From: Gemmatimonadaceae bacterium
GTDB lineage: Bacteria > Gemmatimonadota > Gemmatimonadetes > Gemmatimonadales > Gemmatimonadaceae
Assembly: GCA_036504815.1 (NCBI GenBank)
Contig: DASXUN010000010.1
Coordinates: forward strand, 62,001 to 126,000
DNA: 64,000 nt
Direction: 5' to 3'
The notes below the pieces were generated by a model. The model worked only from the letters and a program-made list of their open reading frames with translations, was not told the DNA's origin and did no database searches. The first letter of the stretch is position 1, and every line of letters starts with the position of its first letter. Positions 1 through 64,000 of the stretch are shown in pieces. The position numbers were made by a program, and so were the translations under genes.

Positions 1-1526
1 GTCGGATCCACCTTCACCGGCCAGACGGAGTCCGCTGGCTCGAACGTGACGTCGACGCTCTCCCCCAGCAGCCGCTGCAGCATGCGCATCTCGCCGGCAA
101 CGGTATCGTTGAGGTCGAGCACCACCGGGTCGGCGTGCTGCCGCCGTGCAAACGCCAGCAACTGGCGCGTCAGCGCGGCCGACCGCTCCGCCGACTTCCG
201 GATTTCGACGAGTTCTTCGTAGAGGGGATCGCTGGGGGCCACCTTCATCAGCGCCAGCTCCGCCGACGCGAGGATCACGCCGAGCATGTTGTTGAAGTCG
301 TGTGCGACGCCGCCCGCCAGGCGGCCCACCGACTCCATTCTCTGGATCTGCTCCACCTGGGCCTGCAGCCGGAGCCGCGCATCCTCCTCGCGCTTGCGGT
401 CGGTGACATCCTGCACGGTCGAGATCATCAGGTCCTGCTCCGGCAGCGGGATGTTGCTCGCCGAGATCACGCGCTGCTCGCCACTGGCGGTCGTGATCGG
501 GATGTCCTCCCAGTGCATCCGGTCGATGTCCCCGGACATGAGGTCTGCCATGATCCGCGTCCGCATCTGCTCGCGGAAGATCGGATCGCGGTAGACCTTC
601 TCGAAGAAGTCGTCGACGCCTTCGATGCTCCCCGGCTCCACCCCGTAGGTGCGCTCGAACTTCGTGCCGATGTAGAGCTGCCGCCCCGTGGAGATCTCAT
701 TGACGGCGAGTCCGAGCGGCAGGTGCTCCAGCAGCGTCTCCACGAAGCGGCTGCGCCGGCGCAACTCCTCCTCGGCCCGCCGTTGCCGGCTGACGTCGCG
801 GATCACCAGGAACTGCACGGGCCGGCCGCCGAGCGTGGTCGGGACCACGCTCACGTCCACGGCGGTGCTGCCGCCGTCGAGCCGCCGCAGGGTGAGCGGC
901 CGCGGTGCGGCCGGTCCATCCTCAGCGGACGGGCTGCGCATCAACGCCTGCACGTCGTCCCACGACTCCGGGACAAAGCGATCGCGCAGCGGATGACCGA
1001 TCAGCTCGGCCTTGCCCGCCGCCCCAGACATCCGCAGGGCCATCGCGTTCGCGTAGGTGACCTCCCCCTCGTCCACGATGAACACACAATTCGGGGCCAG
1101 TTCGACGACGGCCCGAAAGCGCTCCTCGCTTTCCCGCAGGTTCTCCGTGATGCGCCGCATCGCGGTGATGTCGCGGCGCGTCACCACGACGCCCAGTATC
1201 TCCCCGTCCGTGCCGCGGAGCGGCCACGCGCTGGAGAGCATCACCCGCTCGGGATCCACCGCCACCGGCAGCTCAAGGTCGCTGAAGCTCTCGCCCTGCT
1301 CGGTGACGCGGCGCAGGAGCGGCTCGATAATCGCCCAGACGTCGGGGCGCACGATCTCGCGCACGGATCGGCCGAGATGGGCGTCGGACGGCAGCCCGTT
1401 GGCCGCGGCGGCCGGGGCATTGATGCGCACGTAGCGGAGGTCGCGATCGAGCACGGCGATGCCCAGCGGACTCATGCCCATCAGGCTGTCGAGGATCACC
1501 TCGTCCAGACGATCCGCAGGGGTCAT
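1..1526 (-). CDS. multi-PAS sensor histidine kinase (3' partial)
   Basis: Cytoplasmic-type sensor kinase; the frame stays open from an ATG at 1526 to the window edge, so the ATPase domain lies outside. About 508 residues are visible. Three PAS-like domains can be read (roughly residues 10-125, 135-245 and 255-375), each ending in a PAC-type segment such as VVVTRRDIT, FLVIRDVS and ISTVQDVT. The phosphoacceptor box GGVAHDFNN follows, with His near residue 409; this box is typical of soluble hybrid kinases that often carry a receiver domain. No membrane segment is seen. The start ATG overlaps the stop of the upstream aminotransferase gene (ATGA, 1523-1526), so translation is probably coupled. 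The signal sensed is unknown. Confidence 0.88.
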   Translation of the reverse strand, partial: MTPADRLDEVILDSLMGMSPLGIAVLDRDLRYVRINAPAAAANGLPSDAHLGRSVREIVRPDVWAIIEPLLRRVTEQGESFSDLELPVAVDPERVMLSSAWPLRGTDGEILGVVVTRRDITAMRRITENLRESEERFRAVVELAPNCVFIVDEGEVTYANAMALRMSGAAGKAELIGHPLRDRFVPESWDDVQALMRSPSAEDGPAAPRPLTLRRLDGGSTAVDVSVVPTTLGGRPVQFLVIRDVSRQRRAEEELRRRSRFVETLLEHLPLGLAVNEISTGRQLYIGTKFERTYGVEPGSIEGVDDFFEKVYRDPIFREQMRTRIMADLMSGDIDRMHWEDIPITTASGEQRVISASNIPLPEQDLMISTVQDVTDRKREEDARLRLQAQVEQIQRMESVGRLAGGVAHDFNNMLGVILASAELALMKVAPSDPLYEELVEIRKSAERSAALTRQLLAFARRQHADPVVLDLNDTVAGEMRMLQRLLGESVDVTFEPADSVWPVKVDP

Positions 1527-2674
1527 ATGCGCTCCAGTCGCTCGATGGCGGCGTCGAGCGTCGACGCGTGCTTCGCGAAACAGAGCCGCACGATGCGCTG
1601 CGCCGGCGGAGACGCGGCATAGAAGGGCGAGAGCGGGATGGACGTGACGCCGTGCGTGGTGCACAGCCAATGCGCAAACGCCGCGTCGCCCAGGTCCGAG
1701 ACGGCCGAATAGTCCACGAGTTGAAAGTAGCTGCCGCCCACCGGCAGCGCGCGCAGCCGGGTGCGTCCCAGCTGGGCGCGGAAGCGGTCGCGCTTGGCCT
1801 GGTAGAACGCGCTTAGTGACGCGTGATGCTCGGGATGCTCGCGCAGCATCCCCGCGAAGGCCCACTGCGCCGGCGTGGACGTGGCAAACGTGTTGTACTG
1901 GTGCACCTTCCGAAACTCGGTGGTGAGCGCCGGCGGGGCGACGCAATACCCCACCTTCCACCCCGTGCAGTGATACGTCTTGCCGAACGAGGAGACGACG
2001 AAGGCGCGCGCGGCCAGCTCCGGCGTGCGCAGCACGCTCTCGTGACGCCGGTCATCGAAGACGATGTGCTCATACACCTCGTCGGAGATGACCACGAGGT
2101 CGTGCCGGTCGGCGAGCTCCGCCAACTGGCGCACGTCGTCGTTCGACCAGACGGCCCCGGACGGATTGTGCGGCGAGTTGACGATGACCAGGCGCGTACG
2201 CGGCGTCACGGCGGCGGCGATCGCGTCCCAGTCCGGCGCGAAGTCGGTGCCGCGCAGCGGGACGTGCACGCAGCGGCCGCCGGCCAGCACGACGCCCGGT
2301 TCGTAGCTGTCGTAGCTCGGATCGAGGACGATGGCCTCGTCTCCGGGGTGGATCACGGCAAGGATAGCGTTGAAGATCGCTTCCGTGGCGCCGCTCGTGA
2401 CCGTCACCTCGGTGCCGGGATCGACGCGACATCCGTAGATGGCCTCGGTCTTGTCCGCGATTGCCTCGCGCAGCGTCGGGAGCCCGGTCATCGGCGCGTA
2501 CTGGTTGTTGCCGTCTCGAACGGCACGCGCCAGCAGCTCCGCGAGCGACTCGGGGATGTCGAAGTCCGGGAACCCCTGTCCCAGGTTGACCGCGCCGGTC
2601 TCCGCGGCCAGTTGCGACATCACGGTGAAGATCGTGGTGCCCACGGCGGGTAAGCGGGAGGAACGCACTGGCAT
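1523..2674 (-). CDS. PLP-dependent class I/II aminotransferase
   Basis: Fold-type I aminotransferase of 383 residues, similar in layout to methionine/kynurenine aminotransferases (YbdL type). Visible signatures are LGQGFPDFD near the N-terminus, VNSPHNPSG, ISDEVYEH and SSFGKTYHCTGWKVGY, whose Lys (around residue 230) should bind PLP. The preferred amino donor cannot be told from sequence. An upstream in-frame ATG at 2740 exists, but the ATG at 2674 starts right at the conserved MPVRSSRL region and leaves space for a divergent promoter. It is followed by the PAS kinase with a 4-base overlap. Confidence 0.9.
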   Translation of the reverse strand: MPVRSSRLPAVGTTIFTVMSQLAAETGAVNLGQGFPDFDIPESLAELLARAVRDGNNQYAPMTGLPTLREAIADKTEAIYGCRVDPGTEVTVTSGATEAIFNAILAVIHPGDEAIVLDPSYDSYEPGVVLAGGRCVHVPLRGTDFAPDWDAIAAAVTPRTRLVIVNSPHNPSGAVWSNDDVRQLAELADRHDLVVISDEVYEHIVFDDRRHESVLRTPELAARAFVVSSFGKTYHCTGWKVGYCVAPPALTTEFRKVHQYNTFATSTPAQWAFAGMLREHPEHHASLSAFYQAKRDRFRAQLGRTRLRALPVGGSYFQLVDYSAVSDLGDAAFAHWLCTTHGVTSIPLSPFYAASPPAQRIVRLCFAKHASTLDAAIERLERI

Positions 2675-2757
2675 GCGAGGAAAGATAGGGGCGCGACCAG
2701 TATGCAGCATAAATCGCGCCGCAGCCACACACCGGCCCATTTGCGCGTCGTGCGGAT

Positions 2758-2763
2758 TATAAT
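2758..2763 (+). promoter_or_regulatory. candidate -10 element TATAAT
   Basis: A perfect TATAAT lies in the divergent gap between the aminotransferase and the DUF481 gene, about 40 bases before the preferred TTG start at 2802. No good -35 is seen at 16-18 bases. It covers the alternative TTG at 2763, which argues against that codon being the translation start. Confidence 0.45.
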
Positions 2764-2801
2764 TGGGCGTCGCCTTTCATCAGAGAAACAGGACTCCGCC
2801 G

Positions 2802-3539
2802 TTGCGCACCCCCTCCGCCATCGCCGTGGTTGCCTTGCTCTGGGCCGGAACCGCACCCGCCCAGGAAAAGCCCGCCTCGATCCCGCCCATCTGGGCCGGC
2901 TCGTTCGGCGCCGGTCTCGCTATCACGAGCGGCAACAGCAACACGTCAAACTGGAACATCTCGTTCAAGGCGAAGCGCGAGCCCGCCACCGGGTTGATCC
3001 TCTCCGCCGACGGTCTGCTGATCCGCGGGACGAAGGACGGCGAGCTGAGCACGGACAAGAGCCTGCTCAACTCGCGGACGGAACTGCGGTTCGCCAACAA
3101 GTCGTACGTCTTTGCCCAGACGGCGTACCTGCGCGACACCTTCAAGTCCATCGACTACTTCTTCGCACCGACCGCCGGGCTGAGCTACAAGTTCTACAAC
3201 GAGGCCACCGGCACCTTCTCCGTGGACGCCAGCGTCGGCGCATCGTGGGAGAAGAACCCCGAGAAGCCGGTGAAAAGCCGCTCGGCAATGGCGTTCGGCG
3301 AGAAGTTCACCCGCGCGCTGTCCAAGAACGCCGCCGTCACGCACGGCTTCGCGGGCAACGTCGTGGCGAACGACATGAACAACGGGCTGTACACGGCGAG
3401 CGTCGGCCTGGCGGCGTCGGTGACGACGCGGACGCAGATGAAGGTCGAGGTGCTCGATACGTACCGCACCACGCCGCCGCTCGCCACCATCGACAAGAGC
3501 GACGTCTCCACCGTGATGTCGTTCGTCGTCAAGTTCTAG
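2802..3539 (+). CDS. DUF481 family outer-membrane protein (YdiY-like)
   Basis: About 245 residues with a clear signal peptide (MRTPSAIAVVALLWAGTAPA, cleaved before QEKP) when started at the TTG at 2802, which follows AGGA at good spacing. The mature part is rich in alternating beta strands and ends in FVVKF, a terminal-Phe pattern seen in outer-membrane barrels. The repeated pattern of GNSNTSNWNISFKAKRE and later strands resembles DUF481, a salt-induced outer-membrane family of unknown function. A longer form starting at TTG 2763 is possible but would place the start inside a TATAAT box. It stands alone between a divergent aminotransferase and the permease pair. Confidence 0.8.
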   Translation: MRTPSAIAVVALLWAGTAPAQEKPASIPPIWAGSFGAGLAITSGNSNTSNWNISFKAKREPATGLILSADGLLIRGTKDGELSTDKSLLNSRTELRFANKSYVFAQTAYLRDTFKSIDYFFAPTAGLSYKFYNEATGTFSVDASVGASWEKNPEKPVKSRSAMAFGEKFTRALSKNAAVTHGFAGNVVANDMNNGLYTASVGLAASVTTRTQMKVEVLDTYRTTPPLATIDKSDVSTVMSFVVKF

Positions 3540-3602
3540 GGCGCACCTCCCCCCGGCACCGCCCCGGCAACAAATGCCGCCCCCCGTCCGTTAGGTTTGG
3601 AG

Positions 3603-4847
3603 ATGCCCCTCTTCGAGGCCATTCGCCTCGCCCTCCAGACCATTCGCGTGCAGAAGCTCAAGAGCTTCTTCACCGCGCTTGGCGTCTGCATTGGCGTGAT
3701 GTTCCTCATCACCGTCGTCTCCATCGTCGACGGGATGGGGCGGTACATGGAGACGCAGCTCGTCGGCAAGCTCATCGCCATCAACTCCTTCGAGCTGCGC
3801 CATCGCCCGAACATCAACATCGGCGACGTGGACCGCGAGACGTGGATGGAGTACAACCGCCGTCCGCGGATCCTCGAAAGCGACGTGGAACCGGTCGTCG
3901 AGGCGCTGCCCGACGGCGCCCTCTGGGCGATGTACTCCGAGGGGAGCGTGCGCGTCGAGTCACCGTACTCGCGTCCCCGCGCGGCCGACGTCACCGCCAT
4001 CGACGGCCAGTACTTCCAGATCAAGCGGCTGGACGTCACCGACGGCCGCAGCTTCTCGCCGAGTGAAATCACCACCGGCGCCGAAGTGGTGATCATCGGA
4101 CCGGACCTCGTGAAGCGCCTCTTCCCGACCGTCAACCCGATTGACCGCCAGGTGAAGATGGGCGGCCGGCTGTACACCGTGGTCGGCGTGGGCGAGTCGC
4201 GCGGCAGCGCCTTCGGCATGTCGTTCGACAACTACGTCTTCGCGCCGTTCCGGTCGCCCGTGCACCGCCTGCTCAACCGGCAGCCGCACGTCATCGACGC
4301 GGTGATCGTGCAGACGCCCATCGCCGAGGCGCTGATCGACGCGCAGGAGGCGGTGCGGTCGGTGATGCGCGCCCGGCACCAGCTGCGGCCGACGCAGAAG
4401 GACAACTTCGTGCTCGAGACGTCGGACACCGCGCTCGAGTTCTGGAACAAGATCAAGCAGTACCTGGTGCTCGCCGGCGTCGCGCTCCCCGCGGTGGGGC
4501 TGGTCGTGGGCGCCATCGTCATCATGAACATCATGCTGGTGGCCGTCGCCGAGCGCACCCACGAGATTGGCATCCGGAAGGCGCTGGGCGCCAAGCGGCG
4601 CGACATCCTCATCCAGTTCCTCATCGAGTCGGCGACGCTGAGCACCTTCGGCGCCGCGATGGGCATCGCGCTCGGCGCCGCCGCCGCCGTGCTCATCCGC
4701 ACGACCACCCCGATGCCCACCTACGTCGCGCCGTGGTCCATCGCCGTCGGCGTGCTGATTGGCGCGGGCGTCGGCATCATCTCGGGCGTCTACCCGGCGA
4801 GCCGCGCGTCGCTGCTCGACCCCGTGGCCGCGCTGCGGCAGGAGTGA
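3603..4847 (+). CDS. MacB/FtsX-type ABC transporter permease
   Basis: Inner-membrane permease of 414 residues. One N-terminal membrane helix (about residues 20-45, starting after VQKLKSFFTALGVCIG), a large periplasmic MacB_PCD-like domain and three C-terminal helices (FtsX domain) can be read. The motif RTHEIGIRKALGAKRRDI before the second helix is diagnostic of MacB/LolCE-type permeases. Such proteins work with an ATPase in mechanotransmission, lipoprotein release or export; no ATP-binding domain or gene is present here. The ATG at 3603 has AGG seven bases upstream and is preferred to the TTG at 3597. The next gene, a paralogue, starts five bases after this stop. Confidence 0.92.
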   Translation: MPLFEAIRLALQTIRVQKLKSFFTALGVCIGVMFLITVVSIVDGMGRYMETQLVGKLIAINSFELRHRPNINIGDVDRETWMEYNRRPRILESDVEPVVEALPDGALWAMYSEGSVRVESPYSRPRAADVTAIDGQYFQIKRLDVTDGRSFSPSEITTGAEVVIIGPDLVKRLFPTVNPIDRQVKMGGRLYTVVGVGESRGSAFGMSFDNYVFAPFRSPVHRLLNRQPHVIDAVIVQTPIAEALIDAQEAVRSVMRARHQLRPTQKDNFVLETSDTALEFWNKIKQYLVLAGVALPAVGLVVGAIVIMNIMLVAVAERTHEIGIRKALGAKRRDILIQFLIESATLSTFGAAMGIALGAAAAVLIRTTTPMPTYVAPWSIAVGVLIGAGVGIISGVYPASRASLLDPVAALRQE

Positions 4848-4852
4848 CCCGC

Positions 4853-6124
4853 ATGCGCCTCCTCGACCGGCTGCGGATGTCCCTGGAGGGCGTGACCATC
4901 GCCCTCGACGCGATGAAGGCCAACCGCGTGCGCGCGGCGCTCACCATTCTCGGCGTCGCCGTCGGTGTCTTCGTGGTCGTGCTCATCTCGGCCATGGTGC
5001 ACGGCATCAACCAGAGCGTGGCCAAGCAGTTCGAGTCGGCCGGGCCCACGACCTTCTTCGTGCAGCGCTATCCCATCGTCTTCGAGGCGTGCGACGACAG
5101 CGGCGACACCTGCAAGTGGCGCTCGAACCCCAGTCTCACCTTCGGCGAAGCCGAGGCGCTGAAGCGCGTGGAGACGGTGGGCGAAGTGCTGCTGCAACAG
5201 GGATGGGGCGCATCGGCCAAGTATCGCGACAAGCAGCTGGCCAACGTGCAGGTGGCCGGTGTCTCCGCCAACTGGCCGCAGGTGAACCCGCCCAACATGG
5301 TGGACGGGCGCGTGTTCACCGAGCAGGAATCGCGGTCGGCCACGCGCGTGGTGGTGATCAACACGACGGCCAAGGAGCGCCTGTTCGGTGAGGAGGACGC
5401 CCTCGGCAAGGAGATCACGCTGACGTCGCTGCAGGGCGCCAATCGGGGCGGGCCGTTCATGGTGGTGGGCGTCTTCAAGGACCAGGCAAGCTTCCTCTCC
5501 GGCGGCGAGCGGCCGCGGATCATCACGTCCATCTACGCGCTCAACCGCCGCCTCGGGGCCAACACGCGCTGGATGGCGTTCGTGGTGAAGCCGCTCGAGT
5601 CGGCGCGGCAGGACGTGACCATCGACGAGGTGACGGCGGCGCTGCGCGGGATGCGCGGCCTGCGGCCGAGCCGCGAGTCGAACTTCGCCATCATCACGCA
5701 GGACAAGCTGTTCGACGTGTACAACAAGGTGTTCGGGATGTTCTTCCTGGTGATGATCGCGCTCAGCAGCGTGGGGCTGCTGGTGGGCGGCGTGGGCGTG
5801 ATCGCCATCATGATGATCTCGGTCACCGAGCGCACCCGCGAGATCGGGGTGCGCAAGGCCCTCGGCGCGACGAGCGGCGTGATCCTGTGGCAGTTCCTGG
5901 TGGAGGCCGTCACGCTCACCGCCACCGGGGCCGCCATCGGCCTGATCGTTGGCTGGGGCGGCTCGTTCATCATCCGGTCGTATACGCCCATCGCCTCGTC
6001 GGTGCCGCCGCTGGCGGTGGTCGCGGCGCTGGCCACGAGCGCCTTTACCGGCATCGTCTTTGGCATGCTGCCCGCGCTCAAGGCGGCGCGGCTCGATCCG
6101 GTGGTGGCGCTCCGGCACGAGTAG
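4853..6124 (+). CDS. MacB/FtsX-type ABC transporter permease, second copy
   Basis: Paralogue of the preceding permease, 423 residues, with the same order: N-terminal helix (LTILGVAVGVFVVVLISAMV), periplasmic domain, then three helices with RTREIGVRKALGATSGV. The periplasmic part contains CDDSGDTCKW, a possible disulfide pair absent from its neighbour. The ATG at 4853 lies behind GGAG, which overlaps the previous stop, so the two are almost surely co-translated. The pair probably forms a heterodimer served by an ATPase encoded elsewhere. Substrate is unknown. Confidence 0.92.
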   Translation: MRLLDRLRMSLEGVTIALDAMKANRVRAALTILGVAVGVFVVVLISAMVHGINQSVAKQFESAGPTTFFVQRYPIVFEACDDSGDTCKWRSNPSLTFGEAEALKRVETVGEVLLQQGWGASAKYRDKQLANVQVAGVSANWPQVNPPNMVDGRVFTEQESRSATRVVVINTTAKERLFGEEDALGKEITLTSLQGANRGGPFMVVGVFKDQASFLSGGERPRIITSIYALNRRLGANTRWMAFVVKPLESARQDVTIDEVTAALRGMRGLRPSRESNFAIITQDKLFDVYNKVFGMFFLVMIALSSVGLLVGGVGVIAIMMISVTERTREIGVRKALGATSGVILWQFLVEAVTLTATGAAIGLIVGWGGSFIIRSYTPIASSVPPLAVVAALATSAFTGIVFGMLPALKAARLDPVVALRHE

Positions 6125-6260
6125 CGCACGCGGGGCCTGGTGACCGGGCAGCGCGACCGCGCACGGGGGGTCGAACTCCCCCACAAGGGTGTGGCGCGGG
6201 TCGGCTCCGACCCACATACTGGGAGCTTGTGAAGCTGGCCCCCCCAGACTGGAGAACCGT

Positions 6261-7049
6261 ATGCCCCCCCGTCTCTCCGCTGTTCCAGCGTTTGTCCTTT
6301 CGTTGATGGTGCTCGCCTGCGCCAAGCAACCGGCGCCCGTCGTGGAAGCCAGCGGCGGGTGCGCCGACGCGCACAGCGCCCAGGTCTGCACCTGGTCCAA
6401 GTCCCAAGGCGACAGTCTCATCGAGGTCGGCGCGACGGTGCCGCTGGCCAGCATCGAGAATGCGCCCGCCAGCGCGCCCATGGTCTGGCCGCCGGCCGCC
6501 ATCGCGACGCTGGACGTTCCCGCCGCCGCCCAGAAGTCGTCCGGGTTTACGCACTTCACCATGTACTGGGAAGCCACCGGTCATCCGCCCGGACCGTACC
6601 TCACGCCGCACTTCGACTTCCATTTCTATACCGTGGCCAATGCCGATCGCCTGGCCATCGACTGCAAGGATGAGGCGCGCCCCGCGTCGATCCCCGACGC
6701 CTACGCCCTTCCCGACATCCCGCTGCCGCCCATGATGTCGAAAATGACGGGCGTGCCGGCCCTCATCGGGATCTGCGTCCCGCAGATGGGGATGCACTCG
6801 CTGCTGCGCTCGGAGATGGAGAGCAAGGAGCTGTTCCGTGGCAGCATGGTGATCGGCTACTACCATGCCAAGCCCATCTTCATCGAGCCGATGATCACCA
6901 AGGCGATGTTGATGGAGCGGAAGTCGTTCGACCTGCCCATTCCGTCGATCCCGGGCATCGGGACCCACCCGAGCAAGTTCCACGCGGCGTTCGACGAGGC
7001 CAAGCAGGAGTACCGCTTCACGTTCTCGGGATTCGTCACGGCGAGCTGA
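6261..7049 (+). CDS. lipoprotein, DUF5602/TTHB210-like
   Basis: Secreted lipoprotein of 262 residues: a signal peptide ends in the lipobox LMVLAC with the acylated Cys near residue 20. The mature part has a His-rich core, with FTHFTMYWEATGHPPGPY followed by PHFDFHFYTV, resembling the TTHB210-like DUF5602 family, whose function is unknown; the clustered His and Asp suggest metal binding (inference). The ATG at 6261 follows GGAG with seven bases spacing. A strong hairpin terminator lies just after the stop, so it is likely a single-gene unit. Confidence 0.72.
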   Translation: MPPRLSAVPAFVLSLMVLACAKQPAPVVEASGGCADAHSAQVCTWSKSQGDSLIEVGATVPLASIENAPASAPMVWPPAAIATLDVPAAAQKSSGFTHFTMYWEATGHPPGPYLTPHFDFHFYTVANADRLAIDCKDEARPASIPDAYALPDIPLPPMMSKMTGVPALIGICVPQMGMHSLLRSEMESKELFRGSMVIGYYHAKPIFIEPMITKAMLMERKSFDLPIPSIPGIGTHPSKFHAAFDEAKQEYRFTFSGFVTAS

Positions 7050-7054
7050 GCGCT

Positions 7055-7095
7055 GCCGCATCCCTCGCCAGACGGATGCGGCGTACTTCTTTTAT
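7055..7095 (+). terminator. Rho-independent terminator
   Basis: Perfect 9-base stem GCCGCATCC (7055-7063) with GGATGCGGC (7074-7082), ten-base loop, followed by the T-rich tail GTACTTCTTTTAT. It sits six bases after the stop of the lipoprotein gene and before the Mla operon. Confidence 0.75.
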
Positions 7096-7185
7096 GCGAT
7101 AGCAACCGCGCCTGCATCGGCGCACCCTTCGATAGATCCGCCGGTCGCGCCCACGTGGGCCGCGCACCGGCGGCGGACCCGGGGA

Positions 7186-8397
7186 GTGCATGGGCGCGGA
7201 GCAAAGACTGCAGGGCAAGGCGGCGGTGTGCGCGGCGCGGCGTTCGTGACCGCGCACGCCGCGGCGAACCTTGCGGCCGTCACGCGCCAGGGTGACGCGC
7301 TCGTGACCGCGGTGTCTGGAGTGTGGCAGCTTGAGCGCCCCACGCCGCGGTTCGCGACCCTGCTGCAGACGGCGCTCGCCGCCGGCGCGAATGGCGCTCA
7401 CTCCATACGCGCCGTGGTCGTCGACGCCGTCGCGCTCGGCCCCTGGGACAGCAGTCTGCTGGTCTTCCTTCGTCAGGGCCAGGAGTACTGCGAGGCTCAC
7501 CAGCTCTCGTTCGTCACCGAAGGTCTCCCTGGCCGGATCACCTCCCTGCTGGCCCTCTCCCGCGCCGTGCCGGAGCGCGCCGCGGAGCGCGCGGAGCCGG
7601 CGCCTTCGCTCGTGCAGAGGGTTGGGATCGCCGGCATCGCCGCCTGGGACGAGGGGAAGATCGCGGCGACATTCCTGGGAGAGGTAGCGCAGCACGGAGC
7701 CCAACTGCTGCGCGGACGCGGGCGCATGCGCTGGCGCGAGTTCTGGGTGGTGGTGCAGTCCAACAGTTCCGGCGCGCTCCCCATCGTGACTCTCATCGCG
7801 CTGCTGGTCGGCGTGATCATCGCCTTCCTCGGCGTCGTCGTGCTCAAGCGGTTCGGCGCGGGCTACTACGTGTCGTACCTCGTCGGCTTCGGCATCCTGC
7901 GCGAGATGGCCGCCCTGATGACGGGCATCATCATGGCCGGACGCACCGGCGCCGCGTTTGCCGCCGAGCTGGGAAGCATGAAGATCACCGAGGAGATCGA
8001 CGCGCTCAGCACGCTCGGCATCTCGCCCGTCGACCACCTCGTACTGCCGCGCGTGCTCGGCCTGTTCGTGATGATGCCCCTGCTCGTGGTGTATGCCGAT
8101 CTCGTCGGCATCGCCGGCGGGCTGGGGGTCGCCGTCGCGATGCTCGATCTCACGCCGACGCAGTTCGTGAGCGGCCTGCTGACCGCGGTGGTCTTCACCG
8201 ATGCGGCGCTCGGCGTCTTCAAGGCCACCATCTTCGGCGCGATCATCGGCCTGGCCGGGTGCCTGAAAGGCCTGCAGGCCGGGTCCGATGCCGGCGCCGT
8301 GGGTCGCGCCGCGACGTCCGCGGTCGTCCTCGGCATCACGCTCATCATTCTCGCCAACGCCGTGGTGGACTGGCTCGCGGCGCTCCTCGTGATATGA
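7186..8397 (+). CDS. mlaE: MlaE-family lipid ABC permease with N-terminal STAS domain
   Basis: Permease of the Mla/MCE phospholipid transport system in the inner membrane, 403 residues. The first ~130 residues form a STAS-like (MlaB-type) domain, visible as AVVVDAVALGPWDSSLLVFL and the following helix; in E. coli MlaB is a separate protein that binds the ATPase. The MlaE part follows (about residues 165-403), with GILREMAALMTGIIMAGRTG and the conserved EEIDAL motif. The GTG at 7186 is chosen as the longest start next to GGGGAG, though spacing is tight; GTG 7228 or 7246 are possible. The stop overlaps the ATPase start (ATGA). Confidence 0.9.
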   Translation: MHGRGAKTAGQGGGVRGAAFVTAHAAANLAAVTRQGDALVTAVSGVWQLERPTPRFATLLQTALAAGANGAHSIRAVVVDAVALGPWDSSLLVFLRQGQEYCEAHQLSFVTEGLPGRITSLLALSRAVPERAAERAEPAPSLVQRVGIAGIAAWDEGKIAATFLGEVAQHGAQLLRGRGRMRWREFWVVVQSNSSGALPIVTLIALLVGVIIAFLGVVVLKRFGAGYYVSYLVGFGILREMAALMTGIIMAGRTGAAFAAELGSMKITEEIDALSTLGISPVDHLVLPRVLGLFVMMPLLVVYADLVGIAGGLGVAVAMLDLTPTQFVSGLLTAVVFTDAALGVFKATIFGAIIGLAGCLKGLQAGSDAGAVGRAATSAVVLGITLIILANAVVDWLAALLVI

Positions 8398-9239
8398 CGC
8401 ACGCCACGTCTGCCCGCCGCCGCTCCGAGAGCGGCCCGCCCACCGAGCTGCGCGGCCCGCCCCTCGACGGACGCGGCCCCGACGTCGCCCCGCCCATCGA
8501 CGTGCGCGCGCTGACCATGACCTACGGCCCCCGGGTCGTGATGCACGACATCAACTTCACGGTGCAGCGTGGCGAGGTGTTCGTGATCATGGGCGGCAGC
8601 GGCAGCGGCAAGAGCACACTGCTCAAGCACCTGATCGGCCTCAAGGCGCCCGCTGAGGGCACCATTCTGAGGGACGGCGACGACTTCGGCGCGGCCGATG
8701 CCAGCGCGCGCAAGACCATCCTGCGCCGCATGGGCGTGCTCTACCAGAATGGCGCGCTCTGGAGCGGGATGACACTGGCCGAGAACGTGGCGCTGCCGCT
8801 GACGGAGTTCACGACACTCGGCGCCGCGGCTATTGGCGACGTGGTGGAACTCAAGCTCGCGCTGGTCGGCCTGCGCGGCTTCGGCCAGTTCTATCCGGCC
8901 GCGATCAGCGGCGGGATGCGCAAGCGCGCCGCGCTGGCCCGCGCCATCGCGCTCGATCCGGACGTGCTGTTCTTCGACGAGCCGTCGTCGGGCCTCGACC
9001 CCGTCAGCGCCAGCCGACTCGACGACCTGATGCTCGAGATCAAGGCGAGCTTCGGCACGACCATCGTCGTGGTGACCCACGACCTGGCCAGCATCTACCG
9101 CATCGCCGACCGCGCGCTCTTTCTCGACATCGACGCCAAGACGATGACGGCGCTGGGCACTCCCGCCGCGTTGCGCGACCAGCCGCCCAATGTCGCGGTC
9201 CACCGGTTCCTCACCCGCAGCAGCGAAGGCGTCACGTGA
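8394..9239 (+). CDS. mlaF: MlaF-family ABC transporter ATP-binding protein
   Basis: ATPase partner of the Mla/MCE permease, 281 residues. Walker A is GGSGSGKST, the signature is ISGGMRKRAALARA, Walker B is VLFFDEPSSGLDP, and the switch His is in VVTHDLASI. The ISGGM(R/K)KR form is typical of the MlaF subfamily. A ~35-residue Arg/Pro-rich N-terminal extension precedes the ABC domain and is unusual; a later start such as the GTG before RALTMTYG cannot be excluded. The ATG overlaps the permease stop by four bases, and the stop overlaps the next gene by four. Confidence 0.92.
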   Translation: MTHATSARRRSESGPPTELRGPPLDGRGPDVAPPIDVRALTMTYGPRVVMHDINFTVQRGEVFVIMGGSGSGKSTLLKHLIGLKAPAEGTILRDGDDFGAADASARKTILRRMGVLYQNGALWSGMTLAENVALPLTEFTTLGAAAIGDVVELKLALVGLRGFGQFYPAAISGGMRKRAALARAIALDPDVLFFDEPSSGLDPVSASRLDDLMLEIKASFGTTIVVVTHDLASIYRIADRALFLDIDAKTMTALGTPAALRDQPPNVAVHRFLTRSSEGVT

Positions 9240-10225
9240 GCATGCGCGCAAATCCCACCGCCATCGGGTCGTTCCTGATCGGCGCGATCCTCATCGCCGT
9301 CGCCGGCACCGCGATTCTGGCGGGCAACACCTGGTTCACGCACCGGACCACCTTCGTCAGCTACTTCCGCGAGACGGTGAACGGCCTCGAGGAAGGCGCG
9401 CCGGTGAAGTTCCAGGGGGCACCCGTGGGCCGCGTGACCAAGATCCTCATCCAGATCGACGAGCGCGACAAGACGTTCCAGGTGCCGGTGGAGTACGAGA
9501 TCGACGTCACGAGCCTCCGCACGCAGCTCGGCACCTATGTGGACCTGTCGCAGCAGCCCGTGCTCGAGGCGCAGATCACCGACGGCCTGCGGGCGCAGCT
9601 CCAGATGGAGAGCATCGTGACCGGCATGCTCTACGTCGAGCTCACGTACAAGAAGGATGCGAAGCCGCCGGAGCTCGAGTCGCGCGCCACCAAATGGCCC
9701 GAGATTCCCACCACCCCGTCGCTGATGGCCGCCCTCGGCACGGGCGCGGGGAGCGTGGTGGCCGACGTCGTGAGCGTGCTGTTCAAGGTCAACCAGATGC
9801 TCGCCGCCATCGACATGCCCGAGATCAACGCCGCGGTCGTCGCGTCGGCCCATTCCGTGCAACGGCTGGTGGATGCGCCGGAACTCCGCGCGGCGCTCAA
9901 GGAGATGCCCGGCATGACCGCCCAGCTCACGCGCACCATGGCGCGGGTGGACACGCTCGCGGCCACGGCCAATGCGGCCATCGACCCCATGGCCACCGAC
10001 CTCAAGGGCGCGACCAGGGAGATGCACGCCACACTGCAGTCGCTGCGCCGGTCGATCGACGAGACGCAGGGCCTGCTCTCCACCGACTCCGGCCTCGGAT
10101 TCGAGCTGGAGGCGTCGCTCGTGAACCTGAAGAACGCGACCAATGCGCTGCGCCAGCTCATGAACGCGCTCGAGCAGAATCCCGACATGCTGCTGCGTGG
10201 CAAGAAACCGACAGGGGGAAGATGA
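9236..10225 (+). CDS. mlaD: MlaD-family MCE domain protein
   Basis: Periplasmic lipid-binding subunit anchored in the inner membrane, 329 residues. A single N-terminal helix (residues ~10-30, GSFLIGAILIAVAGTAILAG) is followed by one MCE domain with NGLEEGAPVKFQGAPVGRV. The C-terminal ~170 residues are helical and repetitive, predicted to form the hydrophobic tunnel or a coiled region as in other long MlaD/PqiB proteins. The GTG at 9236 overlaps the ATPase stop (GTGA) and has GAAGG at good distance; ATG 9242 is an alternative. It is followed by a lipoprotein of the same operon. Confidence 0.92.
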   Translation: MSMRANPTAIGSFLIGAILIAVAGTAILAGNTWFTHRTTFVSYFRETVNGLEEGAPVKFQGAPVGRVTKILIQIDERDKTFQVPVEYEIDVTSLRTQLGTYVDLSQQPVLEAQITDGLRAQLQMESIVTGMLYVELTYKKDAKPPELESRATKWPEIPTTPSLMAALGTGAGSVVADVVSVLFKVNQMLAAIDMPEINAAVVASAHSVQRLVDAPELRAALKEMPGMTAQLTRTMARVDTLAATANAAIDPMATDLKGATREMHATLQSLRRSIDETQGLLSTDSGLGFELEASLVNLKNATNALRQLMNALEQNPDMLLRGKKPTGGR

Positions 10226-11004
10226 TGACGCGAACCACTGGACCGGCCACGGGCACGCTGCGCCTGATCGGCATCGGCGCCCTGATCAGTGTGGCCGGGT
10301 GCTTCTCCCTCGCGCGCCCGACGCCGCCACTCGAGGAGTACGTGCTCGGCGGCAGCGCGCGAGCGGAGGCCGCCGCGCGAGCTCGCGACACCGGGGCGGT
10401 GACCGTCGGGTTGCGACGCCTTGACCTCGCGCCGTATCTCGCCTCCACGGCGATTGTCGTGCGACATGGGTCCCGCATCGCCACGTCCGAGTTTCGCCGT
10501 TGGGGCGAAGAGCCCAGTGCCGGCATCATGCGCGCCGTCGCGGTGGCGCTCCGCGCCGAACCGGGCATTCTGGCGGTCGACGTTGCCCCGTGGCAGGTGC
10601 GAGCGCCGCACGATTACCTCATCCAGCTGCACATCTCGCACCTCGAAGGCGTCGTCGCTGAAGGATTGGCAGCGACCGCGGGCGAGGTGCAGGTAATGGC
10701 GTCGTGGGAGATCGTCCGGGCGGAGGACGGCGCGCTCGTGGCCCGCGGCGACACCGATCGACGCGAAGCAGAGTGGCCGGTGGGCGACTACCTCGGTCTC
10801 GTGACCCGCATTGACAAGGGACTGACGGGACTGGCCGGTGACCTTGCGGCCTGCCTCGTGCGACTCAAGCCCGCAATGCCAGCAACACCCGCTGCGCCCG
10901 CTGCACCCGCGGGGTCCGGAGCGTCCGCAACGCCGGTAGCGCCCGCGGTGCCGGTGTCTGACACGTCTGCCGTCGTGCGTCCTACCGTGTGCCGAGCGCG
11001 ATGA
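10222..11004 (+). CDS. ABC-type transport auxiliary lipoprotein (PqiC-like)
   Basis: Lipoprotein of 260 residues closing the Mla/MCE operon. The signal peptide ends in the lipobox SVAGC. The central part (LRRLDLAPYLASTAIVVR, FRRWGEEPSAGIMRAVA, then YLIQLHISHLEG) fits the ABC_trans_aux family, whose members (PqiC, LptE-like) sit at the outer membrane next to MCE tunnels. The last ~45 residues are an Ala/Pro-rich low-complexity tail (PATPAAPAAPAG) ending in VCRAR. The start ATG overlaps the mlaD stop (ATGA) behind AGGGGGAAG, a strong ribosome binding site. Confidence 0.85.
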   Translation: MMTRTTGPATGTLRLIGIGALISVAGCFSLARPTPPLEEYVLGGSARAEAAARARDTGAVTVGLRRLDLAPYLASTAIVVRHGSRIATSEFRRWGEEPSAGIMRAVAVALRAEPGILAVDVAPWQVRAPHDYLIQLHISHLEGVVAEGLAATAGEVQVMASWEIVRAEDGALVARGDTDRREAEWPVGDYLGLVTRIDKGLTGLAGDLAACLVRLKPAMPATPAAPAAPAGSGASATPVAPAVPVSDTSAVVRPTVCRAR

Positions 11005-11085
11005 CGGGACGTGAGTTCACACCGCGTGTATAAAGTGGTATTGTGTGTACTATTTTGCTCCCCACCTGTTCCACCGGAGGTTCCA

Positions 11086-11496
11086 GTGTCCTCGCTCACC
11101 GCCGTATCACACCTGGGTCGACTCGCGCTGCCAGCCGCATTGCTGGTCGCGACGGGCGCCTGCGGCAGCGACTCGCTCGCGCCGTTCCAGCCGCAGATCG
11201 GCAACGCGTCCGACAACTTCCAGTTGCAGGCGACGAATGTCACGAGCGTGACGTCGACGCGGAATTACACCTGGGTGAACACGGGGACGCGCGCCACCAT
11301 CAATCATTCGACGACGACGTCGATGGGCTCGACGCTGCTCGTCATCAGGGACGCGGCCGGCCTCACGGTGTACAGCAAGGCGCTGAGCGCCAGCCTGAAC
11401 GAGCCCACGCTCGCGGGGCAGGCCGGCACGTGGACCATCCAGCTCGTGCTGACGGGCTACTCCGGCACGCTCAACTTCCGGGCGCAGAAGCTTTAG
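11086..11496 (+). CDS. small secreted lipoprotein of unknown function
   Basis: About 136 residues with a signal peptide and lipobox LLVATGAC (Cys near residue 22). The mature part is Thr/Ser-rich and beta-stranded, with TRNYTWVNTGTRATINHS and a C-terminal GTWTIQLVLTGYSGTLNF, resembling small extracellular beta-sandwich domains; no family is recognised. The GTG at 11086 lies five bases after GGAGG and is clearly the start. It converges with the DUF2911 gene eight bases downstream. Confidence 0.72.
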   Translation: MSSLTAVSHLGRLALPAALLVATGACGSDSLAPFQPQIGNASDNFQLQATNVTSVTSTRNYTWVNTGTRATINHSTTTSMGSTLLVIRDAAGLTVYSKALSASLNEPTLAGQAGTWTIQLVLTGYSGTLNFRAQKL

Positions 11497-11504
11497 CGGC
11501 GTCG

Positions 11505-12638
11505 CTAGCGCGCCGCGCTGACGGTAAACGGAACGGACACGACGCGGTCACCCCACGCCAGTTCGAGGGCGCCGCGCGTGCCGCCCAACGCGCGCACCGC
11601 AATGGTGAGCGTCTCGACAAACGACGGCGCCGGCGCCGACTGCATTTCGACACGTCCCACGTCCTGGGCCGCGTCGTAGACGGTGCCCCACTGCCCCGTC
11701 TGCCGGTTGATGATCAGGAAGGTGCCGCCGCGCGTGTGCTGTACCCACAGCGTGTACATCCCCGGCGCGATGGTCGTCGCGCCAAAGGTGAGCGTCCGCG
11801 TGGTGAAGAGATGCGTGGCATCGTTGGCGCCGGCGCGCCAGATGGAATCGAACGGCACGAGCGTGCCGCCCCACACGCTGCGCTCGCGCACCTGCGGCCG
11901 GCCATAATCCACCACCACCATCCCGCCCGGACCGAAGGCGGCGCGCACGTCGTCGCGCAACGACAGCGTTCCAGTGGGTTTCATCGCGCGCGCCAGCGCC
12001 GCCACGTCCACGCCGCCCGGGCCGCGCGTGGCCACCACCTTGTTGGTGGTTCCGCTGCCATCCACCGACTCCAGGCGATAGCTCGCGTCAAATCGCAGGA
12101 CCATCGGATATCCCGGGCCCTTCAGCCGCACCGAATCGCCGCTGAGCGGCATCAGTCCAATGAAACTCAGGTTGCCCGCTGCGCCGACGGCGGGCACCGA
12201 ATCGACGGCGGTGTTCCGGCGAAGCGCGGCCAGCACCTCGGTGGGGCCGTAGATGAACGTGGGCCAGCTGATCAGGGCGCCCTTCGCGGCGAAGGCACGG
12301 CGCTGCACGCTGTCGGCAAAGACCGACTCGCGAATCACCGAGTCTCTCCCGAAGAGGAAGCGGTACTCGCCCGCCCCCGCGGTGATGGGCGTGCCGTCGG
12401 CCTGCATGCGCTTGAGCGAGGCGGCCGTCGGGCGGCCATCCTTGCCTAGCGTCATCGTGTACGCCAGGCGCACGACCGCGGGGCCGCTGCGCTGCACCAC
12501 TTCGCCGGTGATGCCGGTGGCGCCGCGGGTGTACTGCTCGACGGCGAGCGTGTCCTTGCCCAGCCGATAGGTGAGTGACGCGGACTGCGAAGACGCGACG
12601 GCGGGAACGAGGAGCAACAGCAGCAGGCACGGGCGCAT
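11505..12638 (-). CDS. secreted DUF2911 domain protein
   Basis: About 377 residues with signal peptide (MRPCLLLLLLVPAVASSQ). The N-terminal half is a beta-rich region seen also in Gemmatimonadota and Bacteroidota secreted proteins. The C-terminal ~150 residues match DUF2911, with VVDYGRPQVRERSVWGG, WRAGANDATHLFTTR, GMYTLWVQHTRGG and LIINRQTGQWG. DUF2911 has no established function. The ATG at 12638 has GAGGT upstream and gives a proper signal peptide; the frame extends upstream to 12674 without good reason. Confidence 0.82.
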   Translation of the reverse strand: MRPCLLLLLLVPAVASSQSASLTYRLGKDTLAVEQYTRGATGITGEVVQRSGPAVVRLAYTMTLGKDGRPTAASLKRMQADGTPITAGAGEYRFLFGRDSVIRESVFADSVQRRAFAAKGALISWPTFIYGPTEVLAALRRNTAVDSVPAVGAAGNLSFIGLMPLSGDSVRLKGPGYPMVLRFDASYRLESVDGSGTTNKVVATRGPGGVDVAALARAMKPTGTLSLRDDVRAAFGPGGMVVVDYGRPQVRERSVWGGTLVPFDSIWRAGANDATHLFTTRTLTFGATTIAPGMYTLWVQHTRGGTFLIINRQTGQWGTVYDAAQDVGRVEMQSAPAPSFVETLTIAVRALGGTRGALELAWGDRVVSVPFTVSAAR

Positions 12639-12678
12639 CGGGGGGACCTCACAGGCAAAGTGTTGGCGCATCACCAGC

Positions 12679-13194
12679 TCACGCGTTGGCGCACCGCCGC
12701 ACCGTATCCACGGTGCGCGTCGTCACGCGGTCGCCGAAGGTCTGCTCGAGCAGCGTCATGAAGACCGGCCCGCGTGGGGTGGGAAGATAAGCGCTGAAGA
12801 CCTCCCGTCCATTCGTCGCCACGATGCGCGCGCCGTCGCGCTCGATGGGCAACGCGGGCGGCGCATCGAGCGGGTCGCGCAGAAATGTGATCACCCGTTT
12901 GGCGTGCGCGGGGACCCCCGCCCGCGCCCAGGCGTCCGAGTCGACGAGCTCGCGCAGATACGGCGCCGGCCGCACGATGGTGGCGAAGACGCGGCCGAGG
13001 TCCTGTTGCATGGCCGCCTCGCAGGCGCGCGCCAGCGCGGCCTCTGATCTCGACCGCGCGTCGAACACCACGTTGCCGCTCGCCAGCACCGTCTTCACGT
13101 CCGTGAAGCCGGCGCGCTCGAAGCAGCGCTTGAGCGCCGGCATCTTGCAGTTCGTCGGCATCACGCCGCGGAGGAACGCAACATAACGGGGCAT
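12679..13194 (-). CDS. DUF1697 family protein
   Basis: Soluble protein of 171 residues. The start MPRYVAFLRGVMPTNCKMP and the following CFERAGFTDVKTVLASGNVVF fit DUF1697, a widely spread family of unknown function whose members begin with a conserved YVALLRGINVGG-like strand. It ends 40 bases before the DUF2911 start and begins 18 bases after the stop of the VOC gene, so the three minus-strand genes may share a transcript. Confidence 0.85.
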   Translation of the reverse strand: MPRYVAFLRGVMPTNCKMPALKRCFERAGFTDVKTVLASGNVVFDARSRSEAALARACEAAMQQDLGRVFATIVRPAPYLRELVDSDAWARAGVPAHAKRVITFLRDPLDAPPALPIERDGARIVATNGREVFSAYLPTPRGPVFMTLLEQTFGDRVTTRTVDTVRRCANA

Positions 13195-13212
13195 CGGGGG
13201 GACGCTCGCTGA

Positions 13213-13605
13213 TTACGCCGCGGGCGGCTGGACGAGGTTGATGAGGTTGCCGCAGGTGTCCTCGAACATCACGACCGTCACCGGCCCCATCTCGGTCGGT
13301 GTGCCGCGAAAGACGACGCCGCGCGCCGACAAGCGCGCGAACTCGGCCGCGATGTCTGGCGTGGTGACCGCCGTCGCCGGAATGCCCGCCTCGAACAGCG
13401 CGCGCTGATAGACCTGCGACGGCGGAAAGGCCATCGGCTCGAGCACCAGCTCCACCCCGTCAATCCCGTCGGGCGACGTCACGGTGAGCCAGCGATACTC
13501 GCCCATTGGAAGGTCGGCCATCTTCTGAAAGCCGAGCACGCGGGTATAGAAGTCGAGGGCGCGCTCCTGATCGGCCACCAGGAGGCTGATGAACTTGAGC
13601 TGCAT
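13213..13605 (-). CDS. VOC superfamily (glyoxalase-like) protein
   Basis: Small 130-residue protein with the two beta-alpha-beta-beta-beta halves of the VOC fold: FISLLVADQERALDFYTRVLGF in the first and a second half ending MFEDTCGNLINLVQP. The metal-ligand positions (a Glu in VELVLEPM and Glu in MFEDTCGN) are present in part. Members range from glyoxalases to resistance proteins, so the substrate cannot be named. The ATG at 13605 directly precedes the first strand; the open frame upstream to 13710 lacks conservation. Confidence 0.85.
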   Translation of the reverse strand: MQLKFISLLVADQERALDFYTRVLGFQKMADLPMGEYRWLTVTSPDGIDGVELVLEPMAFPPSQVYQRALFEAGIPATAVTTPDIAAEFARLSARGVVFRGTPTEMGPVTVVMFEDTCGNLINLVQPPAA

Positions 13606-13697
13606 GCGTCGCTCCCGTTTGGATGCCGCGAGACCTGCGGCGGAATCATACGGCAGCGCGAACTCGCGTGCCATCGGGCGCGGTGGCACCTTAGGAG

Positions 13698-14480
13698 ATG
13701 CGCATCGCACCTCCGCTGCTCGCCGCGGCCCTCGCCGCCATTGCCCCGCGCGCCCTCGCCGCGCAGGCCGCCCAACCCGTGGTCGCCATCTTCGCCCACG
13801 CCGACGACGAGCGCGTCATCGCGCCGCTGCTGGCGAAACTCGCGCGGTCGGGGCGCGAGACGCATCTCGTCATCGCCACCGACGGGGCCAAGGGGATCCG
13901 CGATTTCGCCAAAATCCCGGCCGGCGCGGAGCTGGCCGCCGCGCGCGTGAAAGAGGCGCAATGCGCGGCCGACCGGCTCGGCGTACGCCAGCTGCACCTG
14001 CTCGGCCTGCCGGACGGCGGGCTCGCTTCATTCGACGCGCTGGGCAAGTTGCGCGCCGCCCTCGTGGCGGTCATCGACTCGCTTTCACCCGCCGTGATCA
14101 TCACCTTCGGCCCCGAGGGCGGCACCGGACACCCCGATCACCGGCTGGTGGGCGATGTGGTGACCGAGCTCGTGCAGCGCGACGGGCGGCACGCGCACCT
14201 CGACCTGCTCTACGCGTCCCTCCCCACCGAGCGCCTGCGCACCGCCCCCGCCGCGCGCCCCGGCGTGAACGGCATGGCCGAGTCGCTGCTCACCCTGCGC
14301 GTACCGTTCGAGGCGCGCGACCTCGAGGCACAGCGCGACGAGTATGCGTGCCACAAGACGCAGTACACGCCGACGGAGATGGACTCCGTCAACAAGTATC
14401 TCGCGCACGCGTTCAACGGATTCGTCTGGCTGCGGCCGTGGAACGGCACGCTGCGTGACCCGCGCCTCTTCGCACCGTAG
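13698..14480 (+). CDS. secreted PIG-L/LmbE family deacetylase
   Basis: Predicted zinc-dependent N-deacetylase of 260 residues, exported by a signal peptide (residues 1-22, PRALAAQA). The metal motif AHADDE corresponds to the family's HPDDE, and the later TGHPDHRLVGD supplies the third ligand. Family members deacetylate GlcNAc-linked substrates such as GlcNAc-PI or mycothiol precursors; this one is extracytoplasmic, so a cell-wall or exopolysaccharide sugar is plausible (inference). The next gene, a CPBP protease, begins seven bases after its stop. Confidence 0.88.
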   Translation: MRIAPPLLAAALAAIAPRALAAQAAQPVVAIFAHADDERVIAPLLAKLARSGRETHLVIATDGAKGIRDFAKIPAGAELAAARVKEAQCAADRLGVRQLHLLGLPDGGLASFDALGKLRAALVAVIDSLSPAVIITFGPEGGTGHPDHRLVGDVVTELVQRDGRHAHLDLLYASLPTERLRTAPAARPGVNGMAESLLTLRVPFEARDLEAQRDEYACHKTQYTPTEMDSVNKYLAHAFNGFVWLRPWNGTLRDPRLFAP

Positions 14481-14487
14481 ACGCGTC

Positions 14488-15411
14488 ATGCAAACCGTCG
14501 CCGCGCCTGAAGGTCGCACCTCGAACTTCCGCCGCAGCGCCAGCCGCATCGTGGCGCTTCGCGAGGCGGCGTCGTTCTGGCCCGTGCAAGCCGCGCTCAT
14601 CGTGGCCCTGCTGGTGCCGGCGGTCGCCACGGTCGGCCAACTGGACGAGTCGGGCTTCCTCTCTCGCGATTCGGCGGTCCGCCTGCTCTATTGGCCCGGC
14701 AGCGAGTGGTCGTGGTCGGTGACGATGCCCGCGTGGCTGAGCGTTGGCGCGATGATCGTCTCGTACGTCGCCGGCATCGTCTGGCTGGGGCGACGTCGCA
14801 CGCTCGGCCCGGCCGTGCTCGCGGGCGTCGCGATCGTCACAATCGCGGTGGCCGCCGGCTCGGCGGTGAACGCGCTCACCGGGTGGCGCGAGCTGCAAAC
14901 GGCGCGCACGATGGTCTTCGCCGGCCGCGTCGACCGCGTCATCTTCGCGCTCTGGCACAACCCGGCGTGGGAGGAAGTCACGGCGCGCGGACTGCCGCTC
15001 CTCGCCCTGCTCTGGTGTAACACGCGATTTCCGGCGGCGCGCCGCTGGGCGCAGTGGACGTACCTGCTGCTCCCTTCACTGCTCTTCGCCATCTACCACC
15101 TGCCCGGCCACGGCCCGTCGCGCCTGGTCGACACGTTCCTTATCGGCGTCGGGTTTGCCTGGCTGGCGCTGCGGTTCAGCTTCTTCGCGCCGCTCGTGGT
15201 GCACTACGTCGTCGATGCGATGATGGTGATTTCGCTCGGCACGATGAAGAACGCCCCCAAGGGTGAGGTCCCCTGGCTCATCGCCCACAGCGGCGCGCTC
15301 AACACGACGTGGAGCCTGGCGTTGCTCGCCGTGATCGCCGCGCTGCTTATCGGAATCGTCCGAACTTCACGGCGATCGCGAGTGCCGCGCCCTTCCCACG
15401 CTCAATCGTAG
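14488..15411 (+). CDS. CPBP family intramembrane metalloprotease
   Basis: Integral membrane protein of 307 residues with about seven helices. The CPBP/Abi signature is present: NPAWEEVTARGLPL carries the EExxxR-type motif, FAIYHLPGHG the second-motif His, and the C-terminal region VVHYVVDAMM the third. Family members include Rce1-type proteases that cleave prenylated or secreted peptides. The ATG at 14488 follows closely after the deacetylase stop, suggesting one transcript. Confidence 0.85.
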   Translation: MQTVAAPEGRTSNFRRSASRIVALREAASFWPVQAALIVALLVPAVATVGQLDESGFLSRDSAVRLLYWPGSEWSWSVTMPAWLSVGAMIVSYVAGIVWLGRRRTLGPAVLAGVAIVTIAVAAGSAVNALTGWRELQTARTMVFAGRVDRVIFALWHNPAWEEVTARGLPLLALLWCNTRFPAARRWAQWTYLLLPSLLFAIYHLPGHGPSRLVDTFLIGVGFAWLALRFSFFAPLVVHYVVDAMMVISLGTMKNAPKGEVPWLIAHSGALNTTWSLALLAVIAALLIGIVRTSRRSRVPRPSHAQS

Positions 15412-15421
15412 GACAGCCACC

Positions 15422-16189
15422 TCACGCCTCAGCTGCCGCTGCGCCCTCATTGGTCTCGGCGCGCGCCAGCACATAGATGGTCCACGGCGGCACCGCGGTC
15501 TCGCTCACCCAGGCGTACGGCTCATCGGCGCGCCCCAGCGGGCGATGCTCCTCGACCACGCGCAGGCCGCAGCGCGCGAAGATCGCGCGGTACGTCTCGG
15601 GCGTGCACAGGATGTCATCCACCGGGCGGCGATCCGGCACGTCGAGCATCACGCAGCGGACCAGCTCGCCGTCCCGGGCGCGGTGGTTCTCGGGGAAATC
15701 GCGGGTGGAGAACGACGCCCACTCGTGCCGGTAGATGGCCGGGTCGGAGACGATGATCACGATGCAACCGCGCGCGGCGAGTGACGCGGCGAGTGTGTCG
15801 AAGATCTCGATCTTCCTGGCCGTCGTCGGCACGTTGTCGAACGTGAAGGCGGCGAAGACCAGGTCGTAGCCGCCGCGCTCCAGCGCCGGCGGCGCGTCGG
15901 CCGGCACGAGCCGGTAATCGCCCTGCGGGTCCCGCTCGCGCGCCAGCGCGAGCATCGGCTCGGCGATATCGATGCCGACCGTGTGGAATCCGAGATCGCG
16001 AAGGAATCGCGTGGAACGCCCCGTCCCGCAGCCGAAGTCGAGGGCCCGCGTTCCGCGAACGTGCGCGCCGAGCAACGCGGGAATGTCGCGAAACGCCAGG
16101 TAGTAGGTGCCCGGATACTCCAGGTTGGCGTAGGCTTCGGCCCGCGCGGTGTCGGCGTAGACGTTGGCAAAGTCTTGTTCGGTCACCAC
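15422..16189 (-). CDS. class I SAM-dependent methyltransferase
   Basis: Soluble methyltransferase of 255 residues. Motif I is ALDFGCGTGRSTRFLRDLG, the acidic residue after strand 2 is in VGIDIAEPML, and motif IV lies in YDLVFAAFTFDNVP. The C-terminal part, with HRARDGELVRCVMLDVPDRR and WTIYVLAR, is typical of ubiE/biotin-type small-molecule methyltransferases with a substrate cap. The acceptor is unknown. It converges with the CPBP gene. Confidence 0.88.
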   Translation of the reverse strand: MVTEQDFANVYADTARAEAYANLEYPGTYYLAFRDIPALLGAHVRGTRALDFGCGTGRSTRFLRDLGFHTVGIDIAEPMLALARERDPQGDYRLVPADAPPALERGGYDLVFAAFTFDNVPTTARKIEIFDTLAASLAARGCIVIIVSDPAIYRHEWASFSTRDFPENHRARDGELVRCVMLDVPDRRPVDDILCTPETYRAIFARCGLRVVEEHRPLGRADEPYAWVSETAVPPWTIYVLARAETNEGAAAAEA

Positions 16190-16336
16190 TCACTCCGGGG
16201 ACGGCGTCGTCGCGATCTGCCCGGCGTTAAGCTCTTCAGGGCGTCGCCGCGATGCAAGTTCAGAAACTCCACGGGCAGCGGCGTCGTAGGCCACCCGAGA
16301 GAGCGCGCCGTCCTCCCGACCGCCGGAGATCCCGCA

Positions 16337-16819
16337 ATGCTCAGCCAGCTTTTCCCGTCTCGCCTCGACAACACGTACCGGGGCTCGCGCATCGCGCTGT
16401 GGCTGCTCGGCGCGGTCGTCACCGTCAAGCTGCTGCAGAGCTTCGTGTCAATTTTTCTGGGACGCTTCGTGGCGTCGTCGGCCGACGGTGTGCCGCTGGA
16501 CGCGTACTCGCCGGCCGCAGCCCAGACGGTCGTGGCGATGTTCGCGCTCATCGGGGTCGCGCGCCTCCCCTTCTACGCGCTCTGCCTGCTGGCGCTGGCG
16601 CGCTACCGCAGCGCGGTGCCGCTGATGCTGGCGCTGTTGGCGCTCGAGTATTTGGCACGCTCGCTCGCCCTGTTCTACGTGCCGATCGAGCGGACGGGAG
16701 CGGCCGGCGGGCTGGTGGTGAACCGCGTGCTGTTCGCGATGATGGTCGCGGGCCTGGCGCTCTCCCTGTGGCCGAGGCGTAGCGCCGCGCCGGCGCCCGG
16801 AGTGCCTACAGGCACTTGA
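16337..16819 (+). CDS. small integral membrane protein, unknown
   Basis: Membrane protein of 160 residues with four predicted helices: SRIALWLLGAVVTVKLLQSF, AQTVVAMFALIGVARLPFYA, VPLMLALLALEYLARSLALF and VNRVLFAMMVAGLALSLW. It begins at ATG 16337 behind GGAGAT. No enzyme motif is seen. The last 14 bases overlap the end of the opposite-strand lipoprotein gene. Confidence 0.72.
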   Translation: MLSQLFPSRLDNTYRGSRIALWLLGAVVTVKLLQSFVSIFLGRFVASSADGVPLDAYSPAAAQTVVAMFALIGVARLPFYALCLLALARYRSAVPLMLALLALEYLARSLALFYVPIERTGAAGGLVVNRVLFAMMVAGLALSLWPRRSAAPAPGVPTGT

Positions 16820-17216
16820 AGACGTGCGGCGACCGGCCGCGATAGAGGTCGAAGGTTCCCACCATCATCGCCGAATCAGTCATCACGACGGTGAGCGTCA
16901 GGTGATCGCCGTCCACGCGCCCCGTGTATCGCGCCGGGCGTTTCGGCATCACTTCGTCGATGCGGATCGGGCCGCCGTGCCCCGGCGTGTGCGTGCCGTA
17001 CGCCGTGAAGCTGCCGTCGCTGCGCGGGCGCAGCGGCTCGGTGATGCGCCCCGCGGCGCAGTCGTATTCGAGTGTCCCGCTGTCCGGTGTCGCAACGAGC
17101 CCCGCGTGCACGCCACCCCAGTCGCCAGTAATTACCGCGGGTGGCCCAATGCGTGAGTCGCCGCAGGCCGCGCCGAGGAGGGCGGCGGAGGCGACAAGGA
17201 AGAGGCGCGAGGTCAT
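16806..17216 (-). CDS. small lipoprotein of unknown function
   Basis: 136 residues, with signal peptide and lipobox LLGAAC (Cys near residue 18). The mature part is a short beta-rich domain (ITGDWGGVHAGLVA, GHLTLTVVMTDSAMM), similar in character to small lipoproteins that begin with a GxW strand; the final FKCL holds a Cys that could pair with YDCAAG. No family is recognised. The gene overlaps the convergent membrane-protein gene by 14 bases. Confidence 0.7.
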   Translation of the reverse strand: MTSRLFLVASAALLGAACGDSRIGPPAVITGDWGGVHAGLVATPDSGTLEYDCAAGRITEPLRPRSDGSFTAYGTHTPGHGGPIRIDEVMPKRPARYTGRVDGDHLTLTVVMTDSAMMVGTFDLYRGRSPHVFKCL

Positions 17217-17260
17217 ACCCGATACTACCCGCGTTCGACGCGATCGGTCAGATTCTCTCC

Positions 17261-18202
17261 ATGAATTCGTCGAGCGCTCCCGTGCGCGTGGCCGTCGTGC
17301 AAGCCGAGGTCTCGCCCACCCTGGCCGAGGGCCTCGCGCGCACGACGGCGCTGGCGCGCGACGCCGCGTCCGGCGGCGCCGCGCTCGTCGTCTTTCCCGA
17401 GACCTGGTTGCCGGGGTACCCGGCGTGGCTGGATGTGTGCCGCGATGCCGCGTTGTGGAACCACGCGCCCACCAAGGCCGTGTTCGGCCGTATGGCGGCC
17501 GAGAGCGTTGACGTCGCGGGCGACAGCGGCGCGGCGCTGGCGCGCATCGCGGCCGAGTGCGGCATCACCCTCGTGGTCGGCGTCGTCGAGCGCATCGCGG
17601 AAGGGCCGGCGCGCGGCACGCTCTTCAACTCGCTGCTGACGTATGGGCCGACGGGCCAGTTGCTGAACCATCACCGCAAGCTGATGCCGACGTATACCGA
17701 GCGGCTCGTGTGGGGGGCGGGCGACGCCGCCGGCCTGCAAGCGGTGGACACGCCGGCCGGTCGCGTGGGCGGACTCGTCTGCTGGGAGCACTGGATGCCG
17801 CTCGCCCGGCAGGCGCTCCATGAGTCGGGCGAGGACCTGCACGTTGCCGCGTGGCCGACCGTGCACGAGATGCATCAGGTGGCGAGCCGGCAGTACGCGT
17901 TCGAAGGACGCTGCTTCGTGCTGGCCGCCGGGTCGTTGATGCGCGCCAGCAGCCTGCCGGCAGAACTCTCGCCGCACGCCGACCGCGTCACGTCGCCCGA
18001 CCAGTGGGTACTGCGTGGCGGCAGCGCCATCATCGGGCCCGACGGCGCGTATCTCGCCGCACCGGTGTACGATGAACCCGTCATCCTCTTTGCCGACGCC
18101 GACCTGAGCCGCGTGCGCGAGGAGTCGATGACCCTCGACGTGGCGGGCCACTACAGCCGGCCCGATTGTCTCGAGCTGCGCGTGACGCGCGTGCGCCGGT
18201 GA
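17261..18202 (+). CDS. nitrilase (carbon-nitrogen hydrolase)
   Basis: Enzyme of 313 residues hydrolysing a nitrile to a carboxylic acid and ammonia. The catalytic triad is complete: Glu in FPETWLPGYP (~residue 46), Lys in HHRKLMPTYTER (~138) and Cys in GGLVCWEHWMPL (~170). The CWExxxPL context is characteristic of true nitrilases (branch 1) rather than amidases, and the C-terminal RPD region also fits. Preferred substrate (aliphatic, aromatic or indole nitrile) cannot be read. The stop overlaps the start of a LOG-family gene (GTGA), so both are probably co-translated. Confidence 0.9.
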   Translation: MNSSSAPVRVAVVQAEVSPTLAEGLARTTALARDAASGGAALVVFPETWLPGYPAWLDVCRDAALWNHAPTKAVFGRMAAESVDVAGDSGAALARIAAECGITLVVGVVERIAEGPARGTLFNSLLTYGPTGQLLNHHRKLMPTYTERLVWGAGDAAGLQAVDTPAGRVGGLVCWEHWMPLARQALHESGEDLHVAAWPTVHEMHQVASRQYAFEGRCFVLAAGSLMRASSLPAELSPHADRVTSPDQWVLRGGSAIIGPDGAYLAAPVYDEPVILFADADLSRVREESMTLDVAGHYSRPDCLELRVTRVRR

Positions 18203-18807
18203 CGGCGCGCCGCCCGGCCAACTGGGCGTGCGCCGTCTTCTGCGCGAGTCGCACGCCCAGGTCCGCCCTGCTCCGCCGGAGCGCCAGCGCGTTTGGCGCA
18301 GCGCTCGCCGCGCACCAGGTTGACGTGCTGTATGGCGCCGTCGAGAGCGGCGTGATGGACCTCGTGGCGCGCGCCGCGAGCGACGCGGGTGGACGAGTGA
18401 TTGGATACACGACGCGCCTCTTCCACGGCAAGGGCCTCACGCCGGCGGGGCTGACGCGCCTGCACGTGGCCCCGTCGCTGAGCGCGCGCAAGGCCGCCAT
18501 CCTGAAGCACGCCGACTTCGCGGCGGTGCTCCCGGGCGGTGTGGGAACGCTCGACGAACTGTTCGAGGCGCTCGCCCTCATCGAGACGGGCGCGCTGGCG
18601 CTCCCCGTTGGCGTGCTGAACGCCGGGCGCTACTACGCGCCCGTGCTTCGCCAGCTCGAGATGGGCGAGCGCGCCGGACTCGTGAACCCCGCCACGCGAG
18701 CGGCGTTGATCGTCGAGGCTCGGCCGCAGGCGCTCGTAGAACGCCTGCTCGTCGCCGCGCAGGCCAAGCGCGACGGCACGTCGCGCCGGGCATTCGGCGT
18801 CACTTGA
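18199..18807 (+). CDS. LOG family nucleoside-5'-monophosphate phosphoribohydrolase
   Basis: Rossmann-type enzyme of 202 residues of the LOG/TIGR00730 family, which removes ribose-5-phosphate from nucleotide monophosphates, including cytokinin ribotides. The diagnostic PGGVGTLDELFE motif lies near residue 115, after the KAAILKHADFAAVL helix-strand. The usual N-terminal FCGSS motif appears as FCASRT. The GTG start at 18199 overlaps the nitrilase stop by four bases. It converges with tonB. Confidence 0.88.
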   Translation: MTARRPANWACAVFCASRTPRSALLRRSASAFGAALAAHQVDVLYGAVESGVMDLVARAASDAGGRVIGYTTRLFHGKGLTPAGLTRLHVAPSLSARKAAILKHADFAAVLPGGVGTLDELFEALALIETGALALPVGVLNAGRYYAPVLRQLEMGERAGLVNPATRAALIVEARPQALVERLLVAAQAKRDGTSRRAFGVT

Positions 18808-18841
18808 TCGATGCGCATCGGGCCGCGGTCCCCGGCCCGCA

Positions 18842-19540
18842 CTACCGCTGCAGGGCAAACATGAACGGCTGCCGCACCAGCTGCTTCACCTTGCGGCCGT
18901 TGATCTCGGCCGGGAGGAAGCGCATGCCCGGGAGGGCGTTCCTGACGGCGAGCGCGAAGAGTTCGTGCGAGCTGCTGAGCACCTTCAGCGACGCCGGTTC
19001 GGCGCGCCCCGTGCTGTCCACGACGAACTCCACGAGCACTTCGCCTTCCACGCCGCTCGACTTGAGGAGCTCCGGATAGCGCGGCGCAGCCGATCCCGGC
19101 GCCTGGACCACCGGCTTCTGCACCTCGAAGTCGAAATACGTCTGCTTCGGCTCGGCGACCACGAGCGGAACTTCCCCGGTACCGAATCCCCCCGGCAAGC
19201 CCATCCCGGTGAAATCACCCTCCCGCGTGGGCGGGCGCGAGAGGTCGATGGCGGGAATCGCGTCCGGGACGTCGATCGGTGGTATCAGCACCTGATGACC
19301 CTTCACGACGTTCGCCAGCCCGGCGTCCGTGGGCTGCTTCTTGTGCTGATCAGGGACCGGCTCCTTGCGCACGTCGAGGTACCGCGCCTTCTCCTCGCGC
19401 CGTTGGCGCACCTTCTCCCCGGCGTTGGCGGTGGCGACGACCGCCCCCCAGATGAGCAGCACGTGCAGCGAGCCGCTGAGGAAGTTCCCGCCAAGCACGC
19501 CCGGTTTCGGCGCCCGCGAGGCAAGCAGGTTGCTGAACAT
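18842..19540 (-). CDS. tonB: TonB family energy transducer
   Basis: Inner-membrane/periplasmic protein of 232 residues linking the proton motive force to outer-membrane receptors. A single anchor helix (GSLHVLLIWGAVVATANAG) lies near residues 20-40, followed by a charged, Pro-containing linker. The C-terminal TonB domain is clear: APRYPELLKSSGVEGEVLVE, then FVVDSTGRAEPASLKVL and ALPGMRFLPAEINGRKVKQ. The ATG at 19540 follows GGAGG. No ExbB/ExbD or TonB-dependent receptor is in the window. Confidence 0.9.
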   Translation of the reverse strand: MFSNLLASRAPKPGVLGGNFLSGSLHVLLIWGAVVATANAGEKVRQRREEKARYLDVRKEPVPDQHKKQPTDAGLANVVKGHQVLIPPIDVPDAIPAIDLSRPPTREGDFTGMGLPGGFGTGEVPLVVAEPKQTYFDFEVQKPVVQAPGSAAPRYPELLKSSGVEGEVLVEFVVDSTGRAEPASLKVLSSSHELFALAVRNALPGMRFLPAEINGRKVKQLVRQPFMFALQR

Positions 19541-19694
19541 GAGGCCTCCCGATGGTGGTTGCGGTGCCACTGGCAACTCCGTCCGTCGGGCCCAGCATAG
19601 CGCGCCAAGATGAAGGCCACTGCGGGAGAGAGATTAGGATCGGCTTAAGGCGGGGTTAGGGTTCGCTTGCGCGGGTGGAGCGACGCCTCAGTAC

Positions 19695-20087
19695 CTACTC
19701 GTCTCCTGCAGGATCATCGAACGCGATGCCCAGGTGCTCGATGAGCCGGTCCTCGATCGCGCGTCGGACCGCGGCGTCGGCGACGCGACCGAGCGGCTCG
19801 AGCAGCCGTGCCTTGTCTATGGTGCGAATCTGGTAGGGCATCACGATGCTCTCCACCCGATTGCCGGCAAGCCTGGCCGGAATGACCACCTCGAACGGAT
19901 AGACGCGGCGCTTCTTCCCTTCCCGCTTGGTGAGCGGCACGACGGTGACCACGGGAAAGGCGCTGTTGAAGCCGTCGTTGGAGACGACGATCACCGGCCG
20001 GCGCGCGCCGCCCTGCTCGCTGCCGACGGGATACTCCAGGTCGGCAACGAACGTGTCCCACTGGTGGACGGGCCCCTTGAACGCCAT
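19695..20087 (-). CDS. MazF/PemK-type toxin
   Basis: Predicted mRNA-cleaving endoribonuclease toxin of 130 residues. The family pattern can be seen: RPVIVVSNDGFNSAF, VVTVVPLTKREGKKRRVYPF and IVMPYQIRTIDKARL, the last equivalent to the conserved DQIRTID strand. The longer N-terminus (HQWDTFVADLEYPVGSEQGG) matches the GDIWWVDLDP start of MazF. The start ATG overlaps the antitoxin stop by one base (TGATG). It is the last gene of a two-gene unit and lies in an accessory patch with DUF3883. Confidence 0.88.
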   Translation of the reverse strand: MAFKGPVHQWDTFVADLEYPVGSEQGGARRPVIVVSNDGFNSAFPVVTVVPLTKREGKKRRVYPFEVVIPARLAGNRVESIVMPYQIRTIDKARLLEPLGRVADAAVRRAIEDRLIEHLGIAFDDPAGDE

Positions 20088-20407
20088 CAGTCGTCGCGCA
20101 GGCCGTCGGCGGCCGCGCGCTTGAAATCCCTGGCCACGCCGCGCATATCGGCCATGAAGGTCGCGTCACGCGCGGCCACCTGATACGCGCCGTACAGCTC
20201 CTCGCGCGTCGAGCGGCGCAGCTTCTCCTCGATGGCCGCCTCGACGTACGCGCTGAGGTTCGCGGCGTCACCCTCGCGCACCGCTGCGCCGAGGCGGCGG
20301 ACGGTCTCCTCGGCGAGGGTGAAGGTCTTCTTCACCGTCTTGGAGTCGGCACGGCGGCGTCGGGGAATGATATGGGCCTTCTTGGGGCGCGAAGCGCTGC
20401 GGGGCAT
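20087..20407 (-). CDS. antitoxin partner of MazF-type toxin
   Basis: Basic protein of 106 residues placed directly upstream of the toxin, as expected for an antitoxin. Residues ~25-70 form a short strand and two helices (KKTFTLAEETVRRLGAAV, ANLSAYVEAAIEEKL), compatible with a ribbon-helix-helix DNA-binding domain; the acidic, less ordered C-terminus would bind the toxin. The first 22 residues are Arg/Lys-rich. The ATG at 20407 is about 20 bases behind a candidate promoter with an imperfect inverted repeat. Confidence 0.8.
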   Translation of the reverse strand: MPRSASRPKKAHIIPRRRRADSKTVKKTFTLAEETVRRLGAAVREGDAANLSAYVEAAIEEKLRRSTREELYGAYQVAARDATFMADMRGVARDFKRAAADGLRDD

Positions 20408-20424
20408 GGTGGGTTCCGATAGAT

Positions 20425-20462
20425 ACGGTAGTAAGTATTACCTATTGCCGTACTACACGCAA
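20425..20462 (-). promoter_or_regulatory. candidate promoter/operator of the toxin-antitoxin unit
   Basis: Upstream of the antitoxin, on the minus strand, TTGCGT (20462-20457) and TAATAC (20440-20435) are spaced by 16 bases. An imperfect inverted repeat, TACGGTAGTAA on the left and TTACCTATTGCCGTA on the right, covers 20425-20453. This AT-rich patch fits an autorepressed toxin-antitoxin promoter; binding is inferred. Confidence 0.4.
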
Positions 20463-20542
20463 CACCAGCGAGCGCGGCGCTTGATGAGTGGCCGCGTCCG
20501 CCTTCGGTTTGAGACATCGTCGTTGGCAGAGCGCTTCTTAGT

Positions 20543-21421
20543 TCAGCGCGGCACTGCGCGATAGGCCGTGGGTTCAAGCACGCAGGTCTCGGGCAACGCG
20601 CCGCGCACCGTGAAGAGCTGTCGCGAACGATTGAAGTCGAAGGCGCGATACAGGTGGTACTCCTGCTCGCGCGCCTGGGAGACAATAACTTCGTTCCGGG
20701 AGACGAAGAACGGGATCGCGACACCGCCGCGCGTAGTCTTCACTTCGATCAGGCGGTCAGCGCCGCTGGCTTCGAAGGAGTGGATGTCGTAGCCGAGTCC
20801 GTCGCCCTTCGTTTGGGAGACGTGGTCAATGGCGTCGGCGAGCCGACGCTTGCCGGCGGTCCACAGGCGATGGTGCTCGAAGCGCAGCACCGCCAGCTCA
20901 CCGGCAAGTCCCAGCGAACTGTTGGCGGCTTCCCGACGCAAGAAATCCGGGTGACCGATGGTGGGCGCTCGGACGAATGTCTCGCCGATCTTCCGCAGCG
21001 TCGGCTCGGCGTGGGGCGTGGGTACGAGGGTCAGGAGTCGATCCTCGTCGGGCACTGGCAGCGGCTCGGCCATGTCCGCTGCTTCCGACATCAGTCGTAC
21101 GATATCAGGACGCTCGGCCAGGCGCTGCTGAACGACGTCGCGCAGGATGCCCTGGATGTTGGCGCGCGGCTTGTACCCGTCGATGTACCGAAAGCCGAGG
21201 TCAACGAGTACAGCGCTGACGTTGGCATGCTTGAACTCGATGGCCTGCTTGCGCCGTGCCGGGAGCAGGCTATGCAGTTCCCGGTTATGTGCCGCTTTGT
21301 TGAAGCGCTCGCCGGCCAGCTCACGGGCGAACATGTCGAGGTAGTCGGCGACGAGCGCGTCCACCTCGGCACGCGTCCACGGACTTCCCGGTTCCGGGGC
21401 GGAAGGGCGGCGCGACGCCAT
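20543..21421 (-). CDS. DUF3883 domain protein (nuclease-fold)
   Basis: Protein of 292 residues whose C-terminal ~110 residues carry a DUF3883 signature: DGLGYDIHSFEASGADRLIEVK followed by a TTRGG turn, matching the D-(x)n-ExK core of the PD-(D/E)xK nuclease fold. The N-terminal part (residues ~15-100) is helical and repeats DUF-like features of restriction-associated proteins (RARANIQGILRDVV). DUF3883 proteins occur in defence and mobile gene clusters, often as nuclease or accessory modules; activity here is inferred. It follows three bases after the next gene's stop and sits next to a toxin-antitoxin unit. Confidence 0.8.
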   Translation of the reverse strand: MASRRPSAPEPGSPWTRAEVDALVADYLDMFARELAGERFNKAAHNRELHSLLPARRKQAIEFKHANVSAVLVDLGFRYIDGYKPRANIQGILRDVVQQRLAERPDIVRLMSEAADMAEPLPVPDEDRLLTLVPTPHAEPTLRKIGETFVRAPTIGHPDFLRREAANSSLGLAGELAVLRFEHHRLWTAGKRRLADAIDHVSQTKGDGLGYDIHSFEASGADRLIEVKTTRGGVAIPFFVSRNEVIVSQAREQEYHLYRAFDFNRSRQLFTVRGALPETCVLEPTAYRAVPR

Positions 21422-21424
21422 CGG

Positions 21425-21796
21425 CTAGAAGGCCGGCTCGATCGGTTCCACCATCACCCGACTCCGCGTGATGCTGATAACACCTTCGTCCGCGTCATCC
21501 TCCCCCGAGAAGCGCATCTCGCCGTCGAGCACGTGTCCGTGCGGCGCGAAGAACTGCTCGACGAGGTACCGCAGCCAGACGTCGTAGTCGCGGAAGTTCT
21601 GGACCTCGTTCCACACGAGGGACGCGCCGTCCGGGGTTGGCTCCCAGTGACAGGCAGCGACCGGCCGAGAGCGGTCGGCGAAGACGGCGGACTTACTCCA
21701 GTCATCAGAGAGACGCCCGCGCAGTACTTCGAGCGCCGCCGCGTCGAGCGGCGGCGTGATGGTGAAATGGCCCCAGAAGTTTGTGTGGTAGCTCAT
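21425..21796 (-). CDS. small conserved hypothetical protein
   Basis: 123 residues, starting MSYHTNFWGHFTITPPLDAA. The layout (Y..NFxGxFxIxPPL, then WxYLVEQFFAPHGHVLDGE, then a closing GVISITRSRV strand) resembles small proteins of phages and actinobacteria that have no assigned role; no enzyme motif is visible. The ATG at 21796 lies behind GGAGG. It ends three bases before the DUF3883 gene starts, so both are likely one unit, which links it to the accessory patch. Confidence 0.72.
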   Translation of the reverse strand: MSYHTNFWGHFTITPPLDAAALEVLRGRLSDDWSKSAVFADRSRPVAACHWEPTPDGASLVWNEVQNFRDYDVWLRYLVEQFFAPHGHVLDGEMRFSGEDDADEGVISITRSRVMVEPIEPAF

Positions 21797-21813
21797 TGCC
21801 GCCTCCACACCAT

Positions 21814-21843
21814 GCCCCTCCCAATCGCAGGATCAGGAGGGGC
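21814..21843. terminator. hairpin between nrdJ and the accessory unit
   Basis: Perfect 8-base arms GCCCCTCC (21814-21821) and GGAGGGGC (21836-21843) with a 14-base loop. It lies after the nrdJ stop (minus strand) and before the small hypothetical gene. There is no T-run, so it may be a weak terminator or merely a leader hairpin. Confidence 0.35.
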
Positions 21844-21880
21844 GTAGACTAGTCTCGGGAAAGAGTTAGTACAGCTGCCC

Positions 21881-24388
21881 TCACCCGCACTCCGAGAACC
21901 CACAAGTGTGACACTTCACACACCCCTCCGCGTATTCGAGCTGCGACCCGCAGTCCGGGCACGAGCCGATGAATGCGCCCTGATCGTGCGCGTTCTGCTC
22001 CATCTGCTGCTGCCCGCCGCCCGCTGAAACGGGCACGTACACCGGCACCTGCGCCTGCGGCATTGACGGGGTGGTGGCTACCGGCGTGGCGAGCAGGTCC
22101 TGTTGCACCCCCTGCTTGTCCTGCCACCACTCGTACAGCGCCTGGCCCACCGCGTCGGGCATCGACATCACCTTGTTGGGGCCAAGCCCCACCACGCGAT
22201 CGCTCGAGATGCCGCGCAGCTGCTTGTGGATCTCCATCAGCGGGATCCCGCTGCGCAGCGCCAGGCTCAGCATGCGGCCGAGCGCCTCGGCGTCCGCCAT
22301 CGCGCTCCCGCCGGCCTTGCCGAGGTTGATGAACACCTCGAACGGCTGGCTCTTCTCGTCTTCCGTGATGTTCACGAACATCACGCCCAGCGGCGTCTCC
22401 TTGCGAATCGTCGTCCCGCGCAGCTTGCCCGGGCGCGCCCGCTTCATCCGCCGGTTGAGATTCTCGGCTTCCGCGTCGAACAGCAGCTTCTTGAGCCGCT
22501 CGTTCTCCATCTCGACCTCGGCGATGTGCTCCTTGAGTTCGAGTGCGTCAGACGCGTCCGCGGTCAGCCCACTGCCATCCGCCTTCCGCTTAGCCGCCGC
22601 ATCGGCAGTCGCCCCGGTAGAGAGCACCTGCCCGTCGCGCGACCCGTCGCGGTACACCGTCACACCCTTGCAGTTGAGCTCGTACGCCAGCTCGTAGATG
22701 GTGCGCACGTCGTCCACCGTCGCGGTGTGCGCGAAGTTGGTCGTCTTGCTGATGGCACTGTCGCAATGCAACTGGAACGCGGCCTGCATCCGGATGTGCC
22801 ATTCGGCCGGGATCTCGTTGGCCGTGCGGAAGATCTCCTTGACCTTCACGGGCACTTCGGGATGGTTGATGGTGCCGGTCTTCGCGATGCGCTCCATCAG
22901 TTCGTCGCTGTACCAGCCACCGGCCTTGGCCATCGCCACGAAATCTTCGTTCACATCGGGCATCATCACGCCGGCCTGGTTGCGCATGAAGGCCACGGCA
23001 AAGAGCGGCTCGAGCCCCGACGAGCAGCCGGCGATGATGGAGATGGTGCCGGTGGGCGCGACCGTCGTCACGTTGCAGTTGCGCAGCAGCTGCATCGGCC
23101 GGATGCGGTTTCCGTCGGCGTCGCGCGCGCACGTCTCGTCGGGGCCCCAGATGCTCTGCGCCCACTCGGGGAACGCCCCGCGCTGCTTGGCCATCGCCTC
23201 GCTCTGCGCCTTCCCCTCGACATCGAGGAACTCCATCACGCGCCGGCCGAACTCCACGCCCTCGGGCGAGTCGTAGCGGATGCCCAGCTTGATGAGCGCG
23301 TCGGCAAAGCCCATCACGCCCAGGCCGATGCGACGGATGCGCTTGCTGAGCTGGTCGATCTCGGGGAGCGGATACTTGTTGACGTCGATGATGTTGTCGA
23401 GGAAGTGCGTCGCCAGCCGGATGTCGGCGCGCAGCGCTTCCCAGTTCATCGACCCGCCCTCGGCGTAGATGCCGATGTTCACCGAGCCGAGGTTGCACAC
23501 GTCGTACGGCAGCAGGGGCTGCTCGCCGCACGGGTTGGTGGCCTCGTAGGCACCGAGGTGCGGCACCGGGTTGTACTTGTTGGCTTCGTCGATGAAGAAG
23601 ACGCCGGGCTCGCCGGTGCGCCACGCCCCCAGGATCATCTTGTCCCAGACGTCACGGGCCTTGAGCGTCCCGACCGCCTGCTGGGTGGACGGATGGATCA
23701 GTTCGTACTCGCCGTCGGCCTTGAGCGCGTCCATGAACTTGCGCGTGATGCCCACGGAGATGTTGAAGTTCACCACCTGCGTCAGGTCTTCCTTGCAGGA
23801 GATGAAGTCGAGCACGTCGGGATGATCGACGCGCAGGATGCCCATGTTGGCGCCGCGGCGCGTGCCGCCCTGCTTGACCGCCTCGGTGGAGGCGTCGTAG
23901 AGCTTCATGAACGAAACAGGACCGCTGGCCACGCCCGTCGTGCTGCGCACCATCGAGCCGCTCGGCCGCAGGCGAGAGAACGAGAAGCCCGTGCCGCCGC
24001 CGCTCTGATGAATGAGCGCCATCGAGCGCAGCGTGTCGTAGATGCCGTCGTGCCCGTTGCTCAGCGCATCGGCCACGGGGAGCACAAAGCAGGCGGAAAG
24101 CTGCCCCAGCGGACGGCCGGCGTTCATCAGCGTCGGCGAGTTCGGCTCGAACCGGCGCTGGGTCATCAATTCATAGAACGCCTTCGCGGTGTCGTAGACG
24201 GCCTGGTCCGATGCACCGTAGCGACGGTCGGCATCGGCCACCACAGTTGCCACACGCCAGAACATGTCTTCCGGTGTCTCCACCGGCTTCCCCGACTTGT
24301 CCTTGACGAGATAACGCTTCTCGAGGACGGTACGCGCATTCGCGGACAGCGTGTCCGGGGAGGCCGGAGGATTGACGGGCAGTGGCAT
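21881..24388 (-). CDS. nrdJ: adenosylcobalamin-dependent (class II) ribonucleotide reductase
   Basis: Makes deoxyribonucleotides from ribonucleotides using vitamin B12 instead of oxygen-dependent iron; 835 residues. The N-terminal part has LSACFVLPVADALS with an active-site Cys, then SGGGTGFSFSRLRP. The loop NPCGEQPLLPYDVCNLGSVN carries the radical Cys, and TGTISIIAGCSSGLEP follows. The C-terminal zinc-type tail reads CPDCGSQLEYAEGC then CHTCGFSECG, supplying the reducing Cys pair. Length and order fit full-length NrdJ. The ATG at 24388 lies behind GGAGAA. No other reductase is in the window. The long upstream region holds a DnaA box. Confidence 0.96.
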   Translation of the reverse strand: MPLPVNPPASPDTLSANARTVLEKRYLVKDKSGKPVETPEDMFWRVATVVADADRRYGASDQAVYDTAKAFYELMTQRRFEPNSPTLMNAGRPLGQLSACFVLPVADALSNGHDGIYDTLRSMALIHQSGGGTGFSFSRLRPSGSMVRSTTGVASGPVSFMKLYDASTEAVKQGGTRRGANMGILRVDHPDVLDFISCKEDLTQVVNFNISVGITRKFMDALKADGEYELIHPSTQQAVGTLKARDVWDKMILGAWRTGEPGVFFIDEANKYNPVPHLGAYEATNPCGEQPLLPYDVCNLGSVNIGIYAEGGSMNWEALRADIRLATHFLDNIIDVNKYPLPEIDQLSKRIRRIGLGVMGFADALIKLGIRYDSPEGVEFGRRVMEFLDVEGKAQSEAMAKQRGAFPEWAQSIWGPDETCARDADGNRIRPMQLLRNCNVTTVAPTGTISIIAGCSSGLEPLFAVAFMRNQAGVMMPDVNEDFVAMAKAGGWYSDELMERIAKTGTINHPEVPVKVKEIFRTANEIPAEWHIRMQAAFQLHCDSAISKTTNFAHTATVDDVRTIYELAYELNCKGVTVYRDGSRDGQVLSTGATADAAAKRKADGSGLTADASDALELKEHIAEVEMENERLKKLLFDAEAENLNRRMKRARPGKLRGTTIRKETPLGVMFVNITEDEKSQPFEVFINLGKAGGSAMADAEALGRMLSLALRSGIPLMEIHKQLRGISSDRVVGLGPNKVMSMPDAVGQALYEWWQDKQGVQQDLLATPVATTPSMPQAQVPVYVPVSAGGGQQQMEQNAHDQGAFIGSCPDCGSQLEYAEGCVKCHTCGFSECG

Positions 24389-24572
24389 CTTCTACTTCTC
24401 CGCAGTATGAAAGCAGTCCTGAACTTCTTGTTCGGAATGGTGCCGGGGGGCGAACCGAACCGATCAAGCGCAGGGGCGTCAAGCTACGCGGATCGTGAGT
24501 CCGCGCAAGAACACTCTAACCCCTTGTGAAATAGCAACTTTGCAAACCAGAGTCACTTTCGTGTAACGGCGC

Positions 24573-24581
24573 TGTGGATAA
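24573..24581 (-). promoter_or_regulatory. DnaA box (TTATCCACA) upstream of nrdJ
   Basis: TGTGGATAA on the plus strand is the exact consensus DnaA box on the minus strand. It is part of the inverted repeat GCTGTGG (24571-24577) with CCACAGC (24592-24598); the second arm gives a variant box TTTTCCCACA. It lies 185 bases upstream of the nrdJ start. DnaA control of ribonucleotide reductase is known for E. coli nrdAB; here it is inferred. Confidence 0.5.
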
Positions 24582-24726
24582 ACGCCTTTTCCCACAGCGA
24601 CACTACCGAGGAATTGAAACGACAGCAGAAAGACATCGAAAACGGCATATGTATGAGCTGTCGTAACTTCTTACAGCAACACTGGATAGTTACAGTTTCA
24701 AGCCGACCGACCAGGACCGAAAACGA

Positions 24727-24747
24727 AGCGCCCCGAGGGTGGGCGCT
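24727..24747 (-). terminator. possible terminator or attenuator hairpin
   Basis: AGCGCCC (24727-24733) pairs with GGGCGCT (24741-24747) around a seven-base loop. On the minus strand it is followed by TCGTTTTCGG, a short T-rich tail. No gene ends here on that strand, so it could end a leader or small RNA before nrdJ, or be chance. Confidence 0.3.
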
Positions 24748-24867
24748 CATAGTATCAGTTGCTTTCATCACCCGCTAGATCTTGCCTGCAAGCACGGGCC
24801 GTATTAGCGACGAACGATGCGCCCGCGAGGTTACGTCACCGCGTGACCAGGGTAATTTCTCAGTCCT

Positions 24868-25392
24868 GTGACAACCCTCGTCGCGCTTCCCGCCACTGCT
24901 GACGATATCGACGCGGTGCACACCCTGCTCGCCGCCGCCGGCGCCCGGCTGGCGGCGCGCGGCTTCCCCAACTGGATTCCGCCCTATCCGCGCGAACGCG
25001 TGGCCGAGAATGTGAGCGACGGGATTGTGTGGCTGGTGCGCGACGGTGTGCAGGGTGCAGGGGAGATTGTTGCAACGTACGTATTGCGCCCCATTCCCAC
25101 GCATCCATACGCGGGCATCGACTGGCACGCCCCGAACGCGATCGCGCGCTACCTGAACCGCCTGGCCGTCGATCCGCGACACCAGGGCCGCGGCATCGGC
25201 AGCTGGTGCCTGCAGCACGTTGCCGAGCAGTGCGCCAGCGACGGCGCCTCGGCGGTGCGCTGCGATGTGCTGCAGGCCAACATCCCCCTGCGCCGTTTCT
25301 ACGAACGGAACGGATTCGCTGAGCGCGGCCAGCGTTTCCATTCGGGGTGGCACTTCACGGTGTACGAGCGCGTGCTCGCGGCGCTCACCTAG
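24868..25392 (+). CDS. GNAT family N-acetyltransferase
   Basis: Acetyl-CoA dependent acetyltransferase of 174 residues. The GNAT core is visible: strand 4 in YLNRLAVDPRHQGRGIGSW carries the acetyl-CoA loop Q-G-R-G-I-G, and the C-terminal RCDVLQANIPLRRFYERNGF is motif B. The N-terminus TTLVALPATADDIDAVHTL is typical. Substrate is unknown. The GTG start at 24868 is the only one giving a full domain. It is divergent from nrdJ and converges with the carbonic anhydrase gene. Confidence 0.88.
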   Translation: MTTLVALPATADDIDAVHTLLAAAGARLAARGFPNWIPPYPRERVAENVSDGIVWLVRDGVQGAGEIVATYVLRPIPTHPYAGIDWHAPNAIARYLNRLAVDPRHQGRGIGSWCLQHVAEQCASDGASAVRCDVLQANIPLRRFYERNGFAERGQRFHSGWHFTVYERVLAALT

Positions 25393-25425
25393 GCGGCGAA
25401 GGCGCGGGCGGCGCGCGCCGCGCGA

Positions 25426-25887
25426 TTAAGCGCCGAGCGCTCGGATCTTCTCCACGTAGGACTTCGCGCCGCGCTCTATCCGCGCGCGCAGCTCGGCGTC
25501 CACTGGTCGCACCACCTTGCCGGGCACGCCGAGCACCAGCGAGCCCGGCGGCACTTTCATTCCTTCGGCCACCACCGCGCCGGCGCCGACCATCGACCCG
25601 GTGCCGATGACCGCACCGTTCAGGATGATGGCGCCGATGCCGATGAGACAATCATCCTCGATGGTGCAGCCGTGGATCACCGCGCGGTGCCCGATGGTCA
25701 CGCGATTACCCACCCGCACCGGCTTGCCGGGATCGACGTGGATGATGGTCCCATCCTGCACGTTGGTCTCGTCGCCGATGACAATCGTATCGCTGTCGCC
25801 GCGCAGCACCGCCGTGGGCCAGACCGAGGCGTCGCGGCCGAGGGTGACGGAGCCGATTAGCACGGCGGCGGGGTGGACGTAGGGCAT
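25426..25887 (-). CDS. gamma-class carbonic anhydrase / hexapeptide-repeat protein
   Basis: Left-handed beta-helix protein of 153 residues, probably a trimer that hydrates CO2. Hexapeptide repeats run from LIGSVTLG through GSMVGAGAVV. Metal-ligand His candidates lie in DGTIIHVD, TIGHRAVIHG, matching the three His of the gamma-CA family. The PGSLVLGVPGKVVRP end is diagnostic. The ATG at 25887 is preceded not by a Shine-Dalgarno site but by a pyrimidine-rich 11-base repeat tract on its coding strand, which is unusual. Confidence 0.9.
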   Translation of the reverse strand: MPYVHPAAVLIGSVTLGRDASVWPTAVLRGDSDTIVIGDETNVQDGTIIHVDPGKPVRVGNRVTIGHRAVIHGCTIEDDCLIGIGAIILNGAVIGTGSMVGAGAVVAEGMKVPPGSLVLGVPGKVVRPVDAELRARIERGAKSYVEKIRALGA

Positions 25888-25892
25888 AGTGG

Positions 25893-25942
25893 CAGAGAAA
25901 CAACAGAGAGAAAACAGAGAGACAACAGAGAAACAACAGACA
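25893..25942. repeat. phased 11-bp repeat (CAGAG every 11 bases)
   Basis: CAGAG or CAGAC recurs at 25893, 25904, 25915, 25926 and 25937, exactly 11 bases apart, in a purine-rich tract of the AACAGAGAGAA type. It fills the gap between the metallopeptidase stop and the carbonic anhydrase start, and on the gene strand reads as CTCTGTTGTT-like pyrimidines. Confidence 0.8.
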
Positions 25943-25962
25943 AGGGGCGGAGGCGGGGGTGA

Positions 25963-28923
25963 CTAGAAACTGAGGCCCAGGCTGAAATAGGCACTGCCGT
26001 TGGGGGAACTGGCGTACGCGCGCCCCTGCACGGGCTTGGCGTAGCCGACGCGCAGGCGGTAGGGGATGTCGTAGTTGAGCACTGCGGCGTCGAGCGTGAG
26101 TTCGCCGCCTACCGAACGCATCCACGCGCGCGGCGTTTCGCCGCGCGGGCAGCCGATGGTTCCCTGGCGCGAGCCGGCCGGGCACCACGCCGCGCCGACG
26201 TCGGTGTATGCGATGGCACTCAGTCGCTGCGCGAAGAACGGCATGAACCCTGTGCCCCAGTTCGTGAGCGCCAGCGGCGCGCGCCATTCGGCGGTCGCGC
26301 CGAGCGCGCGGATGCCCCGCTGCACGCCGGGGGCGAAGCCGCGCACGAAGAAGGTGCGCTGCGCGTCGCCAATCACGACGCCCGGCGCAACCTCGGCGGA
26401 CGACCCGCTGACGCCGCCGGCTTCGAGTTCCGTGTTGGTCTTGTCGTCGGCCGTCGCTGCTGCGGCGCGCACCGCAATGACGTGGTGCCACGCTCCCGGC
26501 AGGAACCCGAGTGACTTGTATACGGCCGCCGTGCCGGTGTACGTCGCCGATTGCGTCGCCGCGCGGTCGTCGGTGCGCCAGCGCCAGCGGCCGCCCGCCG
26601 ACAGCGCCACGCCGTCTTCCGGACCGAAAGCGAGGATCGGCGAGCGCGTGTTGGCCCACGCGGCGACGGCGGTGAAGGTCGGATACTTGAGCGTCTGCAG
26701 GAACAGCGGGCTCCCCAGGTGGGTGATGAGCGGCGCGGGATCGGTGACGAAGTCGCGCCACTCCATCTCGGCGCCGCCACTCAGCAGCGCCACGGTGCGC
26801 GAGCGCTGCCGGATGACCGTGAGCGCGGCGCCGGCGTGGCGTCGGCGGCGCGCGAGCACGCCAACTTGCGCGTGCGTGCTGTCCGCCAGCGGCGTATGGT
26901 CCCAGCTCTGCTTCACGGCAAGGTCCACCAGCGGCATGCCGAGGCCGGCGAAGCGATACGCGAAGCTGCCAACATTTTCGTTGCGACGCGGTTCGTGCAG
27001 CAGCATGGCGGCGTACGCATGACGCCCCGTGATGTCGCCGCTGCCCGTCCACGCGCCGTAGCGCGTGCGGTTCTCGTCGCTGGTTTCCACCATCGGCAGC
27101 CAGAAGCGCGGCACGAGCTGGCGGAGGGGGCGATACGGCCGCACCGCGCCGCTATCAACGGCGGCGGGCGCCATCGAGGCGCCAGTGAGGGACGCCGACG
27201 CGGCAATCGCGCCCGAGTCTTTCGCGATCTCCGGGCGCGACGTGTCGGCCGCCGCGCGCGACGCGCCGCGTCTCGCCGAGAGCTGGGCGAGCACCAGACG
27301 TTCGCCGCGCGCGCGTGTTTCGATGGCAACATAGCCGCCGGCCACCGGCGTCGGCGTGTCGAGCGAGGTCGCGCCTCCCGACACGCGTCGCGCCTCTCCG
27401 CCGTCGACATTCACGCTCCATACTTCGGCCGTGCCGCTGGCATTGACGCTGAACAGCAGCGACCGATCGTCGGTGGCCCACGCGGGTTCATCCAGCACCG
27501 CGGCCGCGGCGGCAAGCTCCCGCACCAACCGCCCCAGGGAGTCGAGCACGACAATGCTCATCACGCCGCCACGCACCCAGCGCGTCGCCGCCAGTCGCGT
27601 GCCATCGTGCGACCAGCGCGGGGCGCTCCAGTTGGTGTCGAGGTTCGCGGTGGTGAGGGGCGTCAGCGCGCCGTCCGCGCCCACGCGCACGAGGCGCGTG
27701 GTTCCCGCCACCACCTGCACGGCCACGATGGCGCCGTCGCGCGCTCGCGCGTCGGGGGCGATCAGGCGCGCGCCGTGCGTGAGCTTGTGCTCCCGTCCGT
27801 TCGTCTCGCGCACCCAGAGATCGGAGCGCAGTCGCCACGGGTCCATCCACTCCGACTGCGCGAAGACGATGCGCCCATCGGCCAACGCCACATTGGCGTC
27901 GAGCGAGTTGCGCCGCGCGATGCGGCGCGGCGGGGCGTCGAGCGTGGCCGGCAGTTCGTACAGCGCGGTTTCGTCGCGGCCGTTGGACGCGGTAAAGAGC
28001 AGGCGGCCGTCGGCGGCGGCGCGCGGATGCCGCGTCACCCAAGACGCGACGGTCAGCGCGCGGGCGGGAATGAGCGGCGGCGTGGCGCGCACCGCGCGCG
28101 TGACGGAGTCGGCGAACCGCCGCCACTGCGCCGCGAAGGTGGTGCCAAACGCGTGGCGCGCGGTGCGCTCGAAGCTCCACGGCACGCGCCGGCCCGACGA
28201 CTGCTCGACAAACCGCTCCACGCTCCCGGGGCCGCCCGTTCCCTCCATGTCGTTCACCAGCAGCGATCCGAACGCGTAGGCGCTGGCGCCGCCGGGAAAC
28301 TCAAGCACCGAGGTGGGCCAGGCGCCAAAGCGCGGCAGCCGATCGTCGGCCGCCTTGCCGTTCACCGTCGGCACCAGCATGCGCCCCTCGATGCGTCCGC
28401 CCGCGCCAAATGCCGACTCGTAGTGCACGGCCAGTCCCTCGAGCAGCCACGACGGAGCCCAGGCATTGGGGAACAACATCGGCTGCCGCCCGAAGATCCC
28501 CTGCGCCACGCGCCACCAGCCGCGCGTGCGATCGAGATGGAAGACGTGCACCAGTTCGTGCTCAATGACGAGGTCGAGCCAGTCACGCCGGAAGCGCAGC
28601 GAGCGCTCATCCACCGGCGGTCGCGCGTAGATCACGATGCGCGGGGTCGGCGAGACCGACGCATAGCCGTTGGTGAAGTCGGCATGGTCGGTGATCGCCA
28701 GGTCAATGCGTCCGCGCGGCGGCTTGAGGTGCGGCGACAGCAGCGCGTAGGCGCGCTCGGCGCTCGCCGCGCCACGCCGCGCGACCGCCTCGATTTCCGC
28801 CGGGAAATGCACGTCGAAGTGGGAGGTGCGGATGGTGCGCCAATGGGCGTCTGGCGCCTGGGCTGGCAAAGAGAACGACAGAGTGAGACAGAGTGCGACA
28901 GAGAACGGCAGTATGCGGCGCAT
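25963..28923 (-). CDS. secreted metallopeptidase / beta-propeller / outer-membrane barrel fusion
   Basis: Very long surface protein of 986 residues with signal peptide (MRRILPFSVALCLTLSFSLP). Residues ~25-260 form a gluzincin-like peptidase region with HELVHVFHLD (HExxH) near 125 and WLLEGLAVHYES about 40 residues later, which could give the third ligand. Residues ~290-560 contain repeated strand pairs of TolB/propeller type (RLLFTASNGRDETALYEL, GRIVFAQSEW, DDRSLLFSVNASGTAEVW). The remaining ~400 residues are amphipathic strands ending in SAYFSLGLSF, the terminal-Phe mark of outer-membrane barrels. So a periplasmic or surface protease may be tethered to its own barrel. Start at Met 28923 rather than 28935. 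Confidence 0.8.
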   Translation of the reverse strand: MRRILPFSVALCLTLSFSLPAQAPDAHWRTIRTSHFDVHFPAEIEAVARRGAASAERAYALLSPHLKPPRGRIDLAITDHADFTNGYASVSPTPRIVIYARPPVDERSLRFRRDWLDLVIEHELVHVFHLDRTRGWWRVAQGIFGRQPMLFPNAWAPSWLLEGLAVHYESAFGAGGRIEGRMLVPTVNGKAADDRLPRFGAWPTSVLEFPGGASAYAFGSLLVNDMEGTGGPGSVERFVEQSSGRRVPWSFERTARHAFGTTFAAQWRRFADSVTRAVRATPPLIPARALTVASWVTRHPRAAADGRLLFTASNGRDETALYELPATLDAPPRRIARRNSLDANVALADGRIVFAQSEWMDPWRLRSDLWVRETNGREHKLTHGARLIAPDARARDGAIVAVQVVAGTTRLVRVGADGALTPLTTANLDTNWSAPRWSHDGTRLAATRWVRGGVMSIVVLDSLGRLVRELAAAAAVLDEPAWATDDRSLLFSVNASGTAEVWSVNVDGGEARRVSGGATSLDTPTPVAGGYVAIETRARGERLVLAQLSARRGASRAAADTSRPEIAKDSGAIAASASLTGASMAPAAVDSGAVRPYRPLRQLVPRFWLPMVETSDENRTRYGAWTGSGDITGRHAYAAMLLHEPRRNENVGSFAYRFAGLGMPLVDLAVKQSWDHTPLADSTHAQVGVLARRRRHAGAALTVIRQRSRTVALLSGGAEMEWRDFVTDPAPLITHLGSPLFLQTLKYPTFTAVAAWANTRSPILAFGPEDGVALSAGGRWRWRTDDRAATQSATYTGTAAVYKSLGFLPGAWHHVIAVRAAAATADDKTNTELEAGGVSGSSAEVAPGVVIGDAQRTFFVRGFAPGVQRGIRALGATAEWRAPLALTNWGTGFMPFFAQRLSAIAYTDVGAAWCPAGSRQGTIGCPRGETPRAWMRSVGGELTLDAAVLNYDIPYRLRVGYAKPVQGRAYASSPNGSAYFSLGLSF
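28877..28906. repeat. 10-bp tandem repeat inside the signal-peptide coding region
   Basis: GACAGAG recurs at 28877, 28887 and 28897, exactly 10 bases apart, with degenerate flanks. It lies within the codons of the metallopeptidase signal peptide and encodes the hydrophobic segment. A 10-base period shifts the frame each copy, yet all frames give mainly Leu, Ser, Cys, Val and Thr. Confidence 0.75.
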
Positions 28924-28962
28924 TTTCCGTGTCATCCGTGGTATGCAGTGCGTATCAACGCA

Positions 28963-30606
28963 TCACGGCGAAACAAGCCCGCGGAAGTAGTGCTCCAGGC
29001 CCTCGACGACGCCCCGTGCGTAAGCGCGCTGGAACTCGCGGGTGCGCAGCGCGGCTTCCTGCTCGGGCATCACCACCCACGCCCCCTCGCAGAGCACCGA
29101 CGGGAACCACGTGGCCCGGGCCACCGCGAGGTTGTTGAAGAAGATCCCCTCGTCGCGCAGGCCCATGGTGCGCACCATCCCCTGCTGCACGGCGCGCGCC
29201 AGCGGTTCGCTCTGCGGATGGAAGAAGAACGTCCCCGACCCGCGCGCCGCGGCGAACGGATTGGCGCCGTCGGCGAACGCGTTCAAGTGGATGCTCACGA
29301 ACGCCTCGGCGTTCTCGCGCCGCGCCTGGATGGGGCGCGCGCCGAGCGCGACGGCGTCGGCGGTGCTGCGGAGCATCACCACGCGGGCGCCACGCGATTC
29401 CAGCAGCTCCTTCAACTGTTCCGCAACGCCGAGCGTGGCCTCGGGCTCGCGCAGGCGCGTGGGGCCCATCGCGCCGCCGGGGGGATGGCCGGCGTCGACG
29501 GCGATCACGCGACCGCGCAGCGGGGCCGTGGCGTCGACCACGGGGAGATGCCGCACGCGCAGCACCAGCGAACCCGCGCGCCAGAGCACGAGATATCCCA
29601 CCGGCTGGTGCCGCAGGTCGACCTCGAATCGCACGCGGTCGTTGGTCGCCTGCTCGTAGCGCAGCAGGCGCACCATCGGATCGTTCGTGTCGAAGCGCAA
29701 GTAGTCGAGGTTGGCGCGCGCGCTGTATACGGTGAGCGTCATCCCTTCGCCGGATTCATCGACGGCGATCGGCGCGCGGGCGTCCATCGTGATCACGACA
29801 TCGGTGTAACCCACACCCATCGCCACGCGCGCGGCCGAGATGCGGCGCACGCGCGCGGCTGCGTCGGATGCGCCGGGCAGCGCGGCGCCCGCGTTTGCGT
29901 CGGCGCCGGGCACCGACTCGGCGGCCGCGTCGTCCACCCACGCCTCGAGCTGGCTGTCCAGCCGGATGCGCACGCTGTTGCCCAGCCGGCCCGTGGACTG
30001 CACCACCGTGCCCGGCAACAGGAAGTACTTGTACGTGCCGCCCGCCACGGGGCGGGCGATGGTCACCCGGTCGGTGTCGGAGTCGGCGTACTCATTGGTA
30101 TTGGCCAGCGTCACCGCGCGCGGATATCCCACCGTGTCGAGCACCGCCGCTGGACGCGGCGGGCCGCCCCGCGCCGGGAAGCGGATGCGCCGGACCGCGG
30201 CCGCGGTCTCGCCCGTGGGCAGTGACGCCGACATCGCGTACGCCGTGTCGGCCGGCACGGGAAGAAAGGCCATGAACGACCCGTTCGGGTTCACCTTCAC
30301 GGGGGCGCCGTTGATGGTCAGGGTCGCGTCGCCATTGCCGACGCTTCCGAACACGAAAGTCGACTCACGCACGGACAGGGTGTACCCCTCGGGCGGGTAG
30401 ACCATATCGAGCGCTAGCGGGCCCGTGACCTTGGGGAAGGGCGGCAGGCCCGGACGAGCCGGCGGGACCGGCGCGGGCGGCGGCGGTGCCGTCTCCACGG
30501 TGCGGATCGGCACGGGCGCGGCGGTGGGCGGCGGGTTGCCGCCGACGCAGGCCGTGGCGAGGAGACCGAGGACAATCACCCGGTGGGAGGCGGGGCGCGA
30601 GCACAT
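28963..30606 (-). CDS. N-acetylmuramoyl-L-alanine amidase (Amidase_3)
   Basis: Lipoprotein cell-wall hydrolase of 547 residues that should cut the bond between MurNAc and the stem peptide. Lipobox LLATAC follows MCSRPASHRVIVL. Residues ~60-330 hold beta-sandwich and SH3/AMIN-like regions. The C-terminal Amidase_3 domain starts at RVIAVDAGHPPGG with the first zinc His, has Glu in REPEATLG, the second His in FVSIHLNAF and a catalytic Glu in VLCEGAWVV. The ATG at 30606 gives a proper lipoprotein; TATTAT lies only ~8 bases upstream, so a very short leader is possible. Linker residues are Pro-rich. Confidence 0.9.
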   Translation of the reverse strand: MCSRPASHRVIVLGLLATACVGGNPPPTAAPVPIRTVETAPPPPAPVPPARPGLPPFPKVTGPLALDMVYPPEGYTLSVRESTFVFGSVGNGDATLTINGAPVKVNPNGSFMAFLPVPADTAYAMSASLPTGETAAAVRRIRFPARGGPPRPAAVLDTVGYPRAVTLANTNEYADSDTDRVTIARPVAGGTYKYFLLPGTVVQSTGRLGNSVRIRLDSQLEAWVDDAAAESVPGADANAGAALPGASDAAARVRRISAARVAMGVGYTDVVITMDARAPIAVDESGEGMTLTVYSARANLDYLRFDTNDPMVRLLRYEQATNDRVRFEVDLRHQPVGYLVLWRAGSLVLRVRHLPVVDATAPLRGRVIAVDAGHPPGGAMGPTRLREPEATLGVAEQLKELLESRGARVVMLRSTADAVALGARPIQARRENAEAFVSIHLNAFADGANPFAAARGSGTFFFHPQSEPLARAVQQGMVRTMGLRDEGIFFNNLAVARATWFPSVLCEGAWVVMPEQEAALRTREFQRAYARGVVEGLEHYFRGLVSP

Positions 30607-30690
30607 GGTCCGCAATAATACCAAAATCCCCCCCGCCGTGGTCCCTCCGGGGCCGGCTTTCCCGCCTAGCCGCCACCCCCTTCGCAAACC

Positions 30691-30696
30691 TATTAT
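30691..30696 (+). promoter_or_regulatory. candidate -10 of the phospho-signalling operon
   Basis: TATTAT is 24 bases before the ATG of the zinc-ribbon/FHA gene, within the divergent gap with the amidase gene. A mirrored TATTAT (30620-30615, minus strand) precedes the amidase. No good -35 is seen for either. Confidence 0.3.
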
Positions 30697-30719
30697 ATGC
30701 CCATGCTGTCGGGCGACCG

Positions 30720-31841
30720 ATGACGAACGCCGACCTGAACGAGGCACGCGTGAACCGTTGCGGATTTTGCGGGCGGGAAAACGAGGGGGAGTCGCGCTTC
30801 TGCATTGATTGCGGGAAGCCCATCGTCGCATCGGGGGCGCGGGTGATCGAAGTTGCCTCGATCATGAATCCCGGCGGCGCCCGGATGTCCTCTCCTGCCT
30901 CGGGGATACCGGCCACGCGCATCTCCGAAGCCGCCAAACCCGCGCCCGGAACAAAGCGGGGGTGCCCCTTCTGCGGCGCCTCGGTGCACACGGGGCTTCC
31001 GTTCTGCCCGCAGTGCGGCGGCCGGCTCAGCAACGAACCGGCCCCGCCGCCCGCGCCCGCGCTCACGTGCGACGCCTGCGGCAAGCCGGTGCGCGCCGGC
31101 GACCAGTTCTGCCCCCGATGCGGGGCAAAGCGCGTGGCGGCCACACCGCCGACGCCGCCGGGAGGGACACAAGTCTTCTCGGCGCGCGCCACGCAGAGCG
31201 GCCCCAAGCTCGCGCTGCTCGGTGACACGGGGCAGATCACGCAGCAGTTCACGCTCGGCGCCGCGGAAGGGATCGTCGGCCGCGTGGACGGCGAAATTCG
31301 GTTCCCCGACGACGTCTTCATGAGCCCTGTGCACGCGCAATTCGCCGTGCGCGACGGCGAACTCTTCGTGCGCGATCTCGGATCGCGCAACGGCACGTGG
31401 GTCTTCCTCGACGCGCCGATGAAGCTCAGCGACGGCGACGCCATCCTCGTCGGTTCGCAGATCCTGCGCTTCAAGCGGCTCGGCTATCCGGGGCCCCATC
31501 CGCCCGAGGCCGATGCCACGCGCCGGCTCGGCTCGCTCCTCCCGCACGGCGATATCGCCGTGCTGCAGCAGCTGCGCGCCGACGGCTCGGTGCGCGATTC
31601 GCTGCACCTGAGCCCCGGGCGCACCGTCTTCCTCGGGCGCGACAAGGGCGACTGGGTTTTCCCGTACGACCAGACGATGAGCGGCAGCCACGCCGAGGTT
31701 CGCAACGAGGACATGGACTTCGTGCTCCTCGACGCGGGAAGCCGCAACGGCGTGGCGGTGTCGGTGCGCGGGGAACGCGCCGTGCGCGTGGGCCAGCGCG
31801 TGCTGATGGGCGACCAGATCCTGCGACTGGAGAGCATGTGA
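30720..31841 (+). CDS. triple zinc-ribbon, double FHA domain protein
   Basis: Predicted cytoplasmic phosphothreonine reader, 373 residues. Three zinc ribbons come first: CGFCG..FCIDCG (~residues 12-30), CPFCG..FCPQCG (~80-100) and CDACG..FCPRCG (~120-140). Two FHA domains follow: one with GIVGRVDGEIRF, SPVHA and SRNGTW (~185-250), the other with VFLGRDKG, SGSHA and SRNGVAV (~300-370). No membrane helix. The stop overlaps the kinase start (GTGA), so it is the first gene of a kinase-phosphatase operon. It likely recruits proteins phosphorylated by that kinase (inference). Confidence 0.88.
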   Translation: MTNADLNEARVNRCGFCGRENEGESRFCIDCGKPIVASGARVIEVASIMNPGGARMSSPASGIPATRISEAAKPAPGTKRGCPFCGASVHTGLPFCPQCGGRLSNEPAPPPAPALTCDACGKPVRAGDQFCPRCGAKRVAATPPTPPGGTQVFSARATQSGPKLALLGDTGQITQQFTLGAAEGIVGRVDGEIRFPDDVFMSPVHAQFAVRDGELFVRDLGSRNGTWVFLDAPMKLSDGDAILVGSQILRFKRLGYPGPHPPEADATRRLGSLLPHGDIAVLQQLRADGSVRDSLHLSPGRTVFLGRDKGDWVFPYDQTMSGSHAEVRNEDMDFVLLDAGSRNGVAVSVRGERAVRVGQRVLMGDQILRLESM

Positions 31842-33541
31842 GCGACCAGAAGATCTGCCCGACGTGCGGCACGGAGTACCCGCTGAGCGAGCGGTTCTGC
31901 CCGCGCGATGGCACGGCCCTGCGCAGCGCGAGCGCGAGCACCGACCTGATGGGGACGGTGGTGGCCGACCGGTATCACATCCTCAAGAAGCTCGGCGAAG
32001 GCGGCATGGGGCAGGTCTACCTGGCCGAGCACGTGAAGATGGGGCGCAAGAGCGCGCTGAAGGTGATGAACCCGGGGATGAACCAGGACGCGGACGCGAT
32101 CGCGCGGTTCAACCGCGAGGCGTCCAACGCGAGCCGGCTCAACCACCCGAACATCTGCGCCATCTACGACTTCGGCGAGACGCCGGACGGCCTGATCTAC
32201 CTCGCGATGGAATTCATCGAGGGGACGTCGCTCACCTCGCTCGTGGAGAAGAGCGGGGCGCTGCCGCCGGCGCGCGCCGCCGCGATCATCCATCAGAGCG
32301 CCGACGCGCTGCAGGTGGCCCACGACGCGGGGATCGTGCACCGCGACCTGAAGCCCGACAACATCATGATCGCGAAGAATCGCGACGGGTCGGACCTGGC
32401 GAAGGTCGTGGACTTCGGCATCGCGAAGGCGCACAGCAGCGACGCGCAGAAGGTGACGAAGACGGGGATGGTGGTGGGGACGCCCGAGTACATGAGCCCG
32501 GAGCAGTTGTCGGGCGACAAGCTGGACGGCCGCAGCGACATCTACTCGCTGGCGCTGGTCGCCTTCAACTGTCTCACGGGCAAGCTCCCCTTCCCGGCCG
32601 AGTCGGCGCAGGAAGCGATGATCGCGCGTCTCATCGAGCAGCCGAAGACGCTGGCCGAGATGAAGCCCGACGTCGCCTGGCCCGCCGAGGTGCAGGCGGT
32701 CATGGACCGCGCGCTCGCGCGCGACGCCAACGAGCGGTACCAGAGCGCGGCGCAGTTTGGCCGCGAGCTGTGGGCGGCCTGCGAGAGCATGCCCGCGTCG
32801 CAGGCGGCGGAGGCGGGGACGCAGGTGCTGAGCGCGCCGGCCTCGACGGCCGCCAACCTGCCGAAGACGCGCGTGGCGACGCCCGGTGAGGGGGGCAGGA
32901 CGGTGGCGGCGCCGGCGGCACCGGCCGCGAAGGCCCCCGCAGCCGCAGCGACCCCTGCGGCCCCGGCAGCCGTCAAGAAATCGAACACGATGATGATCGC
33001 CGCCGCTGTGATCGGGATCGCAGTCCTGGGTGGGGGCGGATACTATATGGTGAGTTCGAAGGGAGCCGAAACGCCTTCGGCCACCGACAGCGCGGCGATG
33101 CAATCGGGAAACGGAGGCAGTGGGGTGTCGGCCGCTCCGTCCGCAGCGCCAGCCACACAACCAGGCGGCGTGACCGAGTTGAAGACGCCGGTGAATCCGA
33201 ACGGTGGCAGTGGTCGTACGCAGGGTGGGGCGGCGGCACCGGCGACCGTGCCGGGTGGGGCACCGGCAGCAGGCGGTGGAGCGGCGCTCGTGGCGAAGTG
33301 GATGCCACAGCACGACGATCTCACTAAGGGCTCGGCGCAGCAACTCGTGAATGAGTTGGAAGGCATCATCCCGACGCTGTCTGGCGAAACCAAGGGCAAC
33401 GCGTACTATCTGGTCGGCCGGGCCTACCACAAACTCGACAACACGGGCGACGCCTGCAGCATGATGGAAAAGGCGAAGCCGCTGGTCCGGGGCAGCACGC
33501 TGGAAGTCGTCAATCTCACCATCGAATCCATCTGTAAGTGA
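31838..33541 (+). CDS. transmembrane Ser/Thr protein kinase with zinc ribbon
   Basis: Hanks-type kinase of 567 residues. A short ribbon CPTCG..FCPRDGT opens the protein. The kinase domain (~residues 42-305) has the G-loop LGEGGMGQVYLAE, Lys in ALKVMN, HRDLKPDN, DFGIAK, and SPEQ in place of APE. An Ala/Pro-rich linker leads to one membrane helix (MMIAAAVIGIAVLGGGGYYM, ~385-405). The extracytoplasmic part is low-complexity, then ends in a helical TPR-like region (QQLVNELEGIIPTLSG, AYYLVGRAYHKL) with two Cys. GTG start and stop both overlap neighbours. It is the probable writer of the circuit. Confidence 0.93.
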   Translation: MSDQKICPTCGTEYPLSERFCPRDGTALRSASASTDLMGTVVADRYHILKKLGEGGMGQVYLAEHVKMGRKSALKVMNPGMNQDADAIARFNREASNASRLNHPNICAIYDFGETPDGLIYLAMEFIEGTSLTSLVEKSGALPPARAAAIIHQSADALQVAHDAGIVHRDLKPDNIMIAKNRDGSDLAKVVDFGIAKAHSSDAQKVTKTGMVVGTPEYMSPEQLSGDKLDGRSDIYSLALVAFNCLTGKLPFPAESAQEAMIARLIEQPKTLAEMKPDVAWPAEVQAVMDRALARDANERYQSAAQFGRELWAACESMPASQAAEAGTQVLSAPASTAANLPKTRVATPGEGGRTVAAPAAPAAKAPAAAATPAAPAAVKKSNTMMIAAAVIGIAVLGGGGYYMVSSKGAETPSATDSAAMQSGNGGSGVSAAPSAAPATQPGGVTELKTPVNPNGGSGRTQGGAAAPATVPGGAPAAGGGAALVAKWMPQHDDLTKGSAQQLVNELEGIIPTLSGETKGNAYYLVGRAYHKLDNTGDACSMMEKAKPLVRGSTLEVVNLTIESICK

Positions 33542-34701
33542 GCGATTCCTCGTCCCCCCGAGATATCATCGTCCACGTCTTCGGACGCACGGACGTCGGC
33601 CGCACGCGCGACCACAACGAGGATTCCTTCGTGGTCGCCGACCTGACGGCGATGAACGCCACGCTGCAGCCCGAGGTGCGCGAGCATCGGCTGGGCACGC
33701 GCGGCACGCTCTTCATGGTCGCCGACGGCATGGGCGGCGCCGCCGCGGGTGAAGTGGCGAGCCAGATGGCCACCGAGGTCGTGCTCGAGGAGCTCGACAC
33801 CTGGTGGCGTCGCTCGGAGAGCACCGACCCGGACACGTTTGCGTCGGCGCTGCGCAAGGCGGTGGAGACCGCCAACGCGCGCATCCACCGCTACGCGCTC
33901 GACCACCCCGAGAACCGCGGGATGGGGACGACGACGACGATCGCCGCGGTCCTCGATGACAAGCTCTACCTCTGCCAGGTGGGCGACAGCCGCGGCTATC
34001 TCATTCGCGACGGCATCGCGATCCAGGTGACGAAGGATCAGTCGCTCGTGCAGCGCCTCATCGATGCGGGCGAACTGACGGCGGAAGAAGCCGAGGTGAG
34101 CGAGCGCCGGAACATCATCCTGCAGGCGCTCGGGCCGGAGCCGGCGGTGAAGGTGGATCTCACCGTGCAGCAGCTGCGACGCGGCGACACGCTGGTGGTC
34201 TGCAGCGACGGCATGTCGGGGCAGATGCGCACGGTGGACATCGCGCGCATCGTCACGGAGCAGTCGCCCGACCTGATGGCGACGTGCAAGGCGCTCATCG
34301 ACCTGGCGAACGAGAACGGCGGCCCCGACAACATCACCGTGATCGCGGCGCGGTTCGAGGGCGAGGGGCTGCAGCCGGCCGCCGCCAGCGATTTCGTCGG
34401 CCACCGGCCGTACGTGTCGCCCGCGGAAGCGCGGGCCACGATGCCGGTGAGCGCCGCGACAATCGCGCAATCGCTGGACGATGCAGAGCTGCTGGACGCG
34501 TCGCTCGTCACCACCGCGGAGACGGAGGTGCCGGCCGCCGCCGCGGATGCCGCGGGCGCGGTGCGCGCCACGACTCCGATGGCGTCCGCGGTCGATCCGC
34601 CGGCGTCGCGGCTCACCGTCGCGCAGCTGCGCCTCATTTTTGGCGGCCTCACCGTGCTCGTCGCGGCCTGGCTGGCCTGGGTCTACCTCCTCAAGGGCTG
34701 A
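33538..34701 (+). CDS. PP2C-family Ser/Thr protein phosphatase, membrane-anchored
   Basis: Manganese-dependent phosphatase of 387 residues, the likely eraser for the neighbouring kinase. Metal motifs are all present: GRTRDHNEDSF, VADGMGGAA, VGDSRGYLI, SDGMSGQM and GPDNITVIA. The domain covers residues ~10-265, followed by a variable linker and one C-terminal helix (LIFGGLTVLVAAWLAWVYLL), so it is tail-anchored in the inner membrane. The GTG start overlaps the kinase stop (GTGA) and the next gene starts seven bases after its stop. Confidence 0.93.
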   Translation: MSDSSSPRDIIVHVFGRTDVGRTRDHNEDSFVVADLTAMNATLQPEVREHRLGTRGTLFMVADGMGGAAAGEVASQMATEVVLEELDTWWRRSESTDPDTFASALRKAVETANARIHRYALDHPENRGMGTTTTIAAVLDDKLYLCQVGDSRGYLIRDGIAIQVTKDQSLVQRLIDAGELTAEEAEVSERRNIILQALGPEPAVKVDLTVQQLRRGDTLVVCSDGMSGQMRTVDIARIVTEQSPDLMATCKALIDLANENGGPDNITVIAARFEGEGLQPAAASDFVGHRPYVSPAEARATMPVSAATIAQSLDDAELLDASLVTTAETEVPAAAADAAGAVRATTPMASAVDPPASRLTVAQLRLIFGGLTVLVAAWLAWVYLLKG

Positions 34702-34708
34702 GGCCGCC

Positions 34709-36160
34709 ATGGCCATCGAGCTCCGCATCACCAGCGGCGCGCGCGCGGGTGCTCGCGAAGTCTTCACCAAGTCCATCATCGCCATCGGTCGTCATCCGAT
34801 GAGCGACCTGCGCCTCGACACGGAGAAGGATCTCGACGTGTCGGCGCGCCACGCCGAGATCCGCATCGTGGGCGGCACGGCCACGCTGCGCGACGTGGGG
34901 AGCAGCAACGGCACCAGGGTCAACGGCCAGCCGCTGGTCGGCGAGCGGGCGCTGTTCGACGGCGATGTCATCGCGCTGGGCGGTGCGGCCGGCGCGGCAA
35001 TCGAGTTTCGTCGCATGGCCGAGACGGCAGTGGAACCGGTGGCTGCCGCGGCGCCACGCGCCGAAGCGCCGGCGTCACGAGGCGAGCGGCCCGCGCCACG
35101 ACCCGAGCCGCCTGCGCCAGTACCAGCGCCTGATGCCAAGCCGGTTCCGCCGCGCCGTGACACGGGCGCGCGCATCGCCGAGGCCGTCGAGATGCAGACG
35201 GGCACGCTGCGCCGCACGCTCTACGCGTTTGGCGCCGCGGTGGTCATCATCGGACTCGGCCTGGCGTGGATGAGCCGGCAGAACGCCGCCGCGGACCGCG
35301 CCACCATTGAGCAGTTGCTTCGCGAGCTGCAGGACCAGAACACGGCCATCGCGCAGCTGCGCGGCAGCGCCGGGGCCAACGGGCTGACCAATGAAGTCGG
35401 GCGCATCTCGCGCGAGCGCGACTCGCTGCTCACCGTGCTGCGCGCCGGTGGCGACAAGGCGGCCGTGACGCAGCGCATCGCGGAGCTGAGTGCGCAGCAG
35501 ACGGCGGCCGGCGCCGTGAGCAAGGTGGACTACGAGCGCATCGCCGACCAGAACACGCGCGCCGTGGCGTTCATCGTGGTGGACCACGGCAATGACCATG
35601 TCGAAGGCGGCTCAGGCTTCGGCGTCACGCGCGACGGACTCATCGTCACCAATCGGCACGTGGTGCAGGGTGCGGGCGACGCGGCGCCCACGCGCATCGC
35701 GGTGCAGTTCCACGGCACCCGGCGCTGGCTGCCGGCGCACGTGGTCAAGGTGTCGAGCTCCGACGACCTGGCGTTCCTCAAGGTGGACGCGCCCGGGTCG
35801 TTCCCCGCGGTGATGGGCGTCGCCCCGAGCGGCGGCGTGCGCCCAGGGGCGCCGATCGCAATCGTCGGGTATCCGCTGGGGAACGAGACGGCGGGGATGG
35901 GCGGCTCCATCGACACGATGACCGCGCGCGCCTCGCTGACGGTGGGCACGGTGAGCAAGTCGGTCCCCGATATCCTGCAGGTGGACGCGTACGTGGCGCA
36001 CGGCTCGAGCGGCAGCCCGGTCTTCAACGAGCGCGGCTACGTGGTGGGCGTCGTCTACGGCGGTCCCACCGAAGCGGCGGGTCGCATCGTGTACAGCGTG
36101 CCGAGCGATCGCCTGATTGCGCAGCTGCCGGGCGAGGCGGCGGGGGTCGTCAGGCAGTAG
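34709..36160 (+). CDS. FHA - membrane helix - trypsin-like serine protease
   Basis: Single-pass membrane protein of 483 residues. A cytoplasmic FHA domain (~residues 1-95: IIAIGRHPMSDLRL, VSARHAEI, SSNGTRVNG) is followed by a Pro/Ala-rich linker, a helix LYAFGAAVVIIGLGLAW (~172-190) and a coiled-coil stretch to ~250. The remaining ~200 residues, outside the membrane, are a trypsin-like protease: TNRHVV (His), SSDDLAFLK (Asp) and HGSSGSPVF (Ser); no PDZ domain is seen. The design suggests control of an outer protease by phosphorylated partners inside. Last gene of the circuit operon. Confidence 0.9.
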   Translation: MAIELRITSGARAGAREVFTKSIIAIGRHPMSDLRLDTEKDLDVSARHAEIRIVGGTATLRDVGSSNGTRVNGQPLVGERALFDGDVIALGGAAGAAIEFRRMAETAVEPVAAAAPRAEAPASRGERPAPRPEPPAPVPAPDAKPVPPRRDTGARIAEAVEMQTGTLRRTLYAFGAAVVIIGLGLAWMSRQNAAADRATIEQLLRELQDQNTAIAQLRGSAGANGLTNEVGRISRERDSLLTVLRAGGDKAAVTQRIAELSAQQTAAGAVSKVDYERIADQNTRAVAFIVVDHGNDHVEGGSGFGVTRDGLIVTNRHVVQGAGDAAPTRIAVQFHGTRRWLPAHVVKVSSSDDLAFLKVDAPGSFPAVMGVAPSGGVRPGAPIAIVGYPLGNETAGMGGSIDTMTARASLTVGTVSKSVPDILQVDAYVAHGSSGSPVFNERGYVVGVVYGGPTEAAGRIVYSVPSDRLIAQLPGEAAGVVRQ

Positions 36161-36163
36161 CGG

Positions 36164-37612
36164 TCAGGTCACGAGCGCCCGCGCCGCGGCCTCCTGCATC
36201 CCCTTGTCGCCGGCCCAGGCGCAGAGGACGTGCGCCGCGTCGGGCAGCTCCGCCGCGAGGCGCGGATGGCCGAACAGCACCACCAGCGAGTCGCGCTTGA
36301 GCGACCGCGCCGCCTGCACCGCGAGCCGCACCGTCAGGCGCGACTGCGGGGTGAGGCTCACGTGCCCCTTGCCGGCGAGCACGTCGGCATAGACGGCAAT
36401 CACCAGCACGCCCTCGCCCGCTTCGGTGGCGCCGGGCACGACGTTCACCGTGCGGCCCAGCGCCTGCAGGGCCTGAATGAACGTCCAGCGCGACGGCGCC
36501 GCGCTCGCCGGGTCGTCGTCCACCACCACGACCTCGCACGCCGGCGGCACCCACGGCACACGGCCGCGCACCACCTGCAGCACACGGTCGCTGACCTGCT
36601 TGGCCCACGTGCGATCGTCCAGGGTGGGACCGCGCAGGTCTGGGAGCCAACGTCCCCACGTGGCCCACCAGTCGCGCCGCGCGCGCGCCGCGGCCAGCGC
36701 ATCGCCGTTCAGGCGCCCGCTGGCCAGCGCATCGCCGACGGCCTGCACGACGAGCGCGGGATTGGTCGGCGCGAGCAGCAGGTCGCAGCCGGCGGCGAGC
36801 GCGCCGACCGCGGCCTCGCCCTCGCCGTCGCCGGCGCTCACGCCACGCATCTCGAGCGCATCCGAGACGACGAGCCCCGTGTAACCGAGCGTCTCGCGCA
36901 GCACGCGAAGCGTCGGCGCCGATCGCGTCGCCGGCAGACCGGACGCGTCGAGCGCCGTGTACGCGACGTGCGCCGTCATCACGCTGGCGACGCCGCTGTC
37001 GATCGCGGCGCGGAATGGGACGAGGTCGCTGGCCATCAGCTCGGTGAGGCTCTCCTCGAGCACGGGGAGCGCGAGGTGCGAGTCGGCCGCCGTGCGCCCG
37101 TGCCCCGGAAAATGCTTCGCGCAGGCGAGCACGCTCTCGGCCTGGCACGCATCGATCCACTCGGCGGCGAGTTCCGCCACGCGCGCCGGATCGCTGCCGA
37201 AGCCGCGCGTTCCGATGATCGGATTGCCGTTCGCGAGATCGAGGTCGCAGACCGGGCCGAGCGCCCAGTTGAGCCCGATCTCGCGCGCGTCGCGAGCGGT
37301 GATGCGCGCCGCGCGGCGCACCGCGTCGGGATCGCCGAGCGCCGCGAGCGCGCCCGCCGGCGGGAGGGAGACGGCGCCCGGGAAGTGCTCCCCCGCCCCG
37401 CGCTCGAGGTCGGCGCCCACGAGGAGGGGAACCGGCGAGTGCGCATGGAGGGCGCGCGCGAGCTGCGCCACCTCGTAGCGCGGCCCGCCGCGGATCAGGA
37501 AGCCGCCGACGCCAAGCGCCAGCGCCTGGTCGATCGCTTCGCGCGTCCCCGCCCATCCGAAGTCGCGGTCCCAGCCGATGACGGCGATGACGTGCTGGCC
37601 CAGCTCCTTCAT
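36164..37612 (-). CDS. nagZ: glycoside hydrolase family 3 beta-N-acetylhexosaminidase
   Basis: Enzyme of 482 residues, expected to cut GlcNAc from GlcNAc-anhydroMurNAc fragments in the cytoplasm (no signal peptide). The NagZ signature KHFPGHGRTAADSH supplies the substrate Lys-His and Asp-His dyad, and SDALEMRGV carries the nucleophile Asp. A second, C-terminal alpha/beta domain (~residues 335-482) makes it longer than E. coli NagZ and closer to the two-domain Bacillus type. The ATG at 37612 gives the family's proper start; the open frame continues upstream by chance. It lies eight bases after the anmK stop. Confidence 0.88.
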   Translation of the reverse strand: MKELGQHVIAVIGWDRDFGWAGTREAIDQALALGVGGFLIRGGPRYEVAQLARALHAHSPVPLLVGADLERGAGEHFPGAVSLPPAGALAALGDPDAVRRAARITARDAREIGLNWALGPVCDLDLANGNPIIGTRGFGSDPARVAELAAEWIDACQAESVLACAKHFPGHGRTAADSHLALPVLEESLTELMASDLVPFRAAIDSGVASVMTAHVAYTALDASGLPATRSAPTLRVLRETLGYTGLVVSDALEMRGVSAGDGEGEAAVGALAAGCDLLLAPTNPALVVQAVGDALASGRLNGDALAAARARRDWWATWGRWLPDLRGPTLDDRTWAKQVSDRVLQVVRGRVPWVPPACEVVVVDDDPASAAPSRWTFIQALQALGRTVNVVPGATEAGEGVLVIAVYADVLAGKGHVSLTPQSRLTVRLAVQAARSLKRDSLVVLFGHPRLAAELPDAAHVLCAWAGDKGMQEAAARALVT

Positions 37613-37620
37613 CCGCGGCG

Positions 37621-38772
37621 TCAGGCGGGCGTGAGCGTGCCGAGCACGCGCGGTCCGCGCGCGCCGGTGCAGGCGGGAACGTTGCCGGGAAGTCCGCACA
37701 GGTGCAGCCACCCAAGGAACGCAAACGCCACCGCTTCCTTGGCGTCGCCGTCGAAGAAGACGTCGTCGAACTGGCGCACCGGCCGCGGGGCCATCAGGGC
37801 CTCGAGCCGTCGCACGAGCGCGGGATTGCGCGATCCGCCGCCCGAGATGATCAACTCGGCCACCGGCTCGGGAATGAACCGCTCGAACGCAAGCGCGATG
37901 CTCCGCGCGGTGAGTTCGACCGCCGTCGCCACGATGTCAACGTCGCGACAGTCCGCGCTGGCCGCGCGGCAGCGCGCCATGAAGTCGGCGACATACGCCG
38001 GCGTGAACAATTCGCGCCCCGTGCTCTTTGGCGGCGGCGCGCTGAAGTACGGATGCATCAGAGACTCGTCGACGACGCTCGCGATGGCGCGTCCGCGCAA
38101 GGCGAGCGCGCCGTCCACGTCATACGGGAGGTCCGGGTGCAAGGCGCGCACGACCGCGTCGATGATGCCAACCCCCGGACCCGTGTCGAAGGCGCGCGTG
38201 CCCGACACGCCGCCACCCGGCGGCACGAGCGTCACGTTGCCGATTCCCCCGATGTTCTGCAGCGCGCGCCAGTCGGGCCCTGCAAAGAGGAGCGCGTCGG
38301 CAATCGGGACGAGCGGCGCCCCCTGCCCACCGGCCGCGACGTCGCGCGTCCGGAAGTCGGCAATCACCGGGCGACCCGTGCGCTCGGCGATCGCCGCCGG
38401 CTGACCGAACTGCCACGTGGCGCGTGGCGCGTCGTGCCAGACCGTGTGTCCGTGCGAGGCGATGGCGTCCACCTCGTCGCGCGCGAGCCCGCTCTCGGCG
38501 ATGGCCGCCACCGCCGCCGCGCCCAGCCGCTCGCCCAGTTCGAAGTCGAGGCGCGTGTAGTCGCCCGGATGCGTGGGCGTGGCGATGGCGCTCAGCAGGC
38601 GCGCGCGGAACGCGTCGTCATACGCCTGCTGCACGAAGGCGAGCAGCTCGGGCATCGGCCGGTCATCGCGCGCCCCGGGAACGAAGCGCACCACGGCGGC
38701 ACTGATGCCGTCGTGCGACGTCCCCGACATCAAGCCGACGAGGACGAGGGGGCGCGCCGCGCCGGCGTTCAC
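37621..38772 (-). CDS. anmK: anhydro-N-acetylmuramic acid kinase
   Basis: Converts anhydroMurNAc to MurNAc-6-phosphate with ATP; 383 residues. Motifs: VGLMSGTSHDGISAA near the N-terminus (phosphate loop), SHGHTVWHD, NIGGIGNVT, FDTGPGVGIID and ELIISGGGSRNP. These are the standard AnmK set, complete. The GTG start at 38772 overlaps the murQ stop by four bases; the open frame upstream is not conserved. Central gene of the MurNAc recycling operon. Confidence 0.94.
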   Translation of the reverse strand: MNAGAARPLVLVGLMSGTSHDGISAAVVRFVPGARDDRPMPELLAFVQQAYDDAFRARLLSAIATPTHPGDYTRLDFELGERLGAAAVAAIAESGLARDEVDAIASHGHTVWHDAPRATWQFGQPAAIAERTGRPVIADFRTRDVAAGGQGAPLVPIADALLFAGPDWRALQNIGGIGNVTLVPPGGGVSGTRAFDTGPGVGIIDAVVRALHPDLPYDVDGALALRGRAIASVVDESLMHPYFSAPPPKSTGRELFTPAYVADFMARCRAASADCRDVDIVATAVELTARSIALAFERFIPEPVAELIISGGGSRNPALVRRLEALMAPRPVRQFDDVFFDGDAKEAVAFAFLGWLHLCGLPGNVPACTGARGPRVLGTLTPA

Positions 38773-39683
38773 GCGCTCACCGGGGGCGGCGCGTCGGGAA
38801 TGACGCGGCGAATGACGCCGCCGTGGGCGGCGAGGCGGCGGAGCGCCTCGTCCTTGTCCACGCCGAGCTTCTGCATCACGATCGCCGTCCTGACGCTGCG
38901 TCCGGCCGCGTCGAGCAGCGTGCGCGCCTGGTCGCGATCGACGCCGCACACGACGCGCAGGATCCGCTCGCTCCGATCCTCGAGCTTCTGGTTGGTGGAC
39001 TGCAAGTCCACCATGATGTTGCCGTACGTCTTGCCGAGGCGGATCATCGCGCCCGTGGTGATCGTGTTGAGCACCAACTTGGTGGCCGTCCCCGCCTTCA
39101 TGCGCGTGGAGCCGGTGACCACTTCGGGGCCGGTGACGACGACGATGGCGACGTCGGCCGCCGCGAGCGTCTCCGGCGGGGGCGGCGAGCAGGCGACGAT
39201 GGCGGTGCGCGTGCCGATCTTCCGGCCGTGCTCGAGCGCGGCGCGCACATACGGCGTGGTGCCGCTGGCGGCGATGCCAATCACGAAGTCGCCGGCGCGA
39301 ACACCCGCCTTGTCGAGGTCGTCACGCGCCCCTTGCGGCCGGTCCTCGGCCCCTTCCTGCGCGCGTGTCAGCGCCGGCGGCCCGCCGGCGATGATGCCCT
39401 GCACCATCTCGGGATCGACGCCGAACGTCGGCGGACACTCCGACGCATCGAGCACGCCCAGCCGCCCCGAGGTGCCGGCGCCAACGTAGAACAGGCGGCC
39501 GCCCGCGCGAAACGTCTCTTCGGCCATCTTCATGGCCTGCGCAATCTGCGCCGCCTGCGTGGCGACAGCGGCCGGGACACGGGCGTCTTCGGCGTTGATG
39601 AGCGCCACGATCTCTTCGGGCGAAGCGAGGTCAATCTCCGCCGTACGCGGATTGCGCTGTTCGGTGATGCGTGGATCGAGCAT
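38769..39683 (-). CDS. murQ: N-acetylmuramic acid 6-phosphate etherase
   Basis: SIS-domain lyase of 304 residues that splits MurNAc-6-P into GlcNAc-6-P and D-lactate. Signature segments are TEQRNPRT, YVGAGTSGRLGVLDASECPPTF, GIAASGTTPYV and TGSTRMKAGTATKLVLN; the catalytic Glu is in AQEGAED. The C-terminal helices (DEALRRLAAHGGVIR) fit the family. ATG 39683 starts the conserved MLDPRITEQ; upstream frame to 39812 is not conserved. First gene of the operon, divergent from ggt. Confidence 0.95.
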   Translation of the reverse strand: MLDPRITEQRNPRTAEIDLASPEEIVALINAEDARVPAAVATQAAQIAQAMKMAEETFRAGGRLFYVGAGTSGRLGVLDASECPPTFGVDPEMVQGIIAGGPPALTRAQEGAEDRPQGARDDLDKAGVRAGDFVIGIAASGTTPYVRAALEHGRKIGTRTAIVACSPPPPETLAAADVAIVVVTGPEVVTGSTRMKAGTATKLVLNTITTGAMIRLGKTYGNIMVDLQSTNQKLEDRSERILRVVCGVDRDQARTLLDAAGRSVRTAIVMQKLGVDKDEALRRLAAHGGVIRRVIPDAPPPVSA

Positions 39684-39750
39684 GGTCGGGGTGTGGAGGG
39701 CCGCTATGGGAGCGAACGGGCTTGGTGCTAAGTTACTGGGCGTGCGTGCC

Positions 39751-41499
<1,749 letters not shown>

Positions 41500-41518
41500 C
41501 GCTTACCGCACCGAATAG

Positions 41519-41549
41519 CACAAAGGGCGCCCGTCGGGCGCCCTTTGTG
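41519..41549. terminator. perfect 14-bp bidirectional terminator hairpin
   Basis: CACAAAGGGCGCCC (41519-41532) and GGGCGCCCTTTGTG (41536-41549) form a perfect stem with loop GTC. It lies between convergent ggt and the glycine-zipper gene; TTTGTGTT on one side and TTTGTGC on the other suggest use from both strands. Confidence 0.8.
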
Positions 41550-41568
41550 TTGGGGGGACCTCGCGTCG

Positions 41569-42357
41569 CTACTTCGCCAGACTGATCGTCAGCGGACCAC
41601 CGAGCGTGATGGTCATCCGGCCGCCATTGGCCACACAGCCGTTCCAGTCGGCCGTGCCCGCGGCGATCACGCCGCCCGCGGCCGCGCCCACCGCGGCGCC
41701 GGCGACCGTGGACTTGGTCTTCTTGCCAAGCAACTGACCCGCGATGGCGCCCACCGCGGCACCCGCCGCCACCTTCTTGGCCTGATCGCCGGTGCTCTGG
41801 GCGCGCACGGTCTCGATGTTCGCCACCCTCACGCTGCCGGTGACGTCATACGTGGTGGTGCCGACGGCGACCGAAACCGGCTCGAAGGCGAGGCGAACGC
41901 CTTCCTTGCCGTTCTCACCGCGCTTCGCTTCCGTCACCCGGAGCGTGACCACCGAACCCGCGGGAACCGTCACGCCGTTGGTGCCGGCCACCGGCTCCGC
42001 AAGCGCCGCGGTCACGTGGTCACCTGCCTTGATGGTGTTCGTGCAGACGCGGGCGCTCGACGTCGCTTCCATCGAGGTGCCACCGGCGATGGTCCCGGTC
42101 GTCGCGGCCTTGGCCGCGGCGGGGGCCGGCCTGGCGGCCGGCGCTGACGCGGCGGGCTTCGCCGCCGTGGCGGCCGGCTTGGCCGGAGCCTTCGTCGCCG
42201 CGCGCTGCGCGGTATCGGCCAGCTGTGGCTGGCCCGCGTTGGCGGGCGCCAGTTCCACCTGGCGGCTGTCGGCCGGCACGTCATCGGCCTTCTTGCACGC
42301 CCCGAATGCAACCACGAGCGCCAGCGGCACGGCAGCAACCCGGATAAACTTCGGCAT
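41569..42357 (-). CDS. Ala/Pro-rich lipoprotein with glycine-zipper C-terminus
   Basis: About 262 residues: lipobox VVAFGAC, then a low-complexity region of Ala, Pro, Lys and Thr (residues ~40-100), a beta-domain (GDHVTAALAEPVAG, GSVVTLRVTEAKRG, YDVTGSVRV) and a glycine-zipper helix pair (AGAAVGAIAGQLLGKK, VAGAAVGAAAGGVIAAG). Similar zippers occur in outer-membrane lipoproteins of the Pal/Slp type. Two Cys (CTNTIK, NGCVANG) might pair. ATG 42357 follows GGAGG. Function is unknown. Confidence 0.75.
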   Translation of the reverse strand: MPKFIRVAAVPLALVVAFGACKKADDVPADSRQVELAPANAGQPQLADTAQRAATKAPAKPAATAAKPAASAPAARPAPAAAKAATTGTIAGGTSMEATSSARVCTNTIKAGDHVTAALAEPVAGTNGVTVPAGSVVTLRVTEAKRGENGKEGVRLAFEPVSVAVGTTTYDVTGSVRVANIETVRAQSTGDQAKKVAAGAAVGAIAGQLLGKKTKSTVAGAAVGAAAGGVIAAGTADWNGCVANGGRMTITLGGPLTISLAK

Positions 42358-42438
42358 GGTATCCTCCTTCCTTCCAGTGGGGAGTCTCTCCTTCAATACT
42401 CGCTGTACTGCGGGTGTGGCACAACCGCCGCGCCGGTC

Positions 42439-44211
42439 ATGATCCATCCCCTGCGGCGACTGATTCCGTTCGTGGCACCCTACCGCGCCCCCATGGCGTG
42501 GGGCGTGGCGTGTGTCGTCATCTCGTCCGCCTGCTACAGCCTGCAACCGCTCTTTCTTCGCCAGGCCATCGACGCCCTGCAGGCCGGAGCGCCTGCCGCT
42601 CGTCTCTGGCGCGTCGCCGCGCTGATGGTTTCGGTCGCGCTGGTCACCGGTTTCTTCCGCTGGCAGATGCGCGAGCAGCTCAACGGCGTCAGCCGCCGTA
42701 TCGAGACCGACCTGCGCGATCAGCTGTTCGCCCACCTCATGACGCTGGACGCCGGCTGGTACGCGCGGACGCGCACCGGCGACGTGATGGCGCGCCTGAC
42801 GAACGACCTCGGCGCCGTTCGCATGGCCGCCGGACCGGCGATCATGTACCTGATTAACACCATCGCCGGTGGTTTGTTCGCGCTGGGTTTCATGCTGCGG
42901 CTCTCGCCGCGGCTGACCGTCATTGCGCTGCTCCCCCTGCTCCTGCTCCCCGTGGTGATGCTGCGCCTCGGCCGGGCGATTCACGACCGCTTCGAGGACG
43001 TGCAGGCGCACTTCAGCGACCTCACGACGCGGGTCCAGGAGAACCTGAGCGGGGCGCGCATCGTGCGGGCCTACCGGCAGGAACCCGCCGAGTCGGAGCG
43101 CTTCGGCCAGCTGAGCATGGAGTACGTGCGGCGCAACCTGGCCCTCGCGCGCCTGAACGCGCTGATGAGCCCGTCGTTCACCCTGCTCGCCGGCTTGGGC
43201 TCGGTGGCGGTGCTCGGGGTGGGCGGCACGATGGTCCTGCGCGGGACCCTCAGCGTGGGCACCCTGGTGGCGTTCGGCATCTACCTCACCACGCTCACCT
43301 GGCCGCTGATCGCCCTCGGCTGGGTGACGAACCTGTTTCAGCGCGGCGCGGCGTCGATGGCCCGCCTCAATGAGATCCTCGATGCGACGCCGGCGGTGCG
43401 CGACCCCGACACGCCGCGTCCCCTGCCCTCACGGGACGGCGGGCGGCAGGTCGAGTTCCGGAACGTCACCTTCGCGTACCCGGCGCGCGACGGCGCCGCG
43501 CCGCGCACCGTGCTGCGCGACGTGTCGTTCACGATTCCCGCAGGCGGCACGCTGGGCGTGGTCGGCGCCACGGGCGCCGGCAAGAGCGCGCTGCTCGAGC
43601 TGCTGCCGCGCTTCTTCGACCCGCAGGAGGGGCAGGTTCTCCTCGACGGCGTGGACGTGCGCGACCTCCCGCTCGCCACGCTGCGCGCCGAGATCGGCTT
43701 CGTGCCGCAGGACGCGCTGCTGTTCAGCGAGACGATCGCCTACAACCTGGCCTACGGCGGCGCCGACGCCGTCACCGCCGCGTGGGGAGCCGAGGTGGCC
43801 CAGCTCGCCGAATCGGTGGCGCGCTTCCCCGCGGGCGACCGCACGGTGCTCGGCGAGCGTGGCATCAACCTGTCCGGCGGCCAGAAACAGCGCGCCACCC
43901 TCGCGCGCGCGCTGGCCCGCCGGCCCGCCGTCGTCGTTCTCGACGACGCGCTGTCGGCCGTCGACACGAACACCGAGGCGGCCATTCTCCACGGCCTGCG
44001 CGATGCCCTGAGCGGGCGCACGACGCTCATCGCGTCGCATCGCGTGACGGCGCTGCGCGAGGCCACGCACATCATAGTCATCGCCGACGGCACGGTGGCG
44101 GAAGCGGGGACGCACGACGAACTGGTGGAGCGGCGCGGCCGCTACTGGGCGTTGCTGAGGCGTCAGTTGCTGGAGGAGAGCATCGACGCCGAACTGCCGA
44201 CCACCGCCTAG
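42439..44211 (+). CDS. MsbA-like ABC exporter (fused permease-ATPase)
   Basis: Inner-membrane half-transporter of 590 residues, working as a homodimer. Six helices fill residues ~15-310 (VAPYRAPMAWGVACVVI onward), then the nucleotide-binding domain (~330-575): Walker A VGATGAGKSALL, Q-loop VPQDALLFSET, signature NLSGGQKQRATLARA, Walker B VVVLDDALSAVD and switch His ASHRVTAL. The drug/lipid substrate is unknown; the family includes lipid A and multidrug exporters. Its TAG stop is shared, as the palindrome CTAG, with the convergent kinase gene. Confidence 0.92.
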   Translation: MIHPLRRLIPFVAPYRAPMAWGVACVVISSACYSLQPLFLRQAIDALQAGAPAARLWRVAALMVSVALVTGFFRWQMREQLNGVSRRIETDLRDQLFAHLMTLDAGWYARTRTGDVMARLTNDLGAVRMAAGPAIMYLINTIAGGLFALGFMLRLSPRLTVIALLPLLLLPVVMLRLGRAIHDRFEDVQAHFSDLTTRVQENLSGARIVRAYRQEPAESERFGQLSMEYVRRNLALARLNALMSPSFTLLAGLGSVAVLGVGGTMVLRGTLSVGTLVAFGIYLTTLTWPLIALGWVTNLFQRGAASMARLNEILDATPAVRDPDTPRPLPSRDGGRQVEFRNVTFAYPARDGAAPRTVLRDVSFTIPAGGTLGVVGATGAGKSALLELLPRFFDPQEGQVLLDGVDVRDLPLATLRAEIGFVPQDALLFSETIAYNLAYGGADAVTAAWGAEVAQLAESVARFPAGDRTVLGERGINLSGGQKQRATLARALARRPAVVVLDDALSAVDTNTEAAILHGLRDALSGRTTLIASHRVTALREATHIIVIADGTVAEAGTHDELVERRGRYWALLRRQLLEESIDAELPTTA

Positions 44212-45446
44212 GTAAGCGGGGTCAGCTCCCGCGGGAGGCGCACCGTGAAGGTCGTGCCCGCATCGGCATTCGAGACGAACGACACCCTCCCCCCGAGGTA
44301 ATAGTTCGTCAGGAGCTTGATGCTGTAGGTGCCGAGGCCGCGCCCGGCCCCCTTGGTGGAGAACGACCGCTGGAAGAGCTGCAGCTGCACGTCGGGCGGG
44401 ATGACCGTGCCGTTGTGCACCGTGAACTCGACCTCGCCGACCAGTCGCCGGGCGCCGATCGTGACGGCCTCGCCGATGGGCGTGGCCTCGAGCGCATTCT
44501 TCACCAGGTTGACCAGCACGCGGCGCAGCAGCACTGGATCCGACGAGAAATCGAAGGCCATCGCGTCGGCAGCCACCAGCAGGTCCCGGCCGCGGCACAC
44601 GCTCGTGGGCCGCAGGGCGTTCAGCACCTGCCGCACGATCTCCATGGAGCGCACCGGCCGCGGCCTGACCTCGAGGTCGCCCGACTCGGCGGCCGCCAGC
44701 GCGCGCTGCGCGCTCAGTTCCTCGACCAACTGGTCGGCAGACTGCGACATGATTTCCGCCGCCTCGTGCAGTTCGCTCGGCGGCAGTTCATCGTGCACCA
44801 GCAGCTCGGCCAGCCCCTTCACGCCGCCCGCCGTGTTCATCACGTCGTGGAAGAAGATCCGCTCGAGCACCTCGCGGCGCTTCTCGTGGCTGATGTCGAG
44901 CAGCGAGAAGATGGTGAACGACTCGCCCTCCACCGGGATGTGCTGCGCCCACACCCGGAAGTCCACCGAGATTTCGCGCCCGGCCTCGCCCCCGACCGTC
45001 AGCCGGCATTCCTGCACGTCGAGGTCGCGCCACTTCTGGCTGTTCACGATGGCGCGCACCGCGCCGCAGTGCCGGCAGAAGGGGGTGGTGCCGCAGCCGC
45101 CCTCGGTTTCGTGCGAGTGGATGCAACCCACCGCCTCGCCCGGGCGCTTGCCGATGACCGCCTCGATCAGCGCCTCGACAACCTCGCGCCGCTCGGCCGG
45201 CAGCTTGTCCCCGTCGTCGCCGGCGAGGAACATCCGGAACGGCCGGTTGGTGAGCACGATCTGCCGGTCGGCGTTGAGCACCACCGCCATGTTCGGCATC
45301 GCGTCGAGGAACTCACCGATCAGCGGCAGGGCGGCCAGCGTGCGGTGCTGGCGCTCCACCTCGCCCGCCGTCGCGCGCTCCGCGGGGGCGAAGGCGGTCG
45401 GCAGGCGTGCGACGCGCTGGTCGGATGAACTCGGAGGCACGCTCAT
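44208..45446 (-). CDS. Cys-rich PAS sensor histidine kinase
   Basis: Soluble sensor of 412 residues. A PAS-like domain (~residues 45-185) contains an unusual Cys/His cluster: GCIHSHETEGGCG followed by FCRHCGAVRA, five ligands or more that could hold Zn or an Fe-S centre (inference). The phosphoacceptor is IFFHDVMNTAGGVKG (~residue 220) and the ATPase core has LVNLVKNALEAT, a GxGLGTYSIK loop and GTTFTVRLP. No membrane helix and no response regulator nearby. It follows the fur-ccdA genes, suggesting redox or metal sensing. Start at ATG 45446 behind GAGGA. Confidence 0.88.
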   Translation of the reverse strand: MSVPPSSSDQRVARLPTAFAPAERATAGEVERQHRTLAALPLIGEFLDAMPNMAVVLNADRQIVLTNRPFRMFLAGDDGDKLPAERREVVEALIEAVIGKRPGEAVGCIHSHETEGGCGTTPFCRHCGAVRAIVNSQKWRDLDVQECRLTVGGEAGREISVDFRVWAQHIPVEGESFTIFSLLDISHEKRREVLERIFFHDVMNTAGGVKGLAELLVHDELPPSELHEAAEIMSQSADQLVEELSAQRALAAAESGDLEVRPRPVRSMEIVRQVLNALRPTSVCRGRDLLVAADAMAFDFSSDPVLLRRVLVNLVKNALEATPIGEAVTIGARRLVGEVEFTVHNGTVIPPDVQLQLFQRSFSTKGAGRGLGTYSIKLLTNYYLGGRVSFVSNADAGTTFTVRLPRELTPLT

Positions 45447-45518
45447 GGGTCCTCGCCCGGGATGCGATCGTTGAATATGCGTCGAGTGGACCGCCGTCGC
45501 ACAATGGGGCAAGTCGCC

Positions 45519-46247
45519 CTAGATGCGCGTCCGAATGAACTCCGGCGTGTACTGCTGCATGAAGCTCGCGATCCGCGTGAACTGATCGGAGATCAGCAGC
45601 AGGCCCACGGCCAGCAGCAGCGCGCCCGCCAGCCGGTTGATCCATCCCATCTGCTTGCGAATCTTCTGGAAGAAGCCGAGGAAGCGCTCCACCGCGACGG
45701 CCGCGATCAGGAACGGAATGGCGAGGCCCATCGAGTAGACGAACAGCAGCACGAGGCCGCGCCCGAGGTCGGCTTCGCTCGCCGTGTAGGTCAGGATCGC
45801 GCCGAGGATGGGTCCGATGCAGGGCGACCAGCCGGCGCCGAAGGCGATGCCTACGAGCACGGTGCCCAGATAGCCGACGGGCTTGTTGGTCAGGTGCACC
45901 CGGGTGTCGCGCGCGAGCAGGCCGAGATTGAGGACGCCGAGCAGGTAGAGGCCGAAGACGATGACGAGCGCGCCGCCGAAGCGTGTGAGCCAGACACGCT
46001 GGCTGAGCAGCACGCGTCCCAGCACCGTCGCGCTGGCCCCGAGCGCCAGGAAGATCAGCGTGAAGCCGAGGATGAAGAGCAGCGCGTGCACCAGGGCGAT
46101 GCGGCGCGACCGCTGCAGGTCCTCGAGGCTGAGCCCGGTGATGAAGGTCACGTAGCTCGGCACCAGCGGGAGCACGCAGGGGGAGAGGAAGCTGAGCAGC
46201 CCCGCGCTGAAGGCGATGGCTAGGCCGAGCGTGGCCGGTTCGTTCAC
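45519..46247 (-). CDS. ccdA: CcdA-family disulfide transporter
   Basis: Six-helix membrane protein of 242 residues passing electrons from thioredoxin to the outside for cytochrome c maturation or disulfide reduction. The two redox Cys lie in SFLSPCVLPLVPSYVT (~residue 21) and FGAGWSPCIGPILGA (~residue 140), as in the family. No TlpA, ResB or cytochrome c gene is near. The GTG start overlaps the fur stop (GTGA), tying it to fur. Confidence 0.93.
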   Translation of the reverse strand: MNEPATLGLAIAFSAGLLSFLSPCVLPLVPSYVTFITGLSLEDLQRSRRIALVHALLFILGFTLIFLALGASATVLGRVLLSQRVWLTRFGGALVIVFGLYLLGVLNLGLLARDTRVHLTNKPVGYLGTVLVGIAFGAGWSPCIGPILGAILTYTASEADLGRGLVLLFVYSMGLAIPFLIAAVAVERFLGFFQKIRKQMGWINRLAGALLLAVGLLLISDQFTRIASFMQQYTPEFIRTRI

Positions 46248-46708
46248 AACGGTCTCCGGTCGAGGACGGTGGGCGTCTTGCGGCAGGCGCGGCAGGTGCC
46301 GCGCACGAGCAGCCGGTGCTGCGACGGGACGAACCCGCGATTGCCGGCGGCGCGCCGAATGATGTCCGGGATGCGGTCGTCGAAGAACTCGGTGACCGCC
46401 CCGCAGATGGTGCACGTCAGGTGGTAGTGATTCGGCTGGTTGCGCGCGGCCTCGTATCGCTTGAAGCCCTCCCCGAAGTCGCGCTGCTCGGCGAGCCCGC
46501 ACGTCACGAGCAGGTCGAGCGTCCGATAGATGGTCGCGAGGCCAACCGACTGCCCATTCTTCACCAGCGTCGCCGCGACGTCATCGGCCGAGAGGTGGCC
46601 GCTCGCGCGGAGCAGGATGTCGGCAATGGCCAGCCGCTGCTGCGTGACCGGCAGACGCCGCTCGCGCAGGAAGCCGGTGAAGCGATCGATTACGTCGGAG
46701 TCCGCCAT
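46244..46708 (-). CDS. fur: Fur family transcriptional regulator
   Basis: Metal or peroxide-sensing repressor of 154 residues. The N-terminal winged helix holds RLPVTQQRLAIADIL and GLATIYRTLDLL (recognition helix). The dimer domain has NHYHLTCTIC and a C-terminal CRAC, giving two CxxC zinc sites. Whether iron, zinc or peroxide is sensed cannot be told. ATG 46708 follows GGAGG. The start overlaps the upstream unknown gene by ~19 bases and the stop overlaps ccdA. Confidence 0.92.
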   Translation of the reverse strand: MADSDVIDRFTGFLRERRLPVTQQRLAIADILLRASGHLSADDVAATLVKNGQSVGLATIYRTLDLLVTCGLAEQRDFGEGFKRYEAARNQPNHYHLTCTICGAVTEFFDDRIPDIIRRAAGNRGFVPSQHRLLVRGTCRACRKTPTVLDRRPL

Positions 46709-47229
46709 AGAGGATCCTCCAACAGGGCGCGAAGCTGGTCGCCGCTGAATCTCTCGGTTTCCGTGAGATCCTTGGAGCGCTGCGTGACGCCGCGGGCCAC
46801 CGCGTCCACCGTGGCCAGGGGCGCATCGGCCGTGGCCGCCACTTCGACGAGCCACTTGCCGCGATCGGGGCCCTTGCGGACCAGGCGATAGCGCGCCGTG
46901 TGTATGACGAGGCGCGGTTCGCCATTCAAGGCGAGTGAAACGGGTGCGACGGACGGCGCGGCATCGGCGGCCTCCGGCAGCACCGCGTCTGTGGCCTCGG
47001 GCGACACGGCATCGGCGGCCTCCAGCGGCACCGCCGCGTCGATGAGCGACTGCACCGCGGCGTCATCGACGACGCGAACGTGCTCCGCACCCGGCGTCAC
47101 GGCCACCACCGCCACCCCCGTCTCCATGCTCCCCTGCCGGATGGGGCTGAAGAGGTGCAGTTCCACGACGCGATCCGCGCCAAGACGGTTGACGATCTCG
47201 GTGAGGAAACGGGCGCGCGTATCGTCCAT
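46690..47229 (-). CDS. hypothetical protein with internal octapeptide repeat
   Basis: 179 residues, with an N-terminal domain starting MDDTRARFLTEIVNRLGADRV and a C-terminal beta region with PRLVIHTARYRLVRKGPDRG, separated by a low-complexity linker made of three 24-base repeats (residues ~66-90). No signal peptide or known family. It overlaps the start of fur by about 19 bases on the same strand, so it probably belongs to the fur-ccdA transcript. Confidence 0.7.
   Translation of the reverse strand: MDDTRARFLTEIVNRLGADRVVELHLFSPIRQGSMETGVAVVAVTPGAEHVRVVDDAAVQSLIDAAVPLEAADAVSPEATDAVLPEAADAAPSVAPVSLALNGEPRLVIHTARYRLVRKGPDRGKWLVEVAATADAPLATVDAVARGVTQRSKDLTETERFSGDQLRALLEDPLWRTPT
46961..47032. 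repeat. 3 x 24-bp in-frame tandem repeat
   Basis: Units 46961-46984, 46985-47008 and 47009-47032. The first and last units are nearly identical and the middle one is diverged. Each encodes a version of PEAADAVL within the linker of the hypothetical gene, so copy number could change without breaking the frame. Confidence 0.75.
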
Positions 47230-47365
47230 TCAGCGCGCTCCGGCGCCGGCGGCACACACGGGGCGCGCCGTCGAGGGAAAGGGGGCGTCAATCGAGAGGC
47301 AAGTCACCTGGGGAAATCTAGCCCCGTGCGGGGCATGACTCCACCAGCGGAAGGGGGGAGTTGCG

Positions 47366-49620
47366 CTACAGCAGCGCCACCGGATCCCGGTCGAAGGTCA
47401 CCCGCATCTCATGCGCTGCGGGGAGCTCGAATCGCGTCAGGAAGGCGCGCATCAACTGCGTCAGCGGCGCCGGACGGGCGGCCTTCAGCACCAGATGCCA
47501 GCGCCAGCGCCCCTTGATGCGCTCGATCGGGCAGGGCGCCGGTCCAACGAGCGACACGGCGCCGCCCAGCGCCTCGAGCCGCGGCGCCATCCAGTCCGCC
47601 GCCTGCTGCGCGCACGCGGCCACCGCCAGTTCGTCCAGCCCGCTGATCACGACATTGGCCAGCCGCAGCGTGGGCGGATAAGGCGGACTCACCCGCGCCG
47701 GAATCTCCTCGCCGACGAAGCGCAGATAGTCATGCTCGACCGCGCAGATCACCGCGTGGTGCCCCGGCGTGCGCGTCTGGATGAAGACCTCGCCTCCCTT
47801 GGGGCCGCGCCCCGCCCGTCCCGCCACCTGGCTGAGCAGCTGGAAGGTGCGCTCGCTGGCGCGGAAGTCGGGGAGGTTGATGCCGATGTCGGCGTCGATG
47901 ACCCCGACGAGCGTCACGTTGGGAAAGTCGAGCCCCTTGGCGATCATCTGCGTGCCGAGCAGGATGTCCACCTCGCCGCGCCCGACGCGATCGAGAATCT
48001 CGGCGTGCGCCCATTTTCCCGTCGTGGTGTCGACGTCCATGCGGGCCACGCGCGCCGAGGGAAAGCGCTCGTTGAGCAGGCGCTCCACCTGCTGCGTGCC
48101 GACCCCGCGCTGGCGCATGTTCTCCGCCCCGCACTCGGCGCACGTCGCGCTCAGCGGTTCGGCGTGCTGGCAGTAGTGGCAGATGAGCCGTTCCGGGGCG
48201 CGATGGTAGGTGAGCGAGATGGCGCAGTTGGGACAGGCGACCACGTGGCCGTCGGGGCACGTGACGAAGTTCGCGAAGCCGCGCCGGTTCAGCAGCAGCA
48301 GGCTCTGCTCGCCGCGCGCGAGCCGCTCGTGCAGCGCCGCCTCGAGCGGTGCGCTGAGGATTCGCCGCAGCGCCTGCAAAGCGGCCGGCGCCCCGGGGCC
48401 GGTTTCGTCGCGCAAGTCGACGATGCGCACCCCGGGGAGCGCCCCGCCCCCCACGCGATCGGGCAGCGAAAGCAGCTGATACTTCCCCGACTGGGCGTTG
48501 GTCCAGCTCTCGAGCGACGGCGTGGCGCTCCCCAGCACCACCACCGCCCCCGCCTCGCGGGCGCGCACGATGGCCACCTCGCGCGCGTGATAGCGCGGCG
48601 CCTCGCCCTGCTTGTACGTGGCCTCGTGCTCCTCGTCCACGACGATCGCGCCGAGGTTCGCGAGCGGCGCGAAGATGGCGGAGCGCGCCCCGATGGCAAT
48701 GCGCTTGTCGCCGCGTTGCAGCGCGCGCCAGGCGTCATAGCGCTCGCCGTCGCTCAGCCCGGAGTGCAGCACCGCCACCTGGTTGCCGAAGACGGCGCGA
48801 AAGCGGTCCACGGTCTGCGGCGTGAGCGCGATCTCCGGCACGAGCACGATGGCGCTCTTGCTCGGCGCGGCGAGCACGTGGCGCAGGAACTCGATGTAGA
48901 CGAGCGTCTTGCCGCTCCCGGTGATGCCGTGCAGGAGGAACGTCGCCCCGGGCGCGCCGGCGCACAGCGCCGCGACCGCCGCGCGTTGCGCGGCGGTCGG
49001 CGTCACCGCCGCGGGCGGCGGTGCCGCGCGCGCCAGAAACGGATCGCGGTCCACCGGTTCCGGCACCACCACCGCCACGCCGCGCTTCGCGAGCCCCTGC
49101 ACCACGCTCTCGGTGCAGCCCAGCCGCTCGATGAGATGCGCCACGGGCGACTGCCCGCCGAGCGACTCGAGCAGTTCGTACAGCGCGCGCTGCTGCGGCG
49201 CGCGCTTGAAGAGCTCGTCGCGCTGCAGCAGTGAATCGAGCCGCTGCGAGATGCGGAGCACGCGCTGCGTGCGCAGCGGCGGATCGGCGCGGCGCGCGCG
49301 TCCCATCGCGGCCGGCAGCGCCGCGCGCAGCACGAGGCCGACCGGCGACACGTAGTAGTCGGCCATCCACCGCCCGACCGCGAGCAGGTCGGGACAGAAG
49401 GCCGGCGATGCGTCGGGCGCGTCGAGGATGGGCTTGGGTTCCGCGCCGCCGAGCGACGCGCCGTCGCTCTCGGCGAGCACGATGCCGATGGCCGTGCGAT
49501 TGCGGAACGGGACCAGCACGCGGGTCCCGGGCGTCACCGGGTGTCGCAATCCGTCCGGAACGGCGTACGTGAAGGCGCGAAAGAGCGGGAGCGGGAGCGC
49601 GACGTCGACGAGCCGGGCGG

Positions 49621-49624
<4 letters not shown>
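47366..49624 (-). CDS. priA: primosomal protein N' (replication restart helicase)
   Basis: Superfamily 2 helicase of 752 residues that reloads the replisome at stalled forks. Order: DNA-binding domain (ALPLPLFRAFTYAVPD), Walker A HGITGSGKTLVYIEFL, DEEH box IVVDEEHEATYKQGEAP, VVLGSATPSLES, then the zinc cluster CPDGHVVACPNCAIS..CHYCQHAEPLSATCAECG. The GTQMIAKGLDFPNV motif follows. Length and order are complete. The ATG at 49624 overlaps the kinase stop (ATGA), an unusual partner. Confidence 0.95.
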
Positions 49625-50622
<998 letters not shown>

Positions 50623-51669
50623 TTAGAGCACGCCGCGGCGCCAGAGCGCCAGTATGAGCAGGCCGCCCAGCGCCAGCTGGCCCGCAAACATCACCCAGAA
50701 GCCGTGCGGCCAGTTTGAGAGCGGAATGTCGGCGAAGTTCATGCCCCACATTCCGCTCACCACCACGAACGGCACGCTTAGCGTTGCGACCACCGTCAGG
50801 CTCTTGGTCGCGATGTTCAGGCGGTTGGACACCTGCGTGAGATACGACTCCATCACCGACGACACCAGGTCGCGGTAAGTATCGATGGATTCGTTGAGCC
50901 GGATGACATGGTCGTAGATGTCGCGGAAGTACACCTGCACGTCCGGCGGCACGAGCGCGGTCGGCCGGTTCGTGAGGAAGCTGAAGACCTCGCGCTGCGG
51001 CGCGAGATGCCGACGCAACTGTAACACGAGGCGCTTGACGCTGAAGATGTCGTGCATCGCCGACTGGTCGAACTTGGCGAAGACCCGTTCCTCGACCGTG
51101 TCGATGAACTCATCGAGCTGGTCCACGATGGGAAAGTACTCGTCGACGGTGGCATCGAGCACGGCGTGCAGCGTGCGCGCCGGTCCGCGGTCGAGCAGGT
51201 CCGGCGACCGCTGCACCCGCTCCCAGACCACGTCCAGGCCGGGTGAGTGCGACCCGTGCACCGTGATCAGGTAGTTGCTCCCCAGCACGCAGCAGAGGTT
51301 GTAGGTCTCGATGTCGTGGGGATCCTCCGTCTCGCTCACGAAGCGTACGGCGCGCACCACCACGAACAGGTAGCCGTGATACTCCTCCACCTTCACGCGC
51401 CCGTTGGGACTGAGCGTGTCCTCGATGAGCAGTGGGTGGAGATGAAAGACCTTCTCAAGGAGCGCGACCTGCGACATGCTCGCGGTGTCGATGTCGACCC
51501 AGAGGAAGCCGCCGGAGTCGCCGAGGTAGCGCTCGAACTCGCGCGGATCGACGTCGCGCTGCAGCTCACCCGCGGACGGGCGGTACCAGCTGCGCGGGCG
51601 GGCGGATTCGGTCCCCGTGATCCGCTGCGACTTGCGAATGCGATACGTGCCGGACTGGCGACGAGCCAA
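50623..51669 (-). CDS. corA: CorA-family magnesium/cobalt transporter
   Basis: Pentameric divalent-cation channel, 348 residues. The long soluble helices end in two C-terminal membrane helices (STLSVPFVVVSGMWGMNF and WVMFAGQLALGGLLILAL) joined by the filter GMN, the family hallmark. The N-terminal alpha/beta domain contains WVDIDTASMS and PLLIEDTLSPNGRVK. Start is TTG at 51669 behind GGAGG, giving an Arg-rich N-terminus. Its TAA stop touches the kinase start. Confidence 0.94.
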   Translation of the reverse strand: MARRQSGTYRIRKSQRITGTESARPRSWYRPSAGELQRDVDPREFERYLGDSGGFLWVDIDTASMSQVALLEKVFHLHPLLIEDTLSPNGRVKVEEYHGYLFVVVRAVRFVSETEDPHDIETYNLCCVLGSNYLITVHGSHSPGLDVVWERVQRSPDLLDRGPARTLHAVLDATVDEYFPIVDQLDEFIDTVEERVFAKFDQSAMHDIFSVKRLVLQLRRHLAPQREVFSFLTNRPTALVPPDVQVYFRDIYDHVIRLNESIDTYRDLVSSVMESYLTQVSNRLNIATKSLTVVATLSVPFVVVSGMWGMNFADIPLSNWPHGFWVMFAGQLALGGLLILALWRRGVL

Positions 51670-51768
51670 GGGATCCTCCGCGGGGCGACGCGCCCGGGGG
51701 AAAAGGTATCGCCTGCCCTCAGCCGAGCAAGCGTCGGCCAGGTGGCGGCGCCACGGCCGGCGGCGGCG

Positions 51769-52695
51769 TCAGCCCTCGAGGGCGCGCATATGCACGACCG
51801 ACGCCTCGCCCACGCGATCGGGCGCATAGCCGCCTTCGAGCGCGCTCACCAGCCGTCCGCCGCACCAGGCGGCGGCCCGGCTGACCAGTTCGCGGGTGAG
51901 CGTCGCGACGTCCTCCATCTCGAGCGTGAACCCGCCCAGCGGGTCGCCCTTGAGCGAGTCGAAGCCGGCCGAGACGAGCACGAGATCGGGCGTCCACGCG
52001 GCGGTGGCCGCGTCCACCGCGCCCAGAAAGGCGTCCACATAGCGTGCGGCGGGGAGCCCGCCCGGCAACGGCACGTTCCAGACGGTCTCCTTCGGGCCGC
52101 GATCATCGGCGGCCCCGGTCCCCGGATACCACGGCCACTGGTGCATCGACACGAAGCGGATCTCCTGCGTGTCCTGCACCAGCGCCTGCGTGCCGTTGCC
52201 GTGGTGCACGTCAAAGTCGGCAATGAGCACCCGCGGCACGCCATGTCGCGTGCGCGCATAGTGCGCTCCCACGGCGACGTTGCCAAAGAGGCAAAATCCC
52301 ATGGCATGGGCGCGCAGCGCGTGGTGTCCCGGCGGACGCACGGCGCAGAACGACCGCCGACCCTCGGTGACCGCGAGGTCGATGCCGTCGAGCACGCACC
52401 CGGCCGCGGCGGCCGCCGCATCCCACGACCCTTCGCTCGTGACGGTGTCGGCGTCGAAGCGCGCGCCCCCGTTCGCCGCGGCACTCCGCACGTCCTCGAT
52501 GTACGCCGCGTCGTGCGCCAGCGCGAGTTCCTCGACGGTGGCGTGGCGCCCCTCGCGGTGGTCAATCCGGAGCATCAGCTCCCAGTCGTTGCGCAGTGCC
52601 CGCGTGACCGCGCGCAGCCGCCCGACGTGCTCGGGGTGGGACCACCCCGTGTCGTGCCGCCCGCAGTCGGAGTGCGAGATGAACGCGACGCTCAC
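51769..52695 (-). CDS. histone deacetylase family protein (class II-like)
   Basis: Zinc deacylase of 308 residues, acting in bacteria on acetylated polyamines, acetoin-type or protein lysines. Motifs: HPEHVGRL, RPPGHHALRAHAMGFCLF with the catalytic His pair, DFDVHHGNGTQ with Asp/His zinc ligands, SAGFDSLKGDPLGG with the second Asp, and ALEGGYAPD with the transition-state region. All catalytic residues are present. Substrate unknown. It begins seven bases after the small upstream gene. Confidence 0.9.
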   Translation of the reverse strand: MSVAFISHSDCGRHDTGWSHPEHVGRLRAVTRALRNDWELMLRIDHREGRHATVEELALAHDAAYIEDVRSAAANGGARFDADTVTSEGSWDAAAAAAGCVLDGIDLAVTEGRRSFCAVRPPGHHALRAHAMGFCLFGNVAVGAHYARTRHGVPRVLIADFDVHHGNGTQALVQDTQEIRFVSMHQWPWYPGTGAADDRGPKETVWNVPLPGGLPAARYVDAFLGAVDAATAAWTPDLVLVSAGFDSLKGDPLGGFTLEMEDVATLTRELVSRAAAWCGGRLVSALEGGYAPDRVGEASVVHMRALEG

Positions 52696-52702
52696 CCGAC
52701 GC

Positions 52703-52984
52703 TCAGGCCGCGGGCGCCAGCGTCGTCAAGAACCGCGCGATCTGCTGGTCGAACATGTACGACGAGCCATTCACCACGGTGCCACCCTCGTCTGGGAACG
52801 CCGCGATGACCACTTCCTCGCCGCCCTGGCCGCGCAGCACGAGGTGATTGGGCCCCTCCTTCTCGACGAACGCGGCGTAGATGGAACTGCCGTTCGCAAA
52901 GAACTCGCGGGCGGCGCGGAGGACGTCGGCCGGCGACGCACTGGTGCGCTGGCTCTGCAGCGTACGCTTCGACTGGTTGTGCAT
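52703..52984 (-). CDS. small hypothetical protein
   Basis: 93 residues. The C-terminal half, AAFVEKEGPNHLVLRGQGG, VVIAAFPDEGGTVVNGSSY and DQQIARFLTTL, forms an alpha/beta pattern; no signal peptide or motif. It lies tightly between the pseudo-kinase and the deacetylase genes on the same strand, which supports it being real. GGAG lies about 12 bases before the ATG. Confidence 0.62.
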   Translation of the reverse strand: MHNQSKRTLQSQRTSASPADVLRAAREFFANGSSIYAAFVEKEGPNHLVLRGQGGEEVVIAAFPDEGGTVVNGSSYMFDQQIARFLTTLAPAA

Positions 52985-53007
52985 GATGTCGGTGGGCTCC
53001 TTGATGA

Positions 53008-54330
53008 TCAGCCGTGCGCGCCACTCGCGCCCGGCGGTCCTTCCAGCGGCAGGTGCAGCAGCAATGCGGTGCGTCCCTCGCCGATGGCTTCGGTGGTGAC
53101 GCCGCCGCCCATCAGGCGGCTGACGCTCCGCACGAGATCGAGCGCCCAGGCCAGATGCGCCTCCTCGTCCGTCGCCTCGTCGTCGTCGCGCGCCGCGTCC
53201 CGGCGAGAGCCGGATTCCTGCACGCGGTAGCGGGCCTGACCCTCCGCCGCTTCGACGGTGATCTCCACCCGTTCGAGCCGCCCCCGCTCGAGCACGTGCT
53301 CAACGAGCGTCACGAGCAGCCGCACGATCTTGCGGCGATCACCCCGCATGGCGGGCAGCGCCAGCACCGGCTCCACGACGGTCACGACGGCCCCGGGCAG
53401 CGTCTCCGCCGCGTCGCGCACGGCGTCGCGCATCGGCACGCGCGGATCGAACTCGTCGAGCGTGAACGCCAGCGCGCCGCGCCGGGCGCCGGCGAAGTCG
53501 AGCAGGGCCTCGACCAGCCCGAGAATCTTGGCGGCCGACGCGCGCGCGCCGTGCAGCGCGCCGCGCTGCGCGGCGGTGAGCGGACCGGCTCCGTCGTACT
53601 CCAGTTGCGCCAGATGCGCCAGCAGCGCCTCGAGCGGCGAGTGCAGGTCGACCGACACCCCCTCGAGGAAGTCATCACGGGCCCGGCGCGCCACGGCGAC
53701 GACGGCGTACTGCCGTTCCAGCTCCGCGGATGCCTCGGAAAGCGCCGCGTTCACGCGTCGCAGCTCGTCGCCCCTCTCCGCCTGGCTGGCCGCCGACGCC
53801 AGGAGATCGGCGACCAGGCGCAGCAGCGCCCGGGCCTCGCGGGTGACGCCCGCGCCTTCGCGGAAATAGAAGGTGGCCACCCCAAGCACCCGCCCGGCGG
53901 CAATGAGCGGCAGCGCCGTGATCGCGGCAAAGCCGAGCTCGCGCGCCACCTCGTGCCAATCTTCCAGGTCAGGATCGGCAAACACGTTCGGCACGTCAAT
54001 GACGCGCCGCTCGCTGGCCGCTTCACCGCTGGGGCCGAAGCCGACCCGTACCCGCATCGCCCCCAGCCACGGCCGGTACTTCGCCGGCCACTGGTGCGCC
54101 GCCACCAGCCGCATGAGCTCCGAGGCGCCGTCGAGCAGGTAGACGGAGCCGAGTGTCGCGCCCACCTGCGGCGCGACACGGTCCAGCGCGAACTGCAGGG
54201 CCGCTTCCGCCGACTCGCCGCTCACCGCCGCGTGCACGATGTCGCGCACGGCGTCGAGTTCGCGCCGGTCTGTCGGCGCCGCGGGCGTCGGCAGCGGCTT
54301 GCGGGGGAAGTAGCGCCGGCGCGGCGGCAT
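53008..54330 (-). CDS. GAF domain protein with degenerate histidine-kinase core
   Basis: 440 residues. A GAF domain (~residues 35-185: LGSVYLLDGASELMRLVA, FAAITALPLIAAGRVLGV) precedes a kinase-like helical pair and ATPase-like region. At the expected SHELRTPL site the sequence is SVDLHSPLEAL, putting Val where the phosphoacceptor His belongs; the N-box reads LVTLVEHVLERG, lacking the Mg-binding Asn; and the G1 Asp is a Glu (VQESGS). So catalysis is unlikely and a regulatory or scaffold role is inferred. It is linked to the D-amino-acid aminotransferase gene by a three-base gap. Confidence 0.82.
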   Translation of the reverse strand: MPPRRRYFPRKPLPTPAAPTDRRELDAVRDIVHAAVSGESAEAALQFALDRVAPQVGATLGSVYLLDGASELMRLVAAHQWPAKYRPWLGAMRVRVGFGPSGEAASERRVIDVPNVFADPDLEDWHEVARELGFAAITALPLIAAGRVLGVATFYFREGAGVTREARALLRLVADLLASAASQAERGDELRRVNAALSEASAELERQYAVVAVARRARDDFLEGVSVDLHSPLEALLAHLAQLEYDGAGPLTAAQRGALHGARASAAKILGLVEALLDFAGARRGALAFTLDEFDPRVPMRDAVRDAAETLPGAVVTVVEPVLALPAMRGDRRKIVRLLVTLVEHVLERGRLERVEITVEAAEGQARYRVQESGSRRDAARDDDEATDEEAHLAWALDLVRSVSRLMGGGVTTEAIGEGRTALLLHLPLEGPPGASGAHG

Positions 54331-54333
54331 TCC

Positions 54334-55197
54334 CTAGCGGCCGGCCCCCGCCGCCTGGTACAACCGCGCTTCGAATGCCTCGCGCAGCTTGACCGTCGTC
54401 GGCCCCGGCTTGCCGTTCCCCACCGTCTTGCCATCGAGCGTCACGACGGGCGTCACGTCCGTCGTCGAGCCGCAGACGAAGATCTCGTCGGCTCCCGCCA
54501 GCTTCGCGAACGGAATCGGCTGTTCCTTCACCGACATCCGATGCTCGGCGACGAGTTCCATGATCACCTTGCGGGTGATGCCGGGGAGAATGCGCTCCGT
54601 CAGCGGATGCGTGGTGAGCACGCCGTCGATGACGGCGAACACATTGGTGGCCGCCCCTTCGGTGACGATGCCGTCCTCGTGCAGGATCGCCTCGTAAGCC
54701 CCCGCCTCGGAAGCCGCCTGGCGGGCCAGCACGTTGCCGAGGAGGTTGACCGTCTTCCAGTCGCGCCGCTTCCACCGCATGTCGGGGAAGGTCACCGCGG
54801 AGCATCCGTCGTCGCGCATCTTGCGCGGCACGACCAGCTTCGACGCAGAGACGAAAACCGTCGGCGGCACAGTCGCGGGCGGGAAGAAATGCGTGCGGGG
54901 CGCCGCGCCGCGCGACACCTGCAGATACAGGAAGGCCTCGCCATCCACGAGGTCATTCTCCTGCACCACCCGCTCGCACACCGCCTCGAGCGCGTCGATC
55001 TGGGCGCGATTGAAGTTGATGCGGAGCCCCTTGAGGCCGTTGTCCATCCGTTCGGCGTGGGCCGCCCACTCGAACATCTTGCCGCCCACCGAGCGCACGC
55101 CTTCGTAAATGCCGTCGCCAAAGATGAAGCCGCGGTCCTCCACCGGAATCAGCGCCTGTTCGCGCGGGAGGTACTGGCCGTTGAGATACATGATCAT
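54334..55197 (-). CDS. D-amino-acid aminotransferase (class IV PLP enzyme)
   Basis: 287 residues, fold-type IV. Makes or uses D-amino acids, for instance D-glutamate for the cell wall. Signs: DRGFIFGDGIYEGVRSV, the R-x-H motif PRTHFFP typical of D-amino-acid transaminase rather than branched-chain enzymes, the PLP Lys in DWKTVNLLGNVLARQ, and EGAATNVFAV. The ATG at 55197 follows GAGGG. It is followed by the pseudo-kinase and preceded by the M3-type peptidase. Confidence 0.9.
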   Translation of the reverse strand: MIMYLNGQYLPREQALIPVEDRGFIFGDGIYEGVRSVGGKMFEWAAHAERMDNGLKGLRINFNRAQIDALEAVCERVVQENDLVDGEAFLYLQVSRGAAPRTHFFPPATVPPTVFVSASKLVVPRKMRDDGCSAVTFPDMRWKRRDWKTVNLLGNVLARQAASEAGAYEAILHEDGIVTEGAATNVFAVIDGVLTTHPLTERILPGITRKVIMELVAEHRMSVKEQPIPFAKLAGADEIFVCGSTTDVTPVVTLDGKTVGNGKPGPTTVKLREAFEARLYQAAGAGR

Positions 55198-55262
55198 GGT
55201 ATGGCCCTCGATTGGATGCTGCTGGAATCTACAGGTTTGGTGCCGCGGCGGAGAGAGGACTC

Positions 55263-56813
55263 CTACCCCAGGAGCCGCTCGATCGACCGCACCAGCGGCG
55301 CGAACGACAGCGCTTTCCCGGTCACGCGCATCGCCTGCTCCGTCGCCAGTTCGCGTTGTCCGTGCCCGAACAACTCGGCTTCAATCCACGGCCCCGCCTG
55401 CGGGTTGCGCCACCAGTCCTCGTTGAACCGCTCGCACAGCGTCTCGTTGAGCCGGGCCTGCAGCTGCCACGCGCGCAGGTACCGCGCGGCGTAGAAGCGC
55501 GGGTCGACGTCGAGGAAGGCATCGGCCCGCTGGTACCGGAAGCCCGTCGCCGTTGTGAGCGTCTCCACGTACAGGTCGGGCAACGACGCCCATGGCGTGG
55601 TGCCCGCGTGCAGCTCGACCTCGTAGATGAGCTTGGCACAGTAGCGCCGCAGGAACTGCAGCTCCTCGAAGCCGGCGGCCCGCAGGTATCGGGGCGTATC
55701 CGCCTTGGACAACTCGGTGTAGCGCGCCAGCCAGCCGCGGTCCTGCAGGCGGTGGTCGAACAGCATCGCGTACCCTTCGGTGACCGAGTTGTCACCGAGC
55801 CAGCGAAACTCGAACGGCAGCTCGCGCGCCATGTTCGCAAAGTGCAGCGCGTGCCCCAGTTCGTGCATCAGCGTGGTCCAGTCGTTCTGGCCGCCGTGCG
55901 GACGCAGCACCAGATAGACCTCGTCCGGAATCCGCACCGGCGAGCAGAAGGCCCGCGCGCGCTTGCCGGGCCGCTCGCCCGTGTCGAAGAACACGCGTCC
56001 GCGGGCATCGGGGCTCGCCCCCATCTCCGTCACCTGACGGCGCACCTCGCGCTCCATCGGCTCCGCGCCGAACGCGCCGTCGAATTCGGGCGCGCGCATC
56101 AGCGCCACCGCATCGGCGCGCGTCGCATCGGCGCCCGAGAGGCCGAGCCCGCGCTTCAGGAACTCCGGCAGGATGTCATCCCACATCGCCTGCGTGTCGC
56201 GCAGGAATTGCGCGCAGGCATCGCGCAGCGGGCGAATCTCGAAGCCGCTCAGCGTCTCCCACGTGGCGATGTAGTCGCCCCTCGGCGTGTTCGTCGATCC
56301 GCCGCCGATTCGCAGCCCCTCGACGACTTCGTGCTCGCGCTCCAGCCGCTCGCGCTTGAGCGGCGCCAGTTCGCGGTCCACCAGCGCGGCGCGCGCGTCG
56401 TCGAGCGCCTGGCGCTCCCGCTTGTCGCGCGTATTCGCAATGGTGATCGCGGCCCGTTGGTACGGCTCCACCGTCCCGTCGGGGAGCGCGATCGTCGCCG
56501 CGCCCTCCCAGGCGATCTCCCGCTCCTCGAACGCCGCCAGCTCGCGGCCGCACCGCGACTCCACCAGCCAGTCGAGCAGCAGCCGCGCCGAGCGCTGCGC
56601 CTCGCTGCCGGGGGCCGCGTCGCGATGTCGCTCGGTGACCATCGCCACCGCCTCGTCGTCGAAGGCGCCGGCGTGCTTCGCGAAGATCGGCTGCAGTTGC
56701 GCCTCGCCCTTCAACCCGGCGTGCGCTTCGTAGTACTCGCGGCTCAGCTCCACGAGAAAGGCCTCGCCGCGCTCCCGGAGCGCGTCGAGGCCGTCGTCCA
56801 TCATTCTCGGCAT
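55263..56813 (-). CDS. M3-type zinc oligopeptidase
   Basis: Predicted cytoplasmic metallopeptidase of 516 residues. The zinc motif HELGHALHFAN (~residue 297) and the third ligand Glu in TEGYAMLFDH about 28 residues later match the M3/gluzincin pattern. The N-terminal half is all helix, with EAFLVELSREYYEAHAGL and a helical bundle; a GGGSTNTPRGDY loop and a Tyr/Arg-rich C-terminal helix set follow. No signal peptide. Length is slightly short for oligoendopeptidase F. The ATG at 56813 follows GAGGG, seven bases after the glyS stop. Confidence 0.85.
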   Translation of the reverse strand: MPRMMDDGLDALRERGEAFLVELSREYYEAHAGLKGEAQLQPIFAKHAGAFDDEAVAMVTERHRDAAPGSEAQRSARLLLDWLVESRCGRELAAFEEREIAWEGAATIALPDGTVEPYQRAAITIANTRDKRERQALDDARAALVDRELAPLKRERLEREHEVVEGLRIGGGSTNTPRGDYIATWETLSGFEIRPLRDACAQFLRDTQAMWDDILPEFLKRGLGLSGADATRADAVALMRAPEFDGAFGAEPMEREVRRQVTEMGASPDARGRVFFDTGERPGKRARAFCSPVRIPDEVYLVLRPHGGQNDWTTLMHELGHALHFANMARELPFEFRWLGDNSVTEGYAMLFDHRLQDRGWLARYTELSKADTPRYLRAAGFEELQFLRRYCAKLIYEVELHAGTTPWASLPDLYVETLTTATGFRYQRADAFLDVDPRFYAARYLRAWQLQARLNETLCERFNEDWWRNPQAGPWIEAELFGHGQRELATEQAMRVTGKALSFAPLVRSIERLLG

Positions 56814-56820
56814 GCCGCCC

Positions 56821-58182
56821 TCAGCCGGCGAGCTTCGCGGACAGGTACGCGCGCAGCTGCGTCGCATCCACCCGATCCTGCTGGAGCGAGTCGCGGTCGC
56901 GCACCGTGACCGTGCCGTCCTTGGTGGAGTCGCCGTCCACGGTGATGCAGTACGGCGTTCCCACCTCGTCCTGCCGGCGATAGCGCTTGCCGATGGAGCC
57001 GGCGTCATCGTAATCCACCGGGTAGAGCGGCCGCAGGTCGTCGACGATCTTTCGCGCCATCTCGGGCTGGCCGTCCTTCTTGGTCAGCGGGAAGATGCCG
57101 GCCTTAACCGGGGCGAGCGACGGCTTGAGGTGGAGGACCACCCGTCCCTCGGATTCACCCTCGACCGCCTCCTCGGCGTACGCGTTGCACAGCAGCGCGA
57201 GCGTCACGCGGTCGGCGCCCACCGACGTCTCCACGACGTACGGGATGTACCGGCGGTTGGCCACCTGGTCCACGTACTCCAGCCGCTTGCTGCTGAACTC
57301 CTGGTGCCGGCCCAGGTCGAAGTCGCTGCGATGGTGCACGCCCTCGATCTCCTGGAAGCCGAGCGTGCCGCCGAAATCGAACTGGATGTCGAACGCGGCC
57401 TTGGCGTAGTGCGCCAGCTCCTGCGCCGTGTGCTGGTGGAACTCCAGCCGGTCGCGCTCGAGGCCGAGGGCCAGGTGCCACTCCATGCGCTGGGCCTTCC
57501 AGTACTCGAACCACTCCATGTCCGTCGTCTTCCCCTCGGCCGCCTGCGGGTCGACGAAGAACTGCATCTCCATCTGCTCGAACTCGCGCGTGCGGAAGGT
57601 GAAGTTCCCGGGCGTGATCTCGTTGCGGAACGCCTTGCCGATCTGCGCGATGCCGAACGGCACCTTCTGGCGGCGCGCCTGCTGCACGTTGAGGAAGTTC
57701 ACGAAGATCCCCTGCGCCGTCTCGGGGCGCAGGTAGACCACGGCCGCGGTGTCCTCCACCGGGCCCATGAACGTCTTGAACATCAGGTTGAACTGCCGCG
57801 GCTCGGTGAGCTGGCAGTCGCTGTGCTCGCCCGGCTTCTTGCTCGGCTTGCGCGGGCACGAGGCGCCGTCCAGCTGGTCGGCGCGGAAGCGCGCCTTGCA
57901 CGCCTTGCAGTCCACCAGCGGGTCGTTGAATCCGCTGACGTGGCCGCTCGCCTCCCAGACCTTCGGATGCATCAGGATGGCCGCGTCCAGGCCTTCGACG
58001 TCGTCGCGCGAGCGGACCATCGCGTGCCACCAGGCGTCCTTGACGTTCTTCTTCAGCTCGACACCCAGCGGGCCGTAATCCCACACCGAGCCCGTGCCGC
58101 CGTAGATCTCGGAGGACTGGAAGATGAAGCCGCGGCGCTTGCAGAGGCTGACGAGCTTTTCGAGGACGTCGGGTCGAGCCAT
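56821..58182 (-). CDS. glyS: glycyl-tRNA synthetase (alpha2 type)
   Basis: Class II synthetase charging tRNA-Gly, 453 residues, single-chain form common to Thermus and Gram-positives rather than the alpha2beta2 form. Motif 2 lies in [19 protein letters not shown], the ATP region in [17 protein letters not shown], motif 3 in [14 protein letters not shown] and the C-terminal anticodon domain from ~345. The N-terminal metal-type Cys set CKACKA and CPRKPSKK is present. No T-box is visible upstream. It heads the long minus-strand run. Confidence 0.95.
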
Positions 58183-58361
58183 GAGGTTGATCCGGAGGTG
58201 GGCGCGGCTGGGTGTCGTGCCCGAGGTTCAGGGCCGCCGCTGGATGCGGTGGCGTCAGAGGGAAATCTCGCCCATACCGCTCGGGGAGTCTACCGCCGTG
58301 CCCCAGATTCGCCGCCCAGCGTGCGTCGGCGTCGATCGCCCAGCCCCCACCGTGGAGCCGT

Positions 58362-59372
58362 CTAGTGTGCTCCCCCGATCAGCAGTCCGCGCAACTCGTC
58401 GGCAATGGACCCGGGCATCAGCATGTTGCGGGCAAACTTCATCTGACCGGCATCCTCGAAGTACATCTTCATGCGGAACATCGCATTGATGACCTCCACG
58501 CGAACGTCCGCGCCCGCCGACCGGATGACGACTTCCAGCGGGAACGCGGCGGCGTACGCGATGCCCGGGCACTTGAACCTGGCGCGGGCATCGTCGTCGC
58601 CGGCCCCCACGATATCAAACGCCTTCGCTTCCATGGCGGCGCCGCTGACGCCGAGAACCACCATGCCGCGGTCGGCGAACTCCATCCGGTAAACGCCCCG
58701 TAACTGCCACTTGCCGCGCGGTGGCGCCTGAAGGCGTCCCCAGATCTCGTCGGCCACCCGGCGAACATCGGCTGCCCCGCTCCCCGGGAATGAGGTGATC
58801 GTCTCGACCTGCCCGGGGAACGCGCCGCCCGCCATGACTCCCATCGTCTTGCCAATCAGGCCGCGCGAACGCGACTGGCCGTAGGCGCGATTGACGCGAC
58901 GGCCGTGCGTCGCGGCCAGCACCACCCCCGACAGGTCATCCACCATCGCACGTCCCGCGGTCTCGAGGCCGGTTTCCGCCACGATCGTACGCTCGATGGA
59001 GAGGGGGTTCACCATGGCCACGTGCACGCCGGCTTCATCCTGGAACACGCTCAGGCGCACCGGCACCGCAAAGGCGGCCGGGGCGCTGTGGGCCAGGAGC
59101 AACTGTTCGTGCGCGGCCTGCCGCGCGACAATCACGTGCGCCCCGCCGCCGCACCGCGCCGCATCGCCCGGCACGGGATAGTCGGCCACCACCGTCCAGC
59201 CGTGCCGCGTCAGGGCGCCGGCAATCGTGGACGCGGCGGCGGGCACCGCCATCGGGACCGAATCGGCCAGCATCACGTAGACGCGCTGCGCGCCCTGCGC
59301 GCGCGCGGGGGTCGCGGACAGGCAGGCGGCGGCCGCGACGGCGACGGCGGCGGGCGCGAAGACCAAACGCAT
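58362..59372 (-). CDS. secreted protein, possible DUF302-like domain
   Basis: 336 residues with signal peptide (MRLVFAPAAVAVAAAACLSA, cut after TPARA). The N-terminal half has VPVRLSVFQDEAGVHVAMVN, similar to the strand pattern of DUF302, though identity is not proven. Two charged stretches and a GxxxG segment (MGVMAGGAFPGQV) follow, then a C-terminal alpha/beta part. No enzyme motif. The 178 bases between it and glyS show nothing clear. Confidence 0.7.
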   Translation of the reverse strand: MRLVFAPAAVAVAAAACLSATPARAQGAQRVYVMLADSVPMAVPAAASTIAGALTRHGWTVVADYPVPGDAARCGGGAHVIVARQAAHEQLLLAHSAPAAFAVPVRLSVFQDEAGVHVAMVNPLSIERTIVAETGLETAGRAMVDDLSGVVLAATHGRRVNRAYGQSRSRGLIGKTMGVMAGGAFPGQVETITSFPGSGAADVRRVADEIWGRLQAPPRGKWQLRGVYRMEFADRGMVVLGVSGAAMEAKAFDIVGAGDDDARARFKCPGIAYAAAFPLEVVIRSAGADVRVEVINAMFRMKMYFEDAGQMKFARNMLMPGSIADELRGLLIGGAH

Positions 59373-59666
59373 GAACGGCTCCGTAGTAGTAGTTAGGGAT
59401 ATAGCCATAAAGCCATTCACCTATTCTGCGCCGGCCGCCGTCACGCGCCATCGGGCAGGCGCCTACACTTTGCAGGGGAACCGCCGCCGCGCCCGTCAAC
59501 GCCCGAGACGCCGGTCTCGCCGAGTCCCTCCGCTCACATGCGGGGTCGCCAATTCCCCCCGCTATCTCGAGTAGGGAACTTGGCGGCCTCCCGATGTGTA
59601 AACAGATGTCTAGGCACCGCAAACATCGACGCCGGTGTGTGCCTCACCCCACGCGGGAGTCGCATC

Positions 59667-60431
59667 ATGTCGAACCTCTGGAAGATGGGCTTGAAGATGG
59701 GCGTGACGCTCGGCGCCGTCCTTGTTGCGGCGGCGTGTTCGGACAGCACCGGGCCCGGCAGCCGGCCGGTCAGCTTGTCGTTCGCGACGAAGTCGCTCGT
59801 CGCGAGCGGGACCATGAGCCTGTCGGACGCGTCCGCCTCCGACGTGACGGTGTCTGGCGGTGGGAACACCCTCGTCATCACGCGCGTCCAGATGGTCTTC
59901 CGGGAGATCGAGCTCAAGCGGAGCAACACCGAGCTGTGCCCCGATGACGCCCCCAGCGGTTCGGATCCGTGCGAGGAGCTGGCACTCGGTCCCATGCTCG
60001 TGGATCTTCCGTTGACCACGGGCGTCATGACGGCGGCCAGCGTGTCCATTCCGGCGGGGACGTACCGGGAGCTCGAGTTGACGCTGCACAAGCCGGGGAG
60101 CGGCGCCCGGGATTCGGCGTTCAAGGCCGCGAATCCGACCTTTGCCGATACGACCATCCGCGTTCAGGGGACGTACAATGGACGGCCCTTCGTGTTCACG
60201 TCGCGGCTGGACGAGGAAATGGAGCTGGAGTTCAACCCCCCACTCACGATCGGGGCGTCGGGCGGCAACGTGACGGTGCAGATTGACGTCGCGTCATGGT
60301 TCAAGAGCCTGTCCGGAGCCGTGATCGATCCGGCGACCGCCAACATCGGCGGACCGAACGAGGGCATCGTCAAGACGAATATCAAGGCGTCGTTCCGCTC
60401 GCTGGAAGACGACGACCGAGACGGGAAGTAG
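59667..60431 (+). CDS. DUF4382 domain lipoprotein
   Basis: 254 residues; lipobox LVAAAC (Cys near residue 22). The mature part fits DUF4382, a beta-sandwich domain of secreted lipoproteins: VVITRVQMVFREIELKRS with a Cys pair (LCPDDA..DPCEEL), LVDLPLTTGVMTAASVSIPAGTY and VTVQIDVASWFKSLSGAV. Function of DUF4382 is unknown; binding of a ligand at the surface is inferred. The ATG at 59667 follows GGGAG. A large hairpin follows the stop. Confidence 0.85.
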   Translation: MSNLWKMGLKMGVTLGAVLVAAACSDSTGPGSRPVSLSFATKSLVASGTMSLSDASASDVTVSGGGNTLVITRVQMVFREIELKRSNTELCPDDAPSGSDPCEELALGPMLVDLPLTTGVMTAASVSIPAGTYRELELTLHKPGSGARDSAFKAANPTFADTTIRVQGTYNGRPFVFTSRLDEEMELEFNPPLTIGASGGNVTVQIDVASWFKSLSGAVIDPATANIGGPNEGIVKTNIKASFRSLEDDDRDGK

Positions 60432-60436
60432 CATGG

Positions 60437-60474
60437 CGCTCGGCGACCGGACACCCGCGTCCGGGCGCCGAGCG
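60437..60474. terminator. large GC hairpin between convergent genes
   Basis: CGCTCGGCG (60437-60445) pairs with CGCCGAGCG (60466-60474), with an inner stem CGGAC/GTCCG. It starts six bases after the DUF4382 stop and before the end of purA on the other strand. There is no long T-run, so termination strength is uncertain. Confidence 0.6.
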
Positions 60475-60520
60475 GCTTCGTCGTCTCCGAACCGCGATGG
60501 GACGGCCGGGATGGCCGCGG

Positions 60521-61801
<1,281 letters not shown>

Positions 61802-61841
61802 TGCAGCTCCGCTCCCGGCTGGTGGTCGGGCGTGATAGTCA

Positions 61842-61876
61842 CAAAAAAACGCCCCGGCGCAGTCTCGCGGGGCGTT
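61842..61876 (-). terminator. Rho-independent terminator between dapA-family gene and purA
   Basis: On the minus strand ACGCCCCG (61875-61868) pairs with CGGGGCGT (61856-61849) and is followed by a run of seven T. It lies downstream of the dapA-family stop and upstream of purA, so it separates their transcripts. Confidence 0.9.
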
Positions 61877-61887
61877 GGAATAATCTA

Positions 61888-61931
61888 CGCCGCGGGCGGG
61901 GTCGTGGCAAACGGCCACGCCCCGCGCGGCG
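61888..61931 (-). other. second long hairpin after the dapA-family gene
   Basis: An interrupted stem of about 18 pairs (CGCCGCG, GGGG and GTGGC arms) around the loop CGTTT begins a few bases past the lyase stop and precedes the main terminator. It could protect the 3' end or assist termination. Confidence 0.5.
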
Positions 61932-61935
61932 CGCA

Positions 61936-62817
61936 TCAGGCGCGCATGAGCTCCTGGACCACCTTCCGCTGCGCGGCCGCCAGCGGCAGCAGCGGCTGCC
62001 GCACCGGACCGCCCACCAGCCCGGCCTCCTCCATTGCCGCTTTTACCCCCGGCACGCCGAGCCCGGCAACGATCTGGGTGGCCAGCGGCTTGATCTTCTC
62101 CTGCGCCGCGGTGGCCCGCGCCAGGTCGCGCGTGCGGAAGCCCTCGTACACGTCCACGCAGAGCCCGGCCGCGAACAGGCTGACCGCCACGACGCCGCCG
62201 CGCGCGCCCATCTGCAGCGCCGGCAGCAGCTGCCCGGCGTTGCCCGTCAGCACCGTGAATGACGTCCCCTGCGCCTGCATGTAGCCCTCGAGCAGCGCGA
62301 GGTCGCCCGAACTGTCCTTGATGCCGATGATGTTCTCGTGCATCGAGAGCTCGGCCACCAGGTCGGGCTCCAGGCGGAAGTGCATGTACTTGGGAATGTT
62401 GTAGAGCGCCACCGGCACCGGACTCTCGTCGGCTACGCGCCGGTAGTGCGCGCGCAGGGCATCACTCGTCATCTGTGGCCCGTAGTAGTGCGGCGCCACC
62501 ACCAGCACGGCGTCAACCCCGCGTGCTCCCGCGTCGCGGCAGCGCAGGACGCACTGCCTCGTCGATTCGGCCCCCGTCCCCATCAGCAGGAGGCGGTCGG
62601 CCGGCACGGCCGCCCGGGCAGTCTCAACGAGCTGGGCGCGCTCTGTCTCGTCGAGCAGGGCCGCCTCCCCCGTCGAGCCGCAGACGAGGACGCCCTGCAG
62701 CCCGTGCGCGATGTGCGAGCGAATATTCGACGCGAAGCCCACGAGATCGGGAGTCTCGGAGGGCGTGAAGGGCGTTGTGACGGGGCCGAGGACCCCGGCC
62801 AGCTTGATCGGTGACAT
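61936..62817 (-). CDS. dihydrodipicolinate synthase family lyase
   Basis: Class I aldolase-type enzyme of 293 residues, TIM barrel. The Schiff-base Lys is in GIKDSSGDLALL (~residue 166), the Tyr in ALYNIPKYM and the GSTGEAALLDETER loop matches the family. It could be DapA itself (lysine/DAP synthesis) or a related keto-acid aldolase; the Thr-Thr-Tyr relay is only partly clear, so the substrate is uncertain. The leader directly before the ATG is a pyrimidine-rich repeat without a Shine-Dalgarno site. Confidence 0.85.
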   Translation of the reverse strand: MSPIKLAGVLGPVTTPFTPSETPDLVGFASNIRSHIAHGLQGVLVCGSTGEAALLDETERAQLVETARAAVPADRLLLMGTGAESTRQCVLRCRDAGARGVDAVLVVAPHYYGPQMTSDALRAHYRRVADESPVPVALYNIPKYMHFRLEPDLVAELSMHENIIGIKDSSGDLALLEGYMQAQGTSFTVLTGNAGQLLPALQMGARGGVVAVSLFAAGLCVDVYEGFRTRDLARATAAQEKIKPLATQIVAGLGVPGVKAAMEEAGLVGGPVRQPLLPLAAAQRKVVQELMRA

Positions 62818-62829
62818 GGGGAACGACAG

Positions 62830-62854
62830 ACGGGAGACGGAGGACGGGAGACGG
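62830..62854. repeat. 14-bp direct repeat upstream of the dapA-family gene
   Basis: ACGGGAGACGG at 62830-62840 and again at 62844-62854, in a purine-rich tract (plus strand). It fills the leader of the lyase gene, where it is pyrimidine-rich on the coding strand. Confidence 0.65.
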
Positions 62855-62927
62855 AAGAGAGTGGGGCGGTGCCGGAGCGCGCTCCGGGGTTCGCACGCGG
62901 CGCGGGCCGACGTGCGAAGTGGGCGCG

Positions 62928-64000
62928 TCAGCCGTTGAGGAACTCCATGCCGGAGCCCGATTGGAAGCCCGGATCGGTCTTGGGCTTCTCGGCGCCCGGC
63001 AGGTCGGCGGCCTTCACGGTCGTGGAGCGCCGCCGGAAGGTCTGCATCTTGAGCTGGAAGTCGCTCGGCCTGGTGGCCGCGGCCAGCGCCACCTCGAACG
63101 TCACCTGCCCCTGCTGCACGAGATCGCCGAGGTGCTGGTCGAACGTCTGCATGCCGTACTGCTCGCGACCTTCGGCGATGTAGTCGCGGATCTCGCCGAT
63201 CTTCTCGCCCTCGAGGATCAGGTCACGGATGGTGGCCGTGACGATCATCACCTCGGCGGCCACGACGCGGCCGTGTCCGTCGGCGCGCGGCAGCAGGCGC
63301 TGCGACACGACGGCGTGCAGCGTCTCCGCCAGGCGCACGCGCACCACTTCCTGCTCCTCGGGCGGGAACATCGCCATGATGCGCAGGATCGTGCTCTGCG
63401 CGTCGGGCGTGTGCAGCGTCGACAGGAGCAGGTGGCCGGTCTCGGCCGCCTTCATGCCCGTGTCCACCGTTTCGGCATCGCGCATCTCGCCGATCAGGAT
63501 CACGTCGGGGTCCTGTCGCAGCGCCGCGCGCAGGCCGCTGCGGAAGCTCTCCGTGTCCACGCCGATCTCGCGCTGCGTGATGGAACTTTGCAGGTCGCGA
63601 TGCAGGAACTCGATCGGGTTCTCGAGCGTGACGATGTGCTTGTTCTTCGACGAGTTGATGTGGTTGATCATCGCCGCCATCGTGCTCGACTTGCCCGAGC
63701 CCGTGACGCCGGTGACGAGGATCATCCCGCGCTCCGCCTCGGTGACGCGCCGCATCACCTCCGGCATCTTCAGCTTCTCGAAGGTGGGCACCTCGAACGG
63801 GATGACGCGCATCACGATCATGAAGCTCGACCGCTGCCGCAGGATGTTCACGCGGAAGCGGCCGATGCCGGGCGCCCCCCACGAGCAGTCGTAGTCGTTC
63901 AGCTTGTCGATGCGCGAGCGGTCTTCGTCATTCGGGATGAGGCGCAGCGCAATGGCCTTGGTCTGCTCGGGGGTCAGCGCCTGCTTCGTGAGCGGCACGA
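62928..64000 (-). CDS. pilT: type IV pilus retraction ATPase PilT (5' partial)
   Basis: Hexameric AAA-type motor that depolymerises type IV pili for twitching and DNA uptake. About 357 residues are visible; the N-terminus lies beyond the window. Motifs: Walker A TGVTGSGKSSTMAAM, HIVTLENPIEFLH, Asp box LIGEMRDAETVDTGM, His box STLHTPDAQSTI and the C-terminal AIRDLILEGEK. The QMTFDQHLGDLV segment fits PilT rather than PilB. The PilT-only C-terminal tail (EKPKTDPGFQSGSGMEF) is family-variable. No other pilus gene is in view. Confidence 0.95.
   Translation of the reverse strand, partial: VPLTKQALTPEQTKAIALRLIPNDEDRSRIDKLNDYDCSWGAPGIGRFRVNILRQRSSFMIVMRVIPFEVPTFEKLKMPEVMRRVTEAERGMILVTGVTGSGKSSTMAAMINHINSSKNKHIVTLENPIEFLHRDLQSSITQREIGVDTESFRSGLRAALRQDPDVILIGEMRDAETVDTGMKAAETGHLLLSTLHTPDAQSTILRIMAMFPPEEQEVVRVRLAETLHAVVSQRLLPRADGHGRVVAAEVMIVTATIRDLILEGEKIGEIRDYIAEGREQYGMQTFDQHLGDLVQQGQVTFEVALAAATRPSDFQLKMQTFRRRSTTVKAADLPGAEKPKTDPGFQSGSGMEFLNG

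Follow-up and report, generated by a model that had tools for sequence, protein, structure and literature searches.

A predicted single-pass FHA–trypsin protease encoded with a Ser/Thr kinase and a PP2C phosphatase in Gemmatimonadaceae

The operon and the domain layout of its last gene product

The window, a 64,000-nucleotide stretch from a Gemmatimonadaceae genome of 3.5 Mb, contains a four-gene operon encoding, in this order, a zinc-ribbon/two-FHA protein, a Ser/Thr kinase, a PP2C phosphatase and a protein with an FHA and a protease domain, termed FHA-protease here (Table 1). The first three genes are joined by 4-nt overlaps (zinc-ribbon protein/kinase at 31838–31841, kinase/PP2C at 33538–33541), and a gap of 7 nt separates the PP2C stop from the FHA-protease start. 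The phosphatase passes the NCBIfam Stp1/IreP cut-off (230.4 against 230). A periplasmic tail is predicted for the kinase from its transmembrane helix; PASTA domains were absent from its Pfam matches, and its score of 321.7 for the PASTA-type PknB family fell below the cut-off of 450.

The preliminary description had delimited the FHA-protease gene exactly, from ATG to stop. By sequence, its product consists of an FHA domain, a variable leash, one transmembrane helix, a helical stalk and a trypsin/HtrA-like protease domain. Both domain assignments are well above their Pfam cut-offs (57.3 bits against 20.7 for FHA, 87.9 against 27.6 for Trypsin_2), and the best sequence match in the PDB is human HTRA1 (E 2e-16). 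The Pfam scan detected no PDZ domain at E < 0.05, in agreement with the earlier reading; since the protein ends only about 35 residues past the Trypsin_2 match, there is no room for one. The closest named relatives of the genome, mostly Gemmatimonadetes/Gemmatimonas metagenome assemblies, share 72–81% protein identity with it, and no plasmid record covering 80% of the FHA-protease was found.

Table 1. Coordinates of the operon, the parts of the FHA-protease and the conserved neighbouring genes within the window
Feature	Position	Strand	Remarks
N-acetylmuramoyl-L-alanine amidase (Amidase_3)	28963..30606	-	divergent; lipoprotein-like leader; conserved neighbour
Zinc-ribbon + two-FHA protein	30720..31841	+	373 aa; first gene of the operon
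GTQVFSA motif immediately preceding FHA1 (zinc-ribbon protein)	31164..31184	+	resembles the kinase linker motif
Membrane Ser/Thr kinase	31838..33541	+	567 aa; PknB-like kinase domain; TM aa 387-405
Kinase juxtamembrane motif 1, GTQVLSA	32816..32836	+	Thr328
Kinase juxtamembrane motif 2, PKTR	32861..32872	+	Thr344
PP2C phosphatase	33538..34701	+	Stp1/IreP family; C-terminal TM
FHA-protease gene	34709..36160	+	ATG 34709, stop at 36160; 483 aa
FHA domain, aa 25-91	34781..34981	+	Pfam, E 2e-15; pocket residues G27, R28, S45, H48, N67 intact
Pro/Ala-rich leash, aa 103-148	35015..35152	+	between FHA and membrane
Juxtamembrane segment RRDT152-xARIAEAVE	35153..35191	+	conserved; contains T152
Single transmembrane helix, aa 170-188	35216..35272	+	from hydropathy
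Helical stalk, aa 190-270	35276..35518	+	heptad signal weak
Trypsin_2/HtrA-like protease domain, aa 301-448	35609..36052	+	Pfam, E 1e-24
Catalytic triad codons	H317 at 35657, D353 at 35765, S434 at 36008	+	
NagZ-like GH3	36164..37711	-	convergent; conserved neighbour
AnmK	37621..38949	-	conserved neighbour
MurQ	38769-39812	-	after AnmK; conserved neighbour; named from sequence alone
Gamma-glutamyltransferase-like gene	39532-41499	+	conserved neighbour; named from sequence alone

Topology, conservation and distribution of the FHA-protease

The helix at aa 170–188 (mean hydropathy 1.93) is the single hydrophobic segment of the FHA-protease, and the hydropathy profile revealed no hydrophobic N-terminal signal. 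A transmembrane-like segment was present in all 55 homologues at a hydropathy of at least 1.3 and in 49/55 at at least 1.5, while a second segment of at least 1.6 occurred in just one. Lys and Arg were richer on the FHA-side flank in 43/55 homologues and on the protease-side flank in 2/55, with means of 4.1 and 2.7 residues, respectively; the net charge of the flanks differed with a Wilcoxon p of 5e-9, calculated with kinship ignored. This charge bias makes an FHA-in/protease-out topology likely; with the FHA domain in the cytoplasm, the protease domain would lie in the periplasm. The single helix and the asymmetry of its flanks thus support the arrangement given in the preliminary description.

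Conservation was highest at the two ends of the protein. In the phosphothreonine pocket of the FHA domain, G27, R28, S45 and H48 were each kept in 55/55 homologues and N67 in 53/55. The catalytic triad was retained almost as strictly (H317 in 54/55, S434 in 54/55, and D353 in 50/55, the other five having Glu), which, together with the Trypsin_2 match, upholds the His–Asp–Ser protease proposed earlier. Selection therefore appears to act on both ends. The leash, in contrast, is hypervariable in sequence and length, ranging from 4 to 64 aa across homologues. In the segment that follows, residue 152 is Thr in 41/55 homologues and V160 is kept in 47/55; T152 is a candidate phosphosite or helix cap.

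The stalk measured 76–96 aa in all but one homologue, was poor in proline and is probably helical. No more than 13/54 homologues showed a 3.5-residue periodicity above that of shuffled sequences at p < 0.05, and the FHA-protease itself gave p = 0.085; a classical coiled coil over the whole stalk is thus not supported. The coiled coil envisaged between membrane and protease in the preliminary description is accordingly borne out only in part: the proline-poor, probably helical stalk stands, and its heptad character is weak. The AlphaFold models were of low confidence, both for the full-length protein (10 sequences, mean pLDDT 50) and for the protease part alone (pLDDT 46).

We followed the distribution of the gene in 101 genomes of the order; the phylum search sample comprised 100 genomes. 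Within the order, the FHA-protease was found in 53 genomes, a kinase match in 66 and the PP2C phosphatase in 92. Homologues also occur in other families of the class, so the gene is not a chance product. The arrangement of amidase, zinc-ribbon/FHA protein, kinase, PP2C, FHA-protease and NagZ/AnmK/MurQ is shared by members of three families of the order, and in two further families of the class the kinase and/or the PP2C gene adjoins the FHA-protease.

Kinase and FHA-protease were largely present or absent together. Both adjoined the PP2C gene at 42 of the 92 PP2C loci and both were missing at 38, leaving 12 mixed loci, 9 with the protease only and 3 with the kinase only (Fisher p 8.5e-14, kinship ignored). 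Several mixed loci are contig ends (e.g. G008, G086 and G107). Another mixed locus, G078, truly lacks the FHA-protease and retains the zinc-ribbon FHA protein, and in two more (G106 and G115) no kinase could be recognised next to PP2C and protease. At the mixed locus of G064 (L074), the coding sequence of the FHA-protease is broken into two frames, through decay or an assembly error. Inspection of ten protease-less loci (L064–L073) showed PP2C beside the amidase, mostly with NagZ/AnmK/MurQ as well, and without the orthologous kinase; two of these loci (L068 and L069) carry a zinc-ribbon/FHA-like gene.

Candidate docking motifs and mechanisms

The linker between the kinase domain and the transmembrane helix of the kinase is generally unalignable, yet two Thr motifs are kept in it. 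The pattern T[QMRE][VLMIP][LMIV] occurred in the linkers of 32/40 kinase orthologues (shuffled linkers: mean 1.6, maximum 7) and [PQ]xTR in 31/40 (mean 2.0, maximum 8). Among 18 comparison kinases, the next-best matches in genomes of the same order, the corresponding counts were 2 and 0 (Fisher p 9e-7 and 1e-8). These counts are partly post hoc, because the patterns were set after about half of the linkers had been viewed; the other 20 came later, and many of them also had the motifs. On this basis, the two Thr motifs are candidate FHA docking sites. A GTQVFSA-like motif was kept in part of the zinc-ribbon protein orthologues, and its placement before the first FHA domain looks GarA/OdhI-like.

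Related arrangements have been described. The juxtamembrane domain of pneumococcal StkP is phosphorylated (PMC12077195), the FHA ligand of DgcB is the protein's own tail (PMC6733907), and in GarA an ETTS site in a disordered segment serves as the FHA ligand (PMC5448819). GarA/OdhI and DgcB thus resemble the present case in that their FHA domain is accompanied by a disordered segment carrying a Thr motif (PMC5448819, PMC6733907). They differ in being soluble metabolic regulators or a cyclase, whereas the FHA-protease is predicted to span the membrane, and its binding to the motifs is likewise a prediction.

Phospho-dependent docking appears to be the mechanism that these features support best. 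The kinase would autophosphorylate the TQVL and PKTR motifs in its disordered juxtamembrane linker; further phosphosites may be T152 of the FHA-protease and, in the zinc-ribbon FHA protein, the TQVF motif. The FHA domain, on its flexible leash, would bind the phosphothreonine, and this binding would gather and position protease molecules at active kinase sites on the inner membrane. There, the trypsin-like domains would act on periplasmic cell-wall proteins, and the PP2C phosphatase would reset the phosphorylation state. The operon with its kinase, PP2C and second FHA protein, together with the co-occurrence, makes the link to phosphorylation stronger than could be seen from the gene alone in the preliminary description. 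We put the probability that the FHA-protease is a single-pass, HtrA-like periplasmic protease coupled by its FHA domain to the kinase and phosphatase of its own operon at about one half. We propose only tentatively the narrower scheme, in which the autophosphorylated linker motifs of the kinase recruit the FHA-protease and cytoplasmic Ser/Thr phosphorylation controls the periplasmic cleavage of cell-wall enzymes. The two loci at which PP2C and protease adjoin no recognisable kinase (G106 and G115) count against the coupling as a whole. So does the protease-less G078, which retains the Thr motifs besides the zinc-ribbon FHA protein; the motifs may therefore serve the latter protein.

The genomic context would fit peptidoglycan turnover better than a general DegP-type envelope stress response. 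A peptidoglycan-related substrate is our guess from the adjoining genes. The divergent Amidase_3 is a possible substrate.

A transmembrane switch would work differently: FHA binding or phosphorylation of T152 would repack the helix formed by the transmembrane segment and the stalk, and thereby toggle the outer protease. The segment adjoining the membrane is conserved at T152 and V160 although the leash before it varies, and the low-confidence full-length AlphaFold model contains one helix spanning aa 153 to 221, both of which agree with such a switch. With a leash of 4–64 aa, however, a rigid pull on the helix by FHA binding is improbable, and T152 could simply be a helix cap. The hypervariable leash argues for docking or clustering over a rigid signal through the helix, and we consider the switch possible but rather unlikely.

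The FHA domain could also be a localisation tag only, holding a constitutive or periplasm-cued protease at sites of the kinase or of division, with no phospho-dependent control of its activity. Bacterial kinase networks commonly use FHA domains as anchors, and the flexible leash would suit this role. The largely joint presence or absence of kinase and protease suggests, without proving it, that the two are linked in function and not in space alone, and leaves this reading improbable in our view. Least credible is a reverse flow, in which the protease would regulate signalling by cleaving the kinase, or another sensor, in its periplasmic domain and the FHA domain would bring it to this substrate: the kinase has a predicted periplasmic tail and is encoded beside the protease, and the same co-occurrence would fit, but G106 and G115 have the protease without an adjacent kinase.

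Bacterial Ser/Thr kinases are known to act on cytoplasmic targets; how they exert effects in the envelope is less well understood. The operon described here, which is conserved over an order of Gemmatimonadota, joins a kinase, a phosphatase, a phospho-reader and a putative outer protease, so that internal phosphorylation could plausibly steer envelope proteolysis. If docking does operate as proposed, it would link internal phosphorylation directly to proteolysis in the periplasm, beside genes of peptidoglycan turnover and recycling, and bacterial signalling through Hanks-type kinases would have the control of cell-wall enzyme proteolysis as one of its outputs.

Comparison with known systems

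The HtrA proteases, including DegS, DegP and HhoA, share the protease fold with the FHA-protease by sequence, and DegS is likewise tethered by one N-terminal transmembrane helix. The FHA-protease differs in lacking a PDZ domain and in having a large FHA domain predicted to be cytoplasmic. Membership in the DegP/DegS family was rejected on the absent PDZ domain and on the scores (67.7 against a cut-off of 416.2 for the Do family, 36.2 against 422.95 for DegS). A reading as one of the YscD/PrgH inner-membrane proteins of type III secretion, which combine a cytoplasmic FHA-like domain with a ring domain, was also rejected: the Yop-YscD_cpl score passes its cut-off (36.9 against 33.2), but the FHA score is higher, a protease makes up the part predicted to lie in the periplasm, and the neighbours examined included no type III secretion genes.

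MarP (Rv3671c) of mycobacteria is a membrane-anchored periplasmic trypsin-like protease without PDZ, which cleaves the peptidoglycan hydrolase RipA (PMC6628586). It has four putative transmembrane helices and no FHA domain, whereas the FHA-protease has one helix; with an NCBIfam score of 65.9 against a cut-off of 250, we did not assign the FHA-protease to this family. MarP and DegS may be regarded as functional analogues rather than family matches.

The pairing of FHA and trypsin domains is not new. A 2008 survey lists an FHA-FHA-Tryp protein of Bacteroides thetaiotaomicron, NP_811686.1, as a single case (PMC2605481). Its FHA part is also N-terminal to a trypsin-family protease; it has two FHA domains, and the survey's listing does not describe a transmembrane helix, topology, kinase operon or ligand for it (PMC2605481). 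We also observed a second subfamily in several Gemmatimonadota families (L045–L048 and L117–L119), with two FHA domains, a transmembrane helix, a longer stalk and a trypsin domain; it lies mostly away from the kinase operon and resembles the Bacteroides architecture.

Among open-licence papers, we found none that describes this operon, the topology of the FHA-protease or the Thr motifs, nor a report of an output of Hanks-type signalling from a kinase to a periplasmic protease. The closest parallel for the gene arrangement is found in Actinobacteria, where the kinase PknB, the PP2C phosphatase PstP and the FHA proteins FhaA and FhaB are encoded in one operon and act in cell-wall signalling. The Gemmatimonadota operon likewise combines a kinase, a PP2C phosphatase and FHA proteins, and also adjoins cell-wall genes; it differs in that its kinase lacks PASTA domains and its output would be a protease.
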